This document shows, piece by piece, positions 1-64,000 of a DNA stretch of 64,000 bases. This DNA is from Azospirillaceae bacterium (GTDB lineage: Bacteria > Pseudomonadota > Alphaproteobacteria > Azospirillales > Azospirillaceae), in assembly GCA_028283825.1 (NCBI GenBank), contig JAPWJW010000001.1, positions 2,046,001 through 2,110,000 on the forward strand. Reading direction: 5' to 3'. The stretch's first letter is position 1; every line of letters begins with the position of its first letter. The position numbers and the translations under genes were made by a program. The notes under the pieces were generated by a model that saw nothing but the letters and a program-made list of their open reading frames with translations, was not told the origin of the DNA and did no database searches.

Positions 1-172
1 CCAGCACTGGGATTTGCCCCAGCGGGTTCAGCGCCAGGAACTCCACCGACCCACGCACGTCCGCATCCGCCGTCACGACCGCATGGGGCAGGTCCAGCAT
101 GCGCAACAGCAGTTCCACGCGGTGCGTGTGGCCGGATAGCGGCGTGCCGTAAAGGGTGATGGCGGTGGTCAT
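1..172 (-). CDS. Glutathione S-transferase, N-terminal part (cut by window edge)
   Basis: Reading leftward from the ATG at 172, the first 57 residues begin MTTAITLYGTPLSGHTHRVE and continue through a region ending LNPLGQIPVL. This is the thioredoxin-like N-terminal fold of glutathione S-transferases: a betaalpha start with the usual Ser in 'PLSGHTHRVE' and the cis-Pro motif 'GQIPVL'. Family members conjugate glutathione to electrophiles in the cytoplasm. The C-terminal helical domain lies outside the window. The gene is divergent from the LysR gene at 289, with a 116 bp shared promoter region, so it is the likely target of that regulator (inference). Confidence 0.85.
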   Translation of the reverse strand, partial: MTTAITLYGTPLSGHTHRVELLLRMLDLPHAVVTADADVRGSVEFLALNPLGQIPVL

Positions 173-250
173 GGCGGCTCCGGCGCAGGCACTCTCAAGT
201 GAGTGGCCCCTAATTTAAGTCTTGCACTGAATGTGCGACAGGCGGCACGA

Positions 251-278
251 ATGAAACTCACCCTTTCATCCAATGAAA
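251..278. promoter_or_regulatory. Candidate LysR operator between GST and LysR genes
   Basis: ATGAAA (251-256), TTTCAT (264-269) and ATGAAA (273-278) form two overlapping dyads. The second, TTTCAT-CCA-ATGAAA, contains a T-N11-A core typical of LysR-type binding sites. It sits 11 bp before the LysR start codon in the divergent intergenic region, a position that suits autorepression. Binding is inferred from pattern and position only. Confidence 0.45.
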
Positions 279-288
279 TGATGATGCC

Positions 289-1239
289 ATGGACCGTCTG
301 GACGAACTGGCCTTGTTCCTGGCCATCCTGGAAACCGGCAGCCTGGCCGCCGCCGGGCGACGGCAGGGTTGCTCGGCCCCCGCCGTCACCCGGGCGCTGG
401 CAGCGTTGGAGGCGCGGGTGGGCGCCCGGCTGGTGGAGCGCACCACCCGCAGGCTGTCACCGACGGAAGCCGGCCGCGGCCTGGCCGACACCGCCCGCCG
501 CGTGCTGGGCGACTATGACGAGGCGATGCGGGAGGGGAACGAGGCGGGCCCGCGCGGCCTGCTGCGCGTCACCGCACCCCTGGTGTTCGGCCGCCGCCAT
601 GTGACGCCGCTGGTCACCAGCTTCCTGGCGGCCTATCCCGCCGTGCGGGTGGACCTGCTGCTGTCGGACCGGCAACTGGACCTGATCGAGGACGGGCTGG
701 ACGTGGCGCTGCGCATCGGCCGCCTGCCCGACAGCGGACTGGTGGTGCTGCGGGTGGGCCAGGTGCGGCAGGTGGCGGTCGCGGCCCCCGCCTATTTGGC
801 CCGCCGCGGCATGCCGGTGCGGCCGGACGACCTGGCGGATCACGATGTCATCGCTTCCGCCCCCGCCACCGCCGCCTATTGGGCGGCCGGCCCGCGAACG
901 GAACCGGTGACGTGGCGCTTTCAGACGGCAGGGCGGGAGCACGCCATCCCCCTGCACCCCCGCCTGGCGGTGAACGAGGTGGAAGCCAAGCTGGAGGCGG
1001 TGCGCGCCGGCCACGGCATCGGCCAGGCCCTGTCCTACCAGGTGGTGGACGACCTGGCGGCGGGCCGCCTGGTGCGCCTGCTGCCGGACCATGAGCGTCC
1101 GCCCCTGCCGGTGCATCTGGTCGTGCCCAGCGCCCGGCATCTGGCGGCCAAGGCCCGCGCCTTCCTGGATCATGCCGCCCCGCGCCTGCGCGCCCTGGAC
1201 GTGCTGCGGGAACCGGACGGCGGCGCCGCGGGCGCCTGA
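289..1239 (+). CDS. LysR-family transcriptional regulator
   Basis: This 316-residue protein has an N-terminal winged helix-turn-helix (about residues 3-60, with 'GSLAAAGRRQGCSAPAVTRALAALEARVG' as the HTH), a linker helix, and a periplasmic-binding-protein-like effector domain from about residue 90. It resembles the large one-activator-per-target group in which the LysR gene is divergent from a metabolic gene. The divergent neighbour here is a glutathione S-transferase, the probable target. A dyad at 251-278 lies just before the start codon. The effector is unknown. The next gene, an SGNH hydrolase, follows on the same strand after 54 bp. Confidence 0.9.
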   Translation: MDRLDELALFLAILETGSLAAAGRRQGCSAPAVTRALAALEARVGARLVERTTRRLSPTEAGRGLADTARRVLGDYDEAMREGNEAGPRGLLRVTAPLVFGRRHVTPLVTSFLAAYPAVRVDLLLSDRQLDLIEDGLDVALRIGRLPDSGLVVLRVGQVRQVAVAAPAYLARRGMPVRPDDLADHDVIASAPATAAYWAAGPRTEPVTWRFQTAGREHAIPLHPRLAVNEVEAKLEAVRAGHGIGQALSYQVVDDLAAGRLVRLLPDHERPPLPVHLVVPSARHLAAKARAFLDHAAPRLRALDVLREPDGGAAGA

Positions 1240-1293
1240 TATGTGCAAAAATATCGCGCCTACCCGCGGCAATCGGGCCGTTTGATCGGCACC

Positions 1294-2025
1294 ATGCATA
1301 TTTTCCGGCAAGACAAACTCACCCACATGATGGTGCTGGCCGACAGCCACGGGCACAGCTTCCGTCGCGCCGTCGACCTTGGGCTGTTCCCCTCACGGTC
1401 CGTGTCGGTTTGCGCCAACCACGACACGACGGCGGCGGGTCTGCGCAACCCCAACTCCTTCTCCAGGGGCCTCTACCAGTTCCGCACCGTGATCAAGTTC
1501 ATGGAGCGCAGCGATATCCTGGCGATCCAGGTGGGCGAGGTGGATTGCGGCCACCTGATATGGCGGCGCGTCGAGAAGGGCTGGACCTTGGACGAGGCGC
1601 TGGCCGCCTCGCTGGCCGGGTATCAGGGCTTCCTGGATGAGCTTCACGGCATGGGCTTCCACAAGATCATCCTGACCGGCGCCATCCTGCCCCTGCTGAG
1701 CGATGACCAGATCGCCGATGGCGACGAGGCCCGCCGCACCGTCCTGGTCAGCCAGCGCGACCGCACCGACCTGACCCTGCGGTACAACGCGGCCCTGCGC
1801 GACATCGCGCACGAACGCGGCCTGCGCTACGTGGACATCACCGACGACCTGACCGATCCCGCCACCGGCATGGCCGACCCGGCCTACCGGCACCCCCATC
1901 CAGGCGACCATCACCTGGAACTGGAGCGGGGCGCCTATTGCTGGGCCATGGCCTTGGCAGCGGCGCTGGTGGATTACGACCTGCAAGCGCGGCCTGCGCC
2001 AACCTTGCTCCACCAGCCGGGGTGA
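1294..2025 (+). CDS. SGNH/GDSL-like hydrolase domain protein
   Basis: From the ATG at 1294 (MHIFRQDKLTHMMVLADSHG) the protein is 243 residues. An upstream in-frame ATG at 1243 would add 17 poorly conserved residues. The block 'LADSHGHSF' near the N-terminus resembles the nucleophile block I of SGNH hydrolases, 'IQVGEVDCGH' resembles block III, and 'GDHHLE' near the C-terminus resembles the Asp-x-x-His block V. Such enzymes are esterases or acyl-carbohydrate hydrolases. No signal peptide is visible, so it is probably cytoplasmic. It may be co-transcribed with the LysR gene upstream. The substrate cannot be told from sequence. Confidence 0.65.
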   Translation: MHIFRQDKLTHMMVLADSHGHSFRRAVDLGLFPSRSVSVCANHDTTAAGLRNPNSFSRGLYQFRTVIKFMERSDILAIQVGEVDCGHLIWRRVEKGWTLDEALAASLAGYQGFLDELHGMGFHKIILTGAILPLLSDDQIADGDEARRTVLVSQRDRTDLTLRYNAALRDIAHERGLRYVDITDDLTDPATGMADPAYRHPHPGDHHLELERGAYCWAMALAAALVDYDLQARPAPTLLHQPG

Positions 2026-2045
2026 CCGGCCCCAAGGGAGCGGCC

Positions 2046-2080
2046 CAAAAGAAACGGGGCCGGGGGATCACCCCGGCCCC
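2046..2080 (-). terminator. Rho-independent terminator after prfB
   Basis: Arms GGGGCCGGGG (2056-2065) and CCCCGGCCCC (2071-2080) enclose a 5-nt loop. Read on the minus strand the hairpin is followed by GTTTCTTTTG, a T-rich tract. It lies about 45 nt beyond the prfB stop codon. On the plus strand it may also slow transcription leaving the SGNH gene. Confidence 0.75.
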
Positions 2081-2125
2081 ATCGGAACCCTGCTGCCAGA
2101 ACCATGTTGAAGGACAGGCGCAGGC

Positions 2126-3248
2126 TTACGACTCCGCCTCGTCCGCCTGGCCCTTGATGCGGTGGGCCAGGGCGGCCTGCAGGAACTCGTCGATGTCGCC
2201 ATCCAGAACGGCGCCGCTCTGGCTGGTCTCAACGCCGGTGCGCAGGTCCTTCACCATCTGGTAGGGCTGCAGGACGTAGGAACGGATCTGGTGGCCCCAG
2301 CCGATCTCCGTCTTTTGCGCTTCCAGGTGGGCGGCCGCCTCTTCGCGCTTGCGCAGTTCCATCTCATAGATGCGGGCGCGCAGCATGTCCCAGGCCTTGG
2401 CCCGGTTCTTGTGCTGGCTGCGTTCCTGCTGGCAGGCGACCACGATGCCGGTGGGCATATGGGTCAGGCGCACCGCCGAGTCGGTCTTGTTGATGTGCTG
2501 GCCACCGGCGCCGGACGCGCGGTAGGTGTCGACGCGCACGTCCTTCTCGTTGATCTCCACCACGATCCTGTCGTCGATGACGGGCGTGACGGAAACGCTG
2601 GAGAAGCTGGTGTGGCGGCGTGCCTGGCTGTCGAACGGGCTGATGCGCACCAGGCGGTGCACACCGGATTCCGTCTTCAGCCAGCCATAGGCGTTGTGGC
2701 CCTTGATCTGAATGGTGGAGGACTTGATGCCCGCCTCCTCACCGTTGGTCTCGTCCAGCAGTTCGACCTTGAACTTGTGCTGTTCGGCCCAGCGGCTGTA
2801 CATGCGCAGCAGCATCAGCGCCCAGTCCTGGGCCTCCGTGCCGCCGGCGCCGGCGTTCACTTCCAGATAGCAGTCGTTGGCGTCGGCCTCGCCCGAGAGC
2901 AGGCTTTCCAGTTCCAGCGCCGCCGCGCGCTTCTGCAGGGCGATCAGGCTCCGCTCCGCGTCGGTGACGGTTTCCTGGTCGTCCTCGGCCTCGCCCATGG
3001 CGATCAGCTCGATGCCGTCGTTCAGGTCGCGCTCCAGGGCGCGATAGCCCTCGATGGCGGTCTCAAGCTGGGTCTTTTCCCGCATGATCTTCTGGGCGCG
3101 GTCGGAATCGTCCCACAGCTTGGGATCTTCCGACAGGGCGCTCAGTTCGTCGTAGCGGCGGAGGGCATTTTCCCAGTCAAAGATGCCTCCTCAGCAGCGT
3201 CAAGGACTGTCGCACAGCCTCGACGACCGCCTCGATCTCGGCCCGCAT
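2126..3248 (-). CDS. prfB: Peptide chain release factor 2, with programmed +1 frameshift
   Basis: RF2 recognises UGA and UAA stop codons and triggers peptide release. The coding sequence is in two parts. A 23-codon zero frame begins at ATG 3248, with GGAGG just upstream, and ends at an in-frame TGA (3179-3177). A +1 frame then starts at GAC 3178 ([15 protein letters not shown]...) and runs to 2126, giving about 373 residues, close to the E. coli length. The peptidyl-release motif is present in '[14 protein letters not shown]', and the coiled-coil and '[15 protein letters not shown]' regions are typical. The frameshift lets RF2 autoregulate: low RF2 leaves the TGA unread and favours slippage. 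An annotation starting at 3085 would miss the true N-terminus. Confidence 0.97.
3176..3191 (-). promoter_or_regulatory. prfB programmed frameshift signal
   Basis: On the minus strand the site reads AGG AGG CAT CTT TGA C. An internal Shine-Dalgarno-like AGGAGG (3186-3191) stands three bases before the slippery CTT, followed by the TGA stop and C. The spacing equals that of the well-studied E. coli site. Slippage from CTT to TTT into the +1 frame yields full-length RF2. Confidence 0.95.
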
Positions 3249-3306
3249 CGCGGTCCTCCTCGTCTTTGGTCATGAATTGATCTTGTAACGGACCGCTTAG
3301 ATACCC

Positions 3307-3345
3307 GCTCCCCCACCCGATTTGAACCCTGGATTTCGGGGGAGC
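3307..3345. other. Hairpin of unknown role upstream of prfB
   Basis: GCTCCCCC (3307-3314) and GGGGGAGC (3338-3345) are perfect 8-bp arms around a 23-nt loop. It lies about 60 bp upstream of the prfB start codon, in a 330 bp gap that otherwise holds a structured repeat and the chemoreceptor terminator. It could sit in the prfB promoter or leader. No T-tract follows on either strand. Confidence 0.4.
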
Positions 3346-3386
3346 CGCGTTGCGCAAGCCGTTTCGCCCCTTCTTGCCGGACCAAC

Positions 3387-3500
3387 GGCTTGGGGGCCAC
3401 GCCTCAAGTCGGTGTAGGCCCCGACCGGGGCCGCCGGAGCGAGCACCGAAGGGCGGAGCGAGGATAAGCCAAGGGGCGGATGCCCCGCCGGCGTCTGAGG
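3387..3500 (-). repeat. Structured intergenic repeat, copy 1
   Basis: This is one of six related elements in the window; the reference direction is the one that starts CCTCA and reads through ATCC. On the minus strand this copy has the ATCC-loop stem GGGGC-ATCC-GCCCC, a central type-B segment nearly identical to copy 6 (CTCCGCCCTTCGGTGCTCGC), the stem GGCCCC-GGTC-GGGGCC, and an outer stem (3387-3395 with 3402-3410) that includes two G-U pairs. It lies beyond the chemoreceptor terminator. Confidence 0.8.
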
Positions 3501-3516
3501 CAAACGCATAAGCAAA

Positions 3517-3549
3517 CTAAAAAAAGGGCGCCCCGACTGGGACGCCCTT
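3517..3549 (-). terminator. Rho-independent terminator after the chemoreceptor gene
   Basis: On the minus strand GGGCG (3547-3543) pairs with CGCCC (3530-3526), extended by AAG/CTT, and is followed by a run of T residues. It lies about 30 nt beyond the stop codon of the gene that ends at 3579. Confidence 0.85.
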
Positions 3550-3578
3550 CAAGGTTCCGGGTCTTAACGAGGTGGGGG

Positions 3579-5072
3579 TCAGCCGACCATGGCCAGCGAA
3601 GCCTCGTTGATCCGGCGGGTCAAACTGGTGGCGCCGTGGGTGGCGTCGGCGATCTTGGTCAGGCTTTCACTGATGCTGGACACGCCGTCGGCGGCCGTCT
3701 GCATGTTGCGGGAGATGTCGTGGGTCACGGCGTTCTGTTCCTCGATCGCAGAGGCCATGCCGCTGGATATGGCGTTGATGCGGGTGATGATGCCGCCGAT
3801 GCCCTGGATGGCGCGGGCCGATTCCGACGTGGCCAGTTGCACCGTGCCGATCTGTTCGGCAATTTCGCCGGTGGCCTTGGCCGTCTGGTTGGCCAGCGCC
3901 TTCACTTCCGATGCCACGACCGCGAAGCCCTTGCCGGCCTCACCAGCCCGCGCCGCCTCGATGGTGGCGTTCAAGGCCAGCAGGTTGGTCTGGTTGGCGA
4001 TGTCGCTGATCAGCTTCACCACCTCACCGATGCGCTGGGCGGCGTTCAGCAGGCCGGTGACCGAGCTGTTGGTCAGTTCGGCCTGGTGCACCGCGTCCTC
4101 GGAAATCTTGGCGGCCTCGGCCATCTGGCGGCTGATCTCCTCGATCGAGGCCACCAGCTCGGTGGCGCCGCCGGCGATGGCCTGCACATTGGATGAGGCG
4201 ATCATGGCGGCGTTGCTGGCATGGGCCACCTGGTCGTTGGCGGTGCCCATGGCCTCGGTCAGGCCGCACAGGTCGCTGGAGATTTCCTTCTGGGTGGTGA
4301 CGCGGCGATCACGGGCCACGACATAGGAGGTCACGTCGGTGGCGATCTTCACCACCTTGCAGGGCTTGCCGCTGATGTCGAAGATGGGGTTGTAGGTCGC
4401 CTGGATCCACACCGGACGGCCACCCTTGCCCAGGCGCTTGTATTCGGCGGTCTGGAATTCGCCGCGGCCCAGAGCCGCCCAGAAGCGCTTGTATTCCTCG
4501 CTGCCCTTGTAGATCCCGTCCACGAACATGCTGTGGTGGTGACCCTGAACCTCGGCCAGGGTGTAACCCATGGCGTTCAGGAAATTGGCGTTGGCGGTGA
4601 TGATGGTACCGTCCAGCTTGAACTCGATCACGGCCTGGCTCTTGTGGATGGCGTCCAGCTGGCCCATCACGTCCAGCGAGCGCAGCTTGCGCGCCGTGAC
4701 GTCGGTCGCCAGCTTCACCACCTTGATGGGCTTGCCACCGGCGCCGATGACGGGGTTGTAGCTGGCCTGCAGCCAGACTTCCCGGCCGTCCTTGGCCACG
4801 CGCTTGTACTCGGCGGTCTGGAATTCACCGCGGCCCAGGCTTTCCCAGAAATTGCGGTACTCGTCGCTGGACTTGTAGGCGTCGTCCACGAACATGCTGT
4901 GATGGCGGCCCTGAACCTCGGCCAGGGTGTAGCCCATGGTCTTCTGGAAGTTTTCGTTGGCGGTAATGATGGTCCCGTCCAACTTGAATTCGATAATCGC
5001 CTGCGAACGATTGACCGCGTCAAAAGTCGCCTTCAAGTCAGCACCGCCGTGCGAAAAAAGACCGTTCATCAT
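3579..5072 (-). CDS. Soluble methyl-accepting chemotaxis protein with two PAS domains
   Basis: This 497-residue receptor has no transmembrane segment. Two PAS domains (about residues 18-130 and 140-252) are close duplicates: both read '[13 protein letters not shown]', '[10 protein letters not shown]', 'HHSMFVD' and '[13 protein letters not shown]'. A methyl-accepting signalling domain follows (about 280-497) with the conserved hairpin tip around '[20 protein letters not shown]'. Such proteins bind CheW/CheA in cytoplasmic or polar clusters and usually sense redox, oxygen or small ligands through PAS cofactors; the ligand here is not known. A perfect TTAA-N7-TTAA CtrA box lies about 85 bp upstream, which fits CtrA control of motility genes in this order. 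No other chemotaxis gene is nearby. Confidence 0.93.
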
Positions 5073-5151
5073 GATCGACCCCGCTCTTCTGATTATTGCG
5101 CTACAGCCGGACCCGAACCGGCTTGGATGCCCAATAATCAGCCGCGTATCC

Positions 5152-5166
5152 TTAAGTTTCCCTTAA
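5152..5166. promoter_or_regulatory. CtrA-type box upstream of the chemoreceptor gene
   Basis: TTAA-GTTTCCC-TTAA is an exact match to the alphaproteobacterial CtrA consensus TTAA-N7-TTAA. It lies 80-95 bp upstream of the chemoreceptor start at 5072, in the 306 bp gap between that gene and ompW. The gap also holds the ompW terminator; nothing else is evident in it. Confidence 0.65.
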
Positions 5167-5302
5167 GCGAAGTCTTAATTGGTGAACTGGTTAATGCTTT
5201 GGATTCAGTGAGATAGCGACCGTTCACATGCCGTTCATTACTAACCTGAAGGATTACCTCGGCTATTTGCGAATACTGCCGCAGTGCAGCAAAATTTCCC
5301 TA

Positions 5303-5344
5303 AAATGCATTGGGTCGCCCCACCCTTCGGTGACGCGACCCAAT
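5303..5344 (-). terminator. Probable terminator after ompW
   Basis: ATTGGGTCGC (5309-5318) and GCGACCCAAT (5335-5344) pair perfectly over 10 bp. Read on the minus strand a short TTTT tract follows after four bases. The hairpin begins 35 nt beyond the ompW stop codon. Confidence 0.6.
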
Positions 5345-5378
5345 CAATCAACAACCTATAGATAGATCGGCGCTTCGC

Positions 5379-6029
5379 TTAGAAGCGATAACCCACACCG
5401 ACACCGACCAGCCAAGGATTGATGTCAACATTCGCCTTGATGGGCGCGGTCAGGCCGGCCTTCACGGTGGCCGTGGTGCTGAGCATGATCTTCTTCATGT
5501 CCAGGTTCAGCGACCAATGCTCGTCCAGCTTGTAGTCCACACCGGCCTGCAGGGCATAACCGAAGGCGTTGTCGTACTTCAGGCCCAGGGCGTCGCCTTT
5601 ATCGACGTTGTAGAACAGCGTGTAGTTCACGCCGGCGCCGATATAGGGGCTCCACTTCGCGTGCGGCATGAAGTGGTACTGCAAGGTCAGCGTCGGCGGC
5701 AGCAGCCAGACGTTGCCCAGGTCCAACGAACCCAGCGGCGTGCCCGAGGCCTTCACGTTGTGCGGCGTGGTGCCGGCGATCACCTCGGCAGCGATGCTGT
5801 CGGTGAAGAAGTAGCTGGCATCCAATTCCGGGATCACGGCCGTGCTGAGGTCGGTGTGGCCCGGAATCTTGGCGCCGTCCAGCGACAGCGAGCTACCCAC
5901 GTCAGGTGCCACCATCAGGATGCGGCCACGGATAAGAATATCGCCCGCATCGGAGGCGCGCGCCGGGGCGGCACCGTAAATCCCAGCCAGGAGTGCTGCG
6001 GCGGCCACCGTGACGGACAGGAACTTCAT
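5379..6029 (-). CDS. ompW: OmpW-family outer membrane protein
   Basis: This 216-residue protein starts with a Sec signal peptide (MKFLSVTVAAAALLAGIYGA, cleavage likely after 'APARA'). An eight-stranded beta-barrel follows and ends in a C-terminal Phe (...VGVGYRF), the signal for BAM-dependent insertion. Family features include 'SPYIGAGVNYTLFY' and 'LDEHWSLNLDMKKI'. OmpW proteins form narrow hydrophobic channels in the outer membrane and are often expressed under oxygen or osmotic stress. The gene is monocistronic, with a terminator beyond its 3' end and a 110 bp spacer before the next gene. Confidence 0.92.
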   Translation of the reverse strand: MKFLSVTVAAAALLAGIYGAAPARASDAGDILIRGRILMVAPDVGSSLSLDGAKIPGHTDLSTAVIPELDASYFFTDSIAAEVIAGTTPHNVKASGTPLGSLDLGNVWLLPPTLTLQYHFMPHAKWSPYIGAGVNYTLFYNVDKGDALGLKYDNAFGYALQAGVDYKLDEHWSLNLDMKKIMLSTTATVKAGLTAPIKANVDINPWLVGVGVGYRF

Positions 6030-6142
6030 GACTTACCCCTCCATGATAATGTGGCCGGCGAATGTTTTACCGCCTTGTCGCCACACTTATTTTCAATGAA
6101 GGGATGTTTATTACGAACCGGCGGCGCCTTCCCTGACCTGGG

Positions 6143-6637
6143 TCAATCCGCGCCCTCCAAGGATGCAACCCGGCCCGGTGCTGAGACCATGGCTGCAACC
6201 GGCGGGGCCATCAGTGCCGCGATGGCGTCCAGCGTGCCGCCATCCAGGCGCAGCAATCCCACCGGCAGGCTCAGGCCCCAGCCCATGGCGGCCAGCGCCC
6301 CGTCCATCACCGCCGCCAGCGACACGGGCAACACCGGCACGTAGGCGACGGGCAGGCAGCTCCAGACGCGTTCCAGTTCATCGGTATCCACCAGGATGCC
6401 GCCCGGCAGCGCGTAACCCAGGGCCACGAAGCGCCCGTCCCCTTCCTCCGGCGTGAAACAGAGGACGCGGTCACCGGGGACCACCCGACGCAGGGCGCCA
6501 TCGGCCCGCGCCGGCAGGCGCAGCGCACCCAGCGCCATTCCCCGACGCACCGCGCCGGCCGAGGCCACCCAAGCCCAGCCCGGCACCCCCGGGGCGGAAT
6601 AAGTGAAGCCGGCCCGATGGGCGGTATGCCTGGTCAT
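6143..6637 (-). CDS. Putative EVE/PUA-like domain protein
   Basis: From the ATG at 6637 (MTRHTAHRAGF), which has GGAG seven bases upstream, the product is 164 residues. The stretch 'WAWVASAGAVRRGMALGALR' followed by 'VVPGDRVLCFTPEEGDGRFVALGYA' follows the pattern of EVE (PUA-fold) domains: Val-Ala-Ser, Val-x-x-Gly, Pro-Gly-Asp, then a Phe-x-Ala-x-Gly strand. EVE proteins bind modified bases or nucleotides. The resemblance is by eye and remote; the C-terminal half is not recognised. No signal peptide or membrane segment is clear. An earlier start at 6682 is possible. Confidence 0.55.
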   Translation of the reverse strand: MTRHTAHRAGFTYSAPGVPGWAWVASAGAVRRGMALGALRLPARADGALRRVVPGDRVLCFTPEEGDGRFVALGYALPGGILVDTDELERVWSCLPVAYVPVLPVSLAAVMDGALAAMGWGLSLPVGLLRLDGGTLDAIAALMAPPVAAMVSAPGRVASLEGAD

Positions 6638-6785
6638 GGCGGGGCTCCATCGATGGGAATGCATCGTGAACATACCCGCCACCCCTGACAGTTCCTGTCA
6701 GCAGCGCGCCGCCCCCTCGCCAACCAACGGCCCTGTCTGTAGGGTCGCGGCCCAATGATCGGTTTCCTTCTTGAGGCCCCTTCCC

Positions 6786-7178
6786 ATGATGTCCAGGTTC
6801 CTGCCGGCGGCGGTCCTCGCCGCCTGGTGCGCGTCGGCAGCGGCGCACGACTGCCTGCCCTACCAGCCAGCCGAAGTGACGCTGACCGGCGATGTCACCC
6901 AGGTCCACGGCATCAAGGCCGGGACCAAGGGCACCAGGGAAGACTATTATGTGCTGACCCTGCCGGAGATGGCCTGCCTGACCGGCGGCACGGAAGAGTT
7001 GGACGAGGACATCGAATCCATCGACGCCTTCCAGTTGAAGCCACCGCCGGGCGCGACCCTGCCGAAGGGCCTGGTCGGCCGGCGGGTGGCGGTGACAGGC
7101 CTGCTGGCTCACCGCATCGTAGATGAGACGCATACCGACGTGATGCTGAACTACACGGCCGCCAAGTTGGCGCCGTAG
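6786..7178 (+). CDS. Small exported protein, DUF4431-like
   Basis: The 130-residue product from the ATG at 6786 has a signal peptide (MMSRFLPAAVLAAWCASAAA, then HDCLPYQPAEVTLTGDV). The mature part has two cysteines ('HDCLPY' and 'MACLTG') and an OB-fold-like pattern: 'VTLTGDVTQV', 'YYVLTLPEMACL', then 'LVGRRVAVTGLLAHRIVDETHTDVML'. This matches the DUF4431 family of periplasmic proteins of unknown function. GAGG stands about ten bases before the ATG. It converges on the WYL regulator across a 12 bp gap. Confidence 0.7.
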   Translation: MMSRFLPAAVLAAWCASAAAHDCLPYQPAEVTLTGDVTQVHGIKAGTKGTREDYYVLTLPEMACLTGGTEELDEDIESIDAFQLKPPPGATLPKGLVGRRVAVTGLLAHRIVDETHTDVMLNYTAAKLAP

Positions 7179-7190
7179 AATTTCGCGCCC

Positions 7191-7886
7191 TCAGCCCCGG
7201 TTTTCCATCTTGTCCATGTCGATGCGCCAGTCAGCCAACAGGGCATGGCGGCGGCGAGGATAACGCTCGGCCGACACCGCGACCGTCGCGATGCGGTCGG
7301 TGCGGAAATGGCGGAAGTCGGACCGCACCTCGCACCAGGCGACCACCATGCGGATGCGTTCCATGAACACCAGGGCGATGGGCCAGATGGTGCGGTCGCT
7401 GGCCCGGCCCTGGCCGTCGGTATAGGCGATGCGCAGCTTGCGCTCCGCCCGGATGGCCCGGCGGATTTCCGTCAGGTCGCGCGGTTCGATCACCTCGGGC
7501 TGCAGCGACACCGGCACCAGGCCGCTATCCTCCGCCAAGGCCCGCAGGTCCGGCGGCAGCACGGCGGTGATCTTGGCGGTGGCGTTCTGGGCGGCCAGGC
7601 CCAGGGGCCCGTCCCCCCGCTGCGCCACCCAGCGCAGGCCCAGCACCAGGGCCTCGATCTCATCATCCCCGAACATCAGGGGCGGCAGCAGGAAGCCGGG
7701 ACGCAGGACATAGCCCAGGCCCGCCTCCCCCTCCACCGGCACGCCCTGGGCCGCCAGCGTCGCCACGTCGCGATAGACGGTTCGCAGTGATACGCCCAAT
7801 TCCTCCGCCAGGGCGGCCGCCGTCACCGGCCGGCGATGCCGGCGCAGGGCTTGGATGAGGTCGAGCAGGCGGGCGGATCGGGACAA
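7191..7886 (-). CDS. YafY-type HTH/WYL transcriptional regulator
   Basis: The 231-residue protein has an N-terminal DeoR-like helix-turn-helix (residues 1-60, 'TAAALAEELGVSLRTVYRDV') and a WYL domain (about 130-215, 'AIRAERKLRIAYTDGQG', 'WPIALVFMERIRMVVAWCEV', 'FRHFRTDRI'). WYL domains sense nucleic acids or nucleotide ligands. These stand-alone YafY regulators often sit beside a small enzyme they control. The OsmC gene upstream on the same strand (55 bp away) could be co-transcribed or controlled. Confidence 0.88.
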   Translation of the reverse strand: MSRSARLLDLIQALRRHRRPVTAAALAEELGVSLRTVYRDVATLAAQGVPVEGEAGLGYVLRPGFLLPPLMFGDDEIEALVLGLRWVAQRGDGPLGLAAQNATAKITAVLPPDLRALAEDSGLVPVSLQPEVIEPRDLTEIRRAIRAERKLRIAYTDGQGRASDRTIWPIALVFMERIRMVVAWCEVRSDFRHFRTDRIATVAVSAERYPRRRHALLADWRIDMDKMENRG

Positions 7887-7940
7887 GGGTGGGCCTATCC
7901 AAGGAATTAAGGCCGCCCAAGATAACGCGGCCGCCCCCCG

Positions 7941-8426
7941 TCAGGCCACCACCACCGTCCCCTGCGTCACCACGGGGAAGTTCACCGAGTTGGCGATGAA
8001 GCAGAAATGGTGCGCCTTGTCGTGCAGCGCCTGGGCCAGCGCCACGTCGGCACCCGCGCGCCCGTTGGCATCCAGCGTCACGGTGGGGCGCAGGGTCACC
8101 TGGGTGAAACGGCCGTTGCCGTCCGCCGTCTCCGCCATCGTGCCCTCCGCCGCGTCCTGGTAGGCGGTGACGACCAAGCCGGCCTCCGCCGCCAGGTGCA
8201 GATACCACAGCTTGTGGCAGGCGGAGAGGGAGGCCACCAGCGTCTCCTCCGGATTGTAGCGCGTGGCATCGCCCAGGAAGGCGGGGTCGGCGGAGCCGGG
8301 GATGACGGGCTTGCCGGCCGCCTGGATGTCATGATCGCGGCCATAGGCGCGGTAGTTCGCCGTGCCCTGGCCCCGATTGCCGGTCCAGGTGACGGTGACG
8401 CGATAGGTATGCTGCTTGCCGGCCAT
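7941..8426 (-). CDS. OsmC/Ohr-family peroxide-detoxifying protein
   Basis: This 161-residue protein has the two family cysteines: one in 'VASLSACHKLWYLHLAAEAG' on the central helix and one in 'AHHFCFIANSVNFPV'. OsmC/Ohr proteins reduce organic hydroperoxides in the cytoplasm using the thiol pair with lipoyl or thioredoxin-like donors. The sequence pattern is closer to the OsmC/YhfA-type branch than to classic Ohr. The ATG at 8426 is the only sensible start. It lies upstream of a WYL regulator on the same strand, possibly an operon. Confidence 0.88.
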   Translation of the reverse strand: MAGKQHTYRVTVTWTGNRGQGTANYRAYGRDHDIQAAGKPVIPGSADPAFLGDATRYNPEETLVASLSACHKLWYLHLAAEAGLVVTAYQDAAEGTMAETADGNGRFTQVTLRPTVTLDANGRAGADVALAQALHDKAHHFCFIANSVNFPVVTQGTVVVA

Positions 8427-8574
8427 GGTTCACTCCCTCCGGGTGGTCGTTGTTGGCGCCATTGGAATGGAGCCAATAGCACCACGCCAGGGGGCGCCAC
8501 CGCAAAACGGGCATGCATAAGCACCGGGGGAAGTGTACGATTTCGGACAGTAGATTGAGGGGCTGGGTAAAGAC

Positions 8575-9999
8575 ATGACGCAGAAGAGTGGCCGCATCCT
8601 GATGGTCGATGACGACCAGGACATCCTGATCGCCGCCCGCCTGCTGCTGAAACGCGAAGGCATCCTGGTCCACACCGAAAGCCAGCCGGACCGCATCCCC
8701 CTGCTGTTGAAGGAGGAGGGGTTCGACGCCGTCCTGCTGGACATGAACTTCGCCATCGGCGCCAACACGGGCCGCGAAGGGTTCCAGTGGCTGCGCCGGG
8801 TGCTGGAGATCGACCCCACCCTGTCCGTCATCCTGATGACCGCCTATGGCGACGTCGGCACGGCGGTGGAGGCGATGAAGCAGGGCGCCTGCGACTTCGT
8901 GCTGAAGCCCTGGTCCAACGAGCGCCTGGTCGCCACGCTGATGAGCGCCATGACCCTGACCGCCTCGCGGCGGGAGGCGGCACAGCTGGGCGCGCGCAAC
9001 AAGGAACTGACGGCAGCCCTGGACCAGCCGGGACAGGCGCTGATCGGCGCCAGCCCGGCCATGACCCGGGTGCTGACCCTGGTGGACCGCGCCGCCCCCA
9101 CCGACGCCAACGTCCTGATCCTGGGGGAGAACGGCACCGGCAAGGAGGTCATCGCGCGCGAGATCCACCGCCGGTCCCGCCGCGCGTCCCAAGTGTTCGT
9201 GGCCGTGGATCTGGGCGCCATTTCCGAGAATTTGTTCGAGAGCGAGTTGTTCGGCCACAAGAAGGGCGCCTTCACCGACGCCAAGGAGGATCGGGTGGGC
9301 CGCCTGGTGGCGGCCAACGGCGGCACCCTGTTCCTGGATGAGATCGGCAACCTGCCCCTGTACCAGCAGAGCAAGCTGCTGTCGGTGCTGGAACAACGGG
9401 TGGTCATCCCGGTGGGCGGCAACCGGCCCGTCCCCATCGACGTGCGCCTGATTTCCGCCACCAACATGCCGGTGGAACAACTGGAAAGCCCGGAGACCTT
9501 CCGCCAGGATCTGCTGTACCGCATCAACACGGTGGAACTGCGCCTGCCGCCCTTGCGCGACCGGCCGGAGGACATACCGGCCCTGGTGGCGCACTTCATG
9601 GCCATCTACGCCCGCAAGTACGCCATCCCGCCCCGCCGCCTGTCCGACGACGCGCTGGCGCGGCTGAAGACCTATCACTGGCCGGGCAACGTCCGCGCCC
9701 TGCGCCACGCGGTGGAGCGCGCCATGATTCTGGGCGCCGGCGACGTGCTGGAGGCGGAGGATTTCTCCCTGCCCGCCGCCGCCGGCCGCGGCCCCGGCGG
9801 GGCGCGGAGCACGGCGGCGGCGGCGCAGGCGACCGGCGATGACGGCCTGACCCTGGGTACGCTGGACCTGGAAACGGTGGAAGCCCAGGTGATCCGCCGG
9901 GCACTGGACAAGCACCAGGGCAACATCAGCCACGCGGCGGCGGAGCTGGGCATCACCCGCACCTCGCTCTACCGCCGGATGGAGAAGCATGGCCTTTAA
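8575..9999 (+). CDS. Sigma-54-dependent response regulator (NtrC family)
   Basis: The protein (474 residues) has a receiver domain (about 6-125, phosphoacceptor Asp in 'VLLDMNF', Lys in 'VLKPW'), an AAA+ sigma-54 activation domain (about 150-385; Walker A 'GENGTGKE', Walker B 'GGTLFLDEIGN', arginine-finger region 'FRQDLLYRIN') and a Fis-type HTH at the C-terminus ('GNISHAAAELGITRTSLYRR'). The sigma-54-contacting loop reads GAFTDA at residues 231-236 instead of GAFTGA, a variant seen in some family members. It overlaps the downstream kinase gene by 11 bp, so the pair is translationally coupled. Targets are unknown. Confidence 0.93.
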   Translation: MTQKSGRILMVDDDQDILIAARLLLKREGILVHTESQPDRIPLLLKEEGFDAVLLDMNFAIGANTGREGFQWLRRVLEIDPTLSVILMTAYGDVGTAVEAMKQGACDFVLKPWSNERLVATLMSAMTLTASRREAAQLGARNKELTAALDQPGQALIGASPAMTRVLTLVDRAAPTDANVLILGENGTGKEVIAREIHRRSRRASQVFVAVDLGAISENLFESELFGHKKGAFTDAKEDRVGRLVAANGGTLFLDEIGNLPLYQQSKLLSVLEQRVVIPVGGNRPVPIDVRLISATNMPVEQLESPETFRQDLLYRINTVELRLPPLRDRPEDIPALVAHFMAIYARKYAIPPRRLSDDALARLKTYHWPGNVRALRHAVERAMILGAGDVLEAEDFSLPAAAGRGPGGARSTAAAAQATGDDGLTLGTLDLETVEAQVIRRALDKHQGNISHAAAELGITRTSLYRRMEKHGL

Positions 10000-11368
10000 G
10001 CCATCGTTCAGCACGGCGCTGACTATCCGGGTGACCCTGCTGTGCCTCAGTTGCCTGGCGTTGGGCGGCCTGCTGGGCACCACCGGCTACCAGGCGACCG
10101 AAACGTTGATCGGCCTGGCCATCGCGGTGCAGATCGGCGGCGTTGTACGGGTGGTGAACACCACCAACCGGGAACTGGCGCGCTTCCTGAACGCGCTGAA
10201 CCATTCCGATTTCACCCAGAGCTTCAGCTACCGCAACATGGGGCCGTCCTTCCAGGAACTGGGCCGCGCCTTCGCCGGCGTGTTCGACAGGTTCCGCGCC
10301 GCCCGCGCCGACACCGAACGCCAGGCCGATTATCTGAAGGTGCTGATCGAACATGTGCCCGTCGCCCTGGCGGAGGTGCATCCCGACGGGCGCGTCAACC
10401 TGCTGAACAATGTCGCCCGCCGGCTGATCGGCCACGATGACCTGAACCGCCGCCTGATGGATGGCGGCACACTCGACTCGGCCCTCCGTGTGATGCAGCC
10501 GGGCCAGAACGCCCTGCTGAAGGTGGCGGGCGGTATCACGCCCCTGCAACTGACGGTGCGGGCCACGCAACTGACCCTGGCCGACGGGCCGCGCCTGCTG
10601 CTGTCGCTGCAGAACATCGGCGGGGAGCTGGAGGCAACGGAGGTCAAGGCCTGGTCGGACCTGGTGCGGGTGCTGACGCATGAGATGATGAATTCGCTGA
10701 CGCCGGTGTCCTCGCTGGCCGGCACGGCGCAATCACTGCTGGCCGACTTGCGCGCGCAGCTGGAGGCGGTCTCCGGCCTGCCGCCGGCCGTGCTGCTGGA
10801 CGCGGCCGACGCGGCGGAGGCGATGGACACCGTCACCCGCCGCGCCGGCGGCCTGCTGCGCTTCGTGGAACGCTACCGCCGCTACACCCAGATGCCGCGC
10901 CCACGGGTGGAAAAGCTGAAGGTGAAGGAACTGTTCGCCCGGGTGGAGGGCCTGATGGGGCCGGCGCTGGCGGAGCACGGCGTGGCGCTGGAGGTGGTGA
11001 TCCTGCCACCATCGCTGGAGATCAGCGCCGACCCCGACCTGCTGGACCAGCTGTTGATCAACCTGGTGAAAAACGCGGTCGAGGCGCTGGACGAGGCCAA
11101 GGTCGCCGGCACCCAGGCGCGGCCCCCCGCCGTCACCCTGGCCAGCCACCTGGACGTGACCGGGCATTTGAACATCCTGGTGCGCGACAACGGCCCCGGC
11201 ATCCCGGCGGACGTGGCCGACAAGATCTTCGTCCCCTTCTACACCACCAAGCGTGAGGGCAGCGGCATCGGCCTGCCGCTGGCCCGGCAAGTCATGCTGG
11301 CCCACGGCGGCACCATCGCAGCATCCCCGGTGGAGGGCGGCGGCACCGCCTTCACGCTTCGGTTCTGA
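9989..11368 (+). CDS. Sensor histidine kinase, partner of the sigma-54 regulator
   Basis: The 459-residue kinase has one or two membrane segments at the N-terminus (about 10-55), a linker with a PAS-like region (about 110-215), a histidine phosphotransfer motif with H231 in 'RVLTHEMMNSLTPV', and an HATPase domain with N box 'LLINLVKNAVEAL', G1 'DNGPGIP', F box 'FVPFYTTK' and G2 'GSGIGLPLAR'. The layout resembles NtrY-like kinases. It starts inside the last codons of the response regulator gene and surely phosphorylates it. Its 3' end overlaps the convergent MFS gene by 17 bp. Confidence 0.93.
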   Translation: MAFKPSFSTALTIRVTLLCLSCLALGGLLGTTGYQATETLIGLAIAVQIGGVVRVVNTTNRELARFLNALNHSDFTQSFSYRNMGPSFQELGRAFAGVFDRFRAARADTERQADYLKVLIEHVPVALAEVHPDGRVNLLNNVARRLIGHDDLNRRLMDGGTLDSALRVMQPGQNALLKVAGGITPLQLTVRATQLTLADGPRLLLSLQNIGGELEATEVKAWSDLVRVLTHEMMNSLTPVSSLAGTAQSLLADLRAQLEAVSGLPPAVLLDAADAAEAMDTVTRRAGGLLRFVERYRRYTQMPRPRVEKLKVKELFARVEGLMGPALAEHGVALEVVILPPSLEISADPDLLDQLLINLVKNAVEALDEAKVAGTQARPPAVTLASHLDVTGHLNILVRDNGPGIPADVADKIFVPFYTTKREGSGIGLPLARQVMLAHGGTIAASPVEGGGTAFTLRF

Positions 11369-12677
11369 CCGCCTCGAGCTTGTTGCGGGTGGCCAGGAAA
11401 CGCAGGCCCACCGCCGCCGCCAGCACGCCGCTGACCGCCCCCAGGCCCAGGGCCCAGCGGGGTCCCAGGGTATCGGCCACCCAGCCGACGATGGGGGCGC
11501 CGATGGGCGTGCCGCCCATGGCGATGGCCAGCAGGATGGCCACCACCCGCCCCCGCATGGGCCCGTCGGTCGACAGTTGCACCAGGCTGTTGGAAGAGGT
11601 CATGAAGGTCTGCGCCGCCGCCCCGATGGCCACCAGCACGATGCCGAACAGCCAGTAGTTGGGCATAAAGGCGGCCAGGGCGCACCCCACCCCGAAAACG
11701 CCCCCCGCCCACAGCAGCAGCGACAGGGTGGGCCGGGCCCGCCGCGCCGCCCACAGGGCGGAGGCGACCGAGCCCGTGGCCATGACGGTGCTGAGCACCC
11801 CGTACTCGCCGGCGCCGGCATGAAAGGCGCTGACCGACATGGTGGAGATGAAGATGGGGAAGTTCAGGCCGAAGGTGCCGATCAGGAACAGCATCAGCAG
11901 GATGGCCTTCAGGTCCGGCCGCAGCCAGACATAGCGGAAACCTTCCACCAGGCTGCCCCGCCCGCGCGCCGCCCGCGTGGTGGGCCGCAACTCATCCACC
12001 CGCAGCAGGGCGAGTGAACCCAGCACCGCCACGTAGGAGACGGCGTTGATCAGGAACACCCAGCCCGAGCCCACGGCCGAGATCAGCAGGCCCGCCAGCG
12101 CCGGGCCGATCATGCGCGCGGCGTTGAAGGCGGTGGAGTTGAGGGCCACGGCGTTGGCCAGATGCCCCTCGTCCACCAACTCCGACACGAAGGTCTGGCG
12201 GGCCGGCGCGTCGAAGGCGACGACGCAGCCCATCACGCCGGCAAAGACATAGACGTGCCACAGCTGCACCAGGTGCAGCACGGTCAGCAGGCCCAGGCCC
12301 AGGGCCAGCAGCCCCATGGCCGCCTGGGTGCAGAACAGCAGCTTGCGCCGGTCGAAATAGTCGGCCGCGAATCCGGTGACGGGCAGCAGCAGGGCCATGG
12401 GCCCGAACTGCAGGGCCATGACGATGCCCACCGCCGCCGCCGCGTTGACGTGGGCCAGTTCTGTCAGCACCAGCCAGTCCTGCGCCGTGCCCTGCATCCA
12501 GGTGCCGATGTTGGATACCAGCGCGCCGATGGCCCAGAGCCGGTAGTTGCGGATACGTAATGACCGGAACATGCCGGTGGACGGCACCGGTGGCGGGGCC
12601 GCAGGCATGGGCTCGGGCGCCGAATTGGGGGCGGGGTCGGGGACCAGATCAGGCGGCGTACTGGGTTCGACGGTCAC
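11352..12677 (-). CDS. MFS exporter (EntS-like)
   Basis: The 441-residue protein has a Pro-rich cytoplasmic tail (residues 1-35) and then about 10-12 hydrophobic segments from 'FRSLRIRNYRLWAIGALVSN'. The early motif 'NIGTWMQGTAQDWLVL' and the loop 'DYFDRRKLLF' are typical of the MFS_3/EntS group, which exports siderophores or drugs by proton antiport. The substrate cannot be inferred. It is convergent with the histidine kinase gene (17 bp overlap) and has no obvious operon partner. Confidence 0.9.
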   Translation of the reverse strand: MTVEPSTPPDLVPDPAPNSAPEPMPAAPPPVPSTGMFRSLRIRNYRLWAIGALVSNIGTWMQGTAQDWLVLTELAHVNAAAAVGIVMALQFGPMALLLPVTGFAADYFDRRKLLFCTQAAMGLLALGLGLLTVLHLVQLWHVYVFAGVMGCVVAFDAPARQTFVSELVDEGHLANAVALNSTAFNAARMIGPALAGLLISAVGSGWVFLINAVSYVAVLGSLALLRVDELRPTTRAARGRGSLVEGFRYVWLRPDLKAILLMLFLIGTFGLNFPIFISTMSVSAFHAGAGEYGVLSTVMATGSVASALWAARRARPTLSLLLWAGGVFGVGCALAAFMPNYWLFGIVLVAIGAAAQTFMTSSNSLVQLSTDGPMRGRVVAILLAIAMGGTPIGAPIVGWVADTLGPRWALGLGAVSGVLAAAVGLRFLATRNKLEAVRTEA

Positions 12678-12998
12678 AGGCGGTCCTTGGGAACGCAGGC
12701 GGGGAAGCGCGGGGCAACGGAATTTGCAAATGGTGCCGGTTCAGCCCGGCCGCCGGAAGGCGCGATGCCCGCAATCCTGGTGCGCAATTGCGGTCGCGGG
12801 CCTCACCATTTCATGGTGCCCTGGACCGGGAGCGCCGCAGACACCATCCCTGAATTTGCCCGCCTGGCGGTTGTTCCCGCCGTCGCGTGAGATTTCCTCA
12901 CATGATGCGCGAGTCCTTGATGGATTGTCCGGTTCGAATTCCCGGGATACCTCTGGCCCACCCGCCACGACAAGGGGCGGGGGTGATTTTGAGAGGAC
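12678..12998. other. Intergenic gap without a supported gene
   Basis: This 321 bp stretch separates divergent genes (MFS exporter and GFA protein). I see no coding sequence with convincing composition and no strong hairpin. It must hold both promoters. A T-loop-like GGTTCGAATTCC at about 12931 is not part of a foldable tRNA. Confidence 0.5.
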
Positions 12999-13448
12999 AT
13001 GATCGACATGGTGGGCGACAGGGCGAACGAGACCACCGTTCGGACCGGCCGGTGCCATTGCGGCGCGGTGCGTTTCGACGTGGCGCTCAGCGATGGCCTC
13101 CGTTCGATCCGCCGCTGCACCTGTTCCTACTGCCGCATGCGGGGTGCCGTCGTCGCCATGGCGGCGATGGGCGGGATCAGGATCACCCAGGGTGAGGCGG
13201 CGCTGACATGCTATCGCTTCCATACCGGGGCGGCGCGGCATTTCTTCTGTTCCCGCTGCGGGATTTACACCCACCATCAACGGCGATCCGACCAAAACCT
13301 GTACGCGGTGAACGTGGCCTGCCTGGACGGGGTGAGCCCGTTCGACTTCCCCGAGGTGCCCGTCATGGACGGCGTCAATCACACGAACGACACGGGCAGG
13401 CCGACGCGGCAGGCGGGCACGCTCCGCTTCATTCCCACGGACGAATAG
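12999..13448 (+). CDS. GFA (glutathione-dependent formaldehyde-activating)/CENP-V-fold protein
   Basis: This protein (149 residues) carries the zinc-binding pattern of the GFA family: 'GRCHCGAVRFDV', then 'RRCTCSYCRMRGAV', then 'HFFCSRCGIYTHHQRR'. Members include S-hydroxymethylglutathione synthase and carbon-sulfur lyases, but most have no known substrate. The ATG at 12999 has AGAGGA about five bases upstream. It stands alone between the MFS gene (divergent) and a membrane protein gene (98 bp downstream). Confidence 0.9.
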   Translation: MIDMVGDRANETTVRTGRCHCGAVRFDVALSDGLRSIRRCTCSYCRMRGAVVAMAAMGGIRITQGEAALTCYRFHTGAARHFFCSRCGIYTHHQRRSDQNLYAVNVACLDGVSPFDFPEVPVMDGVNHTNDTGRPTRQAGTLRFIPTDE

Positions 13449-13546
13449 ACCTGTCGGCTTCCCAACACCCTGCCCGCGACTTTGCGATGGTCATTCCCCC
13501 GTTAGGTGCACCATTGTAGATTCGCCGGATCAAACGGGGGTGGGGC

Positions 13547-14414
13547 ATGGTGCGCAGGGTGTTGCTGGTGCTGACGTTGCTGATGGTCTTGGGCGGGGGC
13601 CTGCATATGGTGGCCGGACCCGCTGACGCCCAGGTGAGCGCCCAGGTGGAATCGAATGGGGCGGCACCCACGGCGCCGACGATGGCCGTCACCGTCATGT
13701 CCAGTCGTCCGCAGCCGGACCTCGCCACCGCCTGGCGCGCCATTCCCCCGGCGCAGCGGCCCCTGGCGGTGGGCAGTTGCCTATTGCTGGTGGCGGTGTC
13801 GTCCGTGCTGCTGTGGCTGGCCACGTCCACCGACATGTTGCGCGACGGCGCCCCGCAAAGCTTCGCCGGCCTCAGCAAACCCAACGGCAAGCCGTTGCGC
13901 CCGGCCCTTCAGCCTGGCGCAGACACAGATGGCCTGGTGGTTCGTCATCGTGCTGGCGGCATACCTCTATCTGTTCTTGGTGACGGGAGAGTTGGACACC
14001 CTGACCGGCCAGGCCCTGTGCCTGATGGGCCTGGGCAGCGGCACCGCCATCGGCGCCGTCATGGTGGAGCAGACCAAGACCAATCCCATCCTGACCGCCT
14101 ACCAGGCGACCCTGGTACAAACGGCTGACCCCACGACGCCGGCCGATGCCCAGCCCGCCCTGGCCCTCACCCGGGGCGCCCTGGCGTTGAAGTTGGCATC
14201 CCGGAATTTCCTGCACGATATCCTCACGGACGCCAATGGCATCAGCCTGCACCGCTTCCAGTCGGTGGTTTGGACATTCGTCCTGGGCGTGCTGTTCCTG
14301 GTGGAGGTGGTGGTGCACCGCTGCATGCCGGATTTCGACCCCTATACCCTGGGCGTGCTGGGCATCAGCGCCGGCACCTACCTGGGCTTCAAGATACCGG
14401 AGCAGCCGAATTGA
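13547..14414 (+). CDS. Membrane protein with apparent one-base frameshift
   Basis: The reading frame from ATG 13547 encodes a signal-like start (MVRRVLLVLTLLMVLGGGLH) and a membrane segment ('LAVGSCLLLVAVSSVLLWLA'), then loses sense after 'KPNGKPLR'. Removing one G in CCGGCCC (about 13901-13907) joins it to the next frame, giving 'RPPFSLAQTQMAWWFVIVL' and two or three more membrane segments up to 'GFKIPEQPN'. The motif [YF]SL-x(2)-TQMAWW is typical of a widespread uncharacterised bacterial membrane family, so the joined product is about 288 residues. The function is unknown. The shift is either a sequencing error or a real inactivation. The end overlaps the dprA start. Confidence 0.7.
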
Positions 14415-15529
14415 GGCTGGATCGGACCCTTTCCCCTGCCGAGCGGCTGGACTGGCTGCGCCTGTCGCGGTCGGAATCGGTGGGGCCCATCACCTTCCGC
14501 CGGCTGCTGGAGCGCTATGGCGACGCCGCCACGGCGCTGGAGGCCCTGCCCGACCTGGCCCGGCGCGGCGGGCGCGACCGGCCGCTGAACGTGGCCCCGC
14601 GCGCGGCGGCCGAACGGGAACTGGCGGCGCTGGACCGCATGGGCGCCCGCCTGCTGGCCAGTTGCGAGCCCGACTACCCGCCCCAGCTGGCGGCGGTGGA
14701 GGATGCGCCGCCGGTGATCACCGTGCTGGGCAACCCGTCCATCCTCAGCCGTCCGGCGGTGGCGGTGGTGGGGGCCCGCAACGCCTCGCTGACCGGCCGC
14801 AAGATCGCCGGCGGCATCGCCCGCGACCTGGCCGACGCCGGACTGGTGGTGGTATCCGGCCTGGCGCGCGGCATCGATACCGCCGCCCACGAAGCCTCCC
14901 TCCATAAAGGCACGGTGGCGGCCCTGGCCGGCGGGGTGGACGTGGTCTACCCGCCGGAAAACGCGGAGCTGCACCGCCGCATCGCCGATTTGGGTGCCCT
15001 GGTCGCCGAATCGCCGCCGGGGACGGAACCGCAGGCCCGCCACTTCCCCCGCCGCAACCGCCTGATTTCGGGGCTGTCGCGCGGCGTGCTGGTGGTGGAG
15101 GCGGCGCTGAAGTCCGGGTCGCTGATCACCGCCCGCCTGGCGCTGGAACAGGGCCGGGATCTGTTCGCCGTGCCCGGATCGCCCCTGGATCCGCGTGCCC
15201 AGGGCTGCAACCGCCTGCTGAAGGACGGGGCCGTGCTGGTGGAGAACGCGGACGACATCCTGGCCTATCTGGGCCCGCAGGGGCTGTCCACCTTGGCGGC
15301 ACCCCCAATGGGTGGGGGACCGGTGCCACCGCCGCCGGATCCGGGGGAAATGGCGGTGGCGGCGGCCAGACCCCGCGTCACCCTGTGCTTAAGCCCCACC
15401 CCTGTACGCATTGACGAAATTGTCCGGGACTGCCAATTGTCTGCGGCGGTGGTGTTGACCGTCCTGCTGGAACTGGAACTGGCGGGGCGTTTGCATCGCC
15501 ATCCCGGGGGCCGCGTCAGCCTGGCGTGA
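14411..15529 (+). CDS. dprA: DNA-processing protein DprA
   Basis: DprA binds single-stranded DNA and loads RecA during natural transformation. The product is about 372 residues from TTG 14411, whose bases overlap the TGA of the preceding gene (TTGA). This suits translational coupling; upstream in-frame ATG codons lie inside the neighbour. An N-terminal helix-hairpin-helix-like region ('SESVGPITFRRLLERYG') precedes the Rossmann-like core ('VAVVGARNASLTG', 'VVSGLARGIDTAAH', 'FPRRNRLISGLS', 'KSGSLITA'). A C-terminal winged helix follows ('PVRIDEIVRDCQLSAAVVLTVLLELELAG'). The gene lies just upstream of topA, a common arrangement in alphaproteobacteria. Confidence 0.95.
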   Translation: MRLDRTLSPAERLDWLRLSRSESVGPITFRRLLERYGDAATALEALPDLARRGGRDRPLNVAPRAAAERELAALDRMGARLLASCEPDYPPQLAAVEDAPPVITVLGNPSILSRPAVAVVGARNASLTGRKIAGGIARDLADAGLVVVSGLARGIDTAAHEASLHKGTVAALAGGVDVVYPPENAELHRRIADLGALVAESPPGTEPQARHFPRRNRLISGLSRGVLVVEAALKSGSLITARLALEQGRDLFAVPGSPLDPRAQGCNRLLKDGAVLVENADDILAYLGPQGLSTLAAPPMGGGPVPPPPDPGEMAVAAARPRVTLCLSPTPVRIDEIVRDCQLSAAVVLTVLLELELAGRLHRHPGGRVSLA

Positions 15530-15591
15530 CACCAGTGGCCAGCCCCGGGACAGGATAGCATCGCCACCTTTCCGGAATTGCGGGGTCCCCT

Positions 15592-18286
15592 TTGTCGGGC
15601 AGCAACGTCGTCATCGTCGAATCGCCGGCTAAGGCGAAGACCATCAACAAGTACCTGGGCGACGATTACACCGTTCTCGCCAGCTACGGCCATGTCCGCG
15701 ACCTGCCGGCGCGCGACGGCTCGGTGAAGCCGGAAGAGGACTTCAGTATGGAGTGGGAGCTGGGCGACCGCTCCAAACGCCATATCGACGACATCACCAA
15801 GGCCGCCAAGGGCGCCACCCGCATCTACCTGGCAACCGACCCTGATAGAGAGGGGGAGGCCATCGCCTGGCACGTCAAGCAGTTGCTGGACGAAAAGCGC
15901 ATCAGCGCCAAGGTGGACGTGAAGCGCGTCACCTTTAACGAGATCACCAAGACCGCCGTCCTGGACGCCATCGCCCATCCGCGTGAAGTGCACCAGGAAC
16001 TGGTGGACGCCTATCTGGCGCGCCGCGCGCTGGACTATCTGGTGGGCTTCACCCTGTCGCCGGTGCTGTGGCGCAAGCTGCCGGGGTCGCGTTCCGCCGG
16101 CCGCGTCCAGTCCGTCGCCCTGCGCCTGATCTGTGAGCGCGAGTCGGAGATCGAGGCCTTCCGCCCGCAGGAATACTGGTCGGTCGAAGGCGAATTCCGC
16201 ACCCCCGCCGGTGCCCCCTTCACCGCCCGCCTGGTGGGCCTGAACGGGCAGAAGCTGGACAAGTTCACCCTGGGCAACAAGGGTGCCGCCGACGCCGCAC
16301 TGGCGACCATCGCGCCGCTGTCGTTCAGTGTGCGCAGCGTGGAACGGCGCCAGGTGCGCCGCAACCCGTTCCCGCCCTTCACCACCAGCACCCTGCAGCA
16401 GGAGGCCAGCCGCAAGCTGGGCTTCGGCACCACCAAGACCATGCGCATCGCCCAGAAGCTGTATGAGGGCGTGGACATCGGTGGTGAGACGGTGGGCCTG
16501 ATCACCTATATGCGTACCGACGGCGTGCAGCTGTCGAATGAGGCCATCGACGGCGCCCGCCGCCTGATCAGCTCGGCCTACGGCAACCAGTACGTGCCCA
16601 ACGCCCCGCGCGTCTACAAGTCCAGCGCCAAGAACGCGCAGGAAGCGCACGAGGCCATCCGCCCGACCGACATGTTCCGCCGCCCGGACCAGATGGGCCG
16701 GTTCCTGGACAAGGACGAACAGCGGCTGTACGAGCTGGTGTGGAAGCGCACCATCGCCAGCCAGATGGCCAGCGCGGAACTGGATCAGGTGTCGGCCGAC
16801 ATCACCTCGCCCAAGGGGGAGGCGCAGTTCCGCGCCACCGGCTCCATCCTCACCTTCGACGGTTTCCTGAAGGTCTATCAGGAGGACCGCGACGACGCCG
16901 GCGACGATGAGGACAAGGACAGCCGCCTGCCGGCCATGAAGGACGGCGACGCCCTGGACAAGGGCGAGGTCAAGGCCGACCAGCATTTCACCCAGCCGCC
17001 GCCCCGCTATACCGAGGCCAGCCTGGTGAAAAAGATGGAAGAGCTGGGCATCGGCCGGCCATCCACCTATGCCAGTATCCTGCAGGTGCTGCAGGACCGG
17101 AACTATGTCCGCCTGGAAAAGCGCCGGTTCGAACCGGAGGATCGCGGCCGCCTGGTCACGACCTTCCTGGAAAACTTCTTCAACCGGTATGTCGAATACA
17201 GCTTCACCGCCGACCTGGAATCCAAGCTGGACGACATCTCCGGCGGCCGCATCGACTGGAAGACGGTGCTGCGGGAATTCTGGCGCGACTTCTCCGGCGC
17301 CGTGGACGGCACCAAGGACCTGACCATCACCCAGGTGCTGGATGCCCTGGATGAGGCGCTGGGGCCCCATTTCTTCCCCACGCCGGCCGAAGGCGGGCGC
17401 GACCCGCGCGTCTGCCCGGTGTGCGGCGACGGCCGGCTGTCGCTGAAGCTGGGCAAGAACGGCGCCTTCATCGGCTGTTCCAACTACCCCAACTGCAAGT
17501 ACACCCGACCGCTGAGCGTCGAGGGCGGGGAAGAGGGCAACGCCGACCGCGAACTGGGCACCGATCCGGACACGGGCTACCCCGTCGCCATGAAACGCGG
17601 CCCCTACGGCGTCTATGTCCAGACGGGCGCGCCGGACGAGCCCAAGCCCAAGCGCGTGTCCCTGCCACGGGCCATGAACCCGACGGACGTGGATCTGGAT
17701 ATCGCCCTGCGCCTGCTGGCCCTGCCCCGCCTGATCGGGAAACACCCGGAATCGGGTGAGGACATCACCGCCGGCATCGGCCGCTTCGGTCCCTACCTGA
17801 AGCATGGCGACGCGTACAAGAACCTGACCGGCGACGACGACGTGCTGACCATCGGCCTGAACCGCGCCGTGGTGCTGCTGGCCGGCGTGCCGGCGCGCAA
17901 GCGCGGTGGCGGGGCGTGAGCTGGGCAACCATCCCAAGGATGGCAAGCCCATCACCCTGGGCAGCGGCCGCTTCGGCCCCTATGTGAAGCATCTGAAGGT
18001 GTTCGCCAGCATTCCCAAGGCCGTCAACGCCGACACCATCACCCTGGAACAGGCGGTGGACCTGCTGGCGGCCAAGGCGGCCAAGGACGGCACCAAGAAG
18101 CCGGCGGCGACCGCCGCCGACGGCGAGGACAAGCCGAAGAAGGCCGCCGCCAAGAAGGCCCCGGCCAAAGCGGCCGCGACCAAGACGGCGGCTGAGAAAA
18201 AGCCGGCGGCGAAGAAGACCACCACGGCCGCCAAGAAGCCGGCGGCGCCTAAGGCAACGAAGAGCAAGGCGGCGGCGGGCGACTGA
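15592..18286 (+). CDS. topA: DNA topoisomerase I, with apparent frameshift near the C-terminus
   Basis: Type IA topoisomerase relaxes negative supercoils. From TTG 15592 the protein has the Toprim motifs 'VVIVESPAKAKTI' and 'DPDREGEAIAWH', the catalytic Tyr306 in 'GLITYMRTDG', and a zinc ribbon ('CPVCGDGRLSLKLG...CSNYPNCKY'). The frame closes at TGA 17917-17919 after 'ARKRGGGA', 775 residues. The other frame continues at once with 'GRELGNHPKDGKPITLG', 'GRFGPYVKHLKVFASIPK' and a Lys/Ala-rich tail to 18286, the expected end of alphaproteobacterial TopA. Dropping one G within 17908-17914 (GGCGGGG) joins them into about 897 residues. The core is intact either way. Confidence 0.93.
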
Positions 18287-18315
18287 GCCCGCCGACCCCG
18301 TTTCAAGGAAGCAGT

Positions 18316-20646
18316 ATGCCGAAGCGTCCGGAGGGCCCCCGGCGGGCACCATCGCCCAAGCCGGTGCCGGCCCGCCGTGCGGCCGACGCCCCCTTCCCCT
18401 CGCGTGAAGAGGTCCTGGACTATATCCAGTCCAGCCCGGTGCCGGTCGGCAAGCGGGAGATCGCGCGCGCCTTCAACATCACCGGCGACGGCCGCATCGT
18501 CCTGAAGGAGATGCTGAAGGACCTGGAGTCCGAAGGCACCATCGAGAAGGGCGAAGGGCGCCGCGTGGCCGCACCCGCCGCCCTGCCCGAGGTGGCGGTG
18601 CTGATCGTCAGCGAGATCACGCCGGATGGCGAGGTGCTGGCCCGCCCCACCACCTGGGCGCATGAGACCCCGCCGCCCCGCATCTACATGGTGGCGGAAA
18701 AGCGCGGCCATGCCGCACTGGCCCTGGGCGACCGCGTGCTGGCCCGCCTGGCGCGCCAGCCGCAGGCCGATGGCGAGGACATCTACGAAGGCCGCACCAT
18801 GCGCAAGCTGGACGGCGGCACGGCCACGCGCATCGTCGGCATCTATGAACGCGCCCGCGACGGCGGCCGGCTGAAGCCGGTGGACCGTCGCGCCAAGGCG
18901 GAATTCGCCGTGGCCGACGCCAATGCCGAAGGCGCGCAGCCGGGCGATCTGGTGGTGGCCGAACTGCTGCCGTCCTCGCGCCTGGGCCTGAAGCAGGTGC
19001 GGGTGGTGGAACGGCTGGGCAGTATCGAGGAACCACGCGCCGTCAGCCTGATCGCCATCGCCCAGCACGCCATCCCCACCCAGTTCGCCCGGGCCGCCAT
19101 CGAAGAGGCGGAGGCGGCACCTGAGCCGACGGTGGAGGGGCGCACCGACCTGCGCGACATCCCCCTGGTCACCATCGATGGCGAGGACGCGCGCGACTTC
19201 GACGACGCCGTGTTCGCGGAGCCCGACACCGATCCCAACAACCCCGGCGGCTGGCACCTGCTGGTCGCCATCGCCGATGTCAGCTTCTACGTCCGGCCGG
19301 GCATGGCGCTGGACCGCAACGCCTTCGACCGGGGCAACAGCGTCTATTTCCCCGACCGCGTCGTGCCCATGCTGCCCGAGGCGCTGTCGAACGAGCTGTG
19401 TTCGCTGAAGCCGGCGGTCAACCGCGCCTGCCTGGCGGTCCATATGTGGATCGACGGCCAGGGCCGGCTGAAGCGCCATCGCTTCGTGCGCGGCCTCATG
19501 CGCTCCGCCGCGCGCCTGACCTACACCCAGGTGCAGAAGGCCCGCGATGGCGAGGCGGACGAGACGACCGGCCCGCTGATGGAACGGGTGATCAACCCGC
19601 TGTACGGCGCCTTCGCCGTGCTGCAAAAGGCCCGCGACGCCCGCGGCACCCTGGAACTGGACCTGCCGGAACGGCTGGTGAAGCTGGATGATGCAGGATC
19701 CATCCAGAGCATCGGCGTGCGTCCCCGCCTGGACAGCCACCGCCTGATCGAGGAATTCATGATCGCCGCCAACGTGGCGGCGGCCGAAGCGCTGGAGGCG
19801 AAGCACGCCCCCTGCCTCTACCGCGTCCACGCCGAACCCGCGCGCGACAAGCTGGAGGCGCTGCGGCAGTTCCTGGGCTCCCTGGGTTACACCCTGGCCA
19901 AGGGCCAGGTGCTGAAGCCCATCCTGTTCACCCGCATCCTGGCCAAGGCGGCGAACACGCCCGAGGCGGACCTGGTGAACACCGTCATCCTGCGCAGCCA
20001 GAGCCAGGCGCTGTACCAGCCGGAGAACATCGGCCATTTCGGCCTGGCGCTACCGCGCTACGCCCATTTCACCTCCCCCATCCGGCGTTACGCCGACCTG
20101 GTGGTCCACCGTAGCCTGGTGAAGGCCTATGGCCTGGGGCCCGGCGGGCTGGATGAGGAGGAAGCGGGCCGCCTAGTGCAGGTGGGGGAGCATATCTCCA
20201 CCACCGAGCGCCGGGCCGCCACGGCGGAGCGCGACGCGCTGGACCGCTATGTCGCCGCATACCTGTCGGACAAGGTGGGCGGCATCTTCACCGGCCGGGT
20301 CGGCGGCGTCACCCGCTTCGGCCTGTTCGTCACCCTGCATGAGACGGGGGCCGACGGGCTGGTCCCCATCTCCACCCTGCCGGACGATTTCTACGACCAT
20401 GACGAGGCCAACCATCAATTGGTGGGCCGTCGCTGGGGCCGCACCTACCGCCTGGGCACGGTGGTGAAGGTGCGCCTGGTTGAAGCGGATCGTATCTCAG
20501 GTAGCATGGTGTTCGCCCTGCTGGGCGAGGACACCGACGACGCGCCCTGGCTGGCCGGCGGCCAGTCGACCGAAAAGGGCGGCCGCGCCCGCCTGACCAG
20601 AAAGACGGCTGACCGCCAGAAAGCCCGCGCCAAACCCAAAGGATGA
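18316..20646 (+). CDS. rnr: Ribonuclease R
   Basis: This 776-residue 3'-5' exoribonuclease has an N-terminal HTH-like domain (about 28-90), cold-shock OB folds, the RNB catalytic domain with the Asp cluster in 'IDGEDARDFDDAV' and later 'HFTSPIRRYADLVVHR', and a C-terminal S1 domain ('GGIFTGRVGGVTRFGLFV'), then a basic tail. RNase R degrades structured RNA and takes part in rRNA and tmRNA quality control. It follows topA by 30 bp, probably in one transcript, and its stop overlaps the start of the VOC gene. Confidence 0.96.
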   Translation: MPKRPEGPRRAPSPKPVPARRAADAPFPSREEVLDYIQSSPVPVGKREIARAFNITGDGRIVLKEMLKDLESEGTIEKGEGRRVAAPAALPEVAVLIVSEITPDGEVLARPTTWAHETPPPRIYMVAEKRGHAALALGDRVLARLARQPQADGEDIYEGRTMRKLDGGTATRIVGIYERARDGGRLKPVDRRAKAEFAVADANAEGAQPGDLVVAELLPSSRLGLKQVRVVERLGSIEEPRAVSLIAIAQHAIPTQFARAAIEEAEAAPEPTVEGRTDLRDIPLVTIDGEDARDFDDAVFAEPDTDPNNPGGWHLLVAIADVSFYVRPGMALDRNAFDRGNSVYFPDRVVPMLPEALSNELCSLKPAVNRACLAVHMWIDGQGRLKRHRFVRGLMRSAARLTYTQVQKARDGEADETTGPLMERVINPLYGAFAVLQKARDARGTLELDLPERLVKLDDAGSIQSIGVRPRLDSHRLIEEFMIAANVAAAEALEAKHAPCLYRVHAEPARDKLEALRQFLGSLGYTLAKGQVLKPILFTRILAKAANTPEADLVNTVILRSQSQALYQPENIGHFGLALPRYAHFTSPIRRYADLVVHRSLVKAYGLGPGGLDEEEAGRLVQVGEHISTTERRAATAERDALDRYVAAYLSDKVGGIFTGRVGGVTRFGLFVTLHETGADGLVPISTLPDDFYDHDEANHQLVGRRWGRTYRLGTVVKVRLVEADRISGSMVFALLGEDTDDAPWLAGGQSTEKGGRARLTRKTADRQKARAKPKG

Positions 20647-21096
20647 CCGCCATGGAGAGCCCCCGTCAGTTCATCAGCGGCCTGAGCCTGGTCGTGCGCG
20701 ACTATGACGAGGCCAAGGCCTGGTACCGAGACGTGCTGGGCTTCACCGTGGTGGAGGACACCGATCTGGGCGATGGCAAGCGCTGGGTGGTGGTGGCGCC
20801 GCCGGGGTCGGGCGAGACCCGCCTGGTCCTGGCCCGCGCCGCGACGCCGGAGCAGGAGGCCGCCATCGGCAAGCAGGCGGGCGGCCGCGTCTTCCTGTTC
20901 CTGGCAAACCGACGATTTCTGGCGCGACTATGACGAACTGACCAAGCGGGGCGTGGAATTCCGCGAGACGCCGCGGGTGGAGTTCTATGGCTCCGTCGCC
21001 GTCTTCAAGGATCTGTACGGCAACCTGTGGGATCTGGTGCAGCCCAGCGTATGGGTTCACCTGGATCACAATTCGGCCGAAGCACAACAAGTGTAG
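20643..21096 (+). CDS. VOC-family (glyoxalase-like) protein with apparent frameshift
   Basis: The start (ATG 20643 overlapping the rnr stop, or ATG 20652 with AAAGGA upstream) encodes 'FISGLSLVVRDYDEAKAWYR' and 'LGFTVVEDTDLGDGKRWVVV', a VOC betaalphabetabeta unit. After 'GGRVFLFL' the frame fails (stop at 20933), while the next frame gives 'QTDDFWRDYDELTKRGVEFR' and 'YGSVAVFKDLYGNLWDLVQP', the expected second half. Removing one G in CTGGCAAACC (20901-20910) restores about 150 residues. Such proteins are metal-dependent lyases, dioxygenases or resistance proteins. Sequencing error and decay are both possible. Confidence 0.8.
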
Positions 21097-21244
21097 ATAG
21101 CAGGGCTGAGAACCGGCAAACGCGTCTGGACCATGGCTCGGGCCGCACCCATCATCTATGTCCATGACGACCGACCCCGTTTCCCCCGATGATCCCGTCC
21201 GGGCAGCACCGGGCCCCCGTGTCGCCGACGGCACGGAGGATGTC

Positions 21245-21643
21245 ATGACCGATACGCCCATCATTGAGACAAGCCAGGAAGTCGTCGCCCCGCCCAAGGG
21301 CATGGTGGGCACCGCCATGATGCGCGGCATACGCCGCTGCTGTCCCAACTGCGGCGCGCCGGGCCTGTTTGTCGGCTATACCAAGGTGGCACCGGTCTGC
21401 ACCAATTGCGGCCTGGAAACGGGCAAGTTCCGCGCCGATGATGCGCCCCCCTACTTTACCATCTTCGTCGTCGGCCATATCGTGGTCGGATCGGCGCTTG
21501 CCGTGGAACAGAACTTCCACCCCAGCCTGTGGGTGCACGCGGCCCTGTGGGGACCGCTGACCCTGGCCCTGTCGCTGGCCCTGTTGCCCCTGTTCAAGGG
21601 TGCGGTCATCGGCGTGCAGTGGGCCATGGGCATCCGCGGTTAG
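21245..21643 (+). CDS. DUF983 membrane protein
   Basis: The product has a zinc-ribbon-like head ('CCPNCGAPGLFVGYTKVAPVC' then 'TNCG'), the family motif 'DDAPPYFTIFVVGHIVVGSAL', and two C-terminal membrane helices. I prefer ATG 21245 (132 residues) because GGAGG stands about seven bases upstream. An in-frame ATG at 21158 would add 29 residues without a clear ribosome-binding site. DUF983 proteins are common near rnr and rpmG in alphaproteobacteria; their role is unknown. Confidence 0.88.
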   Translation: MTDTPIIETSQEVVAPPKGMVGTAMMRGIRRCCPNCGAPGLFVGYTKVAPVCTNCGLETGKFRADDAPPYFTIFVVGHIVVGSALAVEQNFHPSLWVHAALWGPLTLALSLALLPLFKGAVIGVQWAMGIRG

Positions 21644-21705
21644 GATGGCCGTTACGAACCCCGGGGCGGACGGCCCTCGGGGGATAACAACACCAGGGAG
21701 ACGCC

Positions 21706-23382
21706 GTGGCGCCAGCCAGCCGCCGGTCAGTCTTTGTCCGTGCCGCCGCCGACGTGGCCACAGCCTGTGCGCAAGCCCGGGGCGTGTTGGTGCTGGGCGC
21801 CCTGACCTTGGCCCTGGGACTGGGCGCCTGCGCCGGATCCGGCAGCCCCCCCAGCGGCGCGACGCTCAGCGAGCAATTCTACCGCAGCGCCTATGGCCGC
21901 ATTGATGAGTTGTACCTGGACCCGGTGGATTTGCGCCGGCTGGTGGTCGATGGCCTGGTCCACACGGGCGAGCGGGTGCCGGGCATCGTGGTGACCGCCC
22001 TCGCCGCCAATGCACGGACGGTAACCATCACCCTGGGCGGCCCCGGCAGCGTGCTGGGCACGAAAACGCAAGCACGCACCTTTCCCCTTCCCGACGGCGC
22101 CGACGCCAACGCCTGGGCCCACCTGGCGGCCGGCGTGACGGAATGGGTGGTGGCGAAGTCACCCGACCTGGCGGCCAAGGGCGGCGACCAAGCGCGCGAG
22201 GCGGTGTACCGGACCATGATGGAAGGGGCGGCGGCCGACCTGGACCCGTACAGCCGCTATACCGCCCCGGGTGCGGCGCGCGATGAACGGGCGCGCCGCG
22301 ACGGCTATGACGGCATCGGCGTCACGCTGGAGGAAACACCCACCGGTTTCCGCATCATCGCTGTCGCCCCGGGCAGCCCGGCGGCGACGGCCGGCCTGCT
22401 GGTGGGGGACCTGATCATCGCCGTGGGCGGCATTCCCGTGGCCCCCAGGGCCGGACTTCTGCCGGCGGGGGGCGATCCCGATATCCTGCCCCCCATGGAC
22501 ATCAAGACCGTGATGGCGCGGTTGAGCGGCCCGCCCGGCACCGGCGTGCCCGTGCGCCTGTCCCGAGGGGACGCCGTGCTGACCATCACCGTCGGGCGCC
22601 AGCGCATCATCCTGCCCACCGTGATGGCGGAACGGGCGGGGGCGGCCGGCGTGCTGCATGTCAGCCGTTTCAACGCCGGCACGGCCGACGCGGTCAAGGC
22701 CGCCGTCCGCCGCTTCCGGGATGCGGGCGCGGCCGAGGGCGGCCCCCCCACCGGCTGGGTGCTGGACCTGCGGGGCAACACCGGTGGCCTGCTGGACCAA
22801 GCGGTGGCGGTCGCCGACCTGTTCATCACCAGCGGCCCCATCCTGACCACCATCGGCCGCCACCCCGACAGCCGCCAGCATTATGAGGCCACGCCGGGCG
22901 ATATCCTGGACGGCGCGCCGCTGGTGGTGCTGGCCGACGGGCAGACGGCCTCGGCCGCGGAGGTGGTGCTGGGCGCCCTGATCGACAGCGGCCGCGCCCT
23001 GGACGTGGGCACCACCAGCTTCGGCAAGGGTGTGGTGCAGACGGTCACCCGCCTGCCCAATGGCGGTGAGCTGTTCATCACCTGGTCGCGCATCGTCAAC
23101 CCCGCCGGCCATTCCTTCGATCATCAGGGCCTGGCGCCGGCCCTGTGCACCAGCGGCCGGACGGACGCCGCCGCCATCCTGGCCAGCCTGCGCACGTCCA
23201 GCCGTCCCGTGGTGATGACCCATGGCGATGCCTGCCCGGCGGAGCACAACCGCCCCGCCCCCGTCGACCTGACGGTGGCGGAAAACCTGCTGGCCAATCC
23301 GGCGCTGCTGCGCCGCGCGCAACTGGCGGGGCAGCCGCTGCTGGCCGACCAGCCCGCGCCCAATCCGGTGGCGGCCCAATAG
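21706..23382 (+). CDS. S41-family C-terminal processing protease, lipoprotein
   Basis: The protein (558 residues from GTG 21706, with GGGAG upstream) has a hydrophobic N-terminus ending in a lipobox ('LGLGACAGSG'), so it is probably a lipoprotein facing the periplasm. A PDZ domain follows (about 200-300, 'GYDGIGVTLEETPTGFRIIAVAPGSPA'), then the S41 fold with catalytic Ser416 in 'DGQTASAAEVVLGAL' and Lys441 in 'FGKGVVQTVTR'. Ctp-type enzymes trim protein C-termini. The long N-terminal region before the PDZ is less conserved. It lies between DUF983 and rpmG on one strand. Confidence 0.9.
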   Translation: MAPASRRSVFVRAAADVATACAQARGVLVLGALTLALGLGACAGSGSPPSGATLSEQFYRSAYGRIDELYLDPVDLRRLVVDGLVHTGERVPGIVVTALAANARTVTITLGGPGSVLGTKTQARTFPLPDGADANAWAHLAAGVTEWVVAKSPDLAAKGGDQAREAVYRTMMEGAAADLDPYSRYTAPGAARDERARRDGYDGIGVTLEETPTGFRIIAVAPGSPAATAGLLVGDLIIAVGGIPVAPRAGLLPAGGDPDILPPMDIKTVMARLSGPPGTGVPVRLSRGDAVLTITVGRQRIILPTVMAERAGAAGVLHVSRFNAGTADAVKAAVRRFRDAGAAEGGPPTGWVLDLRGNTGGLLDQAVAVADLFITSGPILTTIGRHPDSRQHYEATPGDILDGAPLVVLADGQTASAAEVVLGALIDSGRALDVGTTSFGKGVVQTVTRLPNGGELFITWSRIVNPAGHSFDHQGLAPALCTSGRTDAAAILASLRTSSRPVVMTHGDACPAEHNRPAPVDLTVAENLLANPALLRRAQLAGQPLLADQPAPNPVAAQ

Positions 23383-23649
23383 GCCGCCGCCCGATTCTGC
23401 CTTTGTCGGCCGGCGGGCTGAGGCGCGAATCCGGGTCTGCACGGGCTGGACGGGCCACCCAAGGCCCGTCATGCGCCCTATGCGTGCGTGGGAAAGGCCG
23501 GTTTGCCGCTTTGCCCTTGACTCCCAAGGCCCGGTGACTAAAGTGCCGCGACGCCGTGCCCTGGTGGGCTGCGGTACGGAATTGTTTTTACCGCCCCCGA
23601 CCCGCCGTGCCGGCGACAGACGGGGTTGTCGTAGGTGGGATTAAAGGTC

Positions 23650-23817
23650 ATGGCCAAGCAGAACACCGTGCTGATCCGTCTGATCAGCTCCGCTGAAACC
23701 GGCTTCTTCTACGTGAAAAAGAAGAATCCGCGTAAGACGACCGAGAAGCTGGAATTCCGGAAGTACGATCCGGTTGCGCGCAAGCACGTGCTCTTCAAGG
23801 AAGCCAAGATCAAGTAA
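23650..23817 (+). CDS. rpmG: 50S ribosomal protein L33
   Basis: The 55-residue protein [20 protein letters not shown]... is a full-length L33 of the non-zinc type found in alphaproteobacteria: it lacks the Cys pairs and ends 'VLFKEAKIK'. Start at ATG 23650 with AAAGG upstream. A 267 bp spacer upstream holds its promoter, and a terminator follows six bases after the stop. Confidence 0.97.
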
Positions 23818-23822
23818 TTCCC

Positions 23823-23849
23823 GCGCGCCCGTATCGGGCGCGCATCTTT
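23823..23849 (+). terminator. Rho-independent terminator after rpmG
   Basis: GCGCGCCC (23823-23830) pairs with GGGCGCGC (23836-23843), followed by ATCTTTC. It starts six bases after the rpmG stop codon. Confidence 0.85.
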
Positions 23850-23917
23850 CCGTCAGCGGTCCGTGAGCCATGGGCGCCGGGCAAGGTGATGGAAAGCTCA
23901 AGAATGAAGATCCGGCA

Positions 23918-23945
23918 AAGGCCGCCCCCTCGGGCGGCCTTTCGC
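23918..23945. terminator. Second, bidirectional-looking terminator hairpin
   Basis: AAAGGCCGCC (23917-23926) pairs with GGCGGCCTTT (23933-23942). A/T-rich flanks on both sides suit use from either strand. It separates rpmG (plus) from the glycosyltransferase gene (minus, ending at 24064). The 120 bp between it and 24064 holds nothing I can identify. Confidence 0.7.
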
Positions 23946-24063
23946 TATTGGTGTGTCATCTCCCCACTTCACCGGCGTTCAGCCGGCCCCGGGGCGATGT
24001 GAAGGCTTGGAAGGAATCGGGAAGGGCTGCCGGCCCCGAAGGCACCTGGCAGCCCCCCCTGCA

Positions 24064-26649
24064 TCAAGGTAACCGGCGGACCCGGGAAATCGCGGCCATC
24101 CGGGGCACGCTGGAATAGAGGTCGAAGTTGGGGTTGAAGTAGGGATCGTCATCGATCAACCCCGGCCAGCGCGCCATCATGTAGGCGATCTCCGCCTTGA
24201 AGCGGGCGATCTTGTCCGGGTCGGTGTCGTTGCCGCGGGAAACCGATTCCAGGTGGTAGAGTTCCGCCATGGGCGTCCAGATGACGCGGGAATCGCTTTC
24301 CCGCACCCGCAGGCAATAATCGACATCGTTGAAAGCGATGGTCAGGTCGCGCTCATTCAGGCCGCCCAAGGCCAGGTACAGCGACCGCCGGGTCACCAGG
24401 CAAGCCCCCGTCACGGCCGACAGATCCTGGGCCACGGCGGCCCGCCCGAAATAGCCGGCACTGCCGCGCGGCAGCAGCCGGTGGATATGCCCGGCCACGC
24501 CCCCCATGCCGATGGTCACACCGGCATGCTGGATGGTGTCATCGGCGAAATAGAGCATCGCCCCCACCGCCCCCACATCCGGCTGCACGGCGTGCGCCAT
24601 CATGCGCTGCAGCCAATCCGGAGTGATGACCAGCGTGTCGTTGTTGAGAAGGCAAAGGTAGTCGCCCGTCGCCATCTCCGCCGCGCGGTTGTTCAGGCGG
24701 GAATAGTTGAACGGTCCATCGTCGCGCAGGACGCGAATGGTTCCCCGCGCCTGCAGCCGCGCCAGATAACTCAGCGTTTCCGGCTCCACACTGCCGTTGT
24801 CGACCACGATGATTTCGACATCCGGATAGGTGGATTCGTTCTGCAGGCTGTCGATACAGCCCCGCAGCAGATCCAGCCTGTCGCGGGTCGGGATGATGAT
24901 CGAAACCCGGGGGAAAGTCTCGGGCGCGTAATCCACCTGATAATAGTTGCCGGGCCCGGGCGAGACGGTGGCGGCGATGCCCCGGCGGGCCAGATGCTCC
25001 TCCACCGCCCGCTTGCCCGCCCGCCAGGCGTAGGGCTTTTCGTCCCCCGCCGTGGCGGTGGAGCCCGGCAGGATGCGCCAGTGATACAGGACACGCGGAA
25101 TGTGGCGGATGCGGTCAGGGGCGCTGACCTCCGCCACCCGCAGGATCAGGTCATGGTCCTGCGACCCTTCAAAGCCCACGCGGAAGCCGCCCAATTCCTC
25201 AACCAGCCCCCGCCGGAAAACCCCCAGATGCGAGAAGGCGTTTTGCGCCAGCATGAGGGTGGGGCTCCAGTCCGACTTGAAATACGGGTCGCTGCGCATG
25301 CCATCGACGTCGATCTTGTCCTCATCGCTGTACAGCGCATCGATGTCCGGGTGTGCGGCCACCTCGGCCGCCACCCAGAACAGGGCGTGGCGGGGCAACT
25401 CATCATCATTGTCCAGCAGCGCCACGTAATCGCCGGTCGCCAGCCCCAGGGCGGAGTTGCAGGCGGCGGAGATGTGGCCGTTCTTTTCCCGGAACACGAT
25501 CTTGATGCGGGCGTCCAGCTGGGCGTAGCGGCGCAGCACGACCGCCACCTGGGGGTCGGTCGAGGCATCATCGGCGATGCACAGTTCCCAATCGCCATAG
25601 CTTTGCGCACGGACGGACTCGATCGCCCGTTCCAGCCAGATCAGCGGCGGGTTGTAGACCGGCATGATGACGGAGATCAGGGGCCGGACGGGCATGGTGT
25701 CGACCGCCGCTTCGATATCGACGACCTCTTCCTCGGTCAGCACCTCGTTGGCGGTGATCCAGGCTTCATATTCCGGATCCTGGCTGAAACGGCTGGTGAT
25801 GACCTTGGGCCGCAGGCTGGGGTGGGGAATGCGCCCCTCCGCCCGGCCCCGGAGCACATAATGTTCCAGCGGGTTGAGCCCCGATACGGCCACGTCCGGA
25901 TTCTGCTCCACATAAAAGGCGGTGGAGAAGGTCGGGCTGGGATCGCGATTGGCAGCGGCACCCCCGGTCAGATAATCCAGGACGGGATCTATCTTGCGCA
26001 CCATCACGTCGCGATAGCGCAGCATGTACCAGGAAGTGTCGAACACTCCTTCGGCCAGCAGCAGCTTCCGCAAAGCCACCAACTGCTTGTGCCGGGCACG
26101 CCGGACGGCCAATTGCCCCGTCAGCGCCCACCAGACCCAGCGGAGCTTGCGGCGCGCTTGCGCGATGGGCCCGGGGAAGCGGGCCATCACCGTCCGCAGT
26201 GGCGCCGTCACCCGCCATGAGGTGCTGGACCGCATGCCCCGCAACTGCGCGCGCAGATCCTCCACCGTCGCCTGCAGGTCCTGCGCCTGGCGCTGGGATT
26301 GCGCCTCCAACTGCGCCAGACGGGCCCGGGCGTGCCTTTCCGCCTCGTATAAGCTGGCGGACGACTGGGCCATGTCCAGCAAGGCGGCTGTCAGGGCCGC
26401 CACCGCCTGCGCGGGCTCCGTATTGCTGGCCAGGATTGTATCGACGCGCCGACGCATGCGCGCCTGTACCGCCGCCTCATGTTTCGAGAGCCGCGAAGCC
26501 GCCTGCTCCGTTTCCTGCGGCAGCGGCATCTTCTTGCCGGCCCCCGCCTCGCCCCCAACGTCTTCCAATGCCACGGATATGCCGCCCGGTCGTTTACTGT
26601 GCCAATCCGGCGCGGTGCGACGGGCCTTCGGCAGCGGACCTGATGTCAC
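24064..26649 (-). CDS. Two-domain family 2 glycosyltransferase
   Basis: This 861-residue protein has an N-terminal coiled-coil region (about 95-135), a middle segment ('FDTSWYMLRYRDV', 'FYVEQNPDVAVSGLNPLEHY') seen in large rhamnan/polysaccharide transferases, and two GT-A domains. The first (about 320-545) has 'PLISVIMPVYNPP' and 'LLDNDDELPRH'; the second (about 580-810) has 'RVSIIIPTRDRLDLL', 'NNDTLVI' and 'DVDYCLRVRE'. It probably adds sugars to a cell-surface polysaccharide from UDP/dTDP donors. The start is GTG 26649; ATG 26529 is an alternative. No other polysaccharide gene is adjacent. Confidence 0.88.
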   Translation of the reverse strand: MTSGPLPKARRTAPDWHSKRPGGISVALEDVGGEAGAGKKMPLPQETEQAASRLSKHEAAVQARMRRRVDTILASNTEPAQAVAALTAALLDMAQSSASLYEAERHARARLAQLEAQSQRQAQDLQATVEDLRAQLRGMRSSTSWRVTAPLRTVMARFPGPIAQARRKLRWVWWALTGQLAVRRARHKQLVALRKLLLAEGVFDTSWYMLRYRDVMVRKIDPVLDYLTGGAAANRDPSPTFSTAFYVEQNPDVAVSGLNPLEHYVLRGRAEGRIPHPSLRPKVITSRFSQDPEYEAWITANEVLTEEEVVDIEAAVDTMPVRPLISVIMPVYNPPLIWLERAIESVRAQSYGDWELCIADDASTDPQVAVVLRRYAQLDARIKIVFREKNGHISAACNSALGLATGDYVALLDNDDELPRHALFWVAAEVAAHPDIDALYSDEDKIDVDGMRSDPYFKSDWSPTLMLAQNAFSHLGVFRRGLVEELGGFRVGFEGSQDHDLILRVAEVSAPDRIRHIPRVLYHWRILPGSTATAGDEKPYAWRAGKRAVEEHLARRGIAATVSPGPGNYYQVDYAPETFPRVSIIIPTRDRLDLLRGCIDSLQNESTYPDVEIIVVDNGSVEPETLSYLARLQARGTIRVLRDDGPFNYSRLNNRAAEMATGDYLCLLNNDTLVITPDWLQRMMAHAVQPDVGAVGAMLYFADDTIQHAGVTIGMGGVAGHIHRLLPRGSAGYFGRAAVAQDLSAVTGACLVTRRSLYLALGGLNERDLTIAFNDVDYCLRVRESDSRVIWTPMAELYHLESVSRGNDTDPDKIARFKAEIAYMMARWPGLIDDDPYFNPNFDLYSSVPRMAAISRVRRLP

Positions 26650-26755
26650 GCGCCTCCAGGCAGCCGATCACCCGCTCGGGAGAGCCACTGTATGCCATCT
26701 CCGATGGCCGAATACATTCAAAATGCTGGGTTTAGTTCCCGGGGGCCGGGCCGCC

Positions 26756-28198
26756 CTATCCGGGCAGCGTCAGGTCCGACAGGTCGGGGCGCAGGGCGGG
26801 CGTGCCCTCCAGCCCGCCATCGGTCACCACCCGGTTGCGGCCGGCCCGCTTGGCCTCGTACAGCGCCATGTCGGCACGGCGCAACAGGCCGTCGCCCGTT
26901 TCCGTGCGGCTGTCGGGCGCCCCGGTCGCCACCGCCACGCCCACCGAAATGGTCACCGTGATCTCACCCACGTCGGCGGTCACGGGGAAGGGTGTTTCCG
27001 CGATGCGGCGGCGCAGGCGTTCGGCCACCAGCACACCCGCCGCCAGGTCGGTGTCGGGCATGACGACGACGAATTCCTCACCCCCCAGCCGGGCGACCAG
27101 GTCGAAGTTGCGCAGGTTGCGGCTGGCGCGCAGCGCCACCTCCTTTAGCACCTCATCGCCGACGCCGTGGCCGTAGGTGTCGTTGACCACCTTGAAATGG
27201 TCGATGTCGAACAGCAGGGCCGCCACCGGCTTGTGGTTGTCGCCGCCGCGGTCCAGCAGGCGCGGCAGGTGGGCGCTCAGGTAGCGGCGGTTGAACAGGC
27301 CGGTCAGGCTGTCGGTCAGGGCCAGCGACAGGCTTTGTTCGTAATTGGCGCGCAGCCGGTCCTGATACCGCTTGCGCCGGATCTGGGTGCGGGCGCGGGC
27401 CATCAGCTCATTCCGGTCGATCGGCTTGATCAGATAGTCGTTGGCGCCCAGTTCCAGGCCCTTGGCGACACGGTCGATGTCCGTCTCGTCCGCCACCAGC
27501 AAGACCGGCACCTGCCGGGTCTTTTCCTGTGAGCGCAACTGGGAACACAGGCGCAAGCCATCCTCGCGCATCAGGGTCAGGCTGATGACGATGAAGTCGA
27601 AATCGCCGGCCAGCGCCTGTTCCAGACCGCCGGCGCAGGTGTCGGCGGACACCACATGGCCGCGGTCGCGCACCAGGGTCTCGGTTATCTTGTCCAGATC
27701 GATGGAGCTGTCCTCCACCACCAGGACGTTGGCGCCCTCCGCCGACTGGTTGTGCATGCTGTCGGTGGAGACCAGCATGCCCAACTGGCCGGACGTGCTT
27801 TCCCGCAGGCGCCATTCGTCCATCATCATCTTCAGGCGCACCAGCGAGCGCACCCGGGCGAACAGCGCCACGTCGTTGACAGGCTTGGTCAGGAAATCGT
27901 CGGCGCCGGCCTCCAGCCCCCGCACGCGGTCGGCGATATCCGACAGGGCGGTCACCATGACCACGGGGATGTGCATGATGGCGGGGTCGGAACGGATGCG
28001 CTCACACACCTCGAACCCGTCCATGCCGGGCATCATCACGTCCAGCAGCACGATGTCGGGCGCCTGCGCCTTGATCTTCTCCAGCGCTTCGGGGCCGCTG
28101 CTGGCAGTGATGACGTCGAAGTACTCGCGCGTCAGCTTTGCCGCAAGCAGCTTGACGTTGGGTAAAACATCATCAACGACCAGAACGCGAGCCGACAT
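26756..28198 (-). CDS. pleD: PleD-type response regulator/diguanylate cyclase
   Basis: The 480-residue protein has two receiver domains and a GGDEF domain, the order of PleD. Receiver 1 (about 3-120) has the acidic pair 'VVDD', Asp in 'VLLDVMMPG' and Lys in 'LTKPV'. Receiver 2 (about 155-275) reads 'FDFIVISLTLM' where the phosphoacceptor should be, so it is a dimerisation adaptor, as in PleD. GGEEF lies at residues 372-376 and the inhibitory I-site RNFD at 363-366, predicting product inhibition by c-di-GMP. PleD drives the swarmer-to-stalked or motile-to-sessile switch. It follows divK on the same strand, the conserved alphaproteobacterial order. Confidence 0.95.
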   Translation of the reverse strand: MSARVLVVDDVLPNVKLLAAKLTREYFDVITASSGPEALEKIKAQAPDIVLLDVMMPGMDGFEVCERIRSDPAIMHIPVVMVTALSDIADRVRGLEAGADDFLTKPVNDVALFARVRSLVRLKMMMDEWRLRESTSGQLGMLVSTDSMHNQSAEGANVLVVEDSSIDLDKITETLVRDRGHVVSADTCAGGLEQALAGDFDFIVISLTLMREDGLRLCSQLRSQEKTRQVPVLLVADETDIDRVAKGLELGANDYLIKPIDRNELMARARTQIRRKRYQDRLRANYEQSLSLALTDSLTGLFNRRYLSAHLPRLLDRGGDNHKPVAALLFDIDHFKVVNDTYGHGVGDEVLKEVALRASRNLRNFDLVARLGGEEFVVVMPDTDLAAGVLVAERLRRRIAETPFPVTADVGEITVTISVGVAVATGAPDSRTETGDGLLRRADMALYEAKRAGRNRVVTDGGLEGTPALRPDLSDLTLPG

Positions 28199-28261
28199 GT
28201 CACCACTTATTCCAGCCGCGCCACAACCGCACGGCAGTTATCCAAGCTATTACTGCGCACA

Positions 28262-28645
28262 CTATCCCAGAAAGCGCCTGACTGTCCGGATGAAAGTGGC
28301 GACGGAGATGGGTTTGGCGATGTAGTCGTCACACCCGCATTCCCGGATACGCTCCTCATCCCCCTTCATGGCGAAGGCCGTGACGGCGATGACCGGGATG
28401 TCCCCAACCTCCTGATCCTCCTTCAACCAGCGTGTCACGTCCAGACCGGAAAGTTCCGGAAGCTGTATGTCCATAAGGATAAGGTCCGGACGGTGCCGAC
28501 GCGCCAGTTCAAGAGCCGTGCCGCCGTCGCTGGTCTGGACGGTGCGATAGCCGTGAGCCTGCAACAAATCGTTGAAGAGCTTCATGTTAAGCTCATTGTC
28601 CTCAACGATGAGGACACATTTGGCAGGGGCGGAAACTTTGGCCAT
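28262..28645 (-). CDS. divK: Single-domain response regulator DivK
   Basis: From ATG 28645 ([20 protein letters not shown]) the product is 127 residues, a stand-alone receiver. The phosphoacceptor is Asp59 in '[13 protein letters not shown]', with Thr in '[12 protein letters not shown]' and Lys in 'YIAKPIS'. DivK, phosphorylated by DivJ/PleC-type kinases, controls cell polarity and the DivL-CckA-CtrA pathway. An upstream in-frame ATG at 28675 would add ten unconserved residues. pleD follows 63 bp downstream. A CtrA-type box in this window (5152) shows that the CtrA circuit is probably present. Confidence 0.95.
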
Positions 28646-28915
28646 GAAGCAGTCCGTGGCGATGTGGCGCGACACTAAAGGACAAGTTGGGCGAGCACAA
28701 CCGGCATACGCCGCACTCCCGGGTTATGCCGTGCCTGAGACATCCGTACTGCCCATATTGTTCCAGGGCCCCTTTCCAATCCCGTGGATTACCCCCATGG
28801 CCGCCACGGCTACCCCAACAGGTAATCCAGCGTGGCCGCTATACCAGGGGAGAATCGACGGAAAACATCACTTCTCACCATTTTTGGATTTGTGAAGGAT
28901 GGCCGCCGGGTTGGG

Positions 28916-30994
28916 TCAGGCAGCGGCCGCCGCCTCGGCGATCTGCTGGCACCAGGCGGCCAGGGCCAGCAGGGCGTGCCGCCGGGTTCCGGTGTCGGCC
29001 TGCCCCTGGGCGGCCAGCCGGCGAACCGAGCGCCGCATGAACGTGGACAGACGGGCGGGATCGTCGGCCAGGCGGCCCACGGCATGCACGATCAGCTCAC
29101 CCTGGCGGCGATGGTCCGGCGGCAGGCCGGACAGCAGGCGGCGCATGCCGACCAGCGCCCGGGCCGTGTCCATCCGCCCCCGGGCCAAGGCCAGGACGCG
29201 GGCGCCGTCACGGCCGTCGCCCAGCCAGGCGGCCAGCCGGGCCAGGCGATGGTGGTGGCGGTATTCCCAGGCGGCGATGGCCGGCGGAGGTTCCCCGGCG
29301 CGGCCCCCCGCCAGGTCACGCACGCTGCGGGCGAAGGCGGCCAACAGCCGGCGCACCTCACCCGCGCGATCGACCGGCAGGATCAGGCGGTAGGTCAGCA
29401 CGATCCAGACTGTGGCCATGACCACCGCGCCGGCGGCGTTGAGGTAACCTTCCAGGTCGTAGACCATGGGGTTGCCTGGCGCCACCAGGGTAATGAACAG
29501 CAGGGGCAGAAAGGTGCCGAACTCCGCCCGGCCCGGCCGGTGGCTGATCAGGGTGGACGACAGGATGACCGGCACCAGCACACAGGCGAGGCCGCCGAAT
29601 TCCGACAGCGAGGGCAGGATCAGGAAGGTGCAGACACCGCCCAATACCGCCGCCCAGATCGCGGCACGGAAGGTCTGGATGCTGACTTCGCTGGGATTGG
29701 TGCGGCTGGCCAGCAGGGCGCCGATGACGCTGGTCCAGCTGACCATGGTGGGGCCGGCCGGCCATTGGGTGGCGACCCAGAAACCACCGGCCAGCAAGAC
29801 GGAAATGACGGCGCGCAAACCGGCGATCAGGGCGCTGCCGGCCGGGCCGTCGGCCGCCTCCGGCACGGCGAAGACGGTGGATGACTCGCCCGACGCCTGA
29901 AGCAGCAGGTCCAGGACCTCGCCCAGGCGGTGGGCGGCGGCCAGGGCCGGCACGTCGCCACGCCGGTCAGCCAGGCGCACGGCGGCCCGCAGGCGGCGGC
30001 GGGCATCGGCGGCCGCCAGGCGGAAGGCCGGCCCACCGCCCTCGGCCAGACGGTCCAGGCAAGCGGCCAGGGGGGCTGCCGCCAACGGCAAGGTCACCAG
30101 CGCGCGGCGCGCGGCGTCCACCCGGCTCAGCAGGCCGAACAGGGCGGCAGCGCTGACGCGGGCGGCATCGGCCTCCGACCGGAAGGCGGCGGATTCCACC
30201 GCGGCGTAGGTCGCCAGGTCATCCAGCCCCTGAATGTCGGCCAGCAGCGCCGAATAGCGCCCCCCCTGCCCGCCACCAAGCGCCAGATCGTCGCGCATGG
30301 CGACGGCCACGGCGGCGGTGACGCGGGCCACCCGGCTTTCCAGGCGCTGGACCGCCGTCACCGGCCACAGCACGCCCGAAACCGCCATCTTGCACACCAC
30401 GCCCACGGTGATGGCGGCGATGCGGGCGGTGGCGATGTCGAAGGTGCGCAGGGGGTCGTCCACCGCCCCCATGGCGATCAGCGCCAGGGTGTAGCCCGCC
30501 AGCACGGCGGCATAAGACCGGAAGCGGCGCAGGCGCAGGGCCAAGGCAACGCAACCGCCCAGCCACAGGCTGTAGACCAGCAGGAAGGCCTCCGGCGATT
30601 GGCCGAACATGGCCATCAGGGCGAGCGCGCCAGCGGCACCCGCCAGCGTGCCCACCATGCGCCAAGCGCTCTTGGCGATGACGGCGCCACTCATGGGGTG
30701 GCTGACGATCAGCACCGTGGCCGTGGCCGTCTGGGGGCTGTCCAGTTGCAGGGCGTAGGCCAGGTAAAGCGCCAGCACGGCGGCGATGGCCGTGCGCACG
30801 CCATGGCCCATCGCCCCCCAGCTGGGAAGCTGGCTGGCCCAGGCGTCGGCGGCGCGCGTCCGCCATGACGTGAACGGCCGCACGGGGCCGACAATAAGGG
30901 TGGGCTGGACGGACAAGGACACTGGACCGGTCGGGGCGGCGGCGCGCCCTGTTCCATGAGCTTGGTCCCATGAGCGGGGCGCGCGCCAGTTCAT
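28916..30994 (-). CDS. FUSC-family (AaeB-like) aromatic acid efflux protein
   Basis: The 692-residue inner-membrane protein has two blocks of about five to six transmembrane helices ('GVRTAIAAVLALYLAYALQL' onward, and 'ALIAGLRAVISVLLAGGFWV' onward), each followed by a helical cytoplasmic region. This is the FUSC/PET architecture. AaeB exports hydroxybenzoates together with AaeA (HlyD) and a DUF1656 protein. Those partners are encoded 4 kb away at 32885-35477, with two LysR genes between. It is divergent from the LysR gene at 31072, its likely regulator. The N-terminal 60 residues are poorly conserved, and ATG 30811 could be the true start. Confidence 0.85.
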   Translation of the reverse strand: MNWRAPRSWDQAHGTGRAAAPTGPVSLSVQPTLIVGPVRPFTSWRTRAADAWASQLPSWGAMGHGVRTAIAAVLALYLAYALQLDSPQTATATVLIVSHPMSGAVIAKSAWRMVGTLAGAAGALALMAMFGQSPEAFLLVYSLWLGGCVALALRLRRFRSYAAVLAGYTLALIAMGAVDDPLRTFDIATARIAAITVGVVCKMAVSGVLWPVTAVQRLESRVARVTAAVAVAMRDDLALGGGQGGRYSALLADIQGLDDLATYAAVESAAFRSEADAARVSAAALFGLLSRVDAARRALVTLPLAAAPLAACLDRLAEGGGPAFRLAAADARRRLRAAVRLADRRGDVPALAAAHRLGEVLDLLLQASGESSTVFAVPEAADGPAGSALIAGLRAVISVLLAGGFWVATQWPAGPTMVSWTSVIGALLASRTNPSEVSIQTFRAAIWAAVLGGVCTFLILPSLSEFGGLACVLVPVILSSTLISHRPGRAEFGTFLPLLFITLVAPGNPMVYDLEGYLNAAGAVVMATVWIVLTYRLILPVDRAGEVRRLLAAFARSVRDLAGGRAGEPPPAIAAWEYRHHHRLARLAAWLGDGRDGARVLALARGRMDTARALVGMRRLLSGLPPDHRRQGELIVHAVGRLADDPARLSTFMRRSVRRLAAQGQADTGTRRHALLALAAWCQQIAEAAAAA

Positions 30995-31071
30995 CGAATA
31001 ACAAGGTGCACCGGGCGAAGCTATAGGTCCAATATATCGACCAAACGTTTTCCATATTCTGGACAGGCATC

Positions 31072-31983
31072 TTGGACATTCGGCACCTGCGCTATTTTAC
31101 CACCGTGGCCGAGGAGCTGCACTTCACCCGCGCGGCGGAGAAGCTGGGCATCCGCCAGCCCCCGCTGAGCCAGCAGATTCAGCAGCTGGAGCGGGAGATC
31201 GGCAGCCCGCTGTTCCACCGGCTGTCGCGCGGCGTGGAACTGACGGCCGTGGGCGCCGCCTTCCTGGAGGATGCCAAGGCCATCCTGGCCCACATCGACC
31301 GGGCGGTGGCCTCGGCCCGCCAGGTGGCGCGGGGGGAAAAGGGGCGCCTGCGGTTGGGCCTCAGCATGTCGGTCACGGCCCACCCCTGGATCTCCCACCT
31401 CATCCGCGATTACCGCGCCAGGAATTCCGGCGTGCAGGTGACCTTGGAACTGAACGATTTCGGCCAGTTGACGGACGCGGTGCGCGACGGCGCCCTGGAC
31501 GTGGCCCTGGTGCGCGGCCGCACGGCGGAGGTGCCGGGCCTCAACACTTACGCTGTGGTGGAGGAAAAGCTGCTGGCGGCGGTGCCTGTCGGCCACCGCC
31601 TGGCCGACGCCGACGCCATCGACCTGGCCGACCTGGCGGATGAGGATTTCCTGACCATCACCCGCACCGCCGGCCCCAACATCTACGACATCATCATCGC
31701 CGCCTGCCGTGAGGCCGGATTCAGCCCGCGCATCGTGCAGGAGGTGCCGGCCTTCCCCCCCATGCTGAACCTGGTGGGCGCCGGCCTGGGCGTGGCGCTG
31801 GCCCCCGACAGCATGCGCAACATGCGGCTGGAGGGCGTGCGCCTGCTGGACCTGCGCCACGGGCAGGACACCGCCCCCATCATGATGGTGTACCGCGCCA
31901 ATGAGGGGGCCGCCGCCGCGCGGGCCCTGATCTCCCTGGCCCGCCGCACCGCCGCCACCCCCACGCCCTCCGCCAGCGCCTAA
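31072..31983 (+). CDS. LysR-family regulator, divergent from the FUSC gene
   Basis: This 303-residue protein starts at TTG 31072 with 'DIRHLRYFTTVAEELHFTRA', a typical LysR winged HTH, with recognition helix 'IRQPPLSQQIQQLEREIG'. The effector domain runs from about residue 90. The sequence resembles regulators of aromatic-compound genes (BenM/CatR-like branch, inferred from the N-terminal motif). It is divergent from the FUSC efflux gene and followed after 11 bp by a second LysR gene, so it likely controls efflux. An AT-rich tract with GTCCAATATATCGA (31027-31040) precedes it. Confidence 0.9.
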   Translation: MDIRHLRYFTTVAEELHFTRAAEKLGIRQPPLSQQIQQLEREIGSPLFHRLSRGVELTAVGAAFLEDAKAILAHIDRAVASARQVARGEKGRLRLGLSMSVTAHPWISHLIRDYRARNSGVQVTLELNDFGQLTDAVRDGALDVALVRGRTAEVPGLNTYAVVEEKLLAAVPVGHRLADADAIDLADLADEDFLTITRTAGPNIYDIIIAACREAGFSPRIVQEVPAFPPMLNLVGAGLGVALAPDSMRNMRLEGVRLLDLRHGQDTAPIMMVYRANEGAAAARALISLARRTAATPTPSASA

Positions 31984-31994
31984 GGACCTTCATC

Positions 31995-32888
31995 ATGCTG
32001 GAACTGAAACTGCTGCGATCCTTCGTGCTGCTGGCCGAGGAACTGCACTTCGGCCGCGCCGCCGAACGCCTGCACATCGTGCAACCCGCCCTGACCCAGC
32101 AGATCCAGGCGCTGGAGCGCCAGATCGGCACGCAGTTGCTGATCCGCGGCCGGGGCCGCATCACCCTGACCGACGCCGGCGCCCTGGTGCTGGCGGAGGC
32201 GCGCCGGACGTTGGAGCAGGCGGCGCGGACGGAAACCATCGGCCGCCTGGCCGGGCGGGGTGAGGTCGGGCGGCTGGAGATCGGCTATGTCGGCTCAGCC
32301 GGCTTGAGCGAGTTGATGCCGGCCCTGTTGCGCGACTTCCGGCGCAGCCACCCGGCGGTGGATCTGGGCCTGACGGAGATGGCGGTGGGGGCGCAACTGG
32401 CCGGCATCGCCGCCGGCGGGCTGGATTTGGGTTTCATCCGCCTGCCGCCCCTGAGCCTGCCCAACGGCGTGTCCGTCCTGCCCCTGCGGCCGGAGGGTCT
32501 GGTGGTGGCGCTGGCCGCCGACCACCCGCTGGCGGCACTGCCCAGCATCCCCGTCGCCCGCCTGGCAAATGAGGCCATGGTGCTGCACCATCCCGCCAGC
32601 GGGGCGGAATTGCGCAGCCAGATCGACGATCTCTGCCATCGCCACGGCTTCAGCCCGCAGGTCGTGCAGGCCGTGCCGCAGGTGGCGCTGACCATCCGCC
32701 TGGTGGCGGCAGGCCTGGGCATCTCGCTGGTGCCGGAGACCACCACCTGGCTGACGGTGGCGGGTGTGGTCTACCGCCCGCTGGCCGACGGCGACGCGCC
32801 CTATTCCCTGGCGCTGGCCCACCGCACCGACGACCCGGCGCCGGCGGTGCGGGCCTTCCTGGCGGCGGCGCGGCAGGCGGCGGATTAA
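31995..32888 (+). CDS. Second LysR-family regulator
   Basis: This 297-residue LysR protein (HTH 'LHFGRAAERLHIVQPALTQQIQALERQIG') follows the previous LysR gene after 11 bp in an apparent operon. The two share the pattern but are clearly diverged, so this is an old duplication. Its effector domain has 'LEIGYVGSAGLSELMPALLR'. Its 3' end overlaps the convergent NodT gene by 4 bp. With efflux genes on both sides, one of the two may serve the FUSC gene and the other the DUF1656 operon (inference). Confidence 0.9.
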   Translation: MLELKLLRSFVLLAEELHFGRAAERLHIVQPALTQQIQALERQIGTQLLIRGRGRITLTDAGALVLAEARRTLEQAARTETIGRLAGRGEVGRLEIGYVGSAGLSELMPALLRDFRRSHPAVDLGLTEMAVGAQLAGIAAGGLDLGFIRLPPLSLPNGVSVLPLRPEGLVVALAADHPLAALPSIPVARLANEAMVLHHPASGAELRSQIDDLCHRHGFSPQVVQAVPQVALTIRLVAAGLGISLVPETTTWLTVAGVVYRPLADGDAPYSLALAHRTDDPAPAVRAFLAAARQAAD

Positions 32889-34324
32889 TCCTTAACCGCC
32901 GCCTGCTCCATATCCTTATCCAGATCCACGCCCTGCCAGCCGCCGCCCAGCGCCTTGTACAGGGTGATGACGTGTTCCACCCGGGCCAGGCGGCTTTCCG
33001 CCTCGCGGTCCTCCGCCTGGTAGGCTTGGCGCTCGCTGTCCAGCACCTTCAGGAAGTCGGTCAGGCCGGCGCCGTAGAGCCGGGTGGCCTGGTCCAGGGC
33101 CTGGGCCGAATCGTCACGGGCGGCGATCAGCGTCTGTTGCCGGCGGGTTTCCGTCTGGTAGTTGACCAGCGCGTCCTCCACGTCCCGGAACGCCTCCTTC
33201 ACCGTGCGCTCATACCCGATGCGGGCGGCCTCCGCCTCCGCCTTGGCGATGGTGATACGGGCGTCGTCGCGGCCGCCGTTATAGACGGGACCCACCACCT
33301 GGGCGCCCAGGGAATAGGTCAGGCTGGCCAGGCTGAACAGTTTGCCCAGGTCCGCCGCCTGCGGCATCAGCGTCAGGGGGATGGCGAAGTGCGGCAGGCT
33401 GGCCGCCGTGGCCACGCCGATGCGGGCGTTGGCGGCGGCGAAGGTGCGGTCGGCGCGGCGGATGTCCGGCCGGTTGGCCACCACCTCCGACGGCAGGCTG
33501 GCCGGCAGGCTGGCGGGCACCGACATCAGGGGCGCCGGCTGGGTCAGTTCCGCCTCCAGATCGCCGGGGTAGCGGCCCAGCAGGATGGCCAGCGCGTGGC
33601 TCATGCGCGCCACCGTCGCCTCCAGCGGCGGGGTGGCGGCCTGCACCGTTTCCAGCTGCGCGCGGGCCTGCGAGACCTCCAATTGCGTGCCCAGGCCGCG
33701 CTGGAAGGCGCGCTGGGCCAGGTCCAGCGCCTTGGCGGCGGCGGCGATGTTGCGGCCGGCGATGTCCAGGCGCAATTGGGCGGCTCGCAGGCGGGCGTAG
33801 TCGGTCGCCACCTCCGCCAGCAGGCTGACCAATAGGTTGCGCCGCCCCTCCTCCGTCGCGGCGATGTCGGCGTCCGCCGCCTCCACCGCGCGCTGGGTGC
33901 CGCCGAAGACGTCGATCTCCCACGTGGCGTCCAGTTCGGCCTGCCAGGTGTGATAGTTGCCGATGCCGGCCGGCCATTCCACGCTTTCGCTGGATCGTTG
34001 CACAGCCGGATCAATACCCAGCTTCACATCCGGCAGGTCGGCCGACTTGGCGATGACCCGGGCGGCCCGCGCCTGCACCAGGCGCTGGCGGGCGATCTTC
34101 AGATCCTCATTATCGGCGATGGTGGCCTGGACCAGGCGGCTGAGGGTCGGGTCCTGGAAGCTGTCCCACCAGGCCCGCATGTCGGCGACACCGGCAGCGG
34201 GCGGCAGCTGTTCCGTCCAATGGGCCGGCAGGTCCATCGCCACCGGCTTGTAATCAGAGCCGACCACGCTGCAACCGGACAGCAATGCCGCCAGCAGCAA
34301 GGCCCCGCCCTTGAGGCGTGACAT
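32885..34324 (-). CDS. NodT-family outer membrane efflux lipoprotein
   Basis: The 479-residue protein has a lipoprotein signal with lipobox 'LLSGCSVVG' and two TolC-like OEP repeats (about 60-250 and 275-465), with 'DPTLSRLVQATIADNEDLKIA' and 'LPSEVVANRPDIRRADR' as family motifs. It forms the outer membrane channel of a tripartite pump. It is the last gene of the operon DUF1656 (35289) - HlyD (34327) - NodT, with the HlyD stop 2 bp before its start. The inner-membrane partner is probably the FUSC protein at 28916-30994. Confidence 0.93.
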   Translation of the reverse strand: MSRLKGGALLLAALLSGCSVVGSDYKPVAMDLPAHWTEQLPPAAGVADMRAWWDSFQDPTLSRLVQATIADNEDLKIARQRLVQARAARVIAKSADLPDVKLGIDPAVQRSSESVEWPAGIGNYHTWQAELDATWEIDVFGGTQRAVEAADADIAATEEGRRNLLVSLLAEVATDYARLRAAQLRLDIAGRNIAAAAKALDLAQRAFQRGLGTQLEVSQARAQLETVQAATPPLEATVARMSHALAILLGRYPGDLEAELTQPAPLMSVPASLPASLPSEVVANRPDIRRADRTFAAANARIGVATAASLPHFAIPLTLMPQAADLGKLFSLASLTYSLGAQVVGPVYNGGRDDARITIAKAEAEAARIGYERTVKEAFRDVEDALVNYQTETRRQQTLIAARDDSAQALDQATRLYGAGLTDFLKVLDSERQAYQAEDREAESRLARVEHVITLYKALGGGWQGVDLDKDMEQAAVKD

Positions 34325-34326
34325 CG

Positions 34327-35292
34327 TCAGATCCTCGATTCCAGATGCGCCAGCGCGCGGGCCACCAGGCCCTGGGGGTGCAGGGCCTCATCCCCCACCG
34401 ACAGGGTGCAGGTCATGCCGGCGGCCAGCAGCACGCCCGGCGGCACGGTGTCGATGTGCACGCGCACGGGAATGCGCTGGGCCAGGCGCACCCAGGTGAA
34501 GACCGGGTTCACGTCCTGCAGGCCATAGGAATTGGGGGCGCTGTTGCGGTCGTTGATGCCGCGCGCCACGGTATCGACATGGCCGGTCAGCAGCGGGGCG
34601 TAGCCCATCAGCTTGACCATCACCCGGTCGCCCTCATGGATGTGGGCCAGCTTGGTCTCTTCGAAATAACCGGTGATCCAGAAGCTGTCGGTGTCGATCA
34701 CCGCCACCCGCGGCTGGCCCGTGTTGGCGTAGTCGCCCACCCGCAGGCGCAAATTGGTGACGTAGCCGTTGACGGGGGAGCGGATGATGGACCGTTCCAG
34801 GTTCAGCTTGGCCAGGTCCAGCGCGGCCTCCGCCGCATCCAACTGCGCCCCGGCCACGGTGGCAGTGCTGCGGAAGCGGTCCTGCTCGGACGCGGAAACC
34901 ACGCCGGTCAGGCCCTGGCGGCGCTGCGCGTCGCTGATCTTGAGCGCGCGTTCGTCGCGGGCGGCATCCACCGCCGCCTTGGCCTGGGCCAGGGCGATGC
35001 GGAAGCGCACCGGATCGATGACGAACAGCACGTCGCCCTTGTGGACCATCTGGTTGTCGCGGACCGGGATCTCCACGATGGTGCCCGGCACCTCCGGCGC
35101 CACGTCCACCACCTCGGCCCGCACGCGGCCGTCGCGCGTCCACGGCGCCACCATGTAGCGCTGCCACAGCCCGCCGATCAGCAGGGCCGCCAGCCCCACC
35201 ATGGCCACGGTGGCGGCGATGCGCGCCAATGCGATCAGGATGCCCGCCAGCGGTCCCGCCAGCAGGCCGAACATCCCCTTCAGCCGTGTCAT
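34327..35292 (-). CDS. HlyD/AaeA-like periplasmic adaptor protein
   Basis: From ATG 35292 (MTRLKGMFGLLAG) the protein is 321 residues. It has one N-terminal membrane anchor (about 15-40), a biotinyl-lipoyl-like domain ('VDVAPEVPGTIVEIPVRDNQ'), a helical hairpin ('LKISDAQRRQGLTGVVSASEQDR') and a beta-barrel domain ('SPVNGYVTNLRLRVGDY', 'TGYFEETKLAHIHEGDRV'). This matches AaeA/EmrA-type adaptors, which join an inner-membrane pump to an outer-membrane channel. Its start codon overlaps the stop of the DUF1656 gene (ATGA), showing coupling. Confidence 0.92.
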   Translation of the reverse strand: MTRLKGMFGLLAGPLAGILIALARIAATVAMVGLAALLIGGLWQRYMVAPWTRDGRVRAEVVDVAPEVPGTIVEIPVRDNQMVHKGDVLFVIDPVRFRIALAQAKAAVDAARDERALKISDAQRRQGLTGVVSASEQDRFRSTATVAGAQLDAAEAALDLAKLNLERSIIRSPVNGYVTNLRLRVGDYANTGQPRVAVIDTDSFWITGYFEETKLAHIHEGDRVMVKLMGYAPLLTGHVDTVARGINDRNSAPNSYGLQDVNPVFTWVRLAQRIPVRVHIDTVPPGVLLAAGMTCTLSVGDEALHPQGLVARALAHLESRI

Positions 35293-35477
35293 AGCAGCAC
35301 CAGGCCCGACAGGATGGCGGAGAACAAGGCGGCCTCGAACAGGGCGGGGTGCCATACCGCCCGCCAGAAGCCCAGGCGCGCCAGCACCAGGCGCAACACC
35401 AGGAACAAAGCCAGGGCCGCCAGGCCATAACCCACGATGGGGGCCACGAAGATGCCGGCGACGTCCAATTCGGCCAT
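35289..35477 (-). CDS. DUF1656 (AaeX-like) small membrane protein
   Basis: This 62-residue protein (ATG 35477, MAELDVAGIFVAPIVGYGLA) has two hydrophobic helices joined by 'VLARLGFWRAVWHPALFEAA', the DUF1656 pattern. Such proteins are encoded first in aaeXAB-like efflux operons; their role is not established but they probably assist the FUSC pump. The next gene (HlyD) starts inside its stop codon. A terminator-like hairpin lies 65-105 bp upstream of its start. Confidence 0.88.
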   Translation of the reverse strand: MAELDVAGIFVAPIVGYGLAALALFLVLRLVLARLGFWRAVWHPALFEAALFSAILSGLVLL

Positions 35478-35540
35478 CACGGTAAAACACCTTGGGGTTG
35501 GAGAGGGGGCGTCACGTGCCCCCGAAAGAAAGGCCCAGAG

Positions 35541-35581
35541 AAAGAAAAAGGACGTGGCCGGCAGAGATCGACCACGTCCTT
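35541..35581 (-). terminator. Terminator or attenuator hairpin before the efflux operon
   Basis: AAGGACGTGG (35549-35558) and CCACGTCCTT (35572-35581) form a perfect 10-bp stem. On the minus strand it is followed by TTTCTTTCTC, a good T-tract. It is 200 bp beyond the small gene ending at 35782 and about 70 bp before the DUF1656 start, so it either ends that gene's transcript or attenuates the efflux operon. The rest of the 303 bp gap (35478-35781) shows nothing more. Confidence 0.65.
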
Positions 35582-35781
35582 GTTCTTTTACGTGACGGCC
35601 GCCGCCGCACCCGATGGGAGGGGGGTGGGGCGGCAGCCGATCACAGGACAGGAGGGCCAGCGGAACCGGATGACCGCTGTGTAGCCCCCTGCCCCCCACG
35701 GGTCGGCGGTTGCGAGGCGCCGTTCCCGTAGTTCCCCGGCACGGATACGCGCCGCCCGGGGCCCCAGCCGATAGACCCTTA

Positions 35782-36144
35782 CTAGTTGGCCATCAGGGTC
35801 TGCTGGGTCAGGGCCGCGTCCAGGTTATCGACACAGGACGCGAACTGGGCACTGCCGGGGGCCACGCCGGCCTGGGCGCACGCCTGCTCCTCCTTCGCCA
35901 CCTGGGGCGAAACGGTGCGGATGTGTTCTTCCCGGGCACGGTTCAACACGCTGGTGCAGGCGGCGAAGTCGCTGTTGGCCGGATGCAGGCCCATGGACTG
36001 GCAGGCCTGGTACACCACGGGCGTGACGGTCACCTCATTCGCGCTGGCCGGCAGCGGGGCGGTGGTGACCAGGATGGCCAAAGAGGAAGAGGCGGCGGCC
36101 ACGGCAACCATCTTCAGGGACGACTTCTTCAGCAGCGCAAACAT
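35782..36144 (-). CDS. Small secreted protein with two Cys-x(n)-Cys repeats
   Basis: From ATG 36144 (MFALLKKSSLKMVAVAAASS) the protein is 120 residues with a signal peptide cleaved near 'PLPASANE'. The mature part holds two copies of one motif: 'YQACQSMGLHPANSDFAACTSVLNRA' (split here for reading as YQACQSMGLHPANS / DFAACTSVLNRA) and 'EQACAQAGVAPGSAQFASCV'. Each repeat has a Cys pair 14 residues apart, Gly-x-x-Pro between them, and Phe before the second Cys. I infer a disulfide-linked helical hairpin in each. Similar motifs occur in small alphaproteobacterial periplasmic proteins of unknown function. ATG 36165 is an alternative start. A 7-bp dyad lies about 100 bp upstream. Confidence 0.75.
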   Translation of the reverse strand: MFALLKKSSLKMVAVAAASSSLAILVTTAPLPASANEVTVTPVVYQACQSMGLHPANSDFAACTSVLNRAREEHIRTVSPQVAKEEQACAQAGVAPGSAQFASCVDNLDAALTQQTLMAN

Positions 36145-36248
36145 CAAAACTTCTCCGTCAATCAACCGGGCCGCGTCCTGTCAGGTCCATCGCCTTCAGT
36201 CAGCGCGGTCGTTGGTGAGGTGAACTGTGCGCCCGATTGTTGCGGTGC

Positions 36249-36278
36249 GTCCAATATATCGATGACGCGATATCGATA
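36249..36278. promoter_or_regulatory. AT-rich dyad between the Cys-repeat gene and the CoA-transferase gene
   Basis: TATCGAT (36257-36263) and ATCGATA (36272-36278) are inverted arms around an 8-bp spacer. The tract begins with GTCCAATATATCGA (36249-36262), a 14-mer also found at 31027-31040 in front of the LysR gene at 31072. The site lies in a divergent intergenic region (36166-36490) and is a candidate operator. The remainder of the gap shows nothing else definite. Confidence 0.4.
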
Positions 36279-36490
36279 TCTAAAAGCTATAACGCAACGA
36301 TGCCGCCGGGCGGGTTGGCGGCACCCCCAATGGTTTGACGATCAAATTTCATGATCGTTTCTGCCCTCAGAAACTATTGGAGGGCAAGCCAAGGGCGGTC
36401 CCAAATATTCGTGATCCGCACCAAGGATACTTAATGGCCAAGGGGCCTTGGCCGTCCCGCCCGTGCGGTACCAAGACAACGGACAAGAAC

Positions 36491-38011
36491 ATGGTTAGAG
36501 AGCGAATCCGCCTGAGCAGCCTTCATGACCGCATCATGAGCGCTGAAGCTGCGGCCGGCCTGATCCAGGACGGCATGACCGTGGGCATGAGTGGTTTCAC
36601 CCGGGCGGGCGACGCCAAGGCCGTCCCGCTGGCGCTGATCGAGCGCGGCCGGACAGAACCCCTGCACATCAACCTGCTGACCGGCGCCTCATTGGGCAAC
36701 GATCTGGACGGCATGCTGGCCGACGCCGGCATGCTGAAGCGCCGCCTGCCCTTCCAGGCCGACGCCCGCCTGCGCGCCGCCATCAACCGGGGCGAGGTCA
36801 TGTTCATCGACCAGCACCTGTCGGAAATGGTGGAACAGCTGCGGTCCGGCAATCTGGGCCACCTGGACTGCGCCATCATCGAGGCCGTAGCCATCACCGA
36901 GACGGGCGCCATCGTCCCCACCACCAGCGTGGGCAATTCCGCCAGCTTCGCCATCCTGGCCGACAAGGTAATCATCGAGATCAACCTGTCCCAGCCGGCG
37001 GCGCTGGAAGGCCTGCACGACATCTACATCCCCAAGCGCCGCCCGGCGCGTGAGCCCATTGAGCTGACCAAGGCGTCGGACCGGGTGGGCACGCCCTTCG
37101 TGCAGATCGACCCGGACAAGATCGCCGCCATCGTGGTGACGGACAAGGCCGACAGCCCCACGACGCTACAGCCGCCGGACACCGATACCAACGCCATCTC
37201 CCGCCACCTGATCACCTTCCTGGAGAAGGACGTGCTGGCCGGGCGCCTGCCCCGCCGCCTGCCGCCCCTGCAGGCCGGCATCGGCGCCATCGCCAACGCC
37301 GTGCTGCACGGCCTGATCGACAGCCCCTTCAACGACCTGGAGCTTTACAGCGAGGTGTTGCAGGACAGCGCGTTCGAGCTGTTCGAAAGCGGCAAGCTGG
37401 CCTTCGCCTCGGCCTCCTCCATCGTGCTGACGGCGCCGATGATGGCGCGGGTCATGCCGCACATCGCCGACTACCGCGACCGCATCATCCTGCGCCCGCA
37501 GGAGGTCAGCAACCATCCCGAGGTGGTGCGGCGCCTGGGCCTGATCGCCATCAACACCGCCATCGAGTGCGACATCTACGGCAACGTGAATTCCACCCAC
37601 GTCAACGGCACGCACATGATGAACGGCATCGGCGGATCGGGCGACTTCGCCCGCAACGCCCAGCTGTCGGTGTTCGTCACCAAGTCGCTGGCCAAGGACG
37701 GCCGCATCTCCAGCATCGTGCCCATGGTCACCCACGTCGACCATACCGAGCATGATGTGGACGTCATCGTGACGGAGGTGGGCCTGGCCGACCTGCGCGG
37801 CCTGGCGCCCCGCGAACGCGCCCGCGCGATCATGGAGAACTGCCTGCACCCCAGCTACCGGCCGCTGATGGCCGACTACGTGCGGCGTGCGGTAGCGCGC
37901 GGCGGCCAGACCCCGCACCTGCTGGAGGAGGCCTATTCCTGGCACGTCCGGATGCGGGAAACCGGCAGCATGCTGCCCGCCGCCCCGGCGGCGGAAGCGC
38001 TGTCGGCGTAA
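36491..38011 (+). CDS. Acetyl-CoA hydrolase/succinyl-CoA:acetate CoA-transferase family
   Basis: From ATG 36491 (MVRERIRLSSLHDRIMSAEA) the protein is 506 residues, the normal length for the AarC/Cat1/ScpC group. Motifs include 'GMTVGMSGFTRAGDAKAVP', the G-loop 'GIGAIANAVLHGL', the region 'LELYSEVLQD' that carries the expected catalytic Glu, and 'GIGGSGDFARNAQLSVFV'. It moves CoA between succinyl-CoA and acetate (or propionate), as in acetate overflow or propionate metabolism. ATG 36434 has a better ribosome-binding site (AAGGA, six bases away), but homologues begin at the later Met; the true start is uncertain. Confidence 0.9.
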   Translation: MVRERIRLSSLHDRIMSAEAAAGLIQDGMTVGMSGFTRAGDAKAVPLALIERGRTEPLHINLLTGASLGNDLDGMLADAGMLKRRLPFQADARLRAAINRGEVMFIDQHLSEMVEQLRSGNLGHLDCAIIEAVAITETGAIVPTTSVGNSASFAILADKVIIEINLSQPAALEGLHDIYIPKRRPAREPIELTKASDRVGTPFVQIDPDKIAAIVVTDKADSPTTLQPPDTDTNAISRHLITFLEKDVLAGRLPRRLPPLQAGIGAIANAVLHGLIDSPFNDLELYSEVLQDSAFELFESGKLAFASASSIVLTAPMMARVMPHIADYRDRIILRPQEVSNHPEVVRRLGLIAINTAIECDIYGNVNSTHVNGTHMMNGIGGSGDFARNAQLSVFVTKSLAKDGRISSIVPMVTHVDHTEHDVDVIVTEVGLADLRGLAPRERARAIMENCLHPSYRPLMADYVRRAVARGGQTPHLLEEAYSWHVRMRETGSMLPAAPAAEALSA

Positions 38012-38018
38012 AACGGAA

Positions 38019-38048
38019 GCCGGCGGCGCCTTTCGGGGTGCCGCCGGC
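38019..38048. terminator. GC-rich hairpin after the CoA-transferase gene
   Basis: GCCGGCGGC (38019-38027) and GCCGCCGGC (38040-38048) pair perfectly eight bases after the stop codon. No T-tract follows, so it may be a transcript-stabilising hairpin or a Rho-assisted terminator. Confidence 0.5.
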
Positions 38049-38120
38049 GACAGGCCGGGCGGCGGTGGCCCGTGAAGGTGGGTTGCGACAGTTTGACCCA
38101 CCCCGCGAGCCCCCCGCCCA

Positions 38121-39143
38121 ATGCCTGACAAATCCCCCGCCGATCGGCCCGTCAGCCGGCGCCGTGCCCTGGCCGGTCTGGCCTCCGCCAGCGGCCTGGT
38201 GCTGACCGCCACGCCCGCCGGTGCGGCGCAAAATACCGCAGCGCAGCAAACCGCCCGCGTGACGGTCCCCACCGGCACCCTGTGTCGTGTGACGCCCCAA
38301 TCCATCGAGGGGCCCTACTACATCGATCCCAAGCTGGTGCGGGCCGATATCCGCGAGGGGCGGCCGGGCGTGCCCCTGACCCTGGATTTCATCGTGTTGA
38401 ACGGCGCCGACTGCACCCCGCTGGCGGGGGCCAGGGTGGACGTCTGGCATGCCGACGCCGGCGGCGTCTATTCCGGTTACGACCACCAGGGCGCTGACGA
38501 CAAGACGGACACCAAGGGCCAGACCTTTCTGCGCGGTACGCAGATGACGGACGCCGCCGGCCAGGCCACGTTCCGCACAATCTGGCCCGGCTGGTACGCC
38601 GGCCGCACCACCCACATCCACTTCAAGGTGTTCCTAGACCAGAAGGACGGCGCGCCGAAGAACGTCCTGATGGGGCAGATGTATTTCCCCGACGCCCTGT
38701 CGGAATTCATCTACACCACCGTCCGGCCCTACTGCGACCGGCCGGGCATGCGCGACATGGTCAACGCCACCGACCCCATCGCGGCGTCGGACGATGCCGA
38801 CCATGCCTGCTATTGCGCGGTGAAGGAGGAAAAGGGCGGCTACGTCGCCAGCCTGGCGCTGGGCGTGGACCGCAACGGCCGGACCAAGGAAGGATTCGGG
38901 CCGGGCGGCCCCGGTGGCCCCGGCCCCATGGCGGGCGGACCGCCACCCAGCGGCTTCGAGCCGCCCAAGGGGCCTGACGGCAAACCGCTGCCTCCACCCA
39001 ATGGCCAGTTCGGCCCGCCACCAGGTGCACCACCTCCCGGTGGTCCCATGGGCGGCCCCCCGCCCGGCCTGGGCCCCGTCGGCCCCCGCATCCTGGTGCC
39101 CGGTGTGGCTTTGGCGAACCAGCAGGGCAAGGCCAAGGCGTAA
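38121..39143 (+). CDS. Secreted intradiol ring-cleavage dioxygenase-like protein
   Basis: The 340-residue protein has a Tat-like signal ('SRRRALAGLASASGLVL', Arg-rich). The core (about 50-235) has 'SIEGPYYIDPKLVRADIREG' (Tyr ligand region), 'VDVWHADAGGVYSGYD', 'FLRGTQMTDAAGQATFRTIW' and 'GWYAGRTTHIHFKVF'. This provides the Tyr-Tyr-His-His set that binds Fe(III) in protocatechuate 3,4-dioxygenase-like enzymes. The last 80 residues are Gly/Pro-rich and not part of the fold. Exported members of this family have unknown substrates, perhaps plant phenolics. It stands alone, followed by a strong terminator. Confidence 0.88.
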   Translation: MPDKSPADRPVSRRRALAGLASASGLVLTATPAGAAQNTAAQQTARVTVPTGTLCRVTPQSIEGPYYIDPKLVRADIREGRPGVPLTLDFIVLNGADCTPLAGARVDVWHADAGGVYSGYDHQGADDKTDTKGQTFLRGTQMTDAAGQATFRTIWPGWYAGRTTHIHFKVFLDQKDGAPKNVLMGQMYFPDALSEFIYTTVRPYCDRPGMRDMVNATDPIAASDDADHACYCAVKEEKGGYVASLALGVDRNGRTKEGFGPGGPGGPGPMAGGPPPSGFEPPKGPDGKPLPPPNGQFGPPPGAPPPGGPMGGPPPGLGPVGPRILVPGVALANQQGKAKA

Positions 39144-39148
39144 TAGAA

Positions 39149-39184
39149 AAGGCCCGGTTCCTGAAGCGTCAGGAACCGGGCCTT
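39149..39184. terminator. Strong bidirectional terminator
   Basis: AAGGCCCGGTTCCTGA (39149-39164) pairs over 16 bp with its complement at 39169-39184, with a 4-nt loop. A-rich and T-containing flanks suit both strands. It follows the dioxygenase gene by five bases and faces the convergent eipB gene. Confidence 0.85.
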
Positions 39185-39198
39185 CGTCGTTCGAATAC

Positions 39199-39328
39199 CG
39201 GCGGCATGAGATTTTGGCTCATGCCGCCGTAGGCCCCGACCGGGGCCGCCGGAAGTTTCCGGGAAGCGTAGCGGACTGGAAACTGAGGACCAGCCAAACC
39301 GGCGGATGCCGGTGCCGGCGACTGAGGA
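39199..39328 (-). repeat. Structured intergenic repeat, copy 2
   Basis: In reference direction (minus strand) this copy has the stem ACCGGC-ATCC-GCCGGT, a type-A middle (TTTCC...GGAAA arms around AGTCCGCTACGC), the stem GGCCCC-GGTC-GGGGCC, and an outer hairpin with GGCGGCATGAG arms (39199-39228). It lies 17 bp beyond the eipB stop codon, in a convergent intergenic region. Confidence 0.85.
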
Positions 39329-39344
39329 CCGCGTATAAAGCCAC

Positions 39345-40304
39345 TTAACAGGCGGGCTTGGGCAGGGGCTCCAGTGCCACCAGCTCGGCGCGGACCTTGA
39401 AGTCGCCGTAGTCGATCAGCATGGACTGCACGATGCCGTTGTCCATCAGCATCATGGCGGTGTCGTAGTCGGGCAGCGCCTGCTGTTCATCGTTGGGGAA
39501 GAAGGCCAGGTGCACCGGCCAGGCCTTGTCCTTGTGCAGGGCGGCCACCACGATGGCGTCATGGGCCAGCGGCTTGGCCTTGCCGATGACGGCGGAGACG
39601 GGGCCCGCCTCCTCCGCGTCCGAACCGTCGAACACCGGGCGGACATAGACCGGCGCGTCGCCGTGGCGGGCCTGGTCGATCAGCAGCAGGGTATGGGCGG
39701 TGGGAAAGACGGTGCCCGGCGCCAACTGGATGTCCTGTGGCTTGGGCTTTTCGAAATGGGCGACGCCGCCGTCCTCACCCGCCAGGGTGGCCACACCCTT
39801 CATCTCCTCATCCGGCTGGCCGCTGACCTGCTTGCGCACGTTGAAGCGATAGACGCTGCCGTCCTTCGCTTCCCACGTGGTGTAGCTGGTGGTCATCTCC
39901 TGGTCGTCGGACTCGGAATATTGGAAGCGGATCTGGAAGCGCTGTTCCGTCGTCCAGCCGCGGCAGACGTCGTTCCAGGCGAAATTCATGGCGCCGACCA
40001 CACCGGTGACCCGGCTGCCCTCGCGCGAGGATGCCAGGCTGAGACGGTAGGCGGCGCGGTGGGGCGACATCTGCGCGCCAAGGGCCGTGACGGTGGACGC
40101 CATGGGCCCCCCGCCGGTGGACACCACCGCCGGGACATTGCCGGCGGTGGACGGCGGCACCGACGGCGCCGGGGTGGCGGAGGCGGGCGGGGCGGCATCG
40201 GCCGCCCAGGCGGCGGCACCCGCCATAGCCCCCGCGATGGGCAAAGACAGCAAGGCCAGGGCCGCCAAACGGGTGCGCATTCTGTCCGTCACTTCTCTCA
40301 TCAC
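39345..40304 (-). CDS. eipB: EipB-like cell envelope integrity protein (DUF1849)
   Basis: The protein (up to 319 residues) has a signal peptide ('TRLAALALLSLPIAGAMAGA'), an Ala/Pro-rich linker, then a beta-rich domain with 'MSPHRAAYRLSLASSREGSR', 'CRGWTTEQRFQIRFQYSES' and a C-terminal Cys in 'PLPKPAC'. EipB folds as a periplasmic beta-spiral with a disulfide between an internal and a near-terminal Cys; both positions are present here. In Brucella it supports envelope integrity. The start may be GTG 40304, ATG 40301 or ATG 40280. The gene ends near a structured repeat. Confidence 0.88.
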   Translation of the reverse strand: MMREVTDRMRTRLAALALLSLPIAGAMAGAAAWAADAAPPASATPAPSVPPSTAGNVPAVVSTGGGPMASTVTALGAQMSPHRAAYRLSLASSREGSRVTGVVGAMNFAWNDVCRGWTTEQRFQIRFQYSESDDQEMTTSYTTWEAKDGSVYRFNVRKQVSGQPDEEMKGVATLAGEDGGVAHFEKPKPQDIQLAPGTVFPTAHTLLLIDQARHGDAPVYVRPVFDGSDAEEAGPVSAVIGKAKPLAHDAIVVAALHKDKAWPVHLAFFPNDEQQALPDYDTAMMLMDNGIVQSMLIDYGDFKVRAELVALEPLPKPAC

Positions 40305-40573
40305 CTTTCCAGGCGTTACCTTATGGTATCGCCCATGGCCCCGACCGTGTTCCGGGATGCCGAGTGGTCAGCATGCCGTGAGCCGGGGGCCGGCGCCAAG
40401 CATTCTTGTCGTCACACCCGCCCGCCGGCCAAAGACATACCCCGGTCGCCAGGCCGTCCAGGCGCAGGATAGATCATGGTTGATACGTCCCGGATGCCAT
40501 CCTTTCGTCGTGCCCGCCTTCACCCCTTTGGGTCAAGAGGCAGACATTGCCGATGGGCTCTGCCGAAAGGGGG

Positions 40574-40590
40574 TCGGCAAATTCTGCCGA
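40574..40590. promoter_or_regulatory. Palindrome TCGGCA-N5-TGCCGA, candidate sigma-54 activator site
   Basis: TCGGCA-AATTC-TGCCGA is a perfect 6-bp inverted repeat with a 5-bp spacer. It lies 60 bp upstream of the -24 element of the sigma-54 promoter that precedes the diguanylate cyclase gene. Matching palindromes occur at 56376-56390 and 57931-57947 upstream of two other sigma-54 promoters. A half-site-like TCTGCCGA lies nearby at 40559. It probably binds an enhancer-binding protein. Confidence 0.6.
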
Positions 40591-40650
40591 CAGGGCCTCA
40601 TAGCGTCGATAGACACTGAACATATTCTGTTATTTCAACACGCTAGCTAG

Positions 40651-40666
40651 CGGCACGGCCCTTGCG
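40651..40666 (+). promoter_or_regulatory. Sigma-54 promoter of the diguanylate cyclase gene
   Basis: CGGCACG-GCCC-TTGCG matches TGGCACG-N4-TTGCW at 10 of 12 defined positions, with GG (40652-40653) and GC (40664-40665) exactly ten bases apart. Predicted transcription would begin near 40677, about 35 nt before the ATG at 40712. The rest of the 40305-40711 gap shows only the upstream palindrome. Confidence 0.75.
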
Positions 40667-40711
40667 ATCCCGTCTGGTGTCACCCACGACGCCTCGACCG
40701 GAGTAGCGCCC

Positions 40712-41389
40712 ATGACCCCGCCGGACACCGCCCTGCCCCTGATGCCCGCCATCAACCTGACCCTGCCCCGGGGCCAGATGCCGGTCGGCCTGCGTGGTCC
40801 GGAGGCGGCGGCCAGCCTGAACCAGCTGCTGGTGCAGGAATTGGCCATGCGCCTGGCGGATGCGGAGCGTGTCATCACCGAACAGCGCGACCGCATCGAC
40901 TATCTGGAAACCCTCAGCACCACGGATGAGCTGACCGGCCTGCTGAACCGCCGCGGCTTCCAGTCCGCCTTCCGGCGTGAGCTGGCGGCCGCCCGGCGCG
41001 GCGGCCGGGGCGGCGTGCTGGTGATGGTGGATCTGGACGGCTTCAAGCGCATCAACGATGTCCACGGCCACCAGGCCGGCGACGCCTACCTGCGGGCCGT
41101 CGCCCGCAGCCTGGCCGACCATGTGCGCGCCCAGGACGTGGTGGCCCGCCTGGGCGGCGATGAATTCGCCGTGCTGCTGACCCGTGTGGCCCCCGACCAG
41201 GGCAAGGCCCGCGCCGATGCCCTGTCCCAGACCCTGCACGCCGTGGCCCTGGATTGGCAGACCCACAGCCTGCCCCTGAAGGCCAGCTTCGGGTATCACG
41301 CCTATGGTGCCGACGACCGCGAGGAAGACGTCATCCACCGCGCCGACGTGCTGATGTACCAGACCAAGGCGGCCAGCAAGGCGGCTTGA
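40712..41389 (+). CDS. Diguanylate cyclase (GGDEF domain)
   Basis: The 225-residue cytoplasmic protein has a short N-terminal region with a coiled-coil-like helix (about 35-65, 'LLVQELAMRLADAERVITEQ') and a GGDEF domain. The active-site motif GGDEF is at 148-152 and the inhibitory I-site RAQD at 139-142; 'LSTTDELTGLLNRRGF' and 'VMVDLDGFKRINDVHGHQAG' carry the metal and substrate residues. It should make c-di-GMP and be product-inhibited. No sensor domain is present, so control is likely at transcription, which fits the sigma-54 promoter and palindrome upstream. Confidence 0.93.
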   Translation: MTPPDTALPLMPAINLTLPRGQMPVGLRGPEAAASLNQLLVQELAMRLADAERVITEQRDRIDYLETLSTTDELTGLLNRRGFQSAFRRELAAARRGGRGGVLVMVDLDGFKRINDVHGHQAGDAYLRAVARSLADHVRAQDVVARLGGDEFAVLLTRVAPDQGKARADALSQTLHAVALDWQTHSLPLKASFGYHAYGADDREEDVIHRADVLMYQTKAASKAA

Positions 41390-41396
41390 CGCCGCG

Positions 41397-41500
41397 CCTC
41401 AAGCGCCGGCGGGGCATCCGCCCCTTGGCTTATCCTCGATTTCCAGTCCGCTTTCGGCTCCCCAGAAATCTCCGGCGCCCGCAGTCGCGGGCTTGTCGCT
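41397..41500 (+). repeat. Structured intergenic repeat, copy 3
   Basis: The copy starts eight bases after the diguanylate cyclase stop. It has the stem GGGGC-ATCC-GCCCC, a type-A middle with arms ATTTC/GAAAT, and the second stem GCCCGC-AGTC-GCGGGC. The second stem differs from other copies on both sides at once. The outer stem is weak. It lies between convergent genes. Confidence 0.85.
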
Positions 41501-41520
41501 ACGCTCCATGCGCCAGGCCC

Positions 41521-41997
41521 TCACGGACGCCGGTAGCTGCCCCGCAGGAACGGGACCCAGGTCAGGCCGCCGTCGGTGGAACGGTCGATGGCGGTTTCCA
41601 TGTGGTCAGGGATGGGCCACCAATAGCGGTGGCGGGCGCGGCCGCGGGCGGACGTGCGCACGAAGGTGAAACCCTCCGCACCATCCTCCGCCCCCTCGAT
41701 GCCACCCCAAAGGCCGGGCGCCGGGCGGGCGGGCACATACCCCATGTCGTCGAACCAGAACAGCAGGTGCACCGCCACGTCCGGATCCCAGGTCAGAACG
41801 CCGTGCGCGGTGAAGCGCCCGGCATCCCCGCGATCCAGCAGATAATCCAGCAGCAGATGGTGGCCGCCCAGGGCCTCGCGCACCAGCATGCGGCCGGTGC
41901 CCATATCGCCGGGGCCGAACGGGCTGTCGGCCGCCACCCCGTCCGTGCCCGTCCAATCGCCCACGAAGGCGTGCAGGCGCCGCATCTCTTCCGTCAT
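41521..41997 (-). CDS. DUF1579-like protein
   Basis: This 158-residue protein begins MTEEMRRLHAFVGDWTGTD. Its pattern 'LHAFVGDWTGTDGV', 'REALGGHHLLLDYLLDRG', 'AHGVLTWDPDVAVHLLFWFD' fits the lipocalin-like DUF1579 family of unknown function. Its ATG overlaps the stop of the M16 peptidase gene upstream (ATGA), so the two are translationally coupled. No signal peptide is seen. Confidence 0.8.
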   Translation of the reverse strand: MTEEMRRLHAFVGDWTGTDGVAADSPFGPGDMGTGRMLVREALGGHHLLLDYLLDRGDAGRFTAHGVLTWDPDVAVHLLFWFDDMGYVPARPAPGLWGGIEGAEDGAEGFTFVRTSARGRARHRYWWPIPDHMETAIDRSTDGGLTWVPFLRGSYRRP

Positions 41998-44912
41998 TGC
42001 GCGGCCTTTTCCTTCGCCGGCTTGGCCTTCGCCGCCGGCTGGTTCAGATTGCCGCTGTCCAGGTTCAACTGGGCGGCGGGGATGACCTCCACCTTGGGGT
42101 ACTTGGCCTTCAGGGCGGCCAGGAACTGGCCGCTGTCGCCCACCACCACCAGGCTGCCCTGGTCCGGGGACAGGGTGCGGGACGCGGCCTGCTGCACCTG
42201 CTCGGGCGTCACCGCCTGGACGGAAGAAATGTAACGGCCGATCTCATCCAGGGGCACACCCTGCAAGGCCAGCGCGCCCACCAGGCCGGCGACACCCTGG
42301 GTACGCTCCACCGCGCGACCGAAATTGCCGATCAGCACCGCCTTGCGGCCTGCCAGTTCGGCCTCGCTGGGCGCCTGCGTCCCCAGCTTGGCCATCTCAT
42401 CCGTGATCAGGCCGGCGACCTCGGGGGCCGAGGGGTTCTTGGTCTGGGTGGAGGCGACGAACGGCCCCGGCACCCGGCGGAAATCCAGCGCCGAACCGGC
42501 GCCATAGCTGAGGCCGCGCTTGATGCGGATCTCCTGGTTCAGACGCGAGGAGTACCCCACGCCCAGCACCGCGTTGGCGACGGAGGCCGGGTAATAATCC
42601 TTGTCCGACCGCGCCAGCCCGGGCCGCACCACCAGCACCGCCGCCTGGCCGGACTGGGGCAGATCGACCACCACGGCGCGACCCGCCGGCTGCACCGGGG
42701 ACGCCGGCAGCGCCGGCAGGGCGGCCTTGGGCTTGGCCCAATCGCCGAACAGCTTCTCCGCCAGTTTGAGGCCCTGCTCCGCCGTCAGGGGACCGGCCAG
42801 CACCAGGGTGGCGTTGTCGGGGCGCCACCAGGTGCGATGGTAGGCCGCCAGGTCGGCCGGTTTCAGTGCCGCCAGCGATTTGGGCGTACCGGTCAGCGGG
42901 TGGCCGTAGGCGGCATCGCCGTACAGCACGCGCGGCGCCACCAGCTTGGCCAGTCCCGCCGGTTCCTTCAGGGAAACCGTCAGGCCGTCCAGGGTCTGGT
43001 GGCGTTCCCGGTCCAGTTCCTCACCCGCGAAGGCCGGGTTGCGGGCAACATCGGCGAAGATGGCGGCGGCCGGTTCCAGCACGTCGGCCTTCACCAGCAG
43101 CGACAGTTCCGACCCGTCCCAGCCGGCGGTGGCGGTCAGCGTGCCGCCCAGCGCCTCGACATCACGGGCGATCTCCGGTGCCGACAGCTTGTGGGTGCCC
43201 TTGGTCAGGACATCGGCGGTCATGGCCGCGGTGCCCGGCAGCCTGGCCGGATCCACCGCCCCGCCGCCGCCGATGCGCAAGGACGCCTCCACCAGCGGCA
43301 CGCCGTGCGTGGGCACGACGATGACGCGCAGGCCGTTGGCCAGGCGCTTGTCCACCGGCTGGGGCAAGGCTGCCTCAACGGCAGGGCCGGCCGTGGGCGG
43401 CGCCTGGCGCTGGTCGGCCGGGGCCGGCTGCACGATCTTCAGGTCGGCCGGGGTCACCAGCGGGGCCGCCGCGATGGAGGGGGAGGTGGTGATGGTGTCG
43501 CCCCCCTTCCCGGCCCCTTCCGCCGGGACATAGCGCACGGCGATGCGGGTGTCGGGTTTCAGCCAGGTGGCGGCTACGCGCTTCACGTCGTCGGCCGTCA
43601 CCGCCTGGATATCGGCCAGCAGGGTGTCGGCACGCTTGGGATCACCGAACACCACGGCGGCCTTGGCCAGCAGGCTGGCGCGGCCGTCCGCCGTCTCACG
43701 CTCCTGCAACTCGTCCGTCACCAGCTGGTTGCGGGCGGCGGCCAGCTCAGCCTCCGTCACGCCATCCTTGGACACCTGGGCCAGTGCGTCCAGCAGGGCC
43801 TTCTCCCCCGCCTCCGCCGTGGCGCCGCCGGCCAGGATGGCGCCGATGGCGTAGGCGCCCGGCTGCTGGTTCACCGCCTGGAAGGTGAAGACCTCGCTCG
43901 CCACCTGCTTTTCATAGACCAGCGATTGATTCAGGCGGCTGCTGTCGCCATGGCCCAGGATGGCGTCCAGCACGATCAGCGCCGGCACGTCCCGGTCCGT
44001 CGCCTTGGGGAAGGGGTATGAGAGCAGCACGGCCGGCAGGGGCAGGCCCGGCTGCGCCACCGTCAGCGTTTCCGGCGCTGTGCGCGCCGGTTCCACCGCC
44101 GTCACGCGGGGAATGGCGGCCGCGGGATGGCCCAGGCCGCCGAAATACTTGTCCACCCAGGCGTCCAGCTCGGCCGGCTTGAAATTGCCCACCACCACCA
44201 GGGTGGCGTTGTCCGGCCGGTAGTATGTCGCGTGGAAGGCCTGCACGTCCTGCAAGGTGGACGCGTCCAGATCCTCGATGCTGCCGATGCCGGGGCGGCC
44301 GTAGGGGTGCACCTTGAAGCTGACCTGCGGGAACATCAGGTAGAACAGCCGGCCGTAGGGCTGGGCCAGCACGCGCTGGCGCAATTCCTCCTTCACCACG
44401 TCGCGTTCGGACTTGAAGTTGTCCTCATCCACGACGAGGGAGCCCATGCGCTCCGCCTCCGCCCACAGGATGCGTTCCAGGTGGTTGGCGGGCACCGTCT
44501 CAAAGTAATTGGTGTAGTCGTCGTTGGTGGAGGCGTTGTTGTAGCCACCGACATCTTCCGTCAGCCGGTCGAACTGTTCCGCCGCCATGTCGCGCGTGCT
44601 TTTGAACATCATGTGTTCGAACAGATGCGCGAAGCCGCTGCGCCCCTTGGGATCATCCTTGGACCCCACGCCGTACCACACCTGCACCGACACGGTGGGC
44701 GTGCCGGTGTCCGGCAGGGCGATGACCTTCAGGCCGTTGGCCAGCGTGCGCTGCGTGAACGCCAGCGGCGGCACGGAGACCTTGCCACCGGGCGCAACCG
44801 CCGGTGTGTCCGCCGCCAGGGCGGGCGCCAGCGGCGGCAAGGTGGAGCAAAGGGCGGTGGTCAGGGCCAGGGCCGCGAGCGTGCGGGTGAAGCGCATCAT
44901 GGGAACCGTCAT
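41994..44912 (-). CDS. Fused (two-repeat) M16 zinc metallopeptidase
   Basis: The 972-residue protein has a signal peptide (MTVPMMRFTRTLAALALTTA..., cleavage near 'APALAAD') and two M16 halves. The first half (about 55-490) carries the inverted zinc motif HLFEH near residue 98, followed by the distant Glu in 'ERILWAEAERMGSLVVDEDN'. The second half (about 520-960) lacks the HxxEH motif ('GTAAMTADVLTKGTHKLS'), as is usual for the inactive partner. Periplasmic PqqL-like M16 enzymes degrade peptides or help with iron uptake from proteins. A TonB receptor gene lies divergent upstream (281 bp), and a DUF1579 gene is coupled downstream. Confidence 0.92.
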   Translation of the reverse strand: MTVPMMRFTRTLAALALTTALCSTLPPLAPALAADTPAVAPGGKVSVPPLAFTQRTLANGLKVIALPDTGTPTVSVQVWYGVGSKDDPKGRSGFAHLFEHMMFKSTRDMAAEQFDRLTEDVGGYNNASTNDDYTNYFETVPANHLERILWAEAERMGSLVVDEDNFKSERDVVKEELRQRVLAQPYGRLFYLMFPQVSFKVHPYGRPGIGSIEDLDASTLQDVQAFHATYYRPDNATLVVVGNFKPAELDAWVDKYFGGLGHPAAAIPRVTAVEPARTAPETLTVAQPGLPLPAVLLSYPFPKATDRDVPALIVLDAILGHGDSSRLNQSLVYEKQVASEVFTFQAVNQQPGAYAIGAILAGGATAEAGEKALLDALAQVSKDGVTEAELAAARNQLVTDELQERETADGRASLLAKAAVVFGDPKRADTLLADIQAVTADDVKRVAATWLKPDTRIAVRYVPAEGAGKGGDTITTSPSIAAAPLVTPADLKIVQPAPADQRQAPPTAGPAVEAALPQPVDKRLANGLRVIVVPTHGVPLVEASLRIGGGGAVDPARLPGTAAMTADVLTKGTHKLSAPEIARDVEALGGTLTATAGWDGSELSLLVKADVLEPAAAIFADVARNPAFAGEELDRERHQTLDGLTVSLKEPAGLAKLVAPRVLYGDAAYGHPLTGTPKSLAALKPADLAAYHRTWWRPDNATLVLAGPLTAEQGLKLAEKLFGDWAKPKAALPALPASPVQPAGRAVVVDLPQSGQAAVLVVRPGLARSDKDYYPASVANAVLGVGYSSRLNQEIRIKRGLSYGAGSALDFRRVPGPFVASTQTKNPSAPEVAGLITDEMAKLGTQAPSEAELAGRKAVLIGNFGRAVERTQGVAGLVGALALQGVPLDEIGRYISSVQAVTPEQVQQAASRTLSPDQGSLVVVGDSGQFLAALKAKYPKVEVIPAAQLNLDSGNLNQPAAKAKPAKEKAAQ

Positions 44913-45158
44913 CCTTTTTATGCCCGGCTTTTCATGCCTGGATTCCTAGATAGCCCAAAACCGTCCCGCTGCGGCGAAGCATTTGGTTAATTCGTTGTCA
45001 GGGAAGGGACTGGCGCCCGTTCGCGGCCAGTCACACGCCCAAGAAACCACCATCCCGCCCCTGTTTCTTTTCTGCCACAGGGGCACTTTAGCATGGCCGA
45101 TAGCTTTGAAAGTCACTTGCATTCACAAGTGCGGCGGCGGTACCAAATTTCCATCAGG

Positions 45159-45175
45159 TAATGATAATAATTATT
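45159..45175. promoter_or_regulatory. Fur box before the TonB-dependent receptor gene
   Basis: TAATGATAATAATTATT matches the core of the Fur consensus (GATAATGATAATCATTATC) at 15 of 17 positions and is the most AT-rich tract in the region. It ends seven bases before the GGAG of the receptor ribosome-binding site. Iron-bound Fur there would block transcription or its start. Confidence 0.8.
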
Positions 45176-45193
45176 AGTTGCTGGAGCCATCAA

Positions 45194-47347
45194 GTGTCTA
45201 ACCTGCGGCAGTTCCTCTCTGTGTATTCCATCGCGCTCGCGTCCGCCGTCTCGGTGGTCAGCCTGAGTGCCGGCATGGCCCGCGCCGATGAAGGCGCCCC
45301 CGTCTCTTCCGAAGAAGAGGTGCTGGTCACCGGTCAGCGGTTGGCGACCGACGCGTCCAGTGCGCTGAAAAGCGACACCCCCCTGCTTGAGACCCCCCAG
45401 TCGGTCAGCGTCATCACCCGCGCCGATCTGGATCTGCGGGTCGCCGACAGCCTGAACGAGGCGCTGAACTACATCGCCGGCGTCGGCCCGGACACGCGCG
45501 GCAACACCGCCGGCCGGTATGACCTGATGACCGTGCGCGGTTTCAACGCCGACCAGTACCTGGACGGCCTGCACGTCATCAGCTCCACCAACGGCTATGC
45601 CACGCCGCAGATCGACCTGGCCTTCCTGGAACGGGTGGAAGTGGTGAAGGGCCCGGCGTCCGTGCTGTACGGCAACGCCAACCCGGGCGGCATCGTGGCG
45701 CTCACCAGCAAGCTGCCCACGGGTGAGACCTTCGGCCAGGTCAGCCTGACCGCCGGCAGCTACAACACCTTCCGCGAGACGGTGGACCTGGGCGGCGTGC
45801 TGAACGAAAGCGGCAGCCTCAGCTACCGCCTGGTGGGCGTCAACGACCGGTCCGACACCCAGATCAGCCACACCGAGTCCGAGCGCTGGGGCGTCAGCCC
45901 CAGCCTGACCTGGAAGCCTGACAACCAGACCAGCTGGACCGTGCTGTTCGTGCACCAGCAGGACCCGAAGAGCGGCGGCTATGGCTCGCTGCCCGTCGAT
46001 GGCTCGCTGCTGTCGAACCCGAACGGCAACATCCCGCGCGACTTCTATGACGGTGAGCCGGATGCCGAGCGGTTCAACCGCACGGAAAACATGGTCACGT
46101 CGCTGTTCACGCACAAGTTCGACAACGACTGGACGGTGCACCAGAGCACCCGCTACATGCACCTGACGACGGACTATCAGAGCGTCTACAGCACCGGCAG
46201 CTTCGCCGATGCCGCCGAGACGCAGCTGATCCGGTCCATCGCCGTCGCCAAGGAAGAGACCAGCAACCTGACGCTGGACACCAACCTGACCGGCACCGTC
46301 CACACCGGCCCGCTGACCCACAACCTGATCTTCGGTGTCGATTACCAGAACACCATCCAATTCGAGGCGGCCGGCTTCGGCGGCAGCGTCGGCAACCTGG
46401 ACGTCTTCGACCCGGTCTACGGTTCGGCCATCACCCTGCCGGCCACCAGCTTCGACGTGCGCCTGCATATGCAGCAGACCGGCGTCTACGCCCAGGACCA
46501 GATCGCCCTGGGCGGCTTCCGCCTGGTGCTGAGCGGCCGCAACGACTGGCTGGACATCAACCAGCTGAGCTACCTCAGCAACAGCACCACGTCCAAGAGC
46601 GACTCCTCCTTCACCGGCCGCGCCGGCCTGCTGTACCTGTTCGACAACGGCGTGGCGCCCTACGTCTCCTACGCCACGTCCTTCCTGCCGCAGACCTCGA
46701 CCGACAAGAACGGCAACGTCCTGTCCCCGACCGAGGGCAAGCAGGTCGAAGTGGGCGTGAAATACCAGCCCAAGGTCTGGAACGCGATGCTGACCGCCGG
46801 CATTTATGAGCTGCGCGAGACCAACGTCGCCACCACCGACCCCAGCTTCCCCACCGCCTCCATCGCGGCGGGCGAGGTGCGGTCGCGCGGTGTGGAACTG
46901 GAAGGTTCCGCCAGCCCGATCCAGGGCCTGGACCTGCACGCCAGCTACACCTACATCGACAACATGGTCACCAAGGACAATTCGGGCCTTGAGGGCTCGC
47001 GTCCCTACGCCGTGCCGCAGACCACGGCCAACGCCTACGCCAACTACACCCTGCAGGAAGGCCCGCTGGCCGGCGTGGGCTTCGGTGGCGGCGTGCGTTA
47101 CCTGGGCCGCAGCTTCAATGGCGCCGCCGACGGTGCGGGCGCCATGGCCATCCCCGGCGCCACCCTGTTCGACCTGATGGGCAGCTACGACTTCAGCCAC
47201 CTGGCGCCGTCGCTGACCGGCCTGACCGTGAACCTGGACGTCACCAACCTGCTGGACCGCCGCTACATCTCCTCGTGCTACAGCACCATCTGGTGCTGGT
47301 ATGGCCCGGGCCGCGATGTGAAGGCCAACGTCAGCTACCGTTGGTAA
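45194..47347 (+). CDS. TonB-dependent siderophore receptor
   Basis: I place the start at GTG 45194 (VSNLRQFLSVYSIALASAVS), which has GGAG (45183-45186) seven bases upstream; an in-frame ATG at 45161 falls inside the Fur box. The product is about 717 residues: a signal peptide ending near 'GMARAD', a TonB-box-like 'EEVLVTGQRL', a plug domain ('LETPQSVSVITRADLDLRVA', 'FNADQYLDGL', 'VEVVKGPASVLYGNANPGGI') and a 22-strand barrel ending in Trp ('NVSYRW'). The plug motifs are of the ferrichrome/ferrioxamine receptor class. No N-terminal STN signalling domain is present, so it is controlled by Fur only. Confidence 0.93.
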   Translation: MSNLRQFLSVYSIALASAVSVVSLSAGMARADEGAPVSSEEEVLVTGQRLATDASSALKSDTPLLETPQSVSVITRADLDLRVADSLNEALNYIAGVGPDTRGNTAGRYDLMTVRGFNADQYLDGLHVISSTNGYATPQIDLAFLERVEVVKGPASVLYGNANPGGIVALTSKLPTGETFGQVSLTAGSYNTFRETVDLGGVLNESGSLSYRLVGVNDRSDTQISHTESERWGVSPSLTWKPDNQTSWTVLFVHQQDPKSGGYGSLPVDGSLLSNPNGNIPRDFYDGEPDAERFNRTENMVTSLFTHKFDNDWTVHQSTRYMHLTTDYQSVYSTGSFADAAETQLIRSIAVAKEETSNLTLDTNLTGTVHTGPLTHNLIFGVDYQNTIQFEAAGFGGSVGNLDVFDPVYGSAITLPATSFDVRLHMQQTGVYAQDQIALGGFRLVLSGRNDWLDINQLSYLSNSTTSKSDSSFTGRAGLLYLFDNGVAPYVSYATSFLPQTSTDKNGNVLSPTEGKQVEVGVKYQPKVWNAMLTAGIYELRETNVATTDPSFPTASIAAGEVRSRGVELEGSASPIQGLDLHASYTYIDNMVTKDNSGLEGSRPYAVPQTTANAYANYTLQEGPLAGVGFGGGVRYLGRSFNGAADGAGAMAIPGATLFDLMGSYDFSHLAPSLTGLTVNLDVTNLLDRRYISSCYSTIWCWYGPGRDVKANVSYRW

Positions 47348-47393
47348 TACAGCCCTCCATGGCCGTGATCGCGGCCATGGGATAAGTGCCGGG

Positions 47394-47433
47394 GGCCGGG
47401 GTGGAGCGATCCGCCCCGGCCCTTCGCTTTTTG
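47394..47433 (+). terminator. Rho-independent terminator after the TonB receptor
   Basis: GGCCGGGG (47394-47401) pairs with CCCCGGCC (47414-47421), followed by CTTCGCTTTTTG. A smaller hairpin with CATGGCCG arms lies just before, at 47358-47380. Confidence 0.8.
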
Positions 47434-47523
47434 AATTGGCCCTGCGCCGGCATGGCCGTGCGGCCCCTCCCCTCCGGTCCCCCCGGTGCTATGTCACAGG
47501 CCATATCGGGGAATGGGGGTGTC

Positions 47524-48627
47524 ATGAAGCGTATGCGGTGTCGATCGGTGGCCTTGGCGCTGGCCATGGCCTTGGGGCGTGCTGGACCGGGGGTGGCGGC
47601 CACCGCGCAGGACTACCGCCCCGTCTTTCATCCCGAGCAGTTGAAGGGCCCGCCCGCCGGCAAACCGAATGAGGTGCTGGTCCTGGGAACGGCCCACCTT
47701 TCCGAATTGCCCGCCCCTTTCCAGCCCGACATGCTGGCCCCGCTGTTGATGCGGCTGGCGGCATGGCGGCCGGCGGAAATCACCACCGAGAACGTCTCCG
47801 GCCTGCAATGCGACGCCATGCGCCGCTATCCCAGCCGCTACGCGTCAAGCACTCCGGATTATTGCCCCGACCCCACCGCCGCCGGCCAGTCCCTGGGGTT
47901 GGATGTGCCGGCCGCCAATGCCGAGGCCGAACGCCTGCTGGCGGCGTGGCCCTCCACGCCATCCGCCGCCCAGCGGCGCCACCTGGCCGCCGTCTTCCTG
48001 GCGGCGGGGGAGCCGGGCTCCGCCCTGGTGCAATGGCTGCGCCTGGCGCCGACGGAGCGGGCGGAGGGTGACGGCCTGACCGCCGCGCTGGTGGCCTATC
48101 TGGACAAACGCAAGGACCGGCACGACGAGACCGCCCTGATCGCCGCGGCCCTGGCGGCGCGCCTGGGCTTGGAGCGCCTGTGGAGCGTGGACGACCACAC
48201 CGCCGACACCAGCGACCCGGCGGACCGGGACGCCTACACGGCGGCGATCACCCACGCCTGGGACAACCCCGCCACCAAGGCGCGGGTGGATGAGGACAAG
48301 CGGCTGCAGGCCGGCCTGGCGGAACCGGACGGCCTGCTGAAGATGTACCGCGCCGACAACGCGCCGGGGGCGCCGCTGCTGGCCTACCAGTCCGACTTCG
48401 GCGCCGCCTTGATGGAACCGTCGCCGCAGGCCTTCGGCCGGGGGTACGTCGGGTACTGGGAAACGCGCAACCTGCGCATGGTGGCGAACATCCGCGACGT
48501 GCTGGGCCAGCACCCGGGCACCCGCCTGCTGGCCATCGTCGGCGCCTCCCACAAGGGCTATTTCGAGGCTTATCTGAACCAGATGCATGACGTGCGCCTG
48601 GTGGATGCGAACACGGTGCTGCGCTAA
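47524..48627 (+). CDS. DUF5694 (TraB-like) exported protein
   Basis: From ATG 47524 (MKRMRCRSVALALAMALGRA) the product is 367 residues with a signal peptide. The core 'PNEVLVLGTAHLSELPAPFQ', 'PAEITTENVSGLQCDAMRRY' and the C-terminal 'TRLLAIVGASHKGYFEAYLN' match the DUF5694/TraB-Tiki pattern, in which 'GTAH', Glu and 'GASH' residues form a putative metal site. The function is unknown; related proteins are suspected metalloproteases or erythromycin-esterase-like enzymes. The next gene follows after 10 bp and is probably co-transcribed. Confidence 0.8.
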   Translation: MKRMRCRSVALALAMALGRAGPGVAATAQDYRPVFHPEQLKGPPAGKPNEVLVLGTAHLSELPAPFQPDMLAPLLMRLAAWRPAEITTENVSGLQCDAMRRYPSRYASSTPDYCPDPTAAGQSLGLDVPAANAEAERLLAAWPSTPSAAQRRHLAAVFLAAGEPGSALVQWLRLAPTERAEGDGLTAALVAYLDKRKDRHDETALIAAALAARLGLERLWSVDDHTADTSDPADRDAYTAAITHAWDNPATKARVDEDKRLQAGLAEPDGLLKMYRADNAPGAPLLAYQSDFGAALMEPSPQAFGRGYVGYWETRNLRMVANIRDVLGQHPGTRLLAIVGASHKGYFEAYLNQMHDVRLVDANTVLR

Positions 48628-48637
48628 AGAGGGCAAC

Positions 48638-49750
48638 ATGGACAGGCGGGGATTCCTGGGCAACACGATGCTGGCCGGCGCCGTCCTGGCATGGGCCGGT
48701 GCCCCGGCCACCGCCGCGCCCCTACCCGCCGACGGCCTGGAGGCGCAGGTCGCCACCCTGGTGGCCGACGGCGGCTTCAGCGGCACGGTGCTGGTGGAAC
48801 ACCAGGGTGCGGTCGTGCTGCACCAGGCCTATGGCCTGGCGGAACGGTCCTTCCAGGTGCCCTGCCGGTTGGACGGCCTCTACCGCATCGCCTCCATCAC
48901 CAAACTGTTCACGTCCACCCTGGTGCTGCGCCTGGCCGCCCGGGGCCGGCTGTCGCTGGATGCCGTCATCCGTACCTATCTGCCGGCCTACAAGGGCCCG
49001 GCGGCGGACACAGTGAGCGTGCGCCAGTTGCTGACCCACACCTCGGGCATCGAGAATTTCGACAAGGGCCTGACCAGCTACACGGACGCGGCACGCGCCG
49101 GCATACCGGCCTACCAACTGCCGCACAGCAGCGATGAACTGATGGACCGCTATGCCAGCGGCCCGCTGGTCAACCCGCCGGGCAGCACCTTCGACTACAA
49201 CAACGCCGACTACGTCATCCTGGGCAAGGTGGTGGAGGCGGTGACCGGCGGCACCTATGACCAGGCCCTGCGCCACGACATCCTGGATCCGTTGGGCCTG
49301 GCCCACACCGGCATGGCGCGCCAGGATGTGATCCTCCCCAATCTGGCGGCCACCTATTACAAGGACGGTGACCGGGATCTCGCCCACGACATGCCGGTCT
49401 ATCCCCAGAACTGGTACGCCGCCGGCGGCCTTTATTCCACCACCGGCGATCTGCTGGCCTTCGCCCGCGCGCTCTACGGCGGCACCCTGCTGTCACCCGC
49501 CCAACTGGCCCAGTTGCTGACACCGGCCAAGGAGGAATACGGCTTCGGCCTCTGGCTCTCCGACCTCCAGGCCCGGGGCCGGCCCCACCGCTATGCCCAG
49601 CGCCCCGGCCGCATCATGGGCGCCAACACCCTGTTGCTGCGTTTCCTGGACGACGATCTCACCATCATCATCCTGGGCAACACCAACCTGGCGGACACCG
49701 ACCGCATGGGCTTCCGGATCGCGCGGTGGTTCCTGGGGCCGAAGGACTAA
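48638..49750 (+). CDS. Serine hydrolase, beta-lactamase/CubicO family
   Basis: From ATG 48638 (MDRRGFLGNTMLAGAVLAWA) the product is 370 residues with a Tat-like or Sec signal ending near 'ATAAP'. The catalytic motif SITK is at residues 86-89 ('YRIASITKLFTSTLVLRLA') and the YxN-type motif is in 'FDYNNADYVILG'. Such periplasmic enzymes act as esterases, D-Ala peptidases or amidases. It is downstream of the DUF5694 gene in a two-gene unit. A decayed copy of its last 140 bp lies 960 bp downstream, beyond vapBC. Confidence 0.9.
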   Translation: MDRRGFLGNTMLAGAVLAWAGAPATAAPLPADGLEAQVATLVADGGFSGTVLVEHQGAVVLHQAYGLAERSFQVPCRLDGLYRIASITKLFTSTLVLRLAARGRLSLDAVIRTYLPAYKGPAADTVSVRQLLTHTSGIENFDKGLTSYTDAARAGIPAYQLPHSSDELMDRYASGPLVNPPGSTFDYNNADYVILGKVVEAVTGGTYDQALRHDILDPLGLAHTGMARQDVILPNLAATYYKDGDRDLAHDMPVYPQNWYAAGGLYSTTGDLLAFARALYGGTLLSPAQLAQLLTPAKEEYGFGLWLSDLQARGRPHRYAQRPGRIMGANTLLLRFLDDDLTIIILGNTNLADTDRMGFRIARWFLGPKD

Positions 49751-49811
49751 CCCACCTTGCTCGCCACCCCTTCATGGTATATATTTTTGATAGATATCAA
49801 AGGAGACAACC

Positions 49812-50054
49812 ATGGATACCGCCAAGCTCTTCTGGTCCGGCCGCTCACAAGCCGTACGCCTGCCCAAGGACTTCCGGTTCGAGGGCCAGGAAGTGCGCAT
49901 CCGCCGCCACGGTAACGCGGTGATCCTGGAACCCATCGCCGACAATTGGGACTGGCTGGCCGATGTCATCGGCCCGGTGGATGAAGACTTCGCCAAGGCG
50001 GCCATGGAGCGGCCCGATGACCAGGAACGCCCCGCCCTGGATTTCTTCGAGTGA
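49812..50054 (+). CDS. vapB: VapB-type antitoxin (AbrB/VagC fold)
   Basis: The 80-residue protein MDTAKLFWSGRSQAVRLPKD... has the swapped-hairpin AbrB DNA-binding motif of VagC-like antitoxins ('AKLFWSGRSQAVRLPKDFRF', 'VRIRRHGNAVILEP') and an acidic C-terminal tail that should wrap the toxin. It likely autorepresses with VapC; the upstream TATATATTTTTGATAGATAT tract (49778-49797) holds the promoter. AAAGGAG stands before the start. It overlaps vapC by four bases. Confidence 0.92.
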   Translation: MDTAKLFWSGRSQAVRLPKDFRFEGQEVRIRRHGNAVILEPIADNWDWLADVIGPVDEDFAKAAMERPDDQERPALDFFE

Positions 50055-50440
50055 AGTTCCTGCTGGACACCAATGCCGTCATCGCGGTGATAAAAGGCAA
50101 CCCAGCCTTTCTCAGCCGCATGCAACAGCATAGGCCGGAGGACTTCGGCCTGCCGTCCATCGTGGTGCATGAGCTTTACTTTGGTGCCGCCAAGAGCCAG
50201 CGCCAAGCGGAGAACATGGCCCGGGTGGATGCCCTGCGCTTCCCCGTTCTGGACTTCGACCCCGAGGACGCACGAGAAGCCGGCCTCATCCGCGCCCAAT
50301 TGGCGGCGGCGGGCACGCCCATCGGGCCGTATGACGCACTGATCGCCGGGCAAGCGTTGGCACGCACCCTGACGCTGGTGACGCACAATACGCGGGAATT
50401 TAGACGAGTGTCGGGACTGCGTTGGGAAGACTGGGAATAA
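50051..50440 (+). CDS. vapC: VapC-type PIN-domain ribonuclease toxin
   Basis: This 129-residue PIN protein (GTG 50051 overlapping the vapB stop) has the conserved acidic residues: Asp6 in 'FLLDTNAVIAVIKG', Glu in 'VHELYFGAAKS', and Asp in 'IGPYDALIAGQALA' with 'LVTHNTREFRRV'. VapC toxins cut tRNA or rRNA in a Mg-dependent way and are neutralised by VapB. All catalytic residues are intact, so the module is probably active. Confidence 0.93.
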   Translation: MKFLLDTNAVIAVIKGNPAFLSRMQQHRPEDFGLPSIVVHELYFGAAKSQRQAENMARVDALRFPVLDFDPEDAREAGLIRAQLAAAGTPIGPYDALIAGQALARTLTLVTHNTREFRRVSGLRWEDWE

Positions 50441-50512
50441 ATCCCGTCTGTACCGAACGAGTAATAGACCTAGAGAGTCAGATACGCAGTATAGCCGCCG
50501 CCAACTCCAGCC

Positions 50513-50562
50513 CCATCAAGACAATGAAGCCATTTTCCTTTTCGGACAAAAATATATAGCCA
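50513..50562 (-). pseudogene. Remnant resembling the 3' end of the putative immunity gene
   Basis: On the plus strand GGACAAAAATATATAGCCAG (from 50544) lines up with GGACAAGAACACGTAGCCGG (from 50801), the 3' end of the gene at 50756-51148; nearly all differences are transitions. On the minus strand it encodes 'AGWLYIFVRKGKWLHC', comparable with 'AGYVFLSDKVNDVIHF'. The match is short, so this is tentative. Confidence 0.4.
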
Positions 50563-50569
50563 GCCCGCC

Positions 50570-50737
50570 CGCATCATGGGGGCCAACATCCTGCTGCCGG
50601 GCTTCCTGGACGATAACCTGACCATCGTCATCTTGGGCAACACCAACCTGGCAGGCACTCACCGGATGGGGGCGTCGTGGTTCCCTGGGGTAGAAGGAGG
50701 GATGAGAGGGCTCGCCAGGCATCCCCGGCCAGCGTAA
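50570..50737 (+). pseudogene. Decayed copy of the serine hydrolase 3' end
   Basis: The frame 50570-50737 reads 'RIMGANILLPGFLDDNLTIV' and 'ILGNTNLAGTHRMG', matching 'RIMGANTLLLRFLDDDLTII' and 'ILGNTNLADTDRMG' at the C-terminus of the hydrolase ending at 49750. The offset is exactly 960 bp in the conserved part, with about 80% identity by eye, and no start or upstream portion remains. vapBC lies between the two copies. It is the main content of the 50441-50755 gap. Confidence 0.8.
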
Positions 50738-50755
50738 GTCAGGGGCGAAGTGGGA

Positions 50756-51148
50756 TTAGAGCTGCGGCCCCCTGAAATGAATCACGTCATTCACCTTATC
50801 GGACAAGAACACGTAGCCGGCGCCCCCGATATCTAGACGCCATGCGTATGACCTACCATCCTTCGTCTTCAAATGTCCGTGAAACACGCAGTTCAGTATC
50901 GTCGCCCGCTCGTGAAATCCCTCCCCTGGTTCTTCGTGAGCCACCTTGAACCACTTTAACACCTGGGAATTTGTCAGCTTCGTATCCGAGCAAGCCTCGA
51001 CATATTCCTTGATGTCCCGATTCCCCTCGAAAACGGCGGATGATTCAACAGTGACCGACTTGATATCGATGGCCTTCGCCTCGACATCGCTGCCCGAGAC
51101 CAGAAAAGCGGCTAAGGCTAATGGCGCGATTCTTTTTATCAATCCCAT
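50756..51148 (-). CDS. Putative periplasmic immunity protein to the adjacent amidase
   Basis: The 130-residue product (MGLIKRIAPLALAAFLVSGS) has a signal peptide ending near 'DVEAKA'. The mature part has two cysteines ('VEACSDTKLTNSQVLKWFKV' and 'ILNCVFHGHL') and ends 'WRLDIGGAGYVFLSDKVNDV'. The pattern 'LTNSQVLKWF...C...G...DGRSYAWRLDIGG' is like small periplasmic proteins found beside secreted amidases. It starts inside the last ten bases of the amidase gene, so the two are made together. An amidase without a signal peptide plus an exported partner suggests an effector-immunity pair (inference). GC content is lower than in flanking genes. Confidence 0.65.
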   Translation of the reverse strand: MGLIKRIAPLALAAFLVSGSDVEAKAIDIKSVTVESSAVFEGNRDIKEYVEACSDTKLTNSQVLKWFKVAHEEPGEGFHERATILNCVFHGHLKTKDGRSYAWRLDIGGAGYVFLSDKVNDVIHFRGPQL

Positions 51149-51729
51149 TTCGCGGTCTCCGCCTCATGTGGGTTTTTGACGCCCACCGCCGGGTGTCGGT
51201 AAATCTCAATGGTCGGGAAATTCAGAACCATCTTCAGGCCGGCGACCAGCCGGGTCAAAGATGTGTTCTGCTCTGGCGTGACTGGTTCATATGTCACGCC
51301 TTTCTCCGTTTCCACGTGGTAACCGACGATTTCTATGCCGATGGAATCGTCGTTCATGGGGAAGCGATCAGGAAACGCTTTCTTTTTCTCAATCTTATGA
51401 ACCGCCGCGGCATCCCACTTCTTGATCGCCGCCAGCTCGGTCGGTGGACAACTGTGGCTCAGAAGGCAGCGCGCTTGTAACTGCCCGACATGCCACAGCT
51501 CCCAATGCATGGAGGCCGTCTGATAGACGTCCCCATTCTTGTCGATCAGGAAGTGCGCGCCGTTCGGCGCCTTGCCGGCGTAGCTGTTGAAGGTGGCGTC
51601 GCGGTTGGGCGAGTCCGTTTGGTGGACGATGATCCCGTCGATCGCGGTGATGGTCCCGTGCTTGAGATTGGGAAAGGGGTGTTTGGTCACCTCGGGGTCG
51701 ACGACCCAACCATCCGCATCCAGCTGCAT
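51139..51729 (-). CDS. N-acetylmuramoyl-L-alanine amidase, possible secreted effector
   Basis: The 196-residue protein has an amidase_2/PGRP fold: 'GIIVHQTDSPNRDATFNSYA' (first His), 'NGAHFLIDKNGDVYQTASMH', 'SIGIEIVGYHVETEKG' and 'IYRHPAVGVKNPHEAETAKW' (second His). It should cut the bond between MurNAc and L-Ala in peptidoglycan. There is no signal peptide, lysozyme-inhibitor or anchoring domain, and the start is a strong one (GGGAGGGG before ATG 51729). The coupled downstream gene encodes an exported protein, as in type VI effector-immunity pairs, although no VgrG, PAAR or T6SS gene is in the window. A phage-derived origin is an alternative. Confidence 0.8.
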   Translation of the reverse strand: MQLDADGWVVDPEVTKHPFPNLKHGTITAIDGIIVHQTDSPNRDATFNSYAGKAPNGAHFLIDKNGDVYQTASMHWELWHVGQLQARCLLSHSCPPTELAAIKKWDAAAVHKIEKKKAFPDRFPMNDDSIGIEIVGYHVETEKGVTYEPVTPEQNTSLTRLVAGLKMVLNFPTIEIYRHPAVGVKNPHEAETAKWD

Positions 51730-51814
51730 GGCGATACCCCTCCCACCGTCAACCTCAGGGATATCTGTCGCCGTGGGCGTGCGGCAAGGCGTACGTCCGG
51801 ATGGATAGTTCCCA

Positions 51815-51850
51815 AAACAAAACGGGCGGCGCCCCGAAGGACGCCGCCCG
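51815..51850 (-). terminator. Rho-independent terminator after aspS
   Basis: CGGGCGGCG (51823-51831) pairs with CGCCGCCCG (51842-51850). On the minus strand it is followed by TTTTGTTTTG. It begins about 33 nt beyond the aspS stop codon. Confidence 0.88.
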
Positions 51851-51882
51851 CTTCAATCCTAAACCGATGCCGGAACCCGGCC

Positions 51883-53703
51883 TCAGCCTTCCTTCGCCTC
51901 CGTGGTGATCTTGGGCTTGGGCAGGTCGAGCTTGATCGACAGTTCCTTCAGGCGCGCGGTGTCCACCGCGTTGGGGGCCTGCATCAGCAGGTCTTCGGCG
52001 CGCTGGTTCAGCGGGAAGACGATGACCTCGCGGATGTTGGGCTCATCGGCCAGCAGCATGACGATGCGGTCGATGCCGGGGGCGGAACCACCATGCGGCG
52101 GGGCGCCCAGCTTGAAGGCCGACAGCATGCCGCCGAAGCGGGTCTCGAGGTCCTCGGCCGAATAGCCGGCGATCTCGAACGCCTTGTACATGATCTCGGG
52201 CTTGTGGTTACGGATGGCGCCCGAGGACAGTTCGATGCCGTTGCAGACGATGTCGTACTGGAAGGCCTTGATGTCCAGCGGGTTCATGCCGGTCAGGGCC
52301 TCCAGGCCGCCCTGCGGCATGGAGAAGGGGTTGTGGGAGAAGTCGATCTTCCCCGTCTCCTCGTCCTTCTCGTACATCGGGAAGTCGACGATCCAGCAGA
52401 AGCGGAAGGCGCCCTGCTCGATCAGGCCCAGTTCCTCACCCACGCGGGTGCGGGCCTGGCCGGCCAGCTTGGCGGCCGGGCCTTCCAGGTCGCAGACGAA
52501 GAACACGGCATCGCCGTCCACCGCACCGGTCAGCTCACGCAGCATCACCTGCGCCGCTTCCGGCACGAACTTGGCGATGGGGCCCTTGCCGGCGCCATTC
52601 TCGAACAGGATGTAGCCCAGGCCCGGCGCGCCCAGGCCGCGAGCCCAGTCGTTCAGCTTGTCGAAGAAGCTGCGGGGCTTGTCGCCCACGGCCGGCGCCT
52701 TGACGCAGCGGACGACGCCGCCCTTGTCCAGCACACCACGGAAGGCCTTGAACTCCACGTCGTCGCGGCGGAACACGTCCGACACGTCGGTGATCACCAG
52801 CGGGTTGCGCAGGTCCGGCTTGTCGTTGCCGTACTTCAGCATGCTCTCCGCGAAGGGGATGCGCGGGAACGGATAGGGGCTGACGGTCTTGGCCACACCG
52901 GTGAAGTCGCGGAATTCCGTGAAGATGCCGTGGATGACGGGCTCGATCGCGGCGAACACGTCGTCCTGCGTCACGAAGCTCATCTCGAAATCGAGCTGGT
53001 AGAACTCGCCGGGTGAGCGGTCGGCGCGGCTGTCCTCGTCCCGGAAGCAGGGGGCGATCTGGAAGTAGCGGTCGAAGCCCGCCACCATCAGCAGCTGCTT
53101 GAACTGCTGCGGCGCCTGCGGCAGGGCGTAGAACTTGCCGGGATGGTTGCGCGCCGGCACCAGGAAGTCGCGGGCGCCTTCCGGCGAGGACGAGGTCAGG
53201 ATGGGGGTCTGGAACTCGGTGAAGCCGGCGTCGATCATGCGGCGGCGGGCCGAGGCGATGACGTTGGAGCGCAGGTGGATGTTGCGGTGCATCTTGGTGC
53301 GCCGCAGATCCAGGAAGCGATAGCGCAGGCGGATGTCCTCACCCGCGTCCTGGTCGGAGTTCACCTGCAGCGGCAGCTGGTCGGCCAGGCTCTGCACCAC
53401 GACCTCATCCGCCTTCACCTCGACATGGCCGGTGGGCAGCTTGTCGTTGATGGTGTCGCCGGTGCGGGCCACGACGCGGCCGGTGACGGTGATCACCGAT
53501 TCCAGGCGCGCAGCCTCCAGCACCTTGAAGCCGGGATTGTCGATATCGATCACGCACTGCGTCAGGCCGTAATTGTCGCGCAGGTCGACAAACAGCAATT
53601 GGCCATGGTCACGCTTGCGGTGGATCCAGCCGGAGAGGCGGACGGTCTTGCCGGCGTCTTCCAGGCGCAGGGCGCCGCAGGTGTGGGAACGATAGGAGTG
53701 CAT
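51883..53703 (-). CDS. aspS: Aspartate--tRNA ligase
   Basis: The 606-residue class II synthetase has an N-terminal OB fold ('[20 protein letters not shown]'), motif 2 and the active site ('[20 protein letters not shown]', '[20 protein letters not shown]'), the bacterial GAD insertion (about 290-420) and motif 3 ('[20 protein letters not shown]'). It charges tRNA-Asp and, in many alphaproteobacteria, tRNA-Asn as well (non-discriminating form). Length and motifs are complete. It is a single gene with its own terminator; the divergent neighbour is rnd. Confidence 0.97.
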
Positions 53704-53901
53704 GGGGCCGGGCCTTGACGAGTGCGGGTGGGACGAAAACAGCAGCCGACAGCCCCCGGTTGGGGGCGCGGCGAGGTTGCGACACTAGGGCCGGAGGGGG
53801 GCGGCTTGTCAAGCCGGGACGCTTTCCAGAGCCGGCCCGTCACGTCCTAGCCCCCACAGGCCCTATGCACGCGCGCGAAGCTATAGTATGTGAACTTTCT
53901 T

Positions 53902-55053
53902 ATGACCCTGATCACCACGACCGCCGCCCTCGCCGCCTTCTGTGACCGACTGGCCTCCGCCGAGTACGTCACCGTCGACACCGAATTCATGCGGGAAAAG
54001 ACCTACTACCCGCAGCTCTGCCTGGTACAGGTGGCCGGCCCGGATGAGGCCGCGGCCATCGACCCGCTGGCCGACGGCATCGACCTGGCGCCGCTGTTCG
54101 CCCTGCTGGCCAACCCGGCGGTGCTGAAGGTCTTCCACGCGGCACGGCAGGACCTGGAGATTTTCTTCAACCTCACCGGCACCGTGCCCGCCCCGCTGTT
54201 CGACACCCAGGTGGCGGCCATGGTCTGCGGCTTCGGCGACAGCGTGGGGTATGAAACGCTGATCACCAAGCTGACCAACGCGCGCATCGACAAGTCCAGC
54301 CGCTTCACCGACTGGTCCAACCGGCCGCTGACCGAGCGGCAGCTGACCTACGCCCTGTCCGACGTCACCCATCTGCGTCCGGCGTATGAGAAGATCCGCC
54401 GCCGCCTGGACAAGACGGGGCGCGAGGAATGGCTGGCCGATGAGATGGGCATCCTGACCAGCCCGGACACCTACCGCCAGGATCCGGAAGAATCGTGGCG
54501 CCGCCTGAAGCCCCGCACCGACAAGCCGCGCTTCATCGCCGTGCTGAAGGAACTGTGCGCCTGGCGCGAGCGCGAGGCCCAGCGCAAGGACATCCCGCGC
54601 AACCGCGTGGTGCGGGATGAGACCCTGATGGAAATCGCCGCCCACACCCCCAGCACGGTGGATGATTTGGGCCGCACGCGCGGCCTGGGCCCCAGCATGG
54701 CGGCAGGTCGTTACGGCACCGAAATCTTGGCGGCCATCGAAAAGGCGCGCGGCATCCCCGACAGCGACCTGCCCCGGGCGGAACCGCGGGCCGAACTGCC
54801 GGCCGGCATCGCCCCCACGGTGGAACTGCTGCGCGTGCTGCTGAAGCTGGTGTGCGATGACGAGGACGTGGCCAGCCGCCTGGTGGCCAACGCCGCCGAT
54901 CTGGAGGCCATCGCCGCCGATGACGAGGCCAAGGTGCAGGCCATGCGCGGCTGGCGTTACGACCTGTTCGGCAGCCAGGCCCTGGCGCTGAAGCACGGCA
55001 AGCTGGCGCTGGCCATGGCCAACCGCAAGGTGAAGCTGGTCAAGCTGGACTGA
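53902..55053 (+). CDS. rnd: Ribonuclease D
   Basis: From ATG 53902 (MTLITTTAALAAFCDRLASA) the product is 383 residues; GTG 53890 would add four. The DEDDy exonuclease core has Asp-x-Glu in 'YVTVDTEFMREKTYYPQLCL', Asp in 'VFHAARQDLEIFF' and Tyr-x3-Asp in 'LTYALSDVTHLRPAYEKI'. An HRDC domain follows (about 210-290, 'RDETLMEIAAHTPSTVDDLG'). RNase D trims tRNA 3' ends. Neither start has a Shine-Dalgarno sequence, and a -10-like TATAGT (53883-53888) lies only 14 bases before the ATG, so the mRNA may be nearly leaderless. Confidence 0.95.
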   Translation: MTLITTTAALAAFCDRLASAEYVTVDTEFMREKTYYPQLCLVQVAGPDEAAAIDPLADGIDLAPLFALLANPAVLKVFHAARQDLEIFFNLTGTVPAPLFDTQVAAMVCGFGDSVGYETLITKLTNARIDKSSRFTDWSNRPLTERQLTYALSDVTHLRPAYEKIRRRLDKTGREEWLADEMGILTSPDTYRQDPEESWRRLKPRTDKPRFIAVLKELCAWREREAQRKDIPRNRVVRDETLMEIAAHTPSTVDDLGRTRGLGPSMAAGRYGTEILAAIEKARGIPDSDLPRAEPRAELPAGIAPTVELLRVLLKLVCDDEDVASRLVANAADLEAIAADDEAKVQAMRGWRYDLFGSQALALKHGKLALAMANRKVKLVKLD

Positions 55054-55084
55054 TCCGGCCGCCGCCCATCTCACCGCCAAAACG

Positions 55085-55122
55085 AAAAACGCCGCCCCCA
55101 GAACCGGAGGGCGGCGTTTTTT
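55085..55122. terminator. Strong terminator after rnd
   Basis: ACGCCGCCC (55089-55097) pairs with GGGCGGCGT (55109-55117), preceded by AAAAA and followed by TTTTTT. It works on the plus strand for rnd and could also serve the minus strand. Confidence 0.9.
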
Positions 55123-55131
55123 ATATGGTTG

Positions 55132-55262
55132 CCCTCAGTCGCCGGGCGCGGGCATCCACCCGCTTGGCTTTCTCGCCTTCCAGTCCGCTCCGTTCCCCGA
55201 AAGGCTCCGGCGGCCCCAGCCGGGGCCTATGGCGGCACGAGGAAAAACCTCATGCCGCCGGT
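55132..55262 (+). repeat. Structured intergenic repeat, copy 4
   Basis: Stem GCGGGC-ATCC-ACCCGC (one C-A mismatch), type-A middle with CCTTCC/GAAAGG arms, stem GGCCCC-AGCC-GGGGCC, and an outer hairpin with GGCGGCACGAGG and CCTCATGCCGCC arms around AAAAA. It ends nine bases from the stop of the Ser/Thr-rich gene at 55271 and follows the rnd terminator. Confidence 0.85.
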
Positions 55263-55270
55263 GCGAGGGA

Positions 55271-56182
55271 TCAGCCGAAGGCGGAGCCCTGTAGCTGCGC
55301 CATGAAGGTCAGGGCGGAACCACTGAGCAGTGAGCTGGGGTCGATGGTGGTGCCATCGAGCGTGATGCCGTTGGTCGAACTGCTGCCAGACGTGCCGTCA
55401 CTGCTGCTGGAGGCGACGGCGGTGCTGGTGCTGGAGGAACTGTCCGACGACGTGCCGTCACTGCCGGAGGCCCCGCCCGGCGGCGGCGGGGGCGGCGGGC
55501 CCATGGTACTGGCTGTCGATGTGCTGCTGGTGGACGTGCCGCTGGTGCTGGACGCGGTCGACGTGCTGGACGACGAGTCGCTGGTGCCGGTCGTGCTGGA
55601 ATCACTATCCGAGCTGGAATCGCTGGAGCTTGAGGACAGACCGCTCATCAGCTGTTCCAACATCGCCAGCAAGGAGTCGGTGCTGCCGGACGTCGATGTG
55701 GTGCCGGTGGTGGACGACGTGTCGTCGGTGGATGAGGAACTGCTGGTGTCGGATGCGCTGGACGTGCTGTCCGTACCGGAACTGCTGGAGGACGAGCCGG
55801 ACATCAGCTGCTGCAGCATCTCCATCAACGGGTCGGTGCCGTCGGACGTGCTGGACGTACCGCTGCTGCCGCTGGTGGTGGAGGATGTGGAATCGCTGGC
55901 GGCGGTGGCATCGGTGCCGTCGATGCCCTGCAGCATGGCGGCGAAGCTGCCGGTCTGGAAACTGCCGAAGGGATTGCTGACGCCATTGGCGGTGGTGCCG
56001 TTGTCGTTCAGCAGGCCGGCCAAGCCACCGCTGGAGGAAGAGGACGAGGTATCGTCCGTCGAACTCGTGTCGTCGGTGCTGGACGTGCCGAAGGTCGACG
56101 AGGTGGACGTACTCGACGACATTTGCGACAGCCAGGCGCTGTAAAGCGACTGGGTCGAATTGGTTGAGGAGACTGAGCTCAT
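55271..56182 (-). CDS. Ser/Thr-rich low-complexity protein A
   Basis: From ATG 56182 (MSSVSSTNSTQSLYSAWLSQ), which has GGAGAG upstream, the product is 303 residues. About half are Ser or Thr, with many Asp. The ends are not low-complexity: the start shares 'MSSVS...S.Y.AW' and the end shares 'LSGSALTFMAQLQGS' with the protein encoded at 56768-57724. Hydrophobic islands recur inside ('NPFGSFQTGSFAAMLQGI', 'DPLMEMLQQLMSG', 'DSLLAMLEQLMSG'). There is no Sec signal or membrane helix and no known domain. I do not recognise the function. Upstream lie a sigma-54 promoter and a palindrome shared with two other genes. Confidence 0.75.
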   Translation of the reverse strand: MSSVSSTNSTQSLYSAWLSQMSSSTSTSSTFGTSSTDDTSSTDDTSSSSSSGGLAGLLNDNGTTANGVSNPFGSFQTGSFAAMLQGIDGTDATAASDSTSSTTSGSSGTSSTSDGTDPLMEMLQQLMSGSSSSSSGTDSTSSASDTSSSSSTDDTSSTTGTTSTSGSTDSLLAMLEQLMSGLSSSSSDSSSDSDSSTTGTSDSSSSTSTASSTSGTSTSSTSTASTMGPPPPPPPGGASGSDGTSSDSSSSTSTAVASSSSDGTSGSSSTNGITLDGTTIDPSSLLSGSALTFMAQLQGSAFG

Positions 56183-56246
56183 CGGGGGCTCTCCAGGAAG
56201 GGATCCCTCAAGGACGGCTCCCCCAACCGGTTGCCCCCCCAAGGAT

Positions 56247-56289
56247 GCGCGAACACGCGCCAGCCGCCCTCAAAGCAACTGCCGTACCA
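56247..56289 (-). promoter_or_regulatory. Sigma-54 promoter and shared leader motif of gene A
   Basis: On the minus strand TGGTACG-GCAG-TTGCT (56289-56274) matches the sigma-54 consensus with GG and GC exactly ten bases apart. Predicted transcription begins near 56263, about 80 nt before the ATG at 56182. Just inside the transcript is GCGCGTGTTCGCGC (56260-56247), which is also found at the same place upstream of gene B. Confidence 0.75.
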
Positions 56290-56375
56290 GGTATCACAGC
56301 CTTGATTCCATTAGATTCAGAGAGGTGCGCCAGCAGTGATCATGTATTTATGGGCGACAGCAGGCAAAATCATCC

Positions 56376-56390
56376 CGGCAATTTCTGCCG
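56376..56390. promoter_or_regulatory. Palindrome CGGCA-N5-TGCCG upstream of gene A
   Basis: CGGCA-ATTTC-TGCCG lies about 90 bp upstream of the -24 element, a usual distance for an enhancer site. A degenerate second copy (CCGGCAGGAATTTCATGCC) follows at 56393-56411. It matches the palindromes at 40574 and 57931. Confidence 0.6.
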
Positions 56391-56533
56391 ACCCGGCAGG
56401 AATTTCATGCCCATCTTGGATGATTTTAACTTTTGCATTGTTGTAAATATCTGATTTTACTGCATTCCTGTTTGGCACGATAATTTCCCGAACTGGTACA
56501 CGCGGCATTTGATCGTGACCGCTCAACTGCCGC

Positions 56534-56655
56534 CCCTCAGTCGCCGGGCGCCGACATCCGTCGGCTTGGCTCATCCTCACTTTCCAGTCCGCTACGCTCC
56601 CCGGAAAGCTCCGGCAGCCCCGGTCGGGGCCTACAGCGGCACGCGTGCCGCTGGT
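56534..56655 (+). repeat. Structured intergenic repeat, copy 5
   Basis: Stem GCCGAC-ATCC-GTCGGC (perfect, and different on both sides from other copies), type-A middle with CTTTCC/GGAAAG arms, stem GCCCC-GGTC-GGGGC, and outer stem CAGCGGCACG/CGTGCCGCTG. It lies between gene A and gene B, antisense to both. It and the gene A promoter region fill the 585 bp gap 56183-56767. Confidence 0.85.
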
Positions 56656-56767
56656 ATCATTCCCGCCCGGGCGGCATGCGGCGGGGCATGGTTTCATACC
56701 GCCGCCACAGGACCGAATTGAGGGGACGCGGGCGCCACCCGTTTTGGGGGCCGCGTCCGTAGGCCGA

Positions 56768-57724
56768 TCAGGCCGCCGCGAGGGAACCCTGCAACTGCGC
56801 CATGAACATCAGGGCGGAACCGCTGAGCATCGTGCTGTTGTCGATGGTGACGCCGCCGAACGTCGTGGTGCCGTTCGCCGATGCGGTCGCGGTGGTGCTG
56901 GTGGAGGTGCTGGACGACGACGTGCCGTCGGTCGCGCCCAGGATGCTGGCGGCCGAGGTCGGGTCGGTGTCATCGGTGCTGGTGTCGCTCAGCAGCGTGG
57001 AGGTCGAGGACGAGGCCCCACCGACCCCACCACCACCGCTGCCGCCATGATGATGCCCGCCGTGATGGCCGCCGCCCGCCGACTTCAGCGCGGTCTGCGC
57101 CTCGGACTGGCTGATGCTGCCGTTGCCGTCACTGTCCATCGCCGCGAACACCTTGTCCGCCAGTTCGGTGGCACCGGTACCGGTGCCGAAGGCGCTTTCG
57201 AACGCCGACTTGCTGATACCGTCGGTGGACGCGTCGGTGCCGTCGGTGGTGGTGGCGTCCGTGGTCGTGGTGCTGGAGGCGGCCGACGTGGTCGCCGTGG
57301 AGGTGGAGGTGCCGTTGGCGAGCTGCGTCAGCAGGCTCATCAGCGGGTCCTCCTGGGAACCATCCTGACCGGAAGGCGGCGGCCCCGGCGGCGGGCCGGG
57401 CGGGGGACCGCCGGCGCCGGACGCGTCAGCCGTGGACCCGTCCGTGCCGGACGCCTCGGTGGTGGACGGGTCGTTGCTGTTGCCGATGTCCTGCAGCATG
57501 GCCAGCAGGTCGCCCAGCTGGAAGGAAAACGGGTTACTGCCGGTGGTGGAAGTGGACCCGGAGCCCCCGCCCAGCAGCGACGAAAGATCGTCCGTGCCGG
57601 TGGTGGAGCCGGTGGTTGACGTGGTGTCATCGCTGCCGGCCGTGGTGGTCGACGTGCGGGACGCCCATTGGGCTTGCCAGGCGCCATAAGACGACTGGGA
57701 TCCCGAGGCGGATACCGAACTCAT
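56768..57724 (-). CDS. Ser/Thr-rich protein B with EF-hand motif
   Basis: The 318-residue product (MSSVSASGSQSSYGAWQAQW) shares with protein A the N-terminal 'MSSVS..S' plus 'Y.AW', an internal 'NPFSFQLGDLLAMLQDIGNS' island, 'EDPLMSLLTQLANG', and the C-terminal 'LSGSALMFMAQLQGS'. Between are Ser/Thr/Asp tracts, a Pro-rich run ('GPPPGPPPGPPPSG'), a helical segment 'SKSAFESAFGTGTGATELAD' and one canonical EF-hand loop 'DSDGNGSISQSE', then a His/Gly run. Calcium binding is likely. There is no Sec signal. The shared ends around variable middles suggest an export or assembly signal, but the function is unknown. Confidence 0.8.
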   Translation of the reverse strand: MSSVSASGSQSSYGAWQAQWASRTSTTTAGSDDTTSTTGSTTGTDDLSSLLGGGSGSTSTTGSNPFSFQLGDLLAMLQDIGNSNDPSTTEASGTDGSTADASGAGGPPPGPPPGPPPSGQDGSQEDPLMSLLTQLANGTSTSTATTSAASSTTTTDATTTDGTDASTDGISKSAFESAFGTGTGATELADKVFAAMDSDGNGSISQSEAQTALKSAGGGHHGGHHHGGSGGGGVGGASSSTSTLLSDTSTDDTDPTSAASILGATDGTSSSSTSTSTTATASANGTTTFGGVTIDNSTMLSGSALMFMAQLQGSLAAA

Positions 57725-57800
57725 GACATGGGTTCTCCCCGGTGAAGGAACCCTGGATGACGCCGCCCGAAGATGCCCCGCCGGCCCCGTCCATGGGATG

Positions 57801-57845
57801 GCGCGAACACGCGCACACCCACGGCCCGTCGCAACGGCGGGACCA
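57801..57845 (-). promoter_or_regulatory. Sigma-54 promoter and shared leader motif of gene B
   Basis: On the minus strand TGGTCCC-GCCG-TTGCG (57845-57830) has GG and GC ten bases apart and a good -12 TTGC. Its -24 half is weaker than in gene A. The leader motif GCGCGTGTTCGCGC (57814-57801) follows at the same distance as in gene A. Predicted transcription begins near 57819, about 95 nt before the ATG. Confidence 0.7.
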
Positions 57846-57930
57846 TTACTTACTTATTTGTAAAGATTGAGAGATTCGGTGCACGTTCGCAGATATGGAA
57901 CATATGTGCGAACATATCGGCAGAATCTAG

Positions 57931-57947
57931 CCGGCAGTTTCTGCCGG
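57931..57947. promoter_or_regulatory. Palindrome CCGGCA-N5-TGCCGG upstream of gene B
   Basis: CCGGCA-GTTTC-TGCCGG is a perfect 6-bp dyad about 90 bp upstream of the -24 element. A half-site TCGGCAGAATC precedes it at 57918. Together with the hairpin at 58036 it accounts for most of the structure in the 57725-58086 gap. Confidence 0.6.
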
Positions 57948-58035
57948 TCGGGCGGAATCCGATTCCGCTTTGATTGCACTAATGCAGGAATTGGGCCGGG
58001 CAAATGCCTGGTTTTACTTCACTTGGGCCAGACAC

Positions 58036-58075
58036 GCCTTGGGCCCCGGGGATATCAATCCCCGGGGCCCAAGGC
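58036..58075. terminator. Long perfect hairpin after secDF
   Basis: GCCTTGGGCCCCGGGGAT (58036-58053) pairs over 18 bp with its complement at 58058-58075 around a 4-nt loop. It starts 11 bases beyond the secDF stop codon. No T-tract follows, so it may end transcription with Rho or protect the 3' end. Confidence 0.65.
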
Positions 58076-58086
58076 ATGGAAAACCA

Positions 58087-60612
58087 TCACTCCGCCGGGG
58101 TGGCGGGGGCAGCGGCCCCGTCGGCCGGCGTCGGCCGTCGCAGGCTCTTCTCACCCAGGAACAGCAGGATGGGGGCGGCGATGAAGATGGAGGAGGACGT
58201 GGCCAGCACCACGCCGAACAGCAGCACCCAGGCGAACTCGCGCAGTTGTTCGCCCGCCAGCAGGGCCAGCGGCACCGTCACCAGGAAGATGGCCAGCGAG
58301 GTGCCGATGGTCCGGCTCAGCGTCTCATTGATGCTGCGGTCGATCAGTTCGCGCAGCGGCATCTTGCGATACAGGCGCAGATTCTCACGCACACGGTCAT
58401 AGACCACGACCTTGTCGTTGATCGAGTAGCCCATGATGGTGAGGATGGCGGCGATGGACGTCAGGTTGAACTGCATGCCGGTGATGGCGAAGAAGCCCAC
58501 CGTCTTGGTCACGTCCAGCAACATGGTCACCACCGCACCGATGCCGAACTGCCATTCGAAGCGGAAGGTGATGTAGATCAGCATGGCGATGGACGCCAGC
58601 CCCAGGGCCAGCATGCCGTCGTGGAACAGTTCGGCGCTGACCGATGCGCCGACGGCTTCCTGGCGGCGGATGACGCTGCCGGGGAAGTCCTTGGTCAACT
58701 CATCCTGCACGGCCTTCACCGCACCCTGCTGGGCGGCGTCGCCGCCGGCCTGCTGTTCCAGGCGCATCAGCACGTCGGACGGCGAACCGAACTGCTGCAA
58801 CTGGACGGGGCCCAGATGCAGGGTTTCCATCTTGGAGCGCAGCTTGGCGAAGTCGGCCGGGCCCTCGGTGCGGATCTCGATCACCACGCCGCCGGCGAAG
58901 TCCACGCCGTAGTTCAGGCCCGGCTTGAAGAACAGCACGATGGAGGCGATGGACAGCAGCACGGACATGCCGATGCCCATGTGCCGCCCCTTCATGAAGG
59001 AAATGTTGGTGTGGTCCGGCGCCGGGCGCAGGCGGGTGCCGACGTTCAGCGTCTTGGGCCGGAAGCGGCGGAACCAGGTGGCCGTGATGAGGCGCGCCAC
59101 CACCGTGGCCGTGAACATCGAGGTTATGATGCCCAGGCTGATGGTCACGGCGAAGCCCTTGATGGTGCCGGTGCCCACCGAGAACAGGATGGCCATCTTG
59201 ATCAGCGTGGTCAGGTTGCTATCGGTGATGGTGGCGTAGGCCTTGGAGAAGCCGGCCTCCAGCGCGCCCAGCGGCGTGGCCCCTTTGCGCAATTCCTCGC
59301 GGATACGCTCATTGATCAGGATGTTGGCGTCGACGGCCATGCCCAGGGTCAGCAGCGCGCCGGCGATACCGGGCAGGGTCAGCGTCGCTTGCAGCAGGCC
59401 CAGCAAGGCCAGGGTCAGGAACAGGTTGCACAGCAGGGCGATGTTGGCGAACACGCCGAACAGGCCGTAGCTGACGATCATGTAGATGACGACCAGCACG
59501 AAGCCCACGCCCACGGCGGTGAGGCCGGCATGGATGCTGTCGGCACCCAGCTCCGGTCCGATGGTCCGTTCTTCCACCACCGTCAGCGGCACCGGCAGGG
59601 CACCGGCGCGCAGCAGCACGGCCAGGTCGTTGGCGCTCTGCGCCGTGAAGTTGCCGGTGATCTGGCCACTGCCGCCGGTGATGGGCGTCTCGATCACCGG
59701 GGCGCTGATGACCTTGTCGTCCAGCACGATGGCGAAGGGCTTGCCCACGTTGTTGGCCGTGGTCTCGGCGAAACGGCGGGCGCCAATGCTGTCGAAGCGG
59801 AAGGTGACGACCCAGCGGCCGGTCTGGTCGGTGCTGGGGCTGGAATCGGTCAGGTTGGCGCCATCGACCTCAATCTTCTTGCGCACCAGGACCTTGCGCT
59901 CACCCCGGCCGTCGGCGGCGGTCAGCAGCTGGGTGCCCGGGGGGGCGGCGCCATCGGGGCGCACGGCCTCACCATCCGCCACCAGGCGGAAGGTCATCTT
60001 GGCGGTGGTGCCGATCAGCTTCTTGATGCGGCCGGGGTCGTCCACGCCCGGCAACTGCACCAGGATGCGGTCGCTGCCCTGGCGGGCCACGACGGGCTCG
60101 TTCACGCCGGTCTCGTCGATACGGCGGCGGACGATTTCCTGGGACTGCGCCATCGCCTTGGAAATGCGGTCCTTGAAACCGGCATCGGTCAGGCTGAGCG
60201 TCAGGGTGGCGCCATCGGTGTTCAGGTCGATCTCGGGCACGCCGCTGCCGGTGGCGGCGCTGGCCGTCTGTGCCAGGGCCGCCCGCGCGGCGTCCATCGT
60301 GGACTCGTCCGCCAGGGTGACGACCACGGACCGGGCGGCCGGCGTCACGCTGGCGGTGGCGACCTTGGCGGTCCGCAGGGCGGTGCGCACCTCATCCGTC
60401 AGGCTTTCCACCCGCTCCTTGGCGACGGCATCGGTATCCACCTGCAACAGCAGGTAGGAACCACCCTTCAGGTCCAGGCCCAGATTGACGTGCCGGTCGG
60501 CTATCCAGCCGGGCAGGTATTTCGGGCTGATCAGGCTGGGCAGTGAGAACACCACGCCCAGCAGGCAGACAAGGGCGATCAACGCGGACTTCAGGGGCGA
60601 AAAGCGCAGCAT
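58087..60612 (-). CDS. secDF: Fused protein-export membrane protein SecDF
   Basis: The 841-residue protein joins SecD (about 1-530) and SecF (about 545-841), each with six transmembrane helices and a large periplasmic loop after the first. SecD motifs: 'VNLGLDLKGGSYLLLQVD', 'GVNEPVVARQGSDRILVQLP', 'LTLPGIAGALLTLGMAVDAN'. SecF motifs: 'GLNYGVDFAGGVVIEIRTEG', 'TIMGYSINDKVVVYDRVREN'. SecDF uses the proton gradient to help SecYEG pull proteins across the membrane. Fused forms are common in alphaproteobacteria. No yajC gene is next to it in this window. Confidence 0.96.
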   Translation of the reverse strand: MLRFSPLKSALIALVCLLGVVFSLPSLISPKYLPGWIADRHVNLGLDLKGGSYLLLQVDTDAVAKERVESLTDEVRTALRTAKVATASVTPAARSVVVTLADESTMDAARAALAQTASAATGSGVPEIDLNTDGATLTLSLTDAGFKDRISKAMAQSQEIVRRRIDETGVNEPVVARQGSDRILVQLPGVDDPGRIKKLIGTTAKMTFRLVADGEAVRPDGAAPPGTQLLTAADGRGERKVLVRKKIEVDGANLTDSSPSTDQTGRWVVTFRFDSIGARRFAETTANNVGKPFAIVLDDKVISAPVIETPITGGSGQITGNFTAQSANDLAVLLRAGALPVPLTVVEERTIGPELGADSIHAGLTAVGVGFVLVVIYMIVSYGLFGVFANIALLCNLFLTLALLGLLQATLTLPGIAGALLTLGMAVDANILINERIREELRKGATPLGALEAGFSKAYATITDSNLTTLIKMAILFSVGTGTIKGFAVTISLGIITSMFTATVVARLITATWFRRFRPKTLNVGTRLRPAPDHTNISFMKGRHMGIGMSVLLSIASIVLFFKPGLNYGVDFAGGVVIEIRTEGPADFAKLRSKMETLHLGPVQLQQFGSPSDVLMRLEQQAGGDAAQQGAVKAVQDELTKDFPGSVIRRQEAVGASVSAELFHDGMLALGLASIAMLIYITFRFEWQFGIGAVVTMLLDVTKTVGFFAITGMQFNLTSIAAILTIMGYSINDKVVVYDRVRENLRLYRKMPLRELIDRSINETLSRTIGTSLAIFLVTVPLALLAGEQLREFAWVLLFGVVLATSSSIFIAAPILLFLGEKSLRRPTPADGAAAPATPAE

Positions 60613-60775
60613 AGGTGACGACGTCCTTGGGTCCTGGCGCGGGCCGGGGCCCGGTGCAGGGAACAGGCGGACCGGGCGGGGACACCCACCACGGGCCGGT
60701 TAAACCAAGCGCCTTGAATACTCGCAGCCCCGCACGCTTCCAACCAAAAAAGCGACGCGGTGTTGTTCTTATGCC

Positions 60776-60868
60776 CCCTCAAGCGCCGGGCGCTGGCATC
60801 CGCCAGCTTGGCTGATCCTCGCTCCGCCCTTCTGTGCTCGCTCCGGGGCCGGCGGTCGCCGGCCTTGA
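60776..60868 (+). repeat. Structured intergenic repeat, copy 6
   Basis: Stem GCTGGC-ATCC-GCCAGC, type-B middle shared with copy 1 (CTCCGCCCTTCTGTGCTCGC), and second stem GGCCGGC-GGTC-GCCGGCC, again changed on both sides. No clear outer stem. It ends 24 bp from the stop codon of the ATP-grasp gene and is antisense to it. Confidence 0.85.
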
Positions 60869-60892
60869 ACCAGTGCTCTCATACCCCTGGCG

Positions 60893-62485
60893 TCACGCCA
60901 CCGCCGCCCGCACCGCCGCCGTGCGGGCCAAGGCCGCCTGCTCAGCCGGCGGCAGGCTGGCGGCGCCGCGACGGTGATCCAGGAAATGGCGCAGGACGCG
61001 GCGCCATAGCTGGGGGCCTTCCGCCCGGTCTTCCGCGCCCACATCCAGGTTGGAATTGTCGTTCACCTCGATCACCACCACCCGGCCCTCCGCCGTCTGT
61101 TTCAGGTCCACCCCGTAGAGGCCATTGCCCATCAGGCGGGCCGCCTTTAGCGCCGCCACCAATACCGCCGGTGGGGCGTCTGCCACGGCCACGGCGCGGG
61201 TGGCGCCTTCGTCATGGCTGCCGTCGGCGCCATGGCGCACGATCTGCCAGTGGTGGGCGCACATATGATATTGCGCGACGAACAGCACCTGCCCGCCCAG
61301 CACGCCCACCCGCCAGTCGAAGGCCGTGGGCAGGTATTCCTGCGCCAGGATGATTTCCGACCGGTCCAGCAGGCCTGCGGCCACGCGATGGAAGGCGTCG
61401 ATGTCCATCACCCGCTCCACGCCGCGACAGAAGGCGCCGTCCGGTACCTTCAGCACGGCGGGAAAGGCCAGCGTGGCCGCCGCGCGGGCCAGGCCATCGC
61501 GGGTGATCAGGTGGGTGCGCGGTGTCGCGATGCCGTGGCCGGCCAGGGTTTCCGCCAGGTAGACCTTGTTGGTGCAGCGCAGGATGCTGGTGGGATCATC
61601 CACCACCGGGATGCCCAGCGCCTCCGCCTTGCGGGCAAAGCGGAAGGTGTGGTGGGGCACGGCCGTGGTCTCGCGGATGAACAGGCCGTCGAAGCTGGCC
61701 AGGTGGCGATGGTCGCGGCGGCCGATGACCTCCACCCGCATGCCCATGTCGGCACCGACGCGGGCCAGGTGGGCCAAGGTGGCGGCCTTGCTGGGCGGCA
61801 ACGGGTCGGCCGGGTCGTGCAGCACCGCCAGGGTGAAGGCGGGCGCGGCCCGGCCCCGGGGATGCTGCCAGCGACGCCGGGCGTAGGCGTCCAGCGCCGA
61901 CAGGAATAGGGCGTCGTGCGCCGGGGGCACGCCGTCAGGCCCCAGCGGCGCCACACCGGCGATATGCCAGGCGCCTTCCCGAAAAACCAACGTCAGGCGC
62001 ATCAGGGGGCAGTCCAGCCGCTGGAACAGCCGGGCGGCCAGATTGGCCAGGCCGGCGTCGGGCGTTTGCCCGAAATAGATGTTGGCGACGCGGCGCTCCG
62101 CCCCTGCCGCCGGCGGCGGCAGGGTGCCCAGGCCGGCGTCCAGGTCCGCCAGGCCATCGGCCAGGTCGGTGCCGGTCATGTCCGCCAGGGTCCGCAGCGC
62201 CGGGGTGACGCGATCGCCCCGCGCCTCCGCCAACAGCGAGGCGTAATAGCCGGCCGACAGATAATCGGCATGGCGGCACAGATTGATGACGCGGCGTGAT
62301 CGCCCGGGCGATGCCGAGGCCGCGACATAGGCGCCGGCGGTCATCACCCGGCCAGCGGGGTCGGGCCAGCGGAAGTCACGCCTTCGTTCCACCACGATGG
62401 TCACATCAACGGGCGGCGACGATCTAACGGGCGATGCGGGGATGGATGAGGGAACGGCGACGGGTCCTGTGGAACAGTCCGGCAT
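60893..62485 (-). CDS. RimK-like ATP-grasp ligase with RLAN N-terminal domain
   Basis: The 530-residue protein has an N-terminal RLAN domain (about 25-200; 'VINLCRHADYLSAGYYASLL' and 'ANIYFGQTPDAGLANLAARL') and a C-terminal ATP-grasp domain (about 290-505; 'SILRCTNKVYLAETLAGHGI', 'FPAVLKVPDGAFCRGVERVM', 'ILAQEYLPTAFDWRVGVLGG', 'VVVIEVNDNSNLDVGAEDRA' with the Mg ligands Glu and Asn). Such proteins are predicted peptide ligases adding amino acids to a peptide or protein; substrates are unknown. A 63-residue gene lies 12 bp upstream on the same strand and a GNAT gene is divergent, the usual company of RLAN proteins. Confidence 0.88.
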   Translation of the reverse strand: MPDCSTGPVAVPSSIPASPVRSSPPVDVTIVVERRRDFRWPDPAGRVMTAGAYVAASASPGRSRRVINLCRHADYLSAGYYASLLAEARGDRVTPALRTLADMTGTDLADGLADLDAGLGTLPPPAAGAERRVANIYFGQTPDAGLANLAARLFQRLDCPLMRLTLVFREGAWHIAGVAPLGPDGVPPAHDALFLSALDAYARRRWQHPRGRAAPAFTLAVLHDPADPLPPSKAATLAHLARVGADMGMRVEVIGRRDHRHLASFDGLFIRETTAVPHHTFRFARKAEALGIPVVDDPTSILRCTNKVYLAETLAGHGIATPRTHLITRDGLARAAATLAFPAVLKVPDGAFCRGVERVMDIDAFHRVAAGLLDRSEIILAQEYLPTAFDWRVGVLGGQVLFVAQYHMCAHHWQIVRHGADGSHDEGATRAVAVADAPPAVLVAALKAARLMGNGLYGVDLKQTAEGRVVVIEVNDNSNLDVGAEDRAEGPQLWRRVLRHFLDHRRGAASLPPAEQAALARTAAVRAAVA

Positions 62486-62497
62486 GGCGCCCTCCCC

Positions 62498-62689
62498 TCA
62501 CCGTTGCACAGGCTTGGGCTGGGGCCGGCGTTCGGCGCCACGCAGCAGCACGGTGGGGTGGCCGGGCTGGAAAGCGGCGAAAGTCACGGCGTCGCGGCGC
62601 CGGGTGAAGATGCCGCCGATCAGGCCGGCGCTGTCGTGGGCCGCCCACAGGCCGCCCGGGCCGCGTTCGATGACGATGGTCCGTGCCAT
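62498..62689 (-). CDS. Small conserved-looking protein upstream of the ATP-grasp gene
   Basis: The 63-residue product (ATG 62689, MARTIVIERGPGGLWAAHDS) has GGGAAG eight bases upstream. 'IVIERGPGGLWAAHDSAGLIGGIF' followed by 'RRRDAVTFAAFQPG' resembles the small DUF2188-like fold, an alphabeta unit. It is the first gene of a two-gene unit with the RLAN/ATP-grasp ligase and could be its peptide substrate or a partner; this is inference. It has no signal peptide. Confidence 0.65.
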   Translation of the reverse strand: MARTIVIERGPGGLWAAHDSAGLIGGIFTRRRDAVTFAAFQPGHPTVLLRGAERRPQPKPVQR

Positions 62690-62847
62690 GGTTCTTCCCT
62701 TTCCTGGTTCCTGTGGCCCCAGGCTTCCGGGGCCAGCGATGCCAGTGTCCGGGCGACGGGCATTAAATCTCCATGGCAATGCCGCCGCTTTAAGATAAAG
62801 ACCTTTTAATTAGGTCCCCTCCTTCCCCGTCCTTAAGGTGGCGCCCC

Positions 62848-63315
62848 ATGAACACGCCCCCCGCCTTGTCCTTTCCAGCCCCCCGCCCGGCGACGCCCGC
62901 CGACCTGGAGGCGCTGCTGGTGCTGGAGAACGCGTGTTTCGAGTTCAACCGCATGGGCCGGCGCAGCTTTCGCCGCCTGCTGGAACGGCCATCGGCCCGC
63001 ATCCTGGTGATCGACGGCCCTGCGGGCCTGGCTGCCGGCGCCGTGCTGTTGTCCCGCGCGGGCACCCGGGGCTTGCGCCTGTATTCCCTGGCGACCCATC
63101 CCGACCATCGCGGCCAAGGGCTGGCCGTCCGCATGGTGGAGGCCGCCCTGGCCCACACCCGCGACAGCGGCCACCAATGGCTGTCGCTGGAAGTGCATCC
63201 GGGAAACGCCGCCGCCCGCGCGCTCTACCACCGCCTGGGCTTCCACCAGGTATCGGTGGAGGAGGATTATTACGCCGACGGATCCTACGCCTTCCGGCTG
63301 CGGCGCCTGGTTTAG
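62848..63315 (+). CDS. GNAT-family N-acetyltransferase
   Basis: The 155-residue protein has the GNAT core: 'LEALLVLENACFEFNRMGRR' (beta1-alpha1), 'LYSLATHPDHRGQGLAVRMV' (acetyl-CoA pyrophosphate loop R-G-Q-G-L-A) and 'LEVHPGNAAARALYHRLGFH' (motif B). It resembles RimI-like enzymes. It is divergent from the ATP-grasp unit across a 158 bp shared promoter region, and GNAT proteins are a recurrent partner of RLAN/ATP-grasp ligases, so it may acetylate the same peptide. Its stop overlaps the convergent hydrolase gene by 4 bp. Confidence 0.9.
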   Translation: MNTPPALSFPAPRPATPADLEALLVLENACFEFNRMGRRSFRRLLERPSARILVIDGPAGLAAGAVLLSRAGTRGLRLYSLATHPDHRGQGLAVRMVEAALAHTRDSGHQWLSLEVHPGNAAARALYHRLGFHQVSVEEDYYADGSYAFRLRRLV

Positions 63316-64000
63316 GACCTGTCCCGCGGCACCGGCAGGCCGGGCGGGCGCTTGGGCGCCGCGTGTTCCAACGTTTCCGCCTTGGCGCGGGGACCGGCCA
63401 GGAAGTCCAACAGCGCGTCGATGCCGCCCCTTTCCCACAGGTCGCCATGGCCGGCACCGGGGATGATGCCCAGCGTCTTGGGATGCGCCGCCGCCTGGAA
63501 CACCGCCTGGCCCATGGCCGGCGACACCACCCGGTCGAACCCGCCGTGCAGCACCAGCAGCGGGCAGGTGTGGGGCGCGGCCCTCAGCCGTTTCACCACC
63601 GCCAGGGGATTGCTGGCCACGCCGGCCAGGAAGGAAAGATGCCAGTGTGCCGCCAGCAGGTCGGCGCCCGAGGTCGGCGGGGCCGCCAGCACCAGGGCCG
63701 CCGGCTTGCGTTCCCAGGCCATCTGCACCGCCAGGGCAGCGGCGGCCGACACGCCCAGGACAACCAGGCGGGAACCGGAAAAACCTTGCGCCGTCAGATG
63801 ATCCAGCGCCGCCCGCGCATCGCTCAGCAACCCCGCCTCCCCCCACTCCCCGCCCGCGGGCAGGAGGGAGGACGGGCGGCGGCATGTCAGGAACACGCCG
63901 TAGCCGGCGGCCGTCACGGCACCGGCGAGGTCGGCCAGGTCGGCGCGGCGCTGGCCGGGACCGGCCAGGACCAGGATGACGGGCTTGGTCAGGCCGGCCG
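63312..64000 (-). CDS. Alpha/beta hydrolase (cut by right window edge)
   Basis: The frame is open to the window edge and reads '...GLTKPVILVLAGPGQRRADL' and 'AGYGVFLTCRRPSSLLPAGG' upstream of the GTG at 63917, so the start lies outside. The nucleophile elbow is 'LVVLGVSAAAALAVQM' (Gly-Val-Ser-Ala-Ala), the acid is Asp in 'HGGFDRVVSPAMG' and the His is in 'IPGAGHGDLWERGG'. This is an alpha/beta hydrolase of the dienelactone hydrolase/lysophospholipase type. The substrate is unknown. Confidence 0.85.
   Translation of the reverse strand, partial: AGLTKPVILVLAGPGQRRADLADLAGAVTAAGYGVFLTCRRPSSLLPAGGEWGEAGLLSDARAALDHLTAQGFSGSRLVVLGVSAAAALAVQMAWERKPAALVLAAPPTSGADLLAAHWHLSFLAGVASNPLAVVKRLRAAPHTCPLLVLHGGFDRVVSPAMGQAVFQAAAHPKTLGIIPGAGHGDLWERGGIDALLDFLAGPRAKAETLEHAAPKRPPGLPVPRDRS

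Follow-up and report, generated by a model that had tools for sequence, protein, structure and literature searches.

Two neighbouring genes in the window (the whole stretch of DNA that was analysed, 64,000 nucleotides long, from a genome that belongs to the genus Nitrospirillum) encode proteins A and B, which have similar ends, freely varying middles and no Sec signal. They raise the question of what such proteins do and whether a dedicated apparatus exports them, as the initial annotation had proposed for their ends. We regard it as moderately probable from the sequence that the flagellar regulon yields A and B as accessory products; they would be transcribed under FlbD and sigma54, exported by the type III apparatus and active outside the cell in a calcium-dependent manner. 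The direct data for this are the sequence anatomy, the conservation, the promoter architecture common with flagellar genes and the presence of flbD and flhA. Table 1 lists the features.

Table 1. Positions of the genes, protein segments and promoter elements in the window
Feature	Position	Strand	Remarks
Protein A, 303 aa	55271..56182	minus	Ser/Thr/Asp-rich, no Sec signal
A N-terminal segment MSSVSSTNSTQSLYSAWLSQ	56123..56182	minus	conserved; putative export signal
A C-terminal motif LSGSALTFMAQLQGS	55283..55327	minus	
Protein B, 318 aa	56768..57724	minus	EF-hand; stretches rich in His and in Pro; no Sec signal
B N-terminal segment MSSVSASGSQSSYGAWQAQW	57665..57724	minus	predicted helix 10-25; putative export signal
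B EF-hand loop DSDGNGSISQSE	57101..57136	minus	
B C-terminal motif LSGSALMFMAQLQGS	56783..56827	minus	inside predicted helix 296-317
Box before A CGGCAGAAATTGCCGG	56375..56390	minus	100 bp from sigma54 element; putative FlbD site
Sigma54-type -24/-12 element before A TGGTACGGCAGTTGCT	56274..56289	minus	
Box before B CGGCAGAAACTGCCGG	57931..57946	minus	putative FlbD site
Second half-box before B TTCTGCCG	57918..57925	minus	21 bp from first box
Sigma54-type element before B TGGTCCCGCCGTTGCG	57830..57845	minus	conserved across genus
GGDEF protein, probable diguanylate cyclase	40712..41389	plus	promoter of same type
Box before GGDEF gene CGGCAAATTCTGCCG	40575..40589	plus	
Sigma54-type element before GGDEF gene CGGCACGGCCCTTGCG	40651..40666	plus	
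secDF	58087..60612	minus	conserved upstream neighbour; named by eye
rnd (ribonuclease D)	53890..55053	plus	conserved neighbour, opposite side; named by eye

Both open reading frames were confirmed at their annotated positions, to which we add the minus strand. We compared A and B by local alignment in four segments chosen around the motifs of the initial annotation, with 2000 composition-preserving shuffles of each as the null. All four segments outscored every shuffle, so that the likeness of the two proteins at the termini and the two internal islands exceeds chance: the N-terminal 30 residues scored 68 (shuffle maximum 64), the first island 61 (54), the second island 57 (52) and the C-terminal 40 residues 100 (62). 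No hydrophobic stretch was seen at either N-terminus (within the first 40 residues, Kyte-Doolittle means over 13 residues reach at most 0.07 in A and -0.2 in B), which agrees with the absence of a Sec signal, judged here from hydropathy and composition alone. The first 15 residues consist of 39% Ser+Thr with no Lys or Arg, and there is one Cys in the 3059 residues of ten A/B proteins pooled. The AlphaFold model of B has a mean pLDDT of 50.5, and both proteins are predicted to be disordered between short helices. The reported EF-hand loop of B is present in the sequence; the Pfam EF-hand score of 20.1 bits stays below the curated cut-off of 25 and is suggestive. A in the window has no such loop. 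When A and B were scanned with Pfam and NCBIfam, the matches were limited to weak ones to EF-hand and XopAW models and one to DUF1631 (E 0.31), which was put down to chance. None of the flagellar Pfam families (FlgE/K/L, flagellin, FliK) matches A or B, Rfam at gathering thresholds gave no match between 53500 and 61000, and no third A/B copy was found in the genome itself.

We then compared seven Nitrospirillum genomes, the source and six congeners. The A/B pair occurs in five of the seven and a single related gene in the other two. The initial annotation had named a restriction of the terminal motifs to these two genes as the result that would speak against it; at the level of the genus the motifs are not so restricted, since all six congeners examined have them. 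The terminal residues are invariant across the orthologs and the filler varies in length and content. The EF-hand loop is retained in 4/4 congener B orthologs and found in 4/4 congener A orthologs. It is dispensable for the A/B type, because it is gone from A in the window and absent from the single genes of two congeners. For the B orthologs, five in number, dN/dS was 0.27-0.42, and for the four A orthologs of the congeners it was 0.26-0.50; A in the window gave 0.76-0.99 against the latter four. As had been noted, A and B lie beside secDF, on the same strand, and secDF adjoins the pair or the single gene in every Nitrospirillum genome whose contig permits checking. Since A and B show no Sec signal, we discarded this conserved adjacency as a functional tie.

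The new finding lies in the upstream regions. An inverted repeat GGCA-N5-TGCC lies exactly 100 bp ahead of a sigma54-type promoter in 8/8 of them (five genomes for B, two for the single gene, and A in the window), and B or the single gene has the same promoter architecture in all six congeners. Sequence matches to a sigma54-type site also precede the A orthologs of all four congeners, where no box was found. Across the source genome of 7.16 Mb, four sites are within one mismatch of CGGCAGAAAYTGCCGG, and they precede A, B, flgK and flgF; the reversed-pattern control gave two sites. The pattern of box plus sigma54 element gave 51 matches in the seven Nitrospirillum genomes compared to 12 for the reversed control, with flgK (identified by translation) among the matches in 7/7. 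Furthermore, the source genome encodes FlbD (equivalog NF050807, 783 bits for a cut-off of 750), and flbD adjoins fliN and flhA. Like the missing box of the congener A orthologs, it counts against the flagellar reading that no strict box was found in this genome before the three flagellins, flgD, flgE2, flgB or fliD. No more than a one-mismatch box at -270, and no good sigma54 site, was seen before flgK2, and the gene of a 947-aa hook protein is preceded by a sigma54-like site, with a one-mismatch box about 200 bp upstream. The initial annotation had A and B share promoters with a diguanylate cyclase. This is correct for the type of promoter, as the GGDEF gene also has a box and a sigma54-type element, but the promoter is a separate one, 15 kb away and with a different spacing.

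From the promoters and the encoded FlbD, together with the EF-hand relatives treated below, we conclude that A and B are members of the FlbD/sigma54 regulon of the flagellum. We infer that FlbD is the protein that binds the inverted repeat, upon which RNA polymerase with sigma54 would transcribe A and B from these sites. The activity of FlbD in Caulobacter depends on early flagellar structure. A and B would therefore be made alongside the products of flgF (rod) and flgK (hook-filament junction). A known counterpart is the set of FlbD/sigma54-dependent flagellar genes of Caulobacter with their ftr sites. Like the regulon described here, that of Caulobacter combines a sigma54 promoter with an upstream FlbD-type site, is served by an encoded FlbD and includes rod and hook genes, which FlbD activates according to the consulted parts of PMC7064773 and PMC3930126. 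An EF-hand protein in the Caulobacter regulon was not found in the literature searched.

A and B are probably also substrates of flagellar export. Each of the seven Nitrospirillum genomes has one export-gate (FHIPEP) gene, and this sole gene sits in the flagellar cluster. By hydropathy and composition, A and B show the traits of flagellar type III substrates, namely no cleavable Sec signal and a Ser/Thr-rich uncharged N-terminus. FlgD and FliD of the same genome start with VTSVSSTSSSSSSTS and MTSVSTISTSGSSTT, and these Ser/Thr-rich N-termini resemble those of A and B. Given the lack of a Sec signal, the near absence of Cys, the predicted disorder of the body and N-termini that are uncharged and rich in Ser/Thr, A and B would most likely leave the cell through the type III apparatus of the flagellum. 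Export or chaperone machinery may read the short helices that are conserved (N-terminus, NPF..AMLQ, DPLM..L and C-terminus), and the filler between them may serve as a spacer. Outside the cell B would bind calcium via its EF-hand, and perhaps other metals via its His-rich stretch, and could have a calcium-dependent role in transitions from motility to surface life, either as a secreted protein or as one associated with the filament or hook. The dedicated export apparatus proposed in the initial annotation becomes more concrete and more likely with the flagellar promoters, the single export-gate gene and the N-termini of FlgD and FliD.

There are several other possible explanations. A and B might be co-regulated with the flagellum yet remain cytoplasmic; they could then act, for instance, as regulators that respond to calcium or metals, as chaperones or as scaffolds of flagellar assembly. 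The promoter evidence bears on regulation alone, and the presumably cytoplasmic GGDEF protein has a promoter of the same type; however, the scarcity of Cys and the predicted disorder fit secreted proteins better, as do the Ser/Thr-rich first 15 residues without Lys or Arg and the likeness to the N-termini of FlgD and FliD, and we consider a cytoplasmic role unlikely. Release of A and B by type I secretion, lysis or vesicles instead, with flagellar co-expression reflecting a lifestyle switch only, is improbable. The conserved C-terminal helix could be a type I signal, and type I substrates that bind calcium are described in the consulted portion of PMC10574481, but A and B show no GGXGXD-type repeats by eye, which is a weak test. 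That they are fast-evolving low-complexity ORFs of little function with an inherited flagellar promoter would fit the lost EF-hand and the dN/dS of 0.76-0.99 of A in the window as well as the differing filler, but is very improbable given the ratios of 0.26-0.50 among the other orthologs, the invariant terminal residues and the constant promoter architecture of B or the single gene in six congeners.

Returning to the promoters, we compared signal-less EF-hand relatives in other genomes with relatives that carry a Sec signal. The matches listed gave 137 loci, of which 127 were parsed and 10 were not (L106 was recovered by hand; L132, L147 and L229 have Sec-type signals). Among the parsed loci 15 were signal-less by score, with L149, L182 and L206 excluded as a different type, and 112 had a hydrophobic stretch; 21 of the latter were excluded as the start was not placed just before the stretch, leaving 91 Sec-signal relatives. 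A set of 18 signal-less genes comprises 13 from the listed matches plus L051, L052, L097, L098 and L099, with start codons picked by eye. A sigma54 score of at least 5 of 8 was reached by 11/18 of this set compared to 6/91 Sec-signal relatives among the matches listed (Fisher p 7e-7), a comparison that is partly post hoc because the sites of L051, L105, L106, L108 and L112 were already known when it was designed, and that contains same-genus pairs which are not independent (e.g. L105/L106, L137/L167). The other 7/18 scored below 5. A fresher check comes from 11 signal-less loci of a phylum search, of which four reach a score of 5 and two a score of 6.

The composite site, a box followed by a sigma54 element, was found in 7/29 signal-less relatives (21 within Alphaproteobacteria, 8 outside) and in 0/91 Sec-signal relatives among the matches listed. 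All seven are alphaproteobacterial, and 22/29 have no composite site. The LL.AQE motif gave counts of 11/16, 10/10 and 0/91 with an expression written after viewing the signal-less set. In 10 further genomes the composite pattern gave 17 matches, compared to one for the reversed control, including six EF-hand genes, three flgE-like genes and one fliK. The EF-hand matches are partly circular, because the ten genomes were picked for being carriers and the EF-hand promoters supplied the spacing; the flgE-like and fliK matches are free of this circularity. We dropped co-occurrence with FHIPEP as a discriminator, since it is present in 22/22 genomes of signal-less carriers and in nearly all (22/24) listed for Sec-signal relatives. 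Of the sigma28-like sites in relatives outside the class, only that of L265 was convincing (11/13 positions; 11 loci inspected).

By eye, signal-less EF-hand proteins occur in 17 genera that the search grouped under the Alphaproteobacteria, Nitrospirillum included; their genomes are unannotated. Like A and B they have a Ser-rich start and an EF-hand, often with an LL.AQE-like motif, and many of their genes are preceded by a sigma54-type site, whether or not the box is there too; unlike A and B they vary in their middles and in EF-hand number. The XopAW model of Xanthomonas (NF041410) stands for an EF-hand family that binds calcium and is named as a type III effector, and XopAW appears in an effector table in the consulted part of PMC8951399. 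B scored 16.1 bits over the EF-hand and the following region, far under the cut-off of 120, so that membership was rejected; A was unmatched. In contrast to the setting of XopAW, the single FHIPEP gene of Nitrospirillum is flagellar. A possible, if tentative, reading takes the signal-less, Ser-rich, largely disordered EF-hand proteins of several alphaproteobacterial lineages (among them Bradyrhizobium as well as Nitrospirillum and its family) as one class that is made late in the FlbD/sigma54 flagellar programme and exported by the flagellum; XopAW-like injectisome substrates would then be relatives recruited to a different type III machine.

In the literature searched we found no earlier report of a flagellum-linked export role for proteins of this kind, and neither an export route nor a regulator for such EF-hand proteins. 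The present reading gives a testable function to a so far unexplained kind of protein that is present in many Alphaproteobacteria. If export holds, the flagella of these plant- and soil-associated bacteria would also secrete calcium-binding proteins at the hook/junction stage, which would link calcium, motility and surface attachment. If the reading of the class holds, flagellar assembly would be coupled to the release of calcium-binding exoproteins. The cis-element by itself would allow further members to be listed.

Two known proteins can be likened to A and B by description only. Calsymin (CasA of Rhizobium etli) is described in the consulted section of PMC10574481 as a secreted protein of three domains with EF-hand motifs, whose expression is linked to colonisation and infection. 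The other is an EF-hand protein among the downregulated genes of an rpoN study of Bradyrhizobium DOA9 (PMC13207237, as far as consulted). A tblastn search of B against plasmids gave no match; that of L105, one of the signal-less relatives, gave 45 Rhizobium records, each with less than 80% of the query covered, and these matches are annotated as 'EF-hand domain-containing protein'.

The initial annotation had described motifs shared by proteins A and B, and these proved to be real: four segments, picked around those same motifs, outscored every one of 2000 shuffles when the two proteins were aligned. It had also found no Sec signal, and an N-terminal hydrophobic stretch was indeed absent from both. 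The chain of B was mostly of low confidence (mean pLDDT 50.5; AlphaFold2, ten orthologs), with helices predicted at residues 10-25, 67-80, 127-136 and 296-317 and in the EF-hand region 172-217; in these models the conserved islands look like short predicted helices within a disordered-looking chain. Ten A/B proteins (3059 residues) contained a single cysteine and 26 Lys+Arg compared to 262 Asp+Glu.

Features of the A/B locus, the window and compared loci (L numbers)
Feature	Position	Strand	Remark
A	55271-56182	-	ORF in window
B	56768-57724	-	ORF in window
rnd	53890-55053	+	one flank of A/B; named by eye
secDF	58087-60612	-	other flank of A/B; named by eye
VapB/VapC toxin-antitoxin-like pair	49812-50440	+	two small ORFs, by eye
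REP-like intergenic pieces	around 3413, 39229-39330, 55132-55150, 56535-56640		recurring sequence
544-aa TPR-like ORF	L273:5676-7307	-	G000; by eye
Second flgD, flgE, flgK, flgL-like, small flagellin, fliD set	L273:7798-16686 = G000:C1:2117.8-2126.7 kb
Ser/Thr-rich protein VTSSTATSLLQNTTTAASNA	L272:14610-15347	-	near flgK and the 947-aa hook gene

We compared eight upstream regions: those of B in G000 (the genome holding the window) and in the congeners G001, G002, G004 and G005, those of the single gene that G003 and G006 each carry, and that of A in the window. In all eight, exactly 100 bp separate the start of the repeat GGCANNNNNTGCC from the TGG of a downstream sigma54-type (-24/-12) element. 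The repeat, a putative FlbD site of the form GGCA-N5-TGCC (the box), reads GGCAGAAANTGCC in seven regions and GGCATGAAATGCC in G004, with a second half-box 21 bp downstream of the first, and the sigma54-type element is TGGTCCCNNNNTTGCG in all seven regions other than that of window A. The four congener A orthologs carry the element TGGAAYRNNNNTTGC, and no box was found upstream of them. In six congeners the box is also paired with a divergent sigma54-like element (e.g. TGGCATGCCGGTTGCC) aimed at the 3' end of secDF; by eye this element is degenerate in the window (56183-56767 and 57725-58086), and it may point to a short RNA or to nothing.

Across the whole of G000, CGGCAGAAAYTGCCGG was matched at no more than one mismatch by four sites, compared to two for the reversed control. 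These are the promoters of A, B, flgK (spacing 79) and flgF-flgG (spacing 87), with FlgK and FlgF identified by TIGR02492 and TIGR02490, both over cut-off. Several observations count against this pattern: no strict box was found in G000 upstream of the flagellins, flgD, flgE2, flgB or fliD, flgK2 has only a poor one, and the 947-aa hook gene has a sigma54-like site with a one-mismatch box ∼200 bp upstream. Over the seven genus genomes the combined box and sigma54 pattern gave 51 matches compared to 12 for the reversed control. Among its targets were flgK in all seven genomes (by translation) and the GGDEF gene at window position 40712, likewise in all seven by matched DNA (five by translation), so that the previously proposed link to a diguanylate cyclase holds as a common promoter type. 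A, B and the single genes made up 8 matches, the divergent site off the same box 6, and a TPR protein was a target in four genomes by matched DNA (one translated); some of the remaining 19 lie within coding sequence and are probably due to chance.

We take the ftr consensus to be similar to the A/B box, and infer that this box is an ftr site. G000 encodes an FlbD equivalog (NF050807, 783 bits, cut-off 750) within a fliF-fliN-flbD-flhA cluster. In Caulobacter, sigma54-dependent rod and hook genes are activated by FlbD via ftr sites, according to PMC3930126 and PMC7064773. Judged from sequence, the membership of A and B in an FlbD/sigma54 flagellar regulon is well supported and very probable.

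The TPR protein with the same promoter type (L059 and related loci, four congeners) has a methyltransferase match. It brought to mind Caulobacter FlmG, a TPR flagellin glycosyltransferase according to PMC7591256, but Pfam gave no glycosyltransferase domain in the part examined. The 544-aa TPR-like ORF has a one-mismatch box at -118 and no good sigma54 site.

A single FHIPEP gene is present per genome in all seven Nitrospirillum genomes (in G000 it is flhA, within the flbD cluster), and thus any type III route for A and B must be flagellar. FlgD and FliD are standard flagellar export substrates. Their N-termini in G000 read VTSVSSTSSSSSSTSTSSSSSSTSS and MTSVSTISTSGSSTTTSTSTSSGSSSS, respectively, and the starts of A (MSSVSSTNSTQSLYSAW) and its orthologs (MTSISSLGSSQSLYSAW) are close to them in style. 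Over the first 15 residues Ser+Thr reached 40% in 16 signal-less EF-hand relatives (those without a hydrophobic N-terminal Sec-type stretch) compared to 15.5% in 91 Sec-signal relatives; for Lys+Arg after Met the rates were 0.4% and 12.8%. This likeness and composition are consistent with export and are no proof of it. The export idea of the initial annotation is thus partly supported, by flagellar-type promoters, the sole FHIPEP gene and the N-termini, and flagellar export appears to be the best reading for A and B and a rather likely one. That B has a calcium role outside the cell is no more than plausible. We found no report in the open-licence literature of such proteins in an FlbD regulon or as flagellar substrates.

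Within G000 (7.16 Mb, 5 contigs, completeness 99.99) no further clear relatives of A and B were found. All six congeners searched have relatives: G001, G002, G004 and G005 carry both A and B (in G001 on two separate contigs, with secDF preceding B), and G003 and G006 one shorter gene each (230 and 238 residues) without the EF-hand loop. The rnd and secDF flanks are kept in each of the five congeners for which a contig covers the whole locus. Beyond the genus, two relatives came from G020, which belongs to a different genus in the same family; the single weak match in G033 did not convince. The EF-hand DTDGDGTLSQSEAQ is retained by all four congener A orthologs and missing from window A. We observed dN/dS values of 0.27-0.42 among B orthologs, 0.26-0.50 among congener A orthologs and 0.76-0.99 for window A against the latter.

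The XopAW type III effector model NF041410 matched 136 of 289 alphaproteobacterial genomes, and among the matches listed 112 of 127 parsed loci encode a hydrophobic Sec-type stretch. We also contrasted the 300 bp before signal-less (n=18) and Sec-signal (n=91) genes, the latter and 13 of the former being taken from the matches listed. Sigma54 scores of 5 or more (out of 8) occurred in 11/18 versus 6/91 (Fisher p 7e-7, for a signal-less set that was partly known before the test and includes related pairs), scores of 6 or more in 6/18 versus 1/91, and a box with no more than one mismatch in 6/18 versus 3/91. A later search across the phylum added 11 signal-less genes, of which four reached score 5 and two score 6. 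Box and sigma54 element in the right order and distance preceded 7/29 signal-less and 0/91 Sec-signal genes; these seven (L051, L097, L108, L112, L115, L259, L267) are among 21 signal-less genes within Alphaproteobacteria, compared to none of eight outside the class. L097 belongs to Bradyrhizobium lablabi; like L259 and L267, which are similar to it, it shows two boxes ∼20 bp apart, as in Nitrospirillum.

In ten further genomes, selected as carriers and searched with a spacing set from the EF-hand genes themselves, the pattern gave 17 matches compared to 1 for the reversed control. Six precede signal-less EF-hand genes, three flgE-like genes (one with FlgE_D2, two with no domain beyond FlgE/F/G D1 in the part examined), one fliK (PF02120) and seven others. 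The same control element thus appears on hook-stage and EF-hand genes in other lineages too. An EF-hand protein, possibly of another family, is listed among the downregulated genes in a study of rpoN in Bradyrhizobium (PMC13207237). One of the seven, at L277 (G347) from 1634, encodes a 221-aa protein starting MISSLSSAALPHLRPASSASNASS ∼33 bases past the site; no EF-hand was seen in it, and it is possibly a further signal-less product. The other six were unremarkable by eye. At L265 (G359, same phylum, outside the class) a signal-less EF-hand gene has a sigma28-like site, TAAAG-N14-ACCGATAT, at -82, hinting at possible flagellar control outside Alphaproteobacteria.

For the Ser/Thr-rich protein VTSSTATSLLQNTTTAASNA no family match was found. 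The REP-like pieces GTAGGCCCCGACCGGGGC, AGCGTAGCGGACTGGAAA and CGCCCGGCGACTGAGG recur between genes in several places of the window. The second flagellar set, ∼8 kb past the window end and mostly without a box, resembles the RpoE6 cluster of Azospirillum brasilense as described in PMC12826043.
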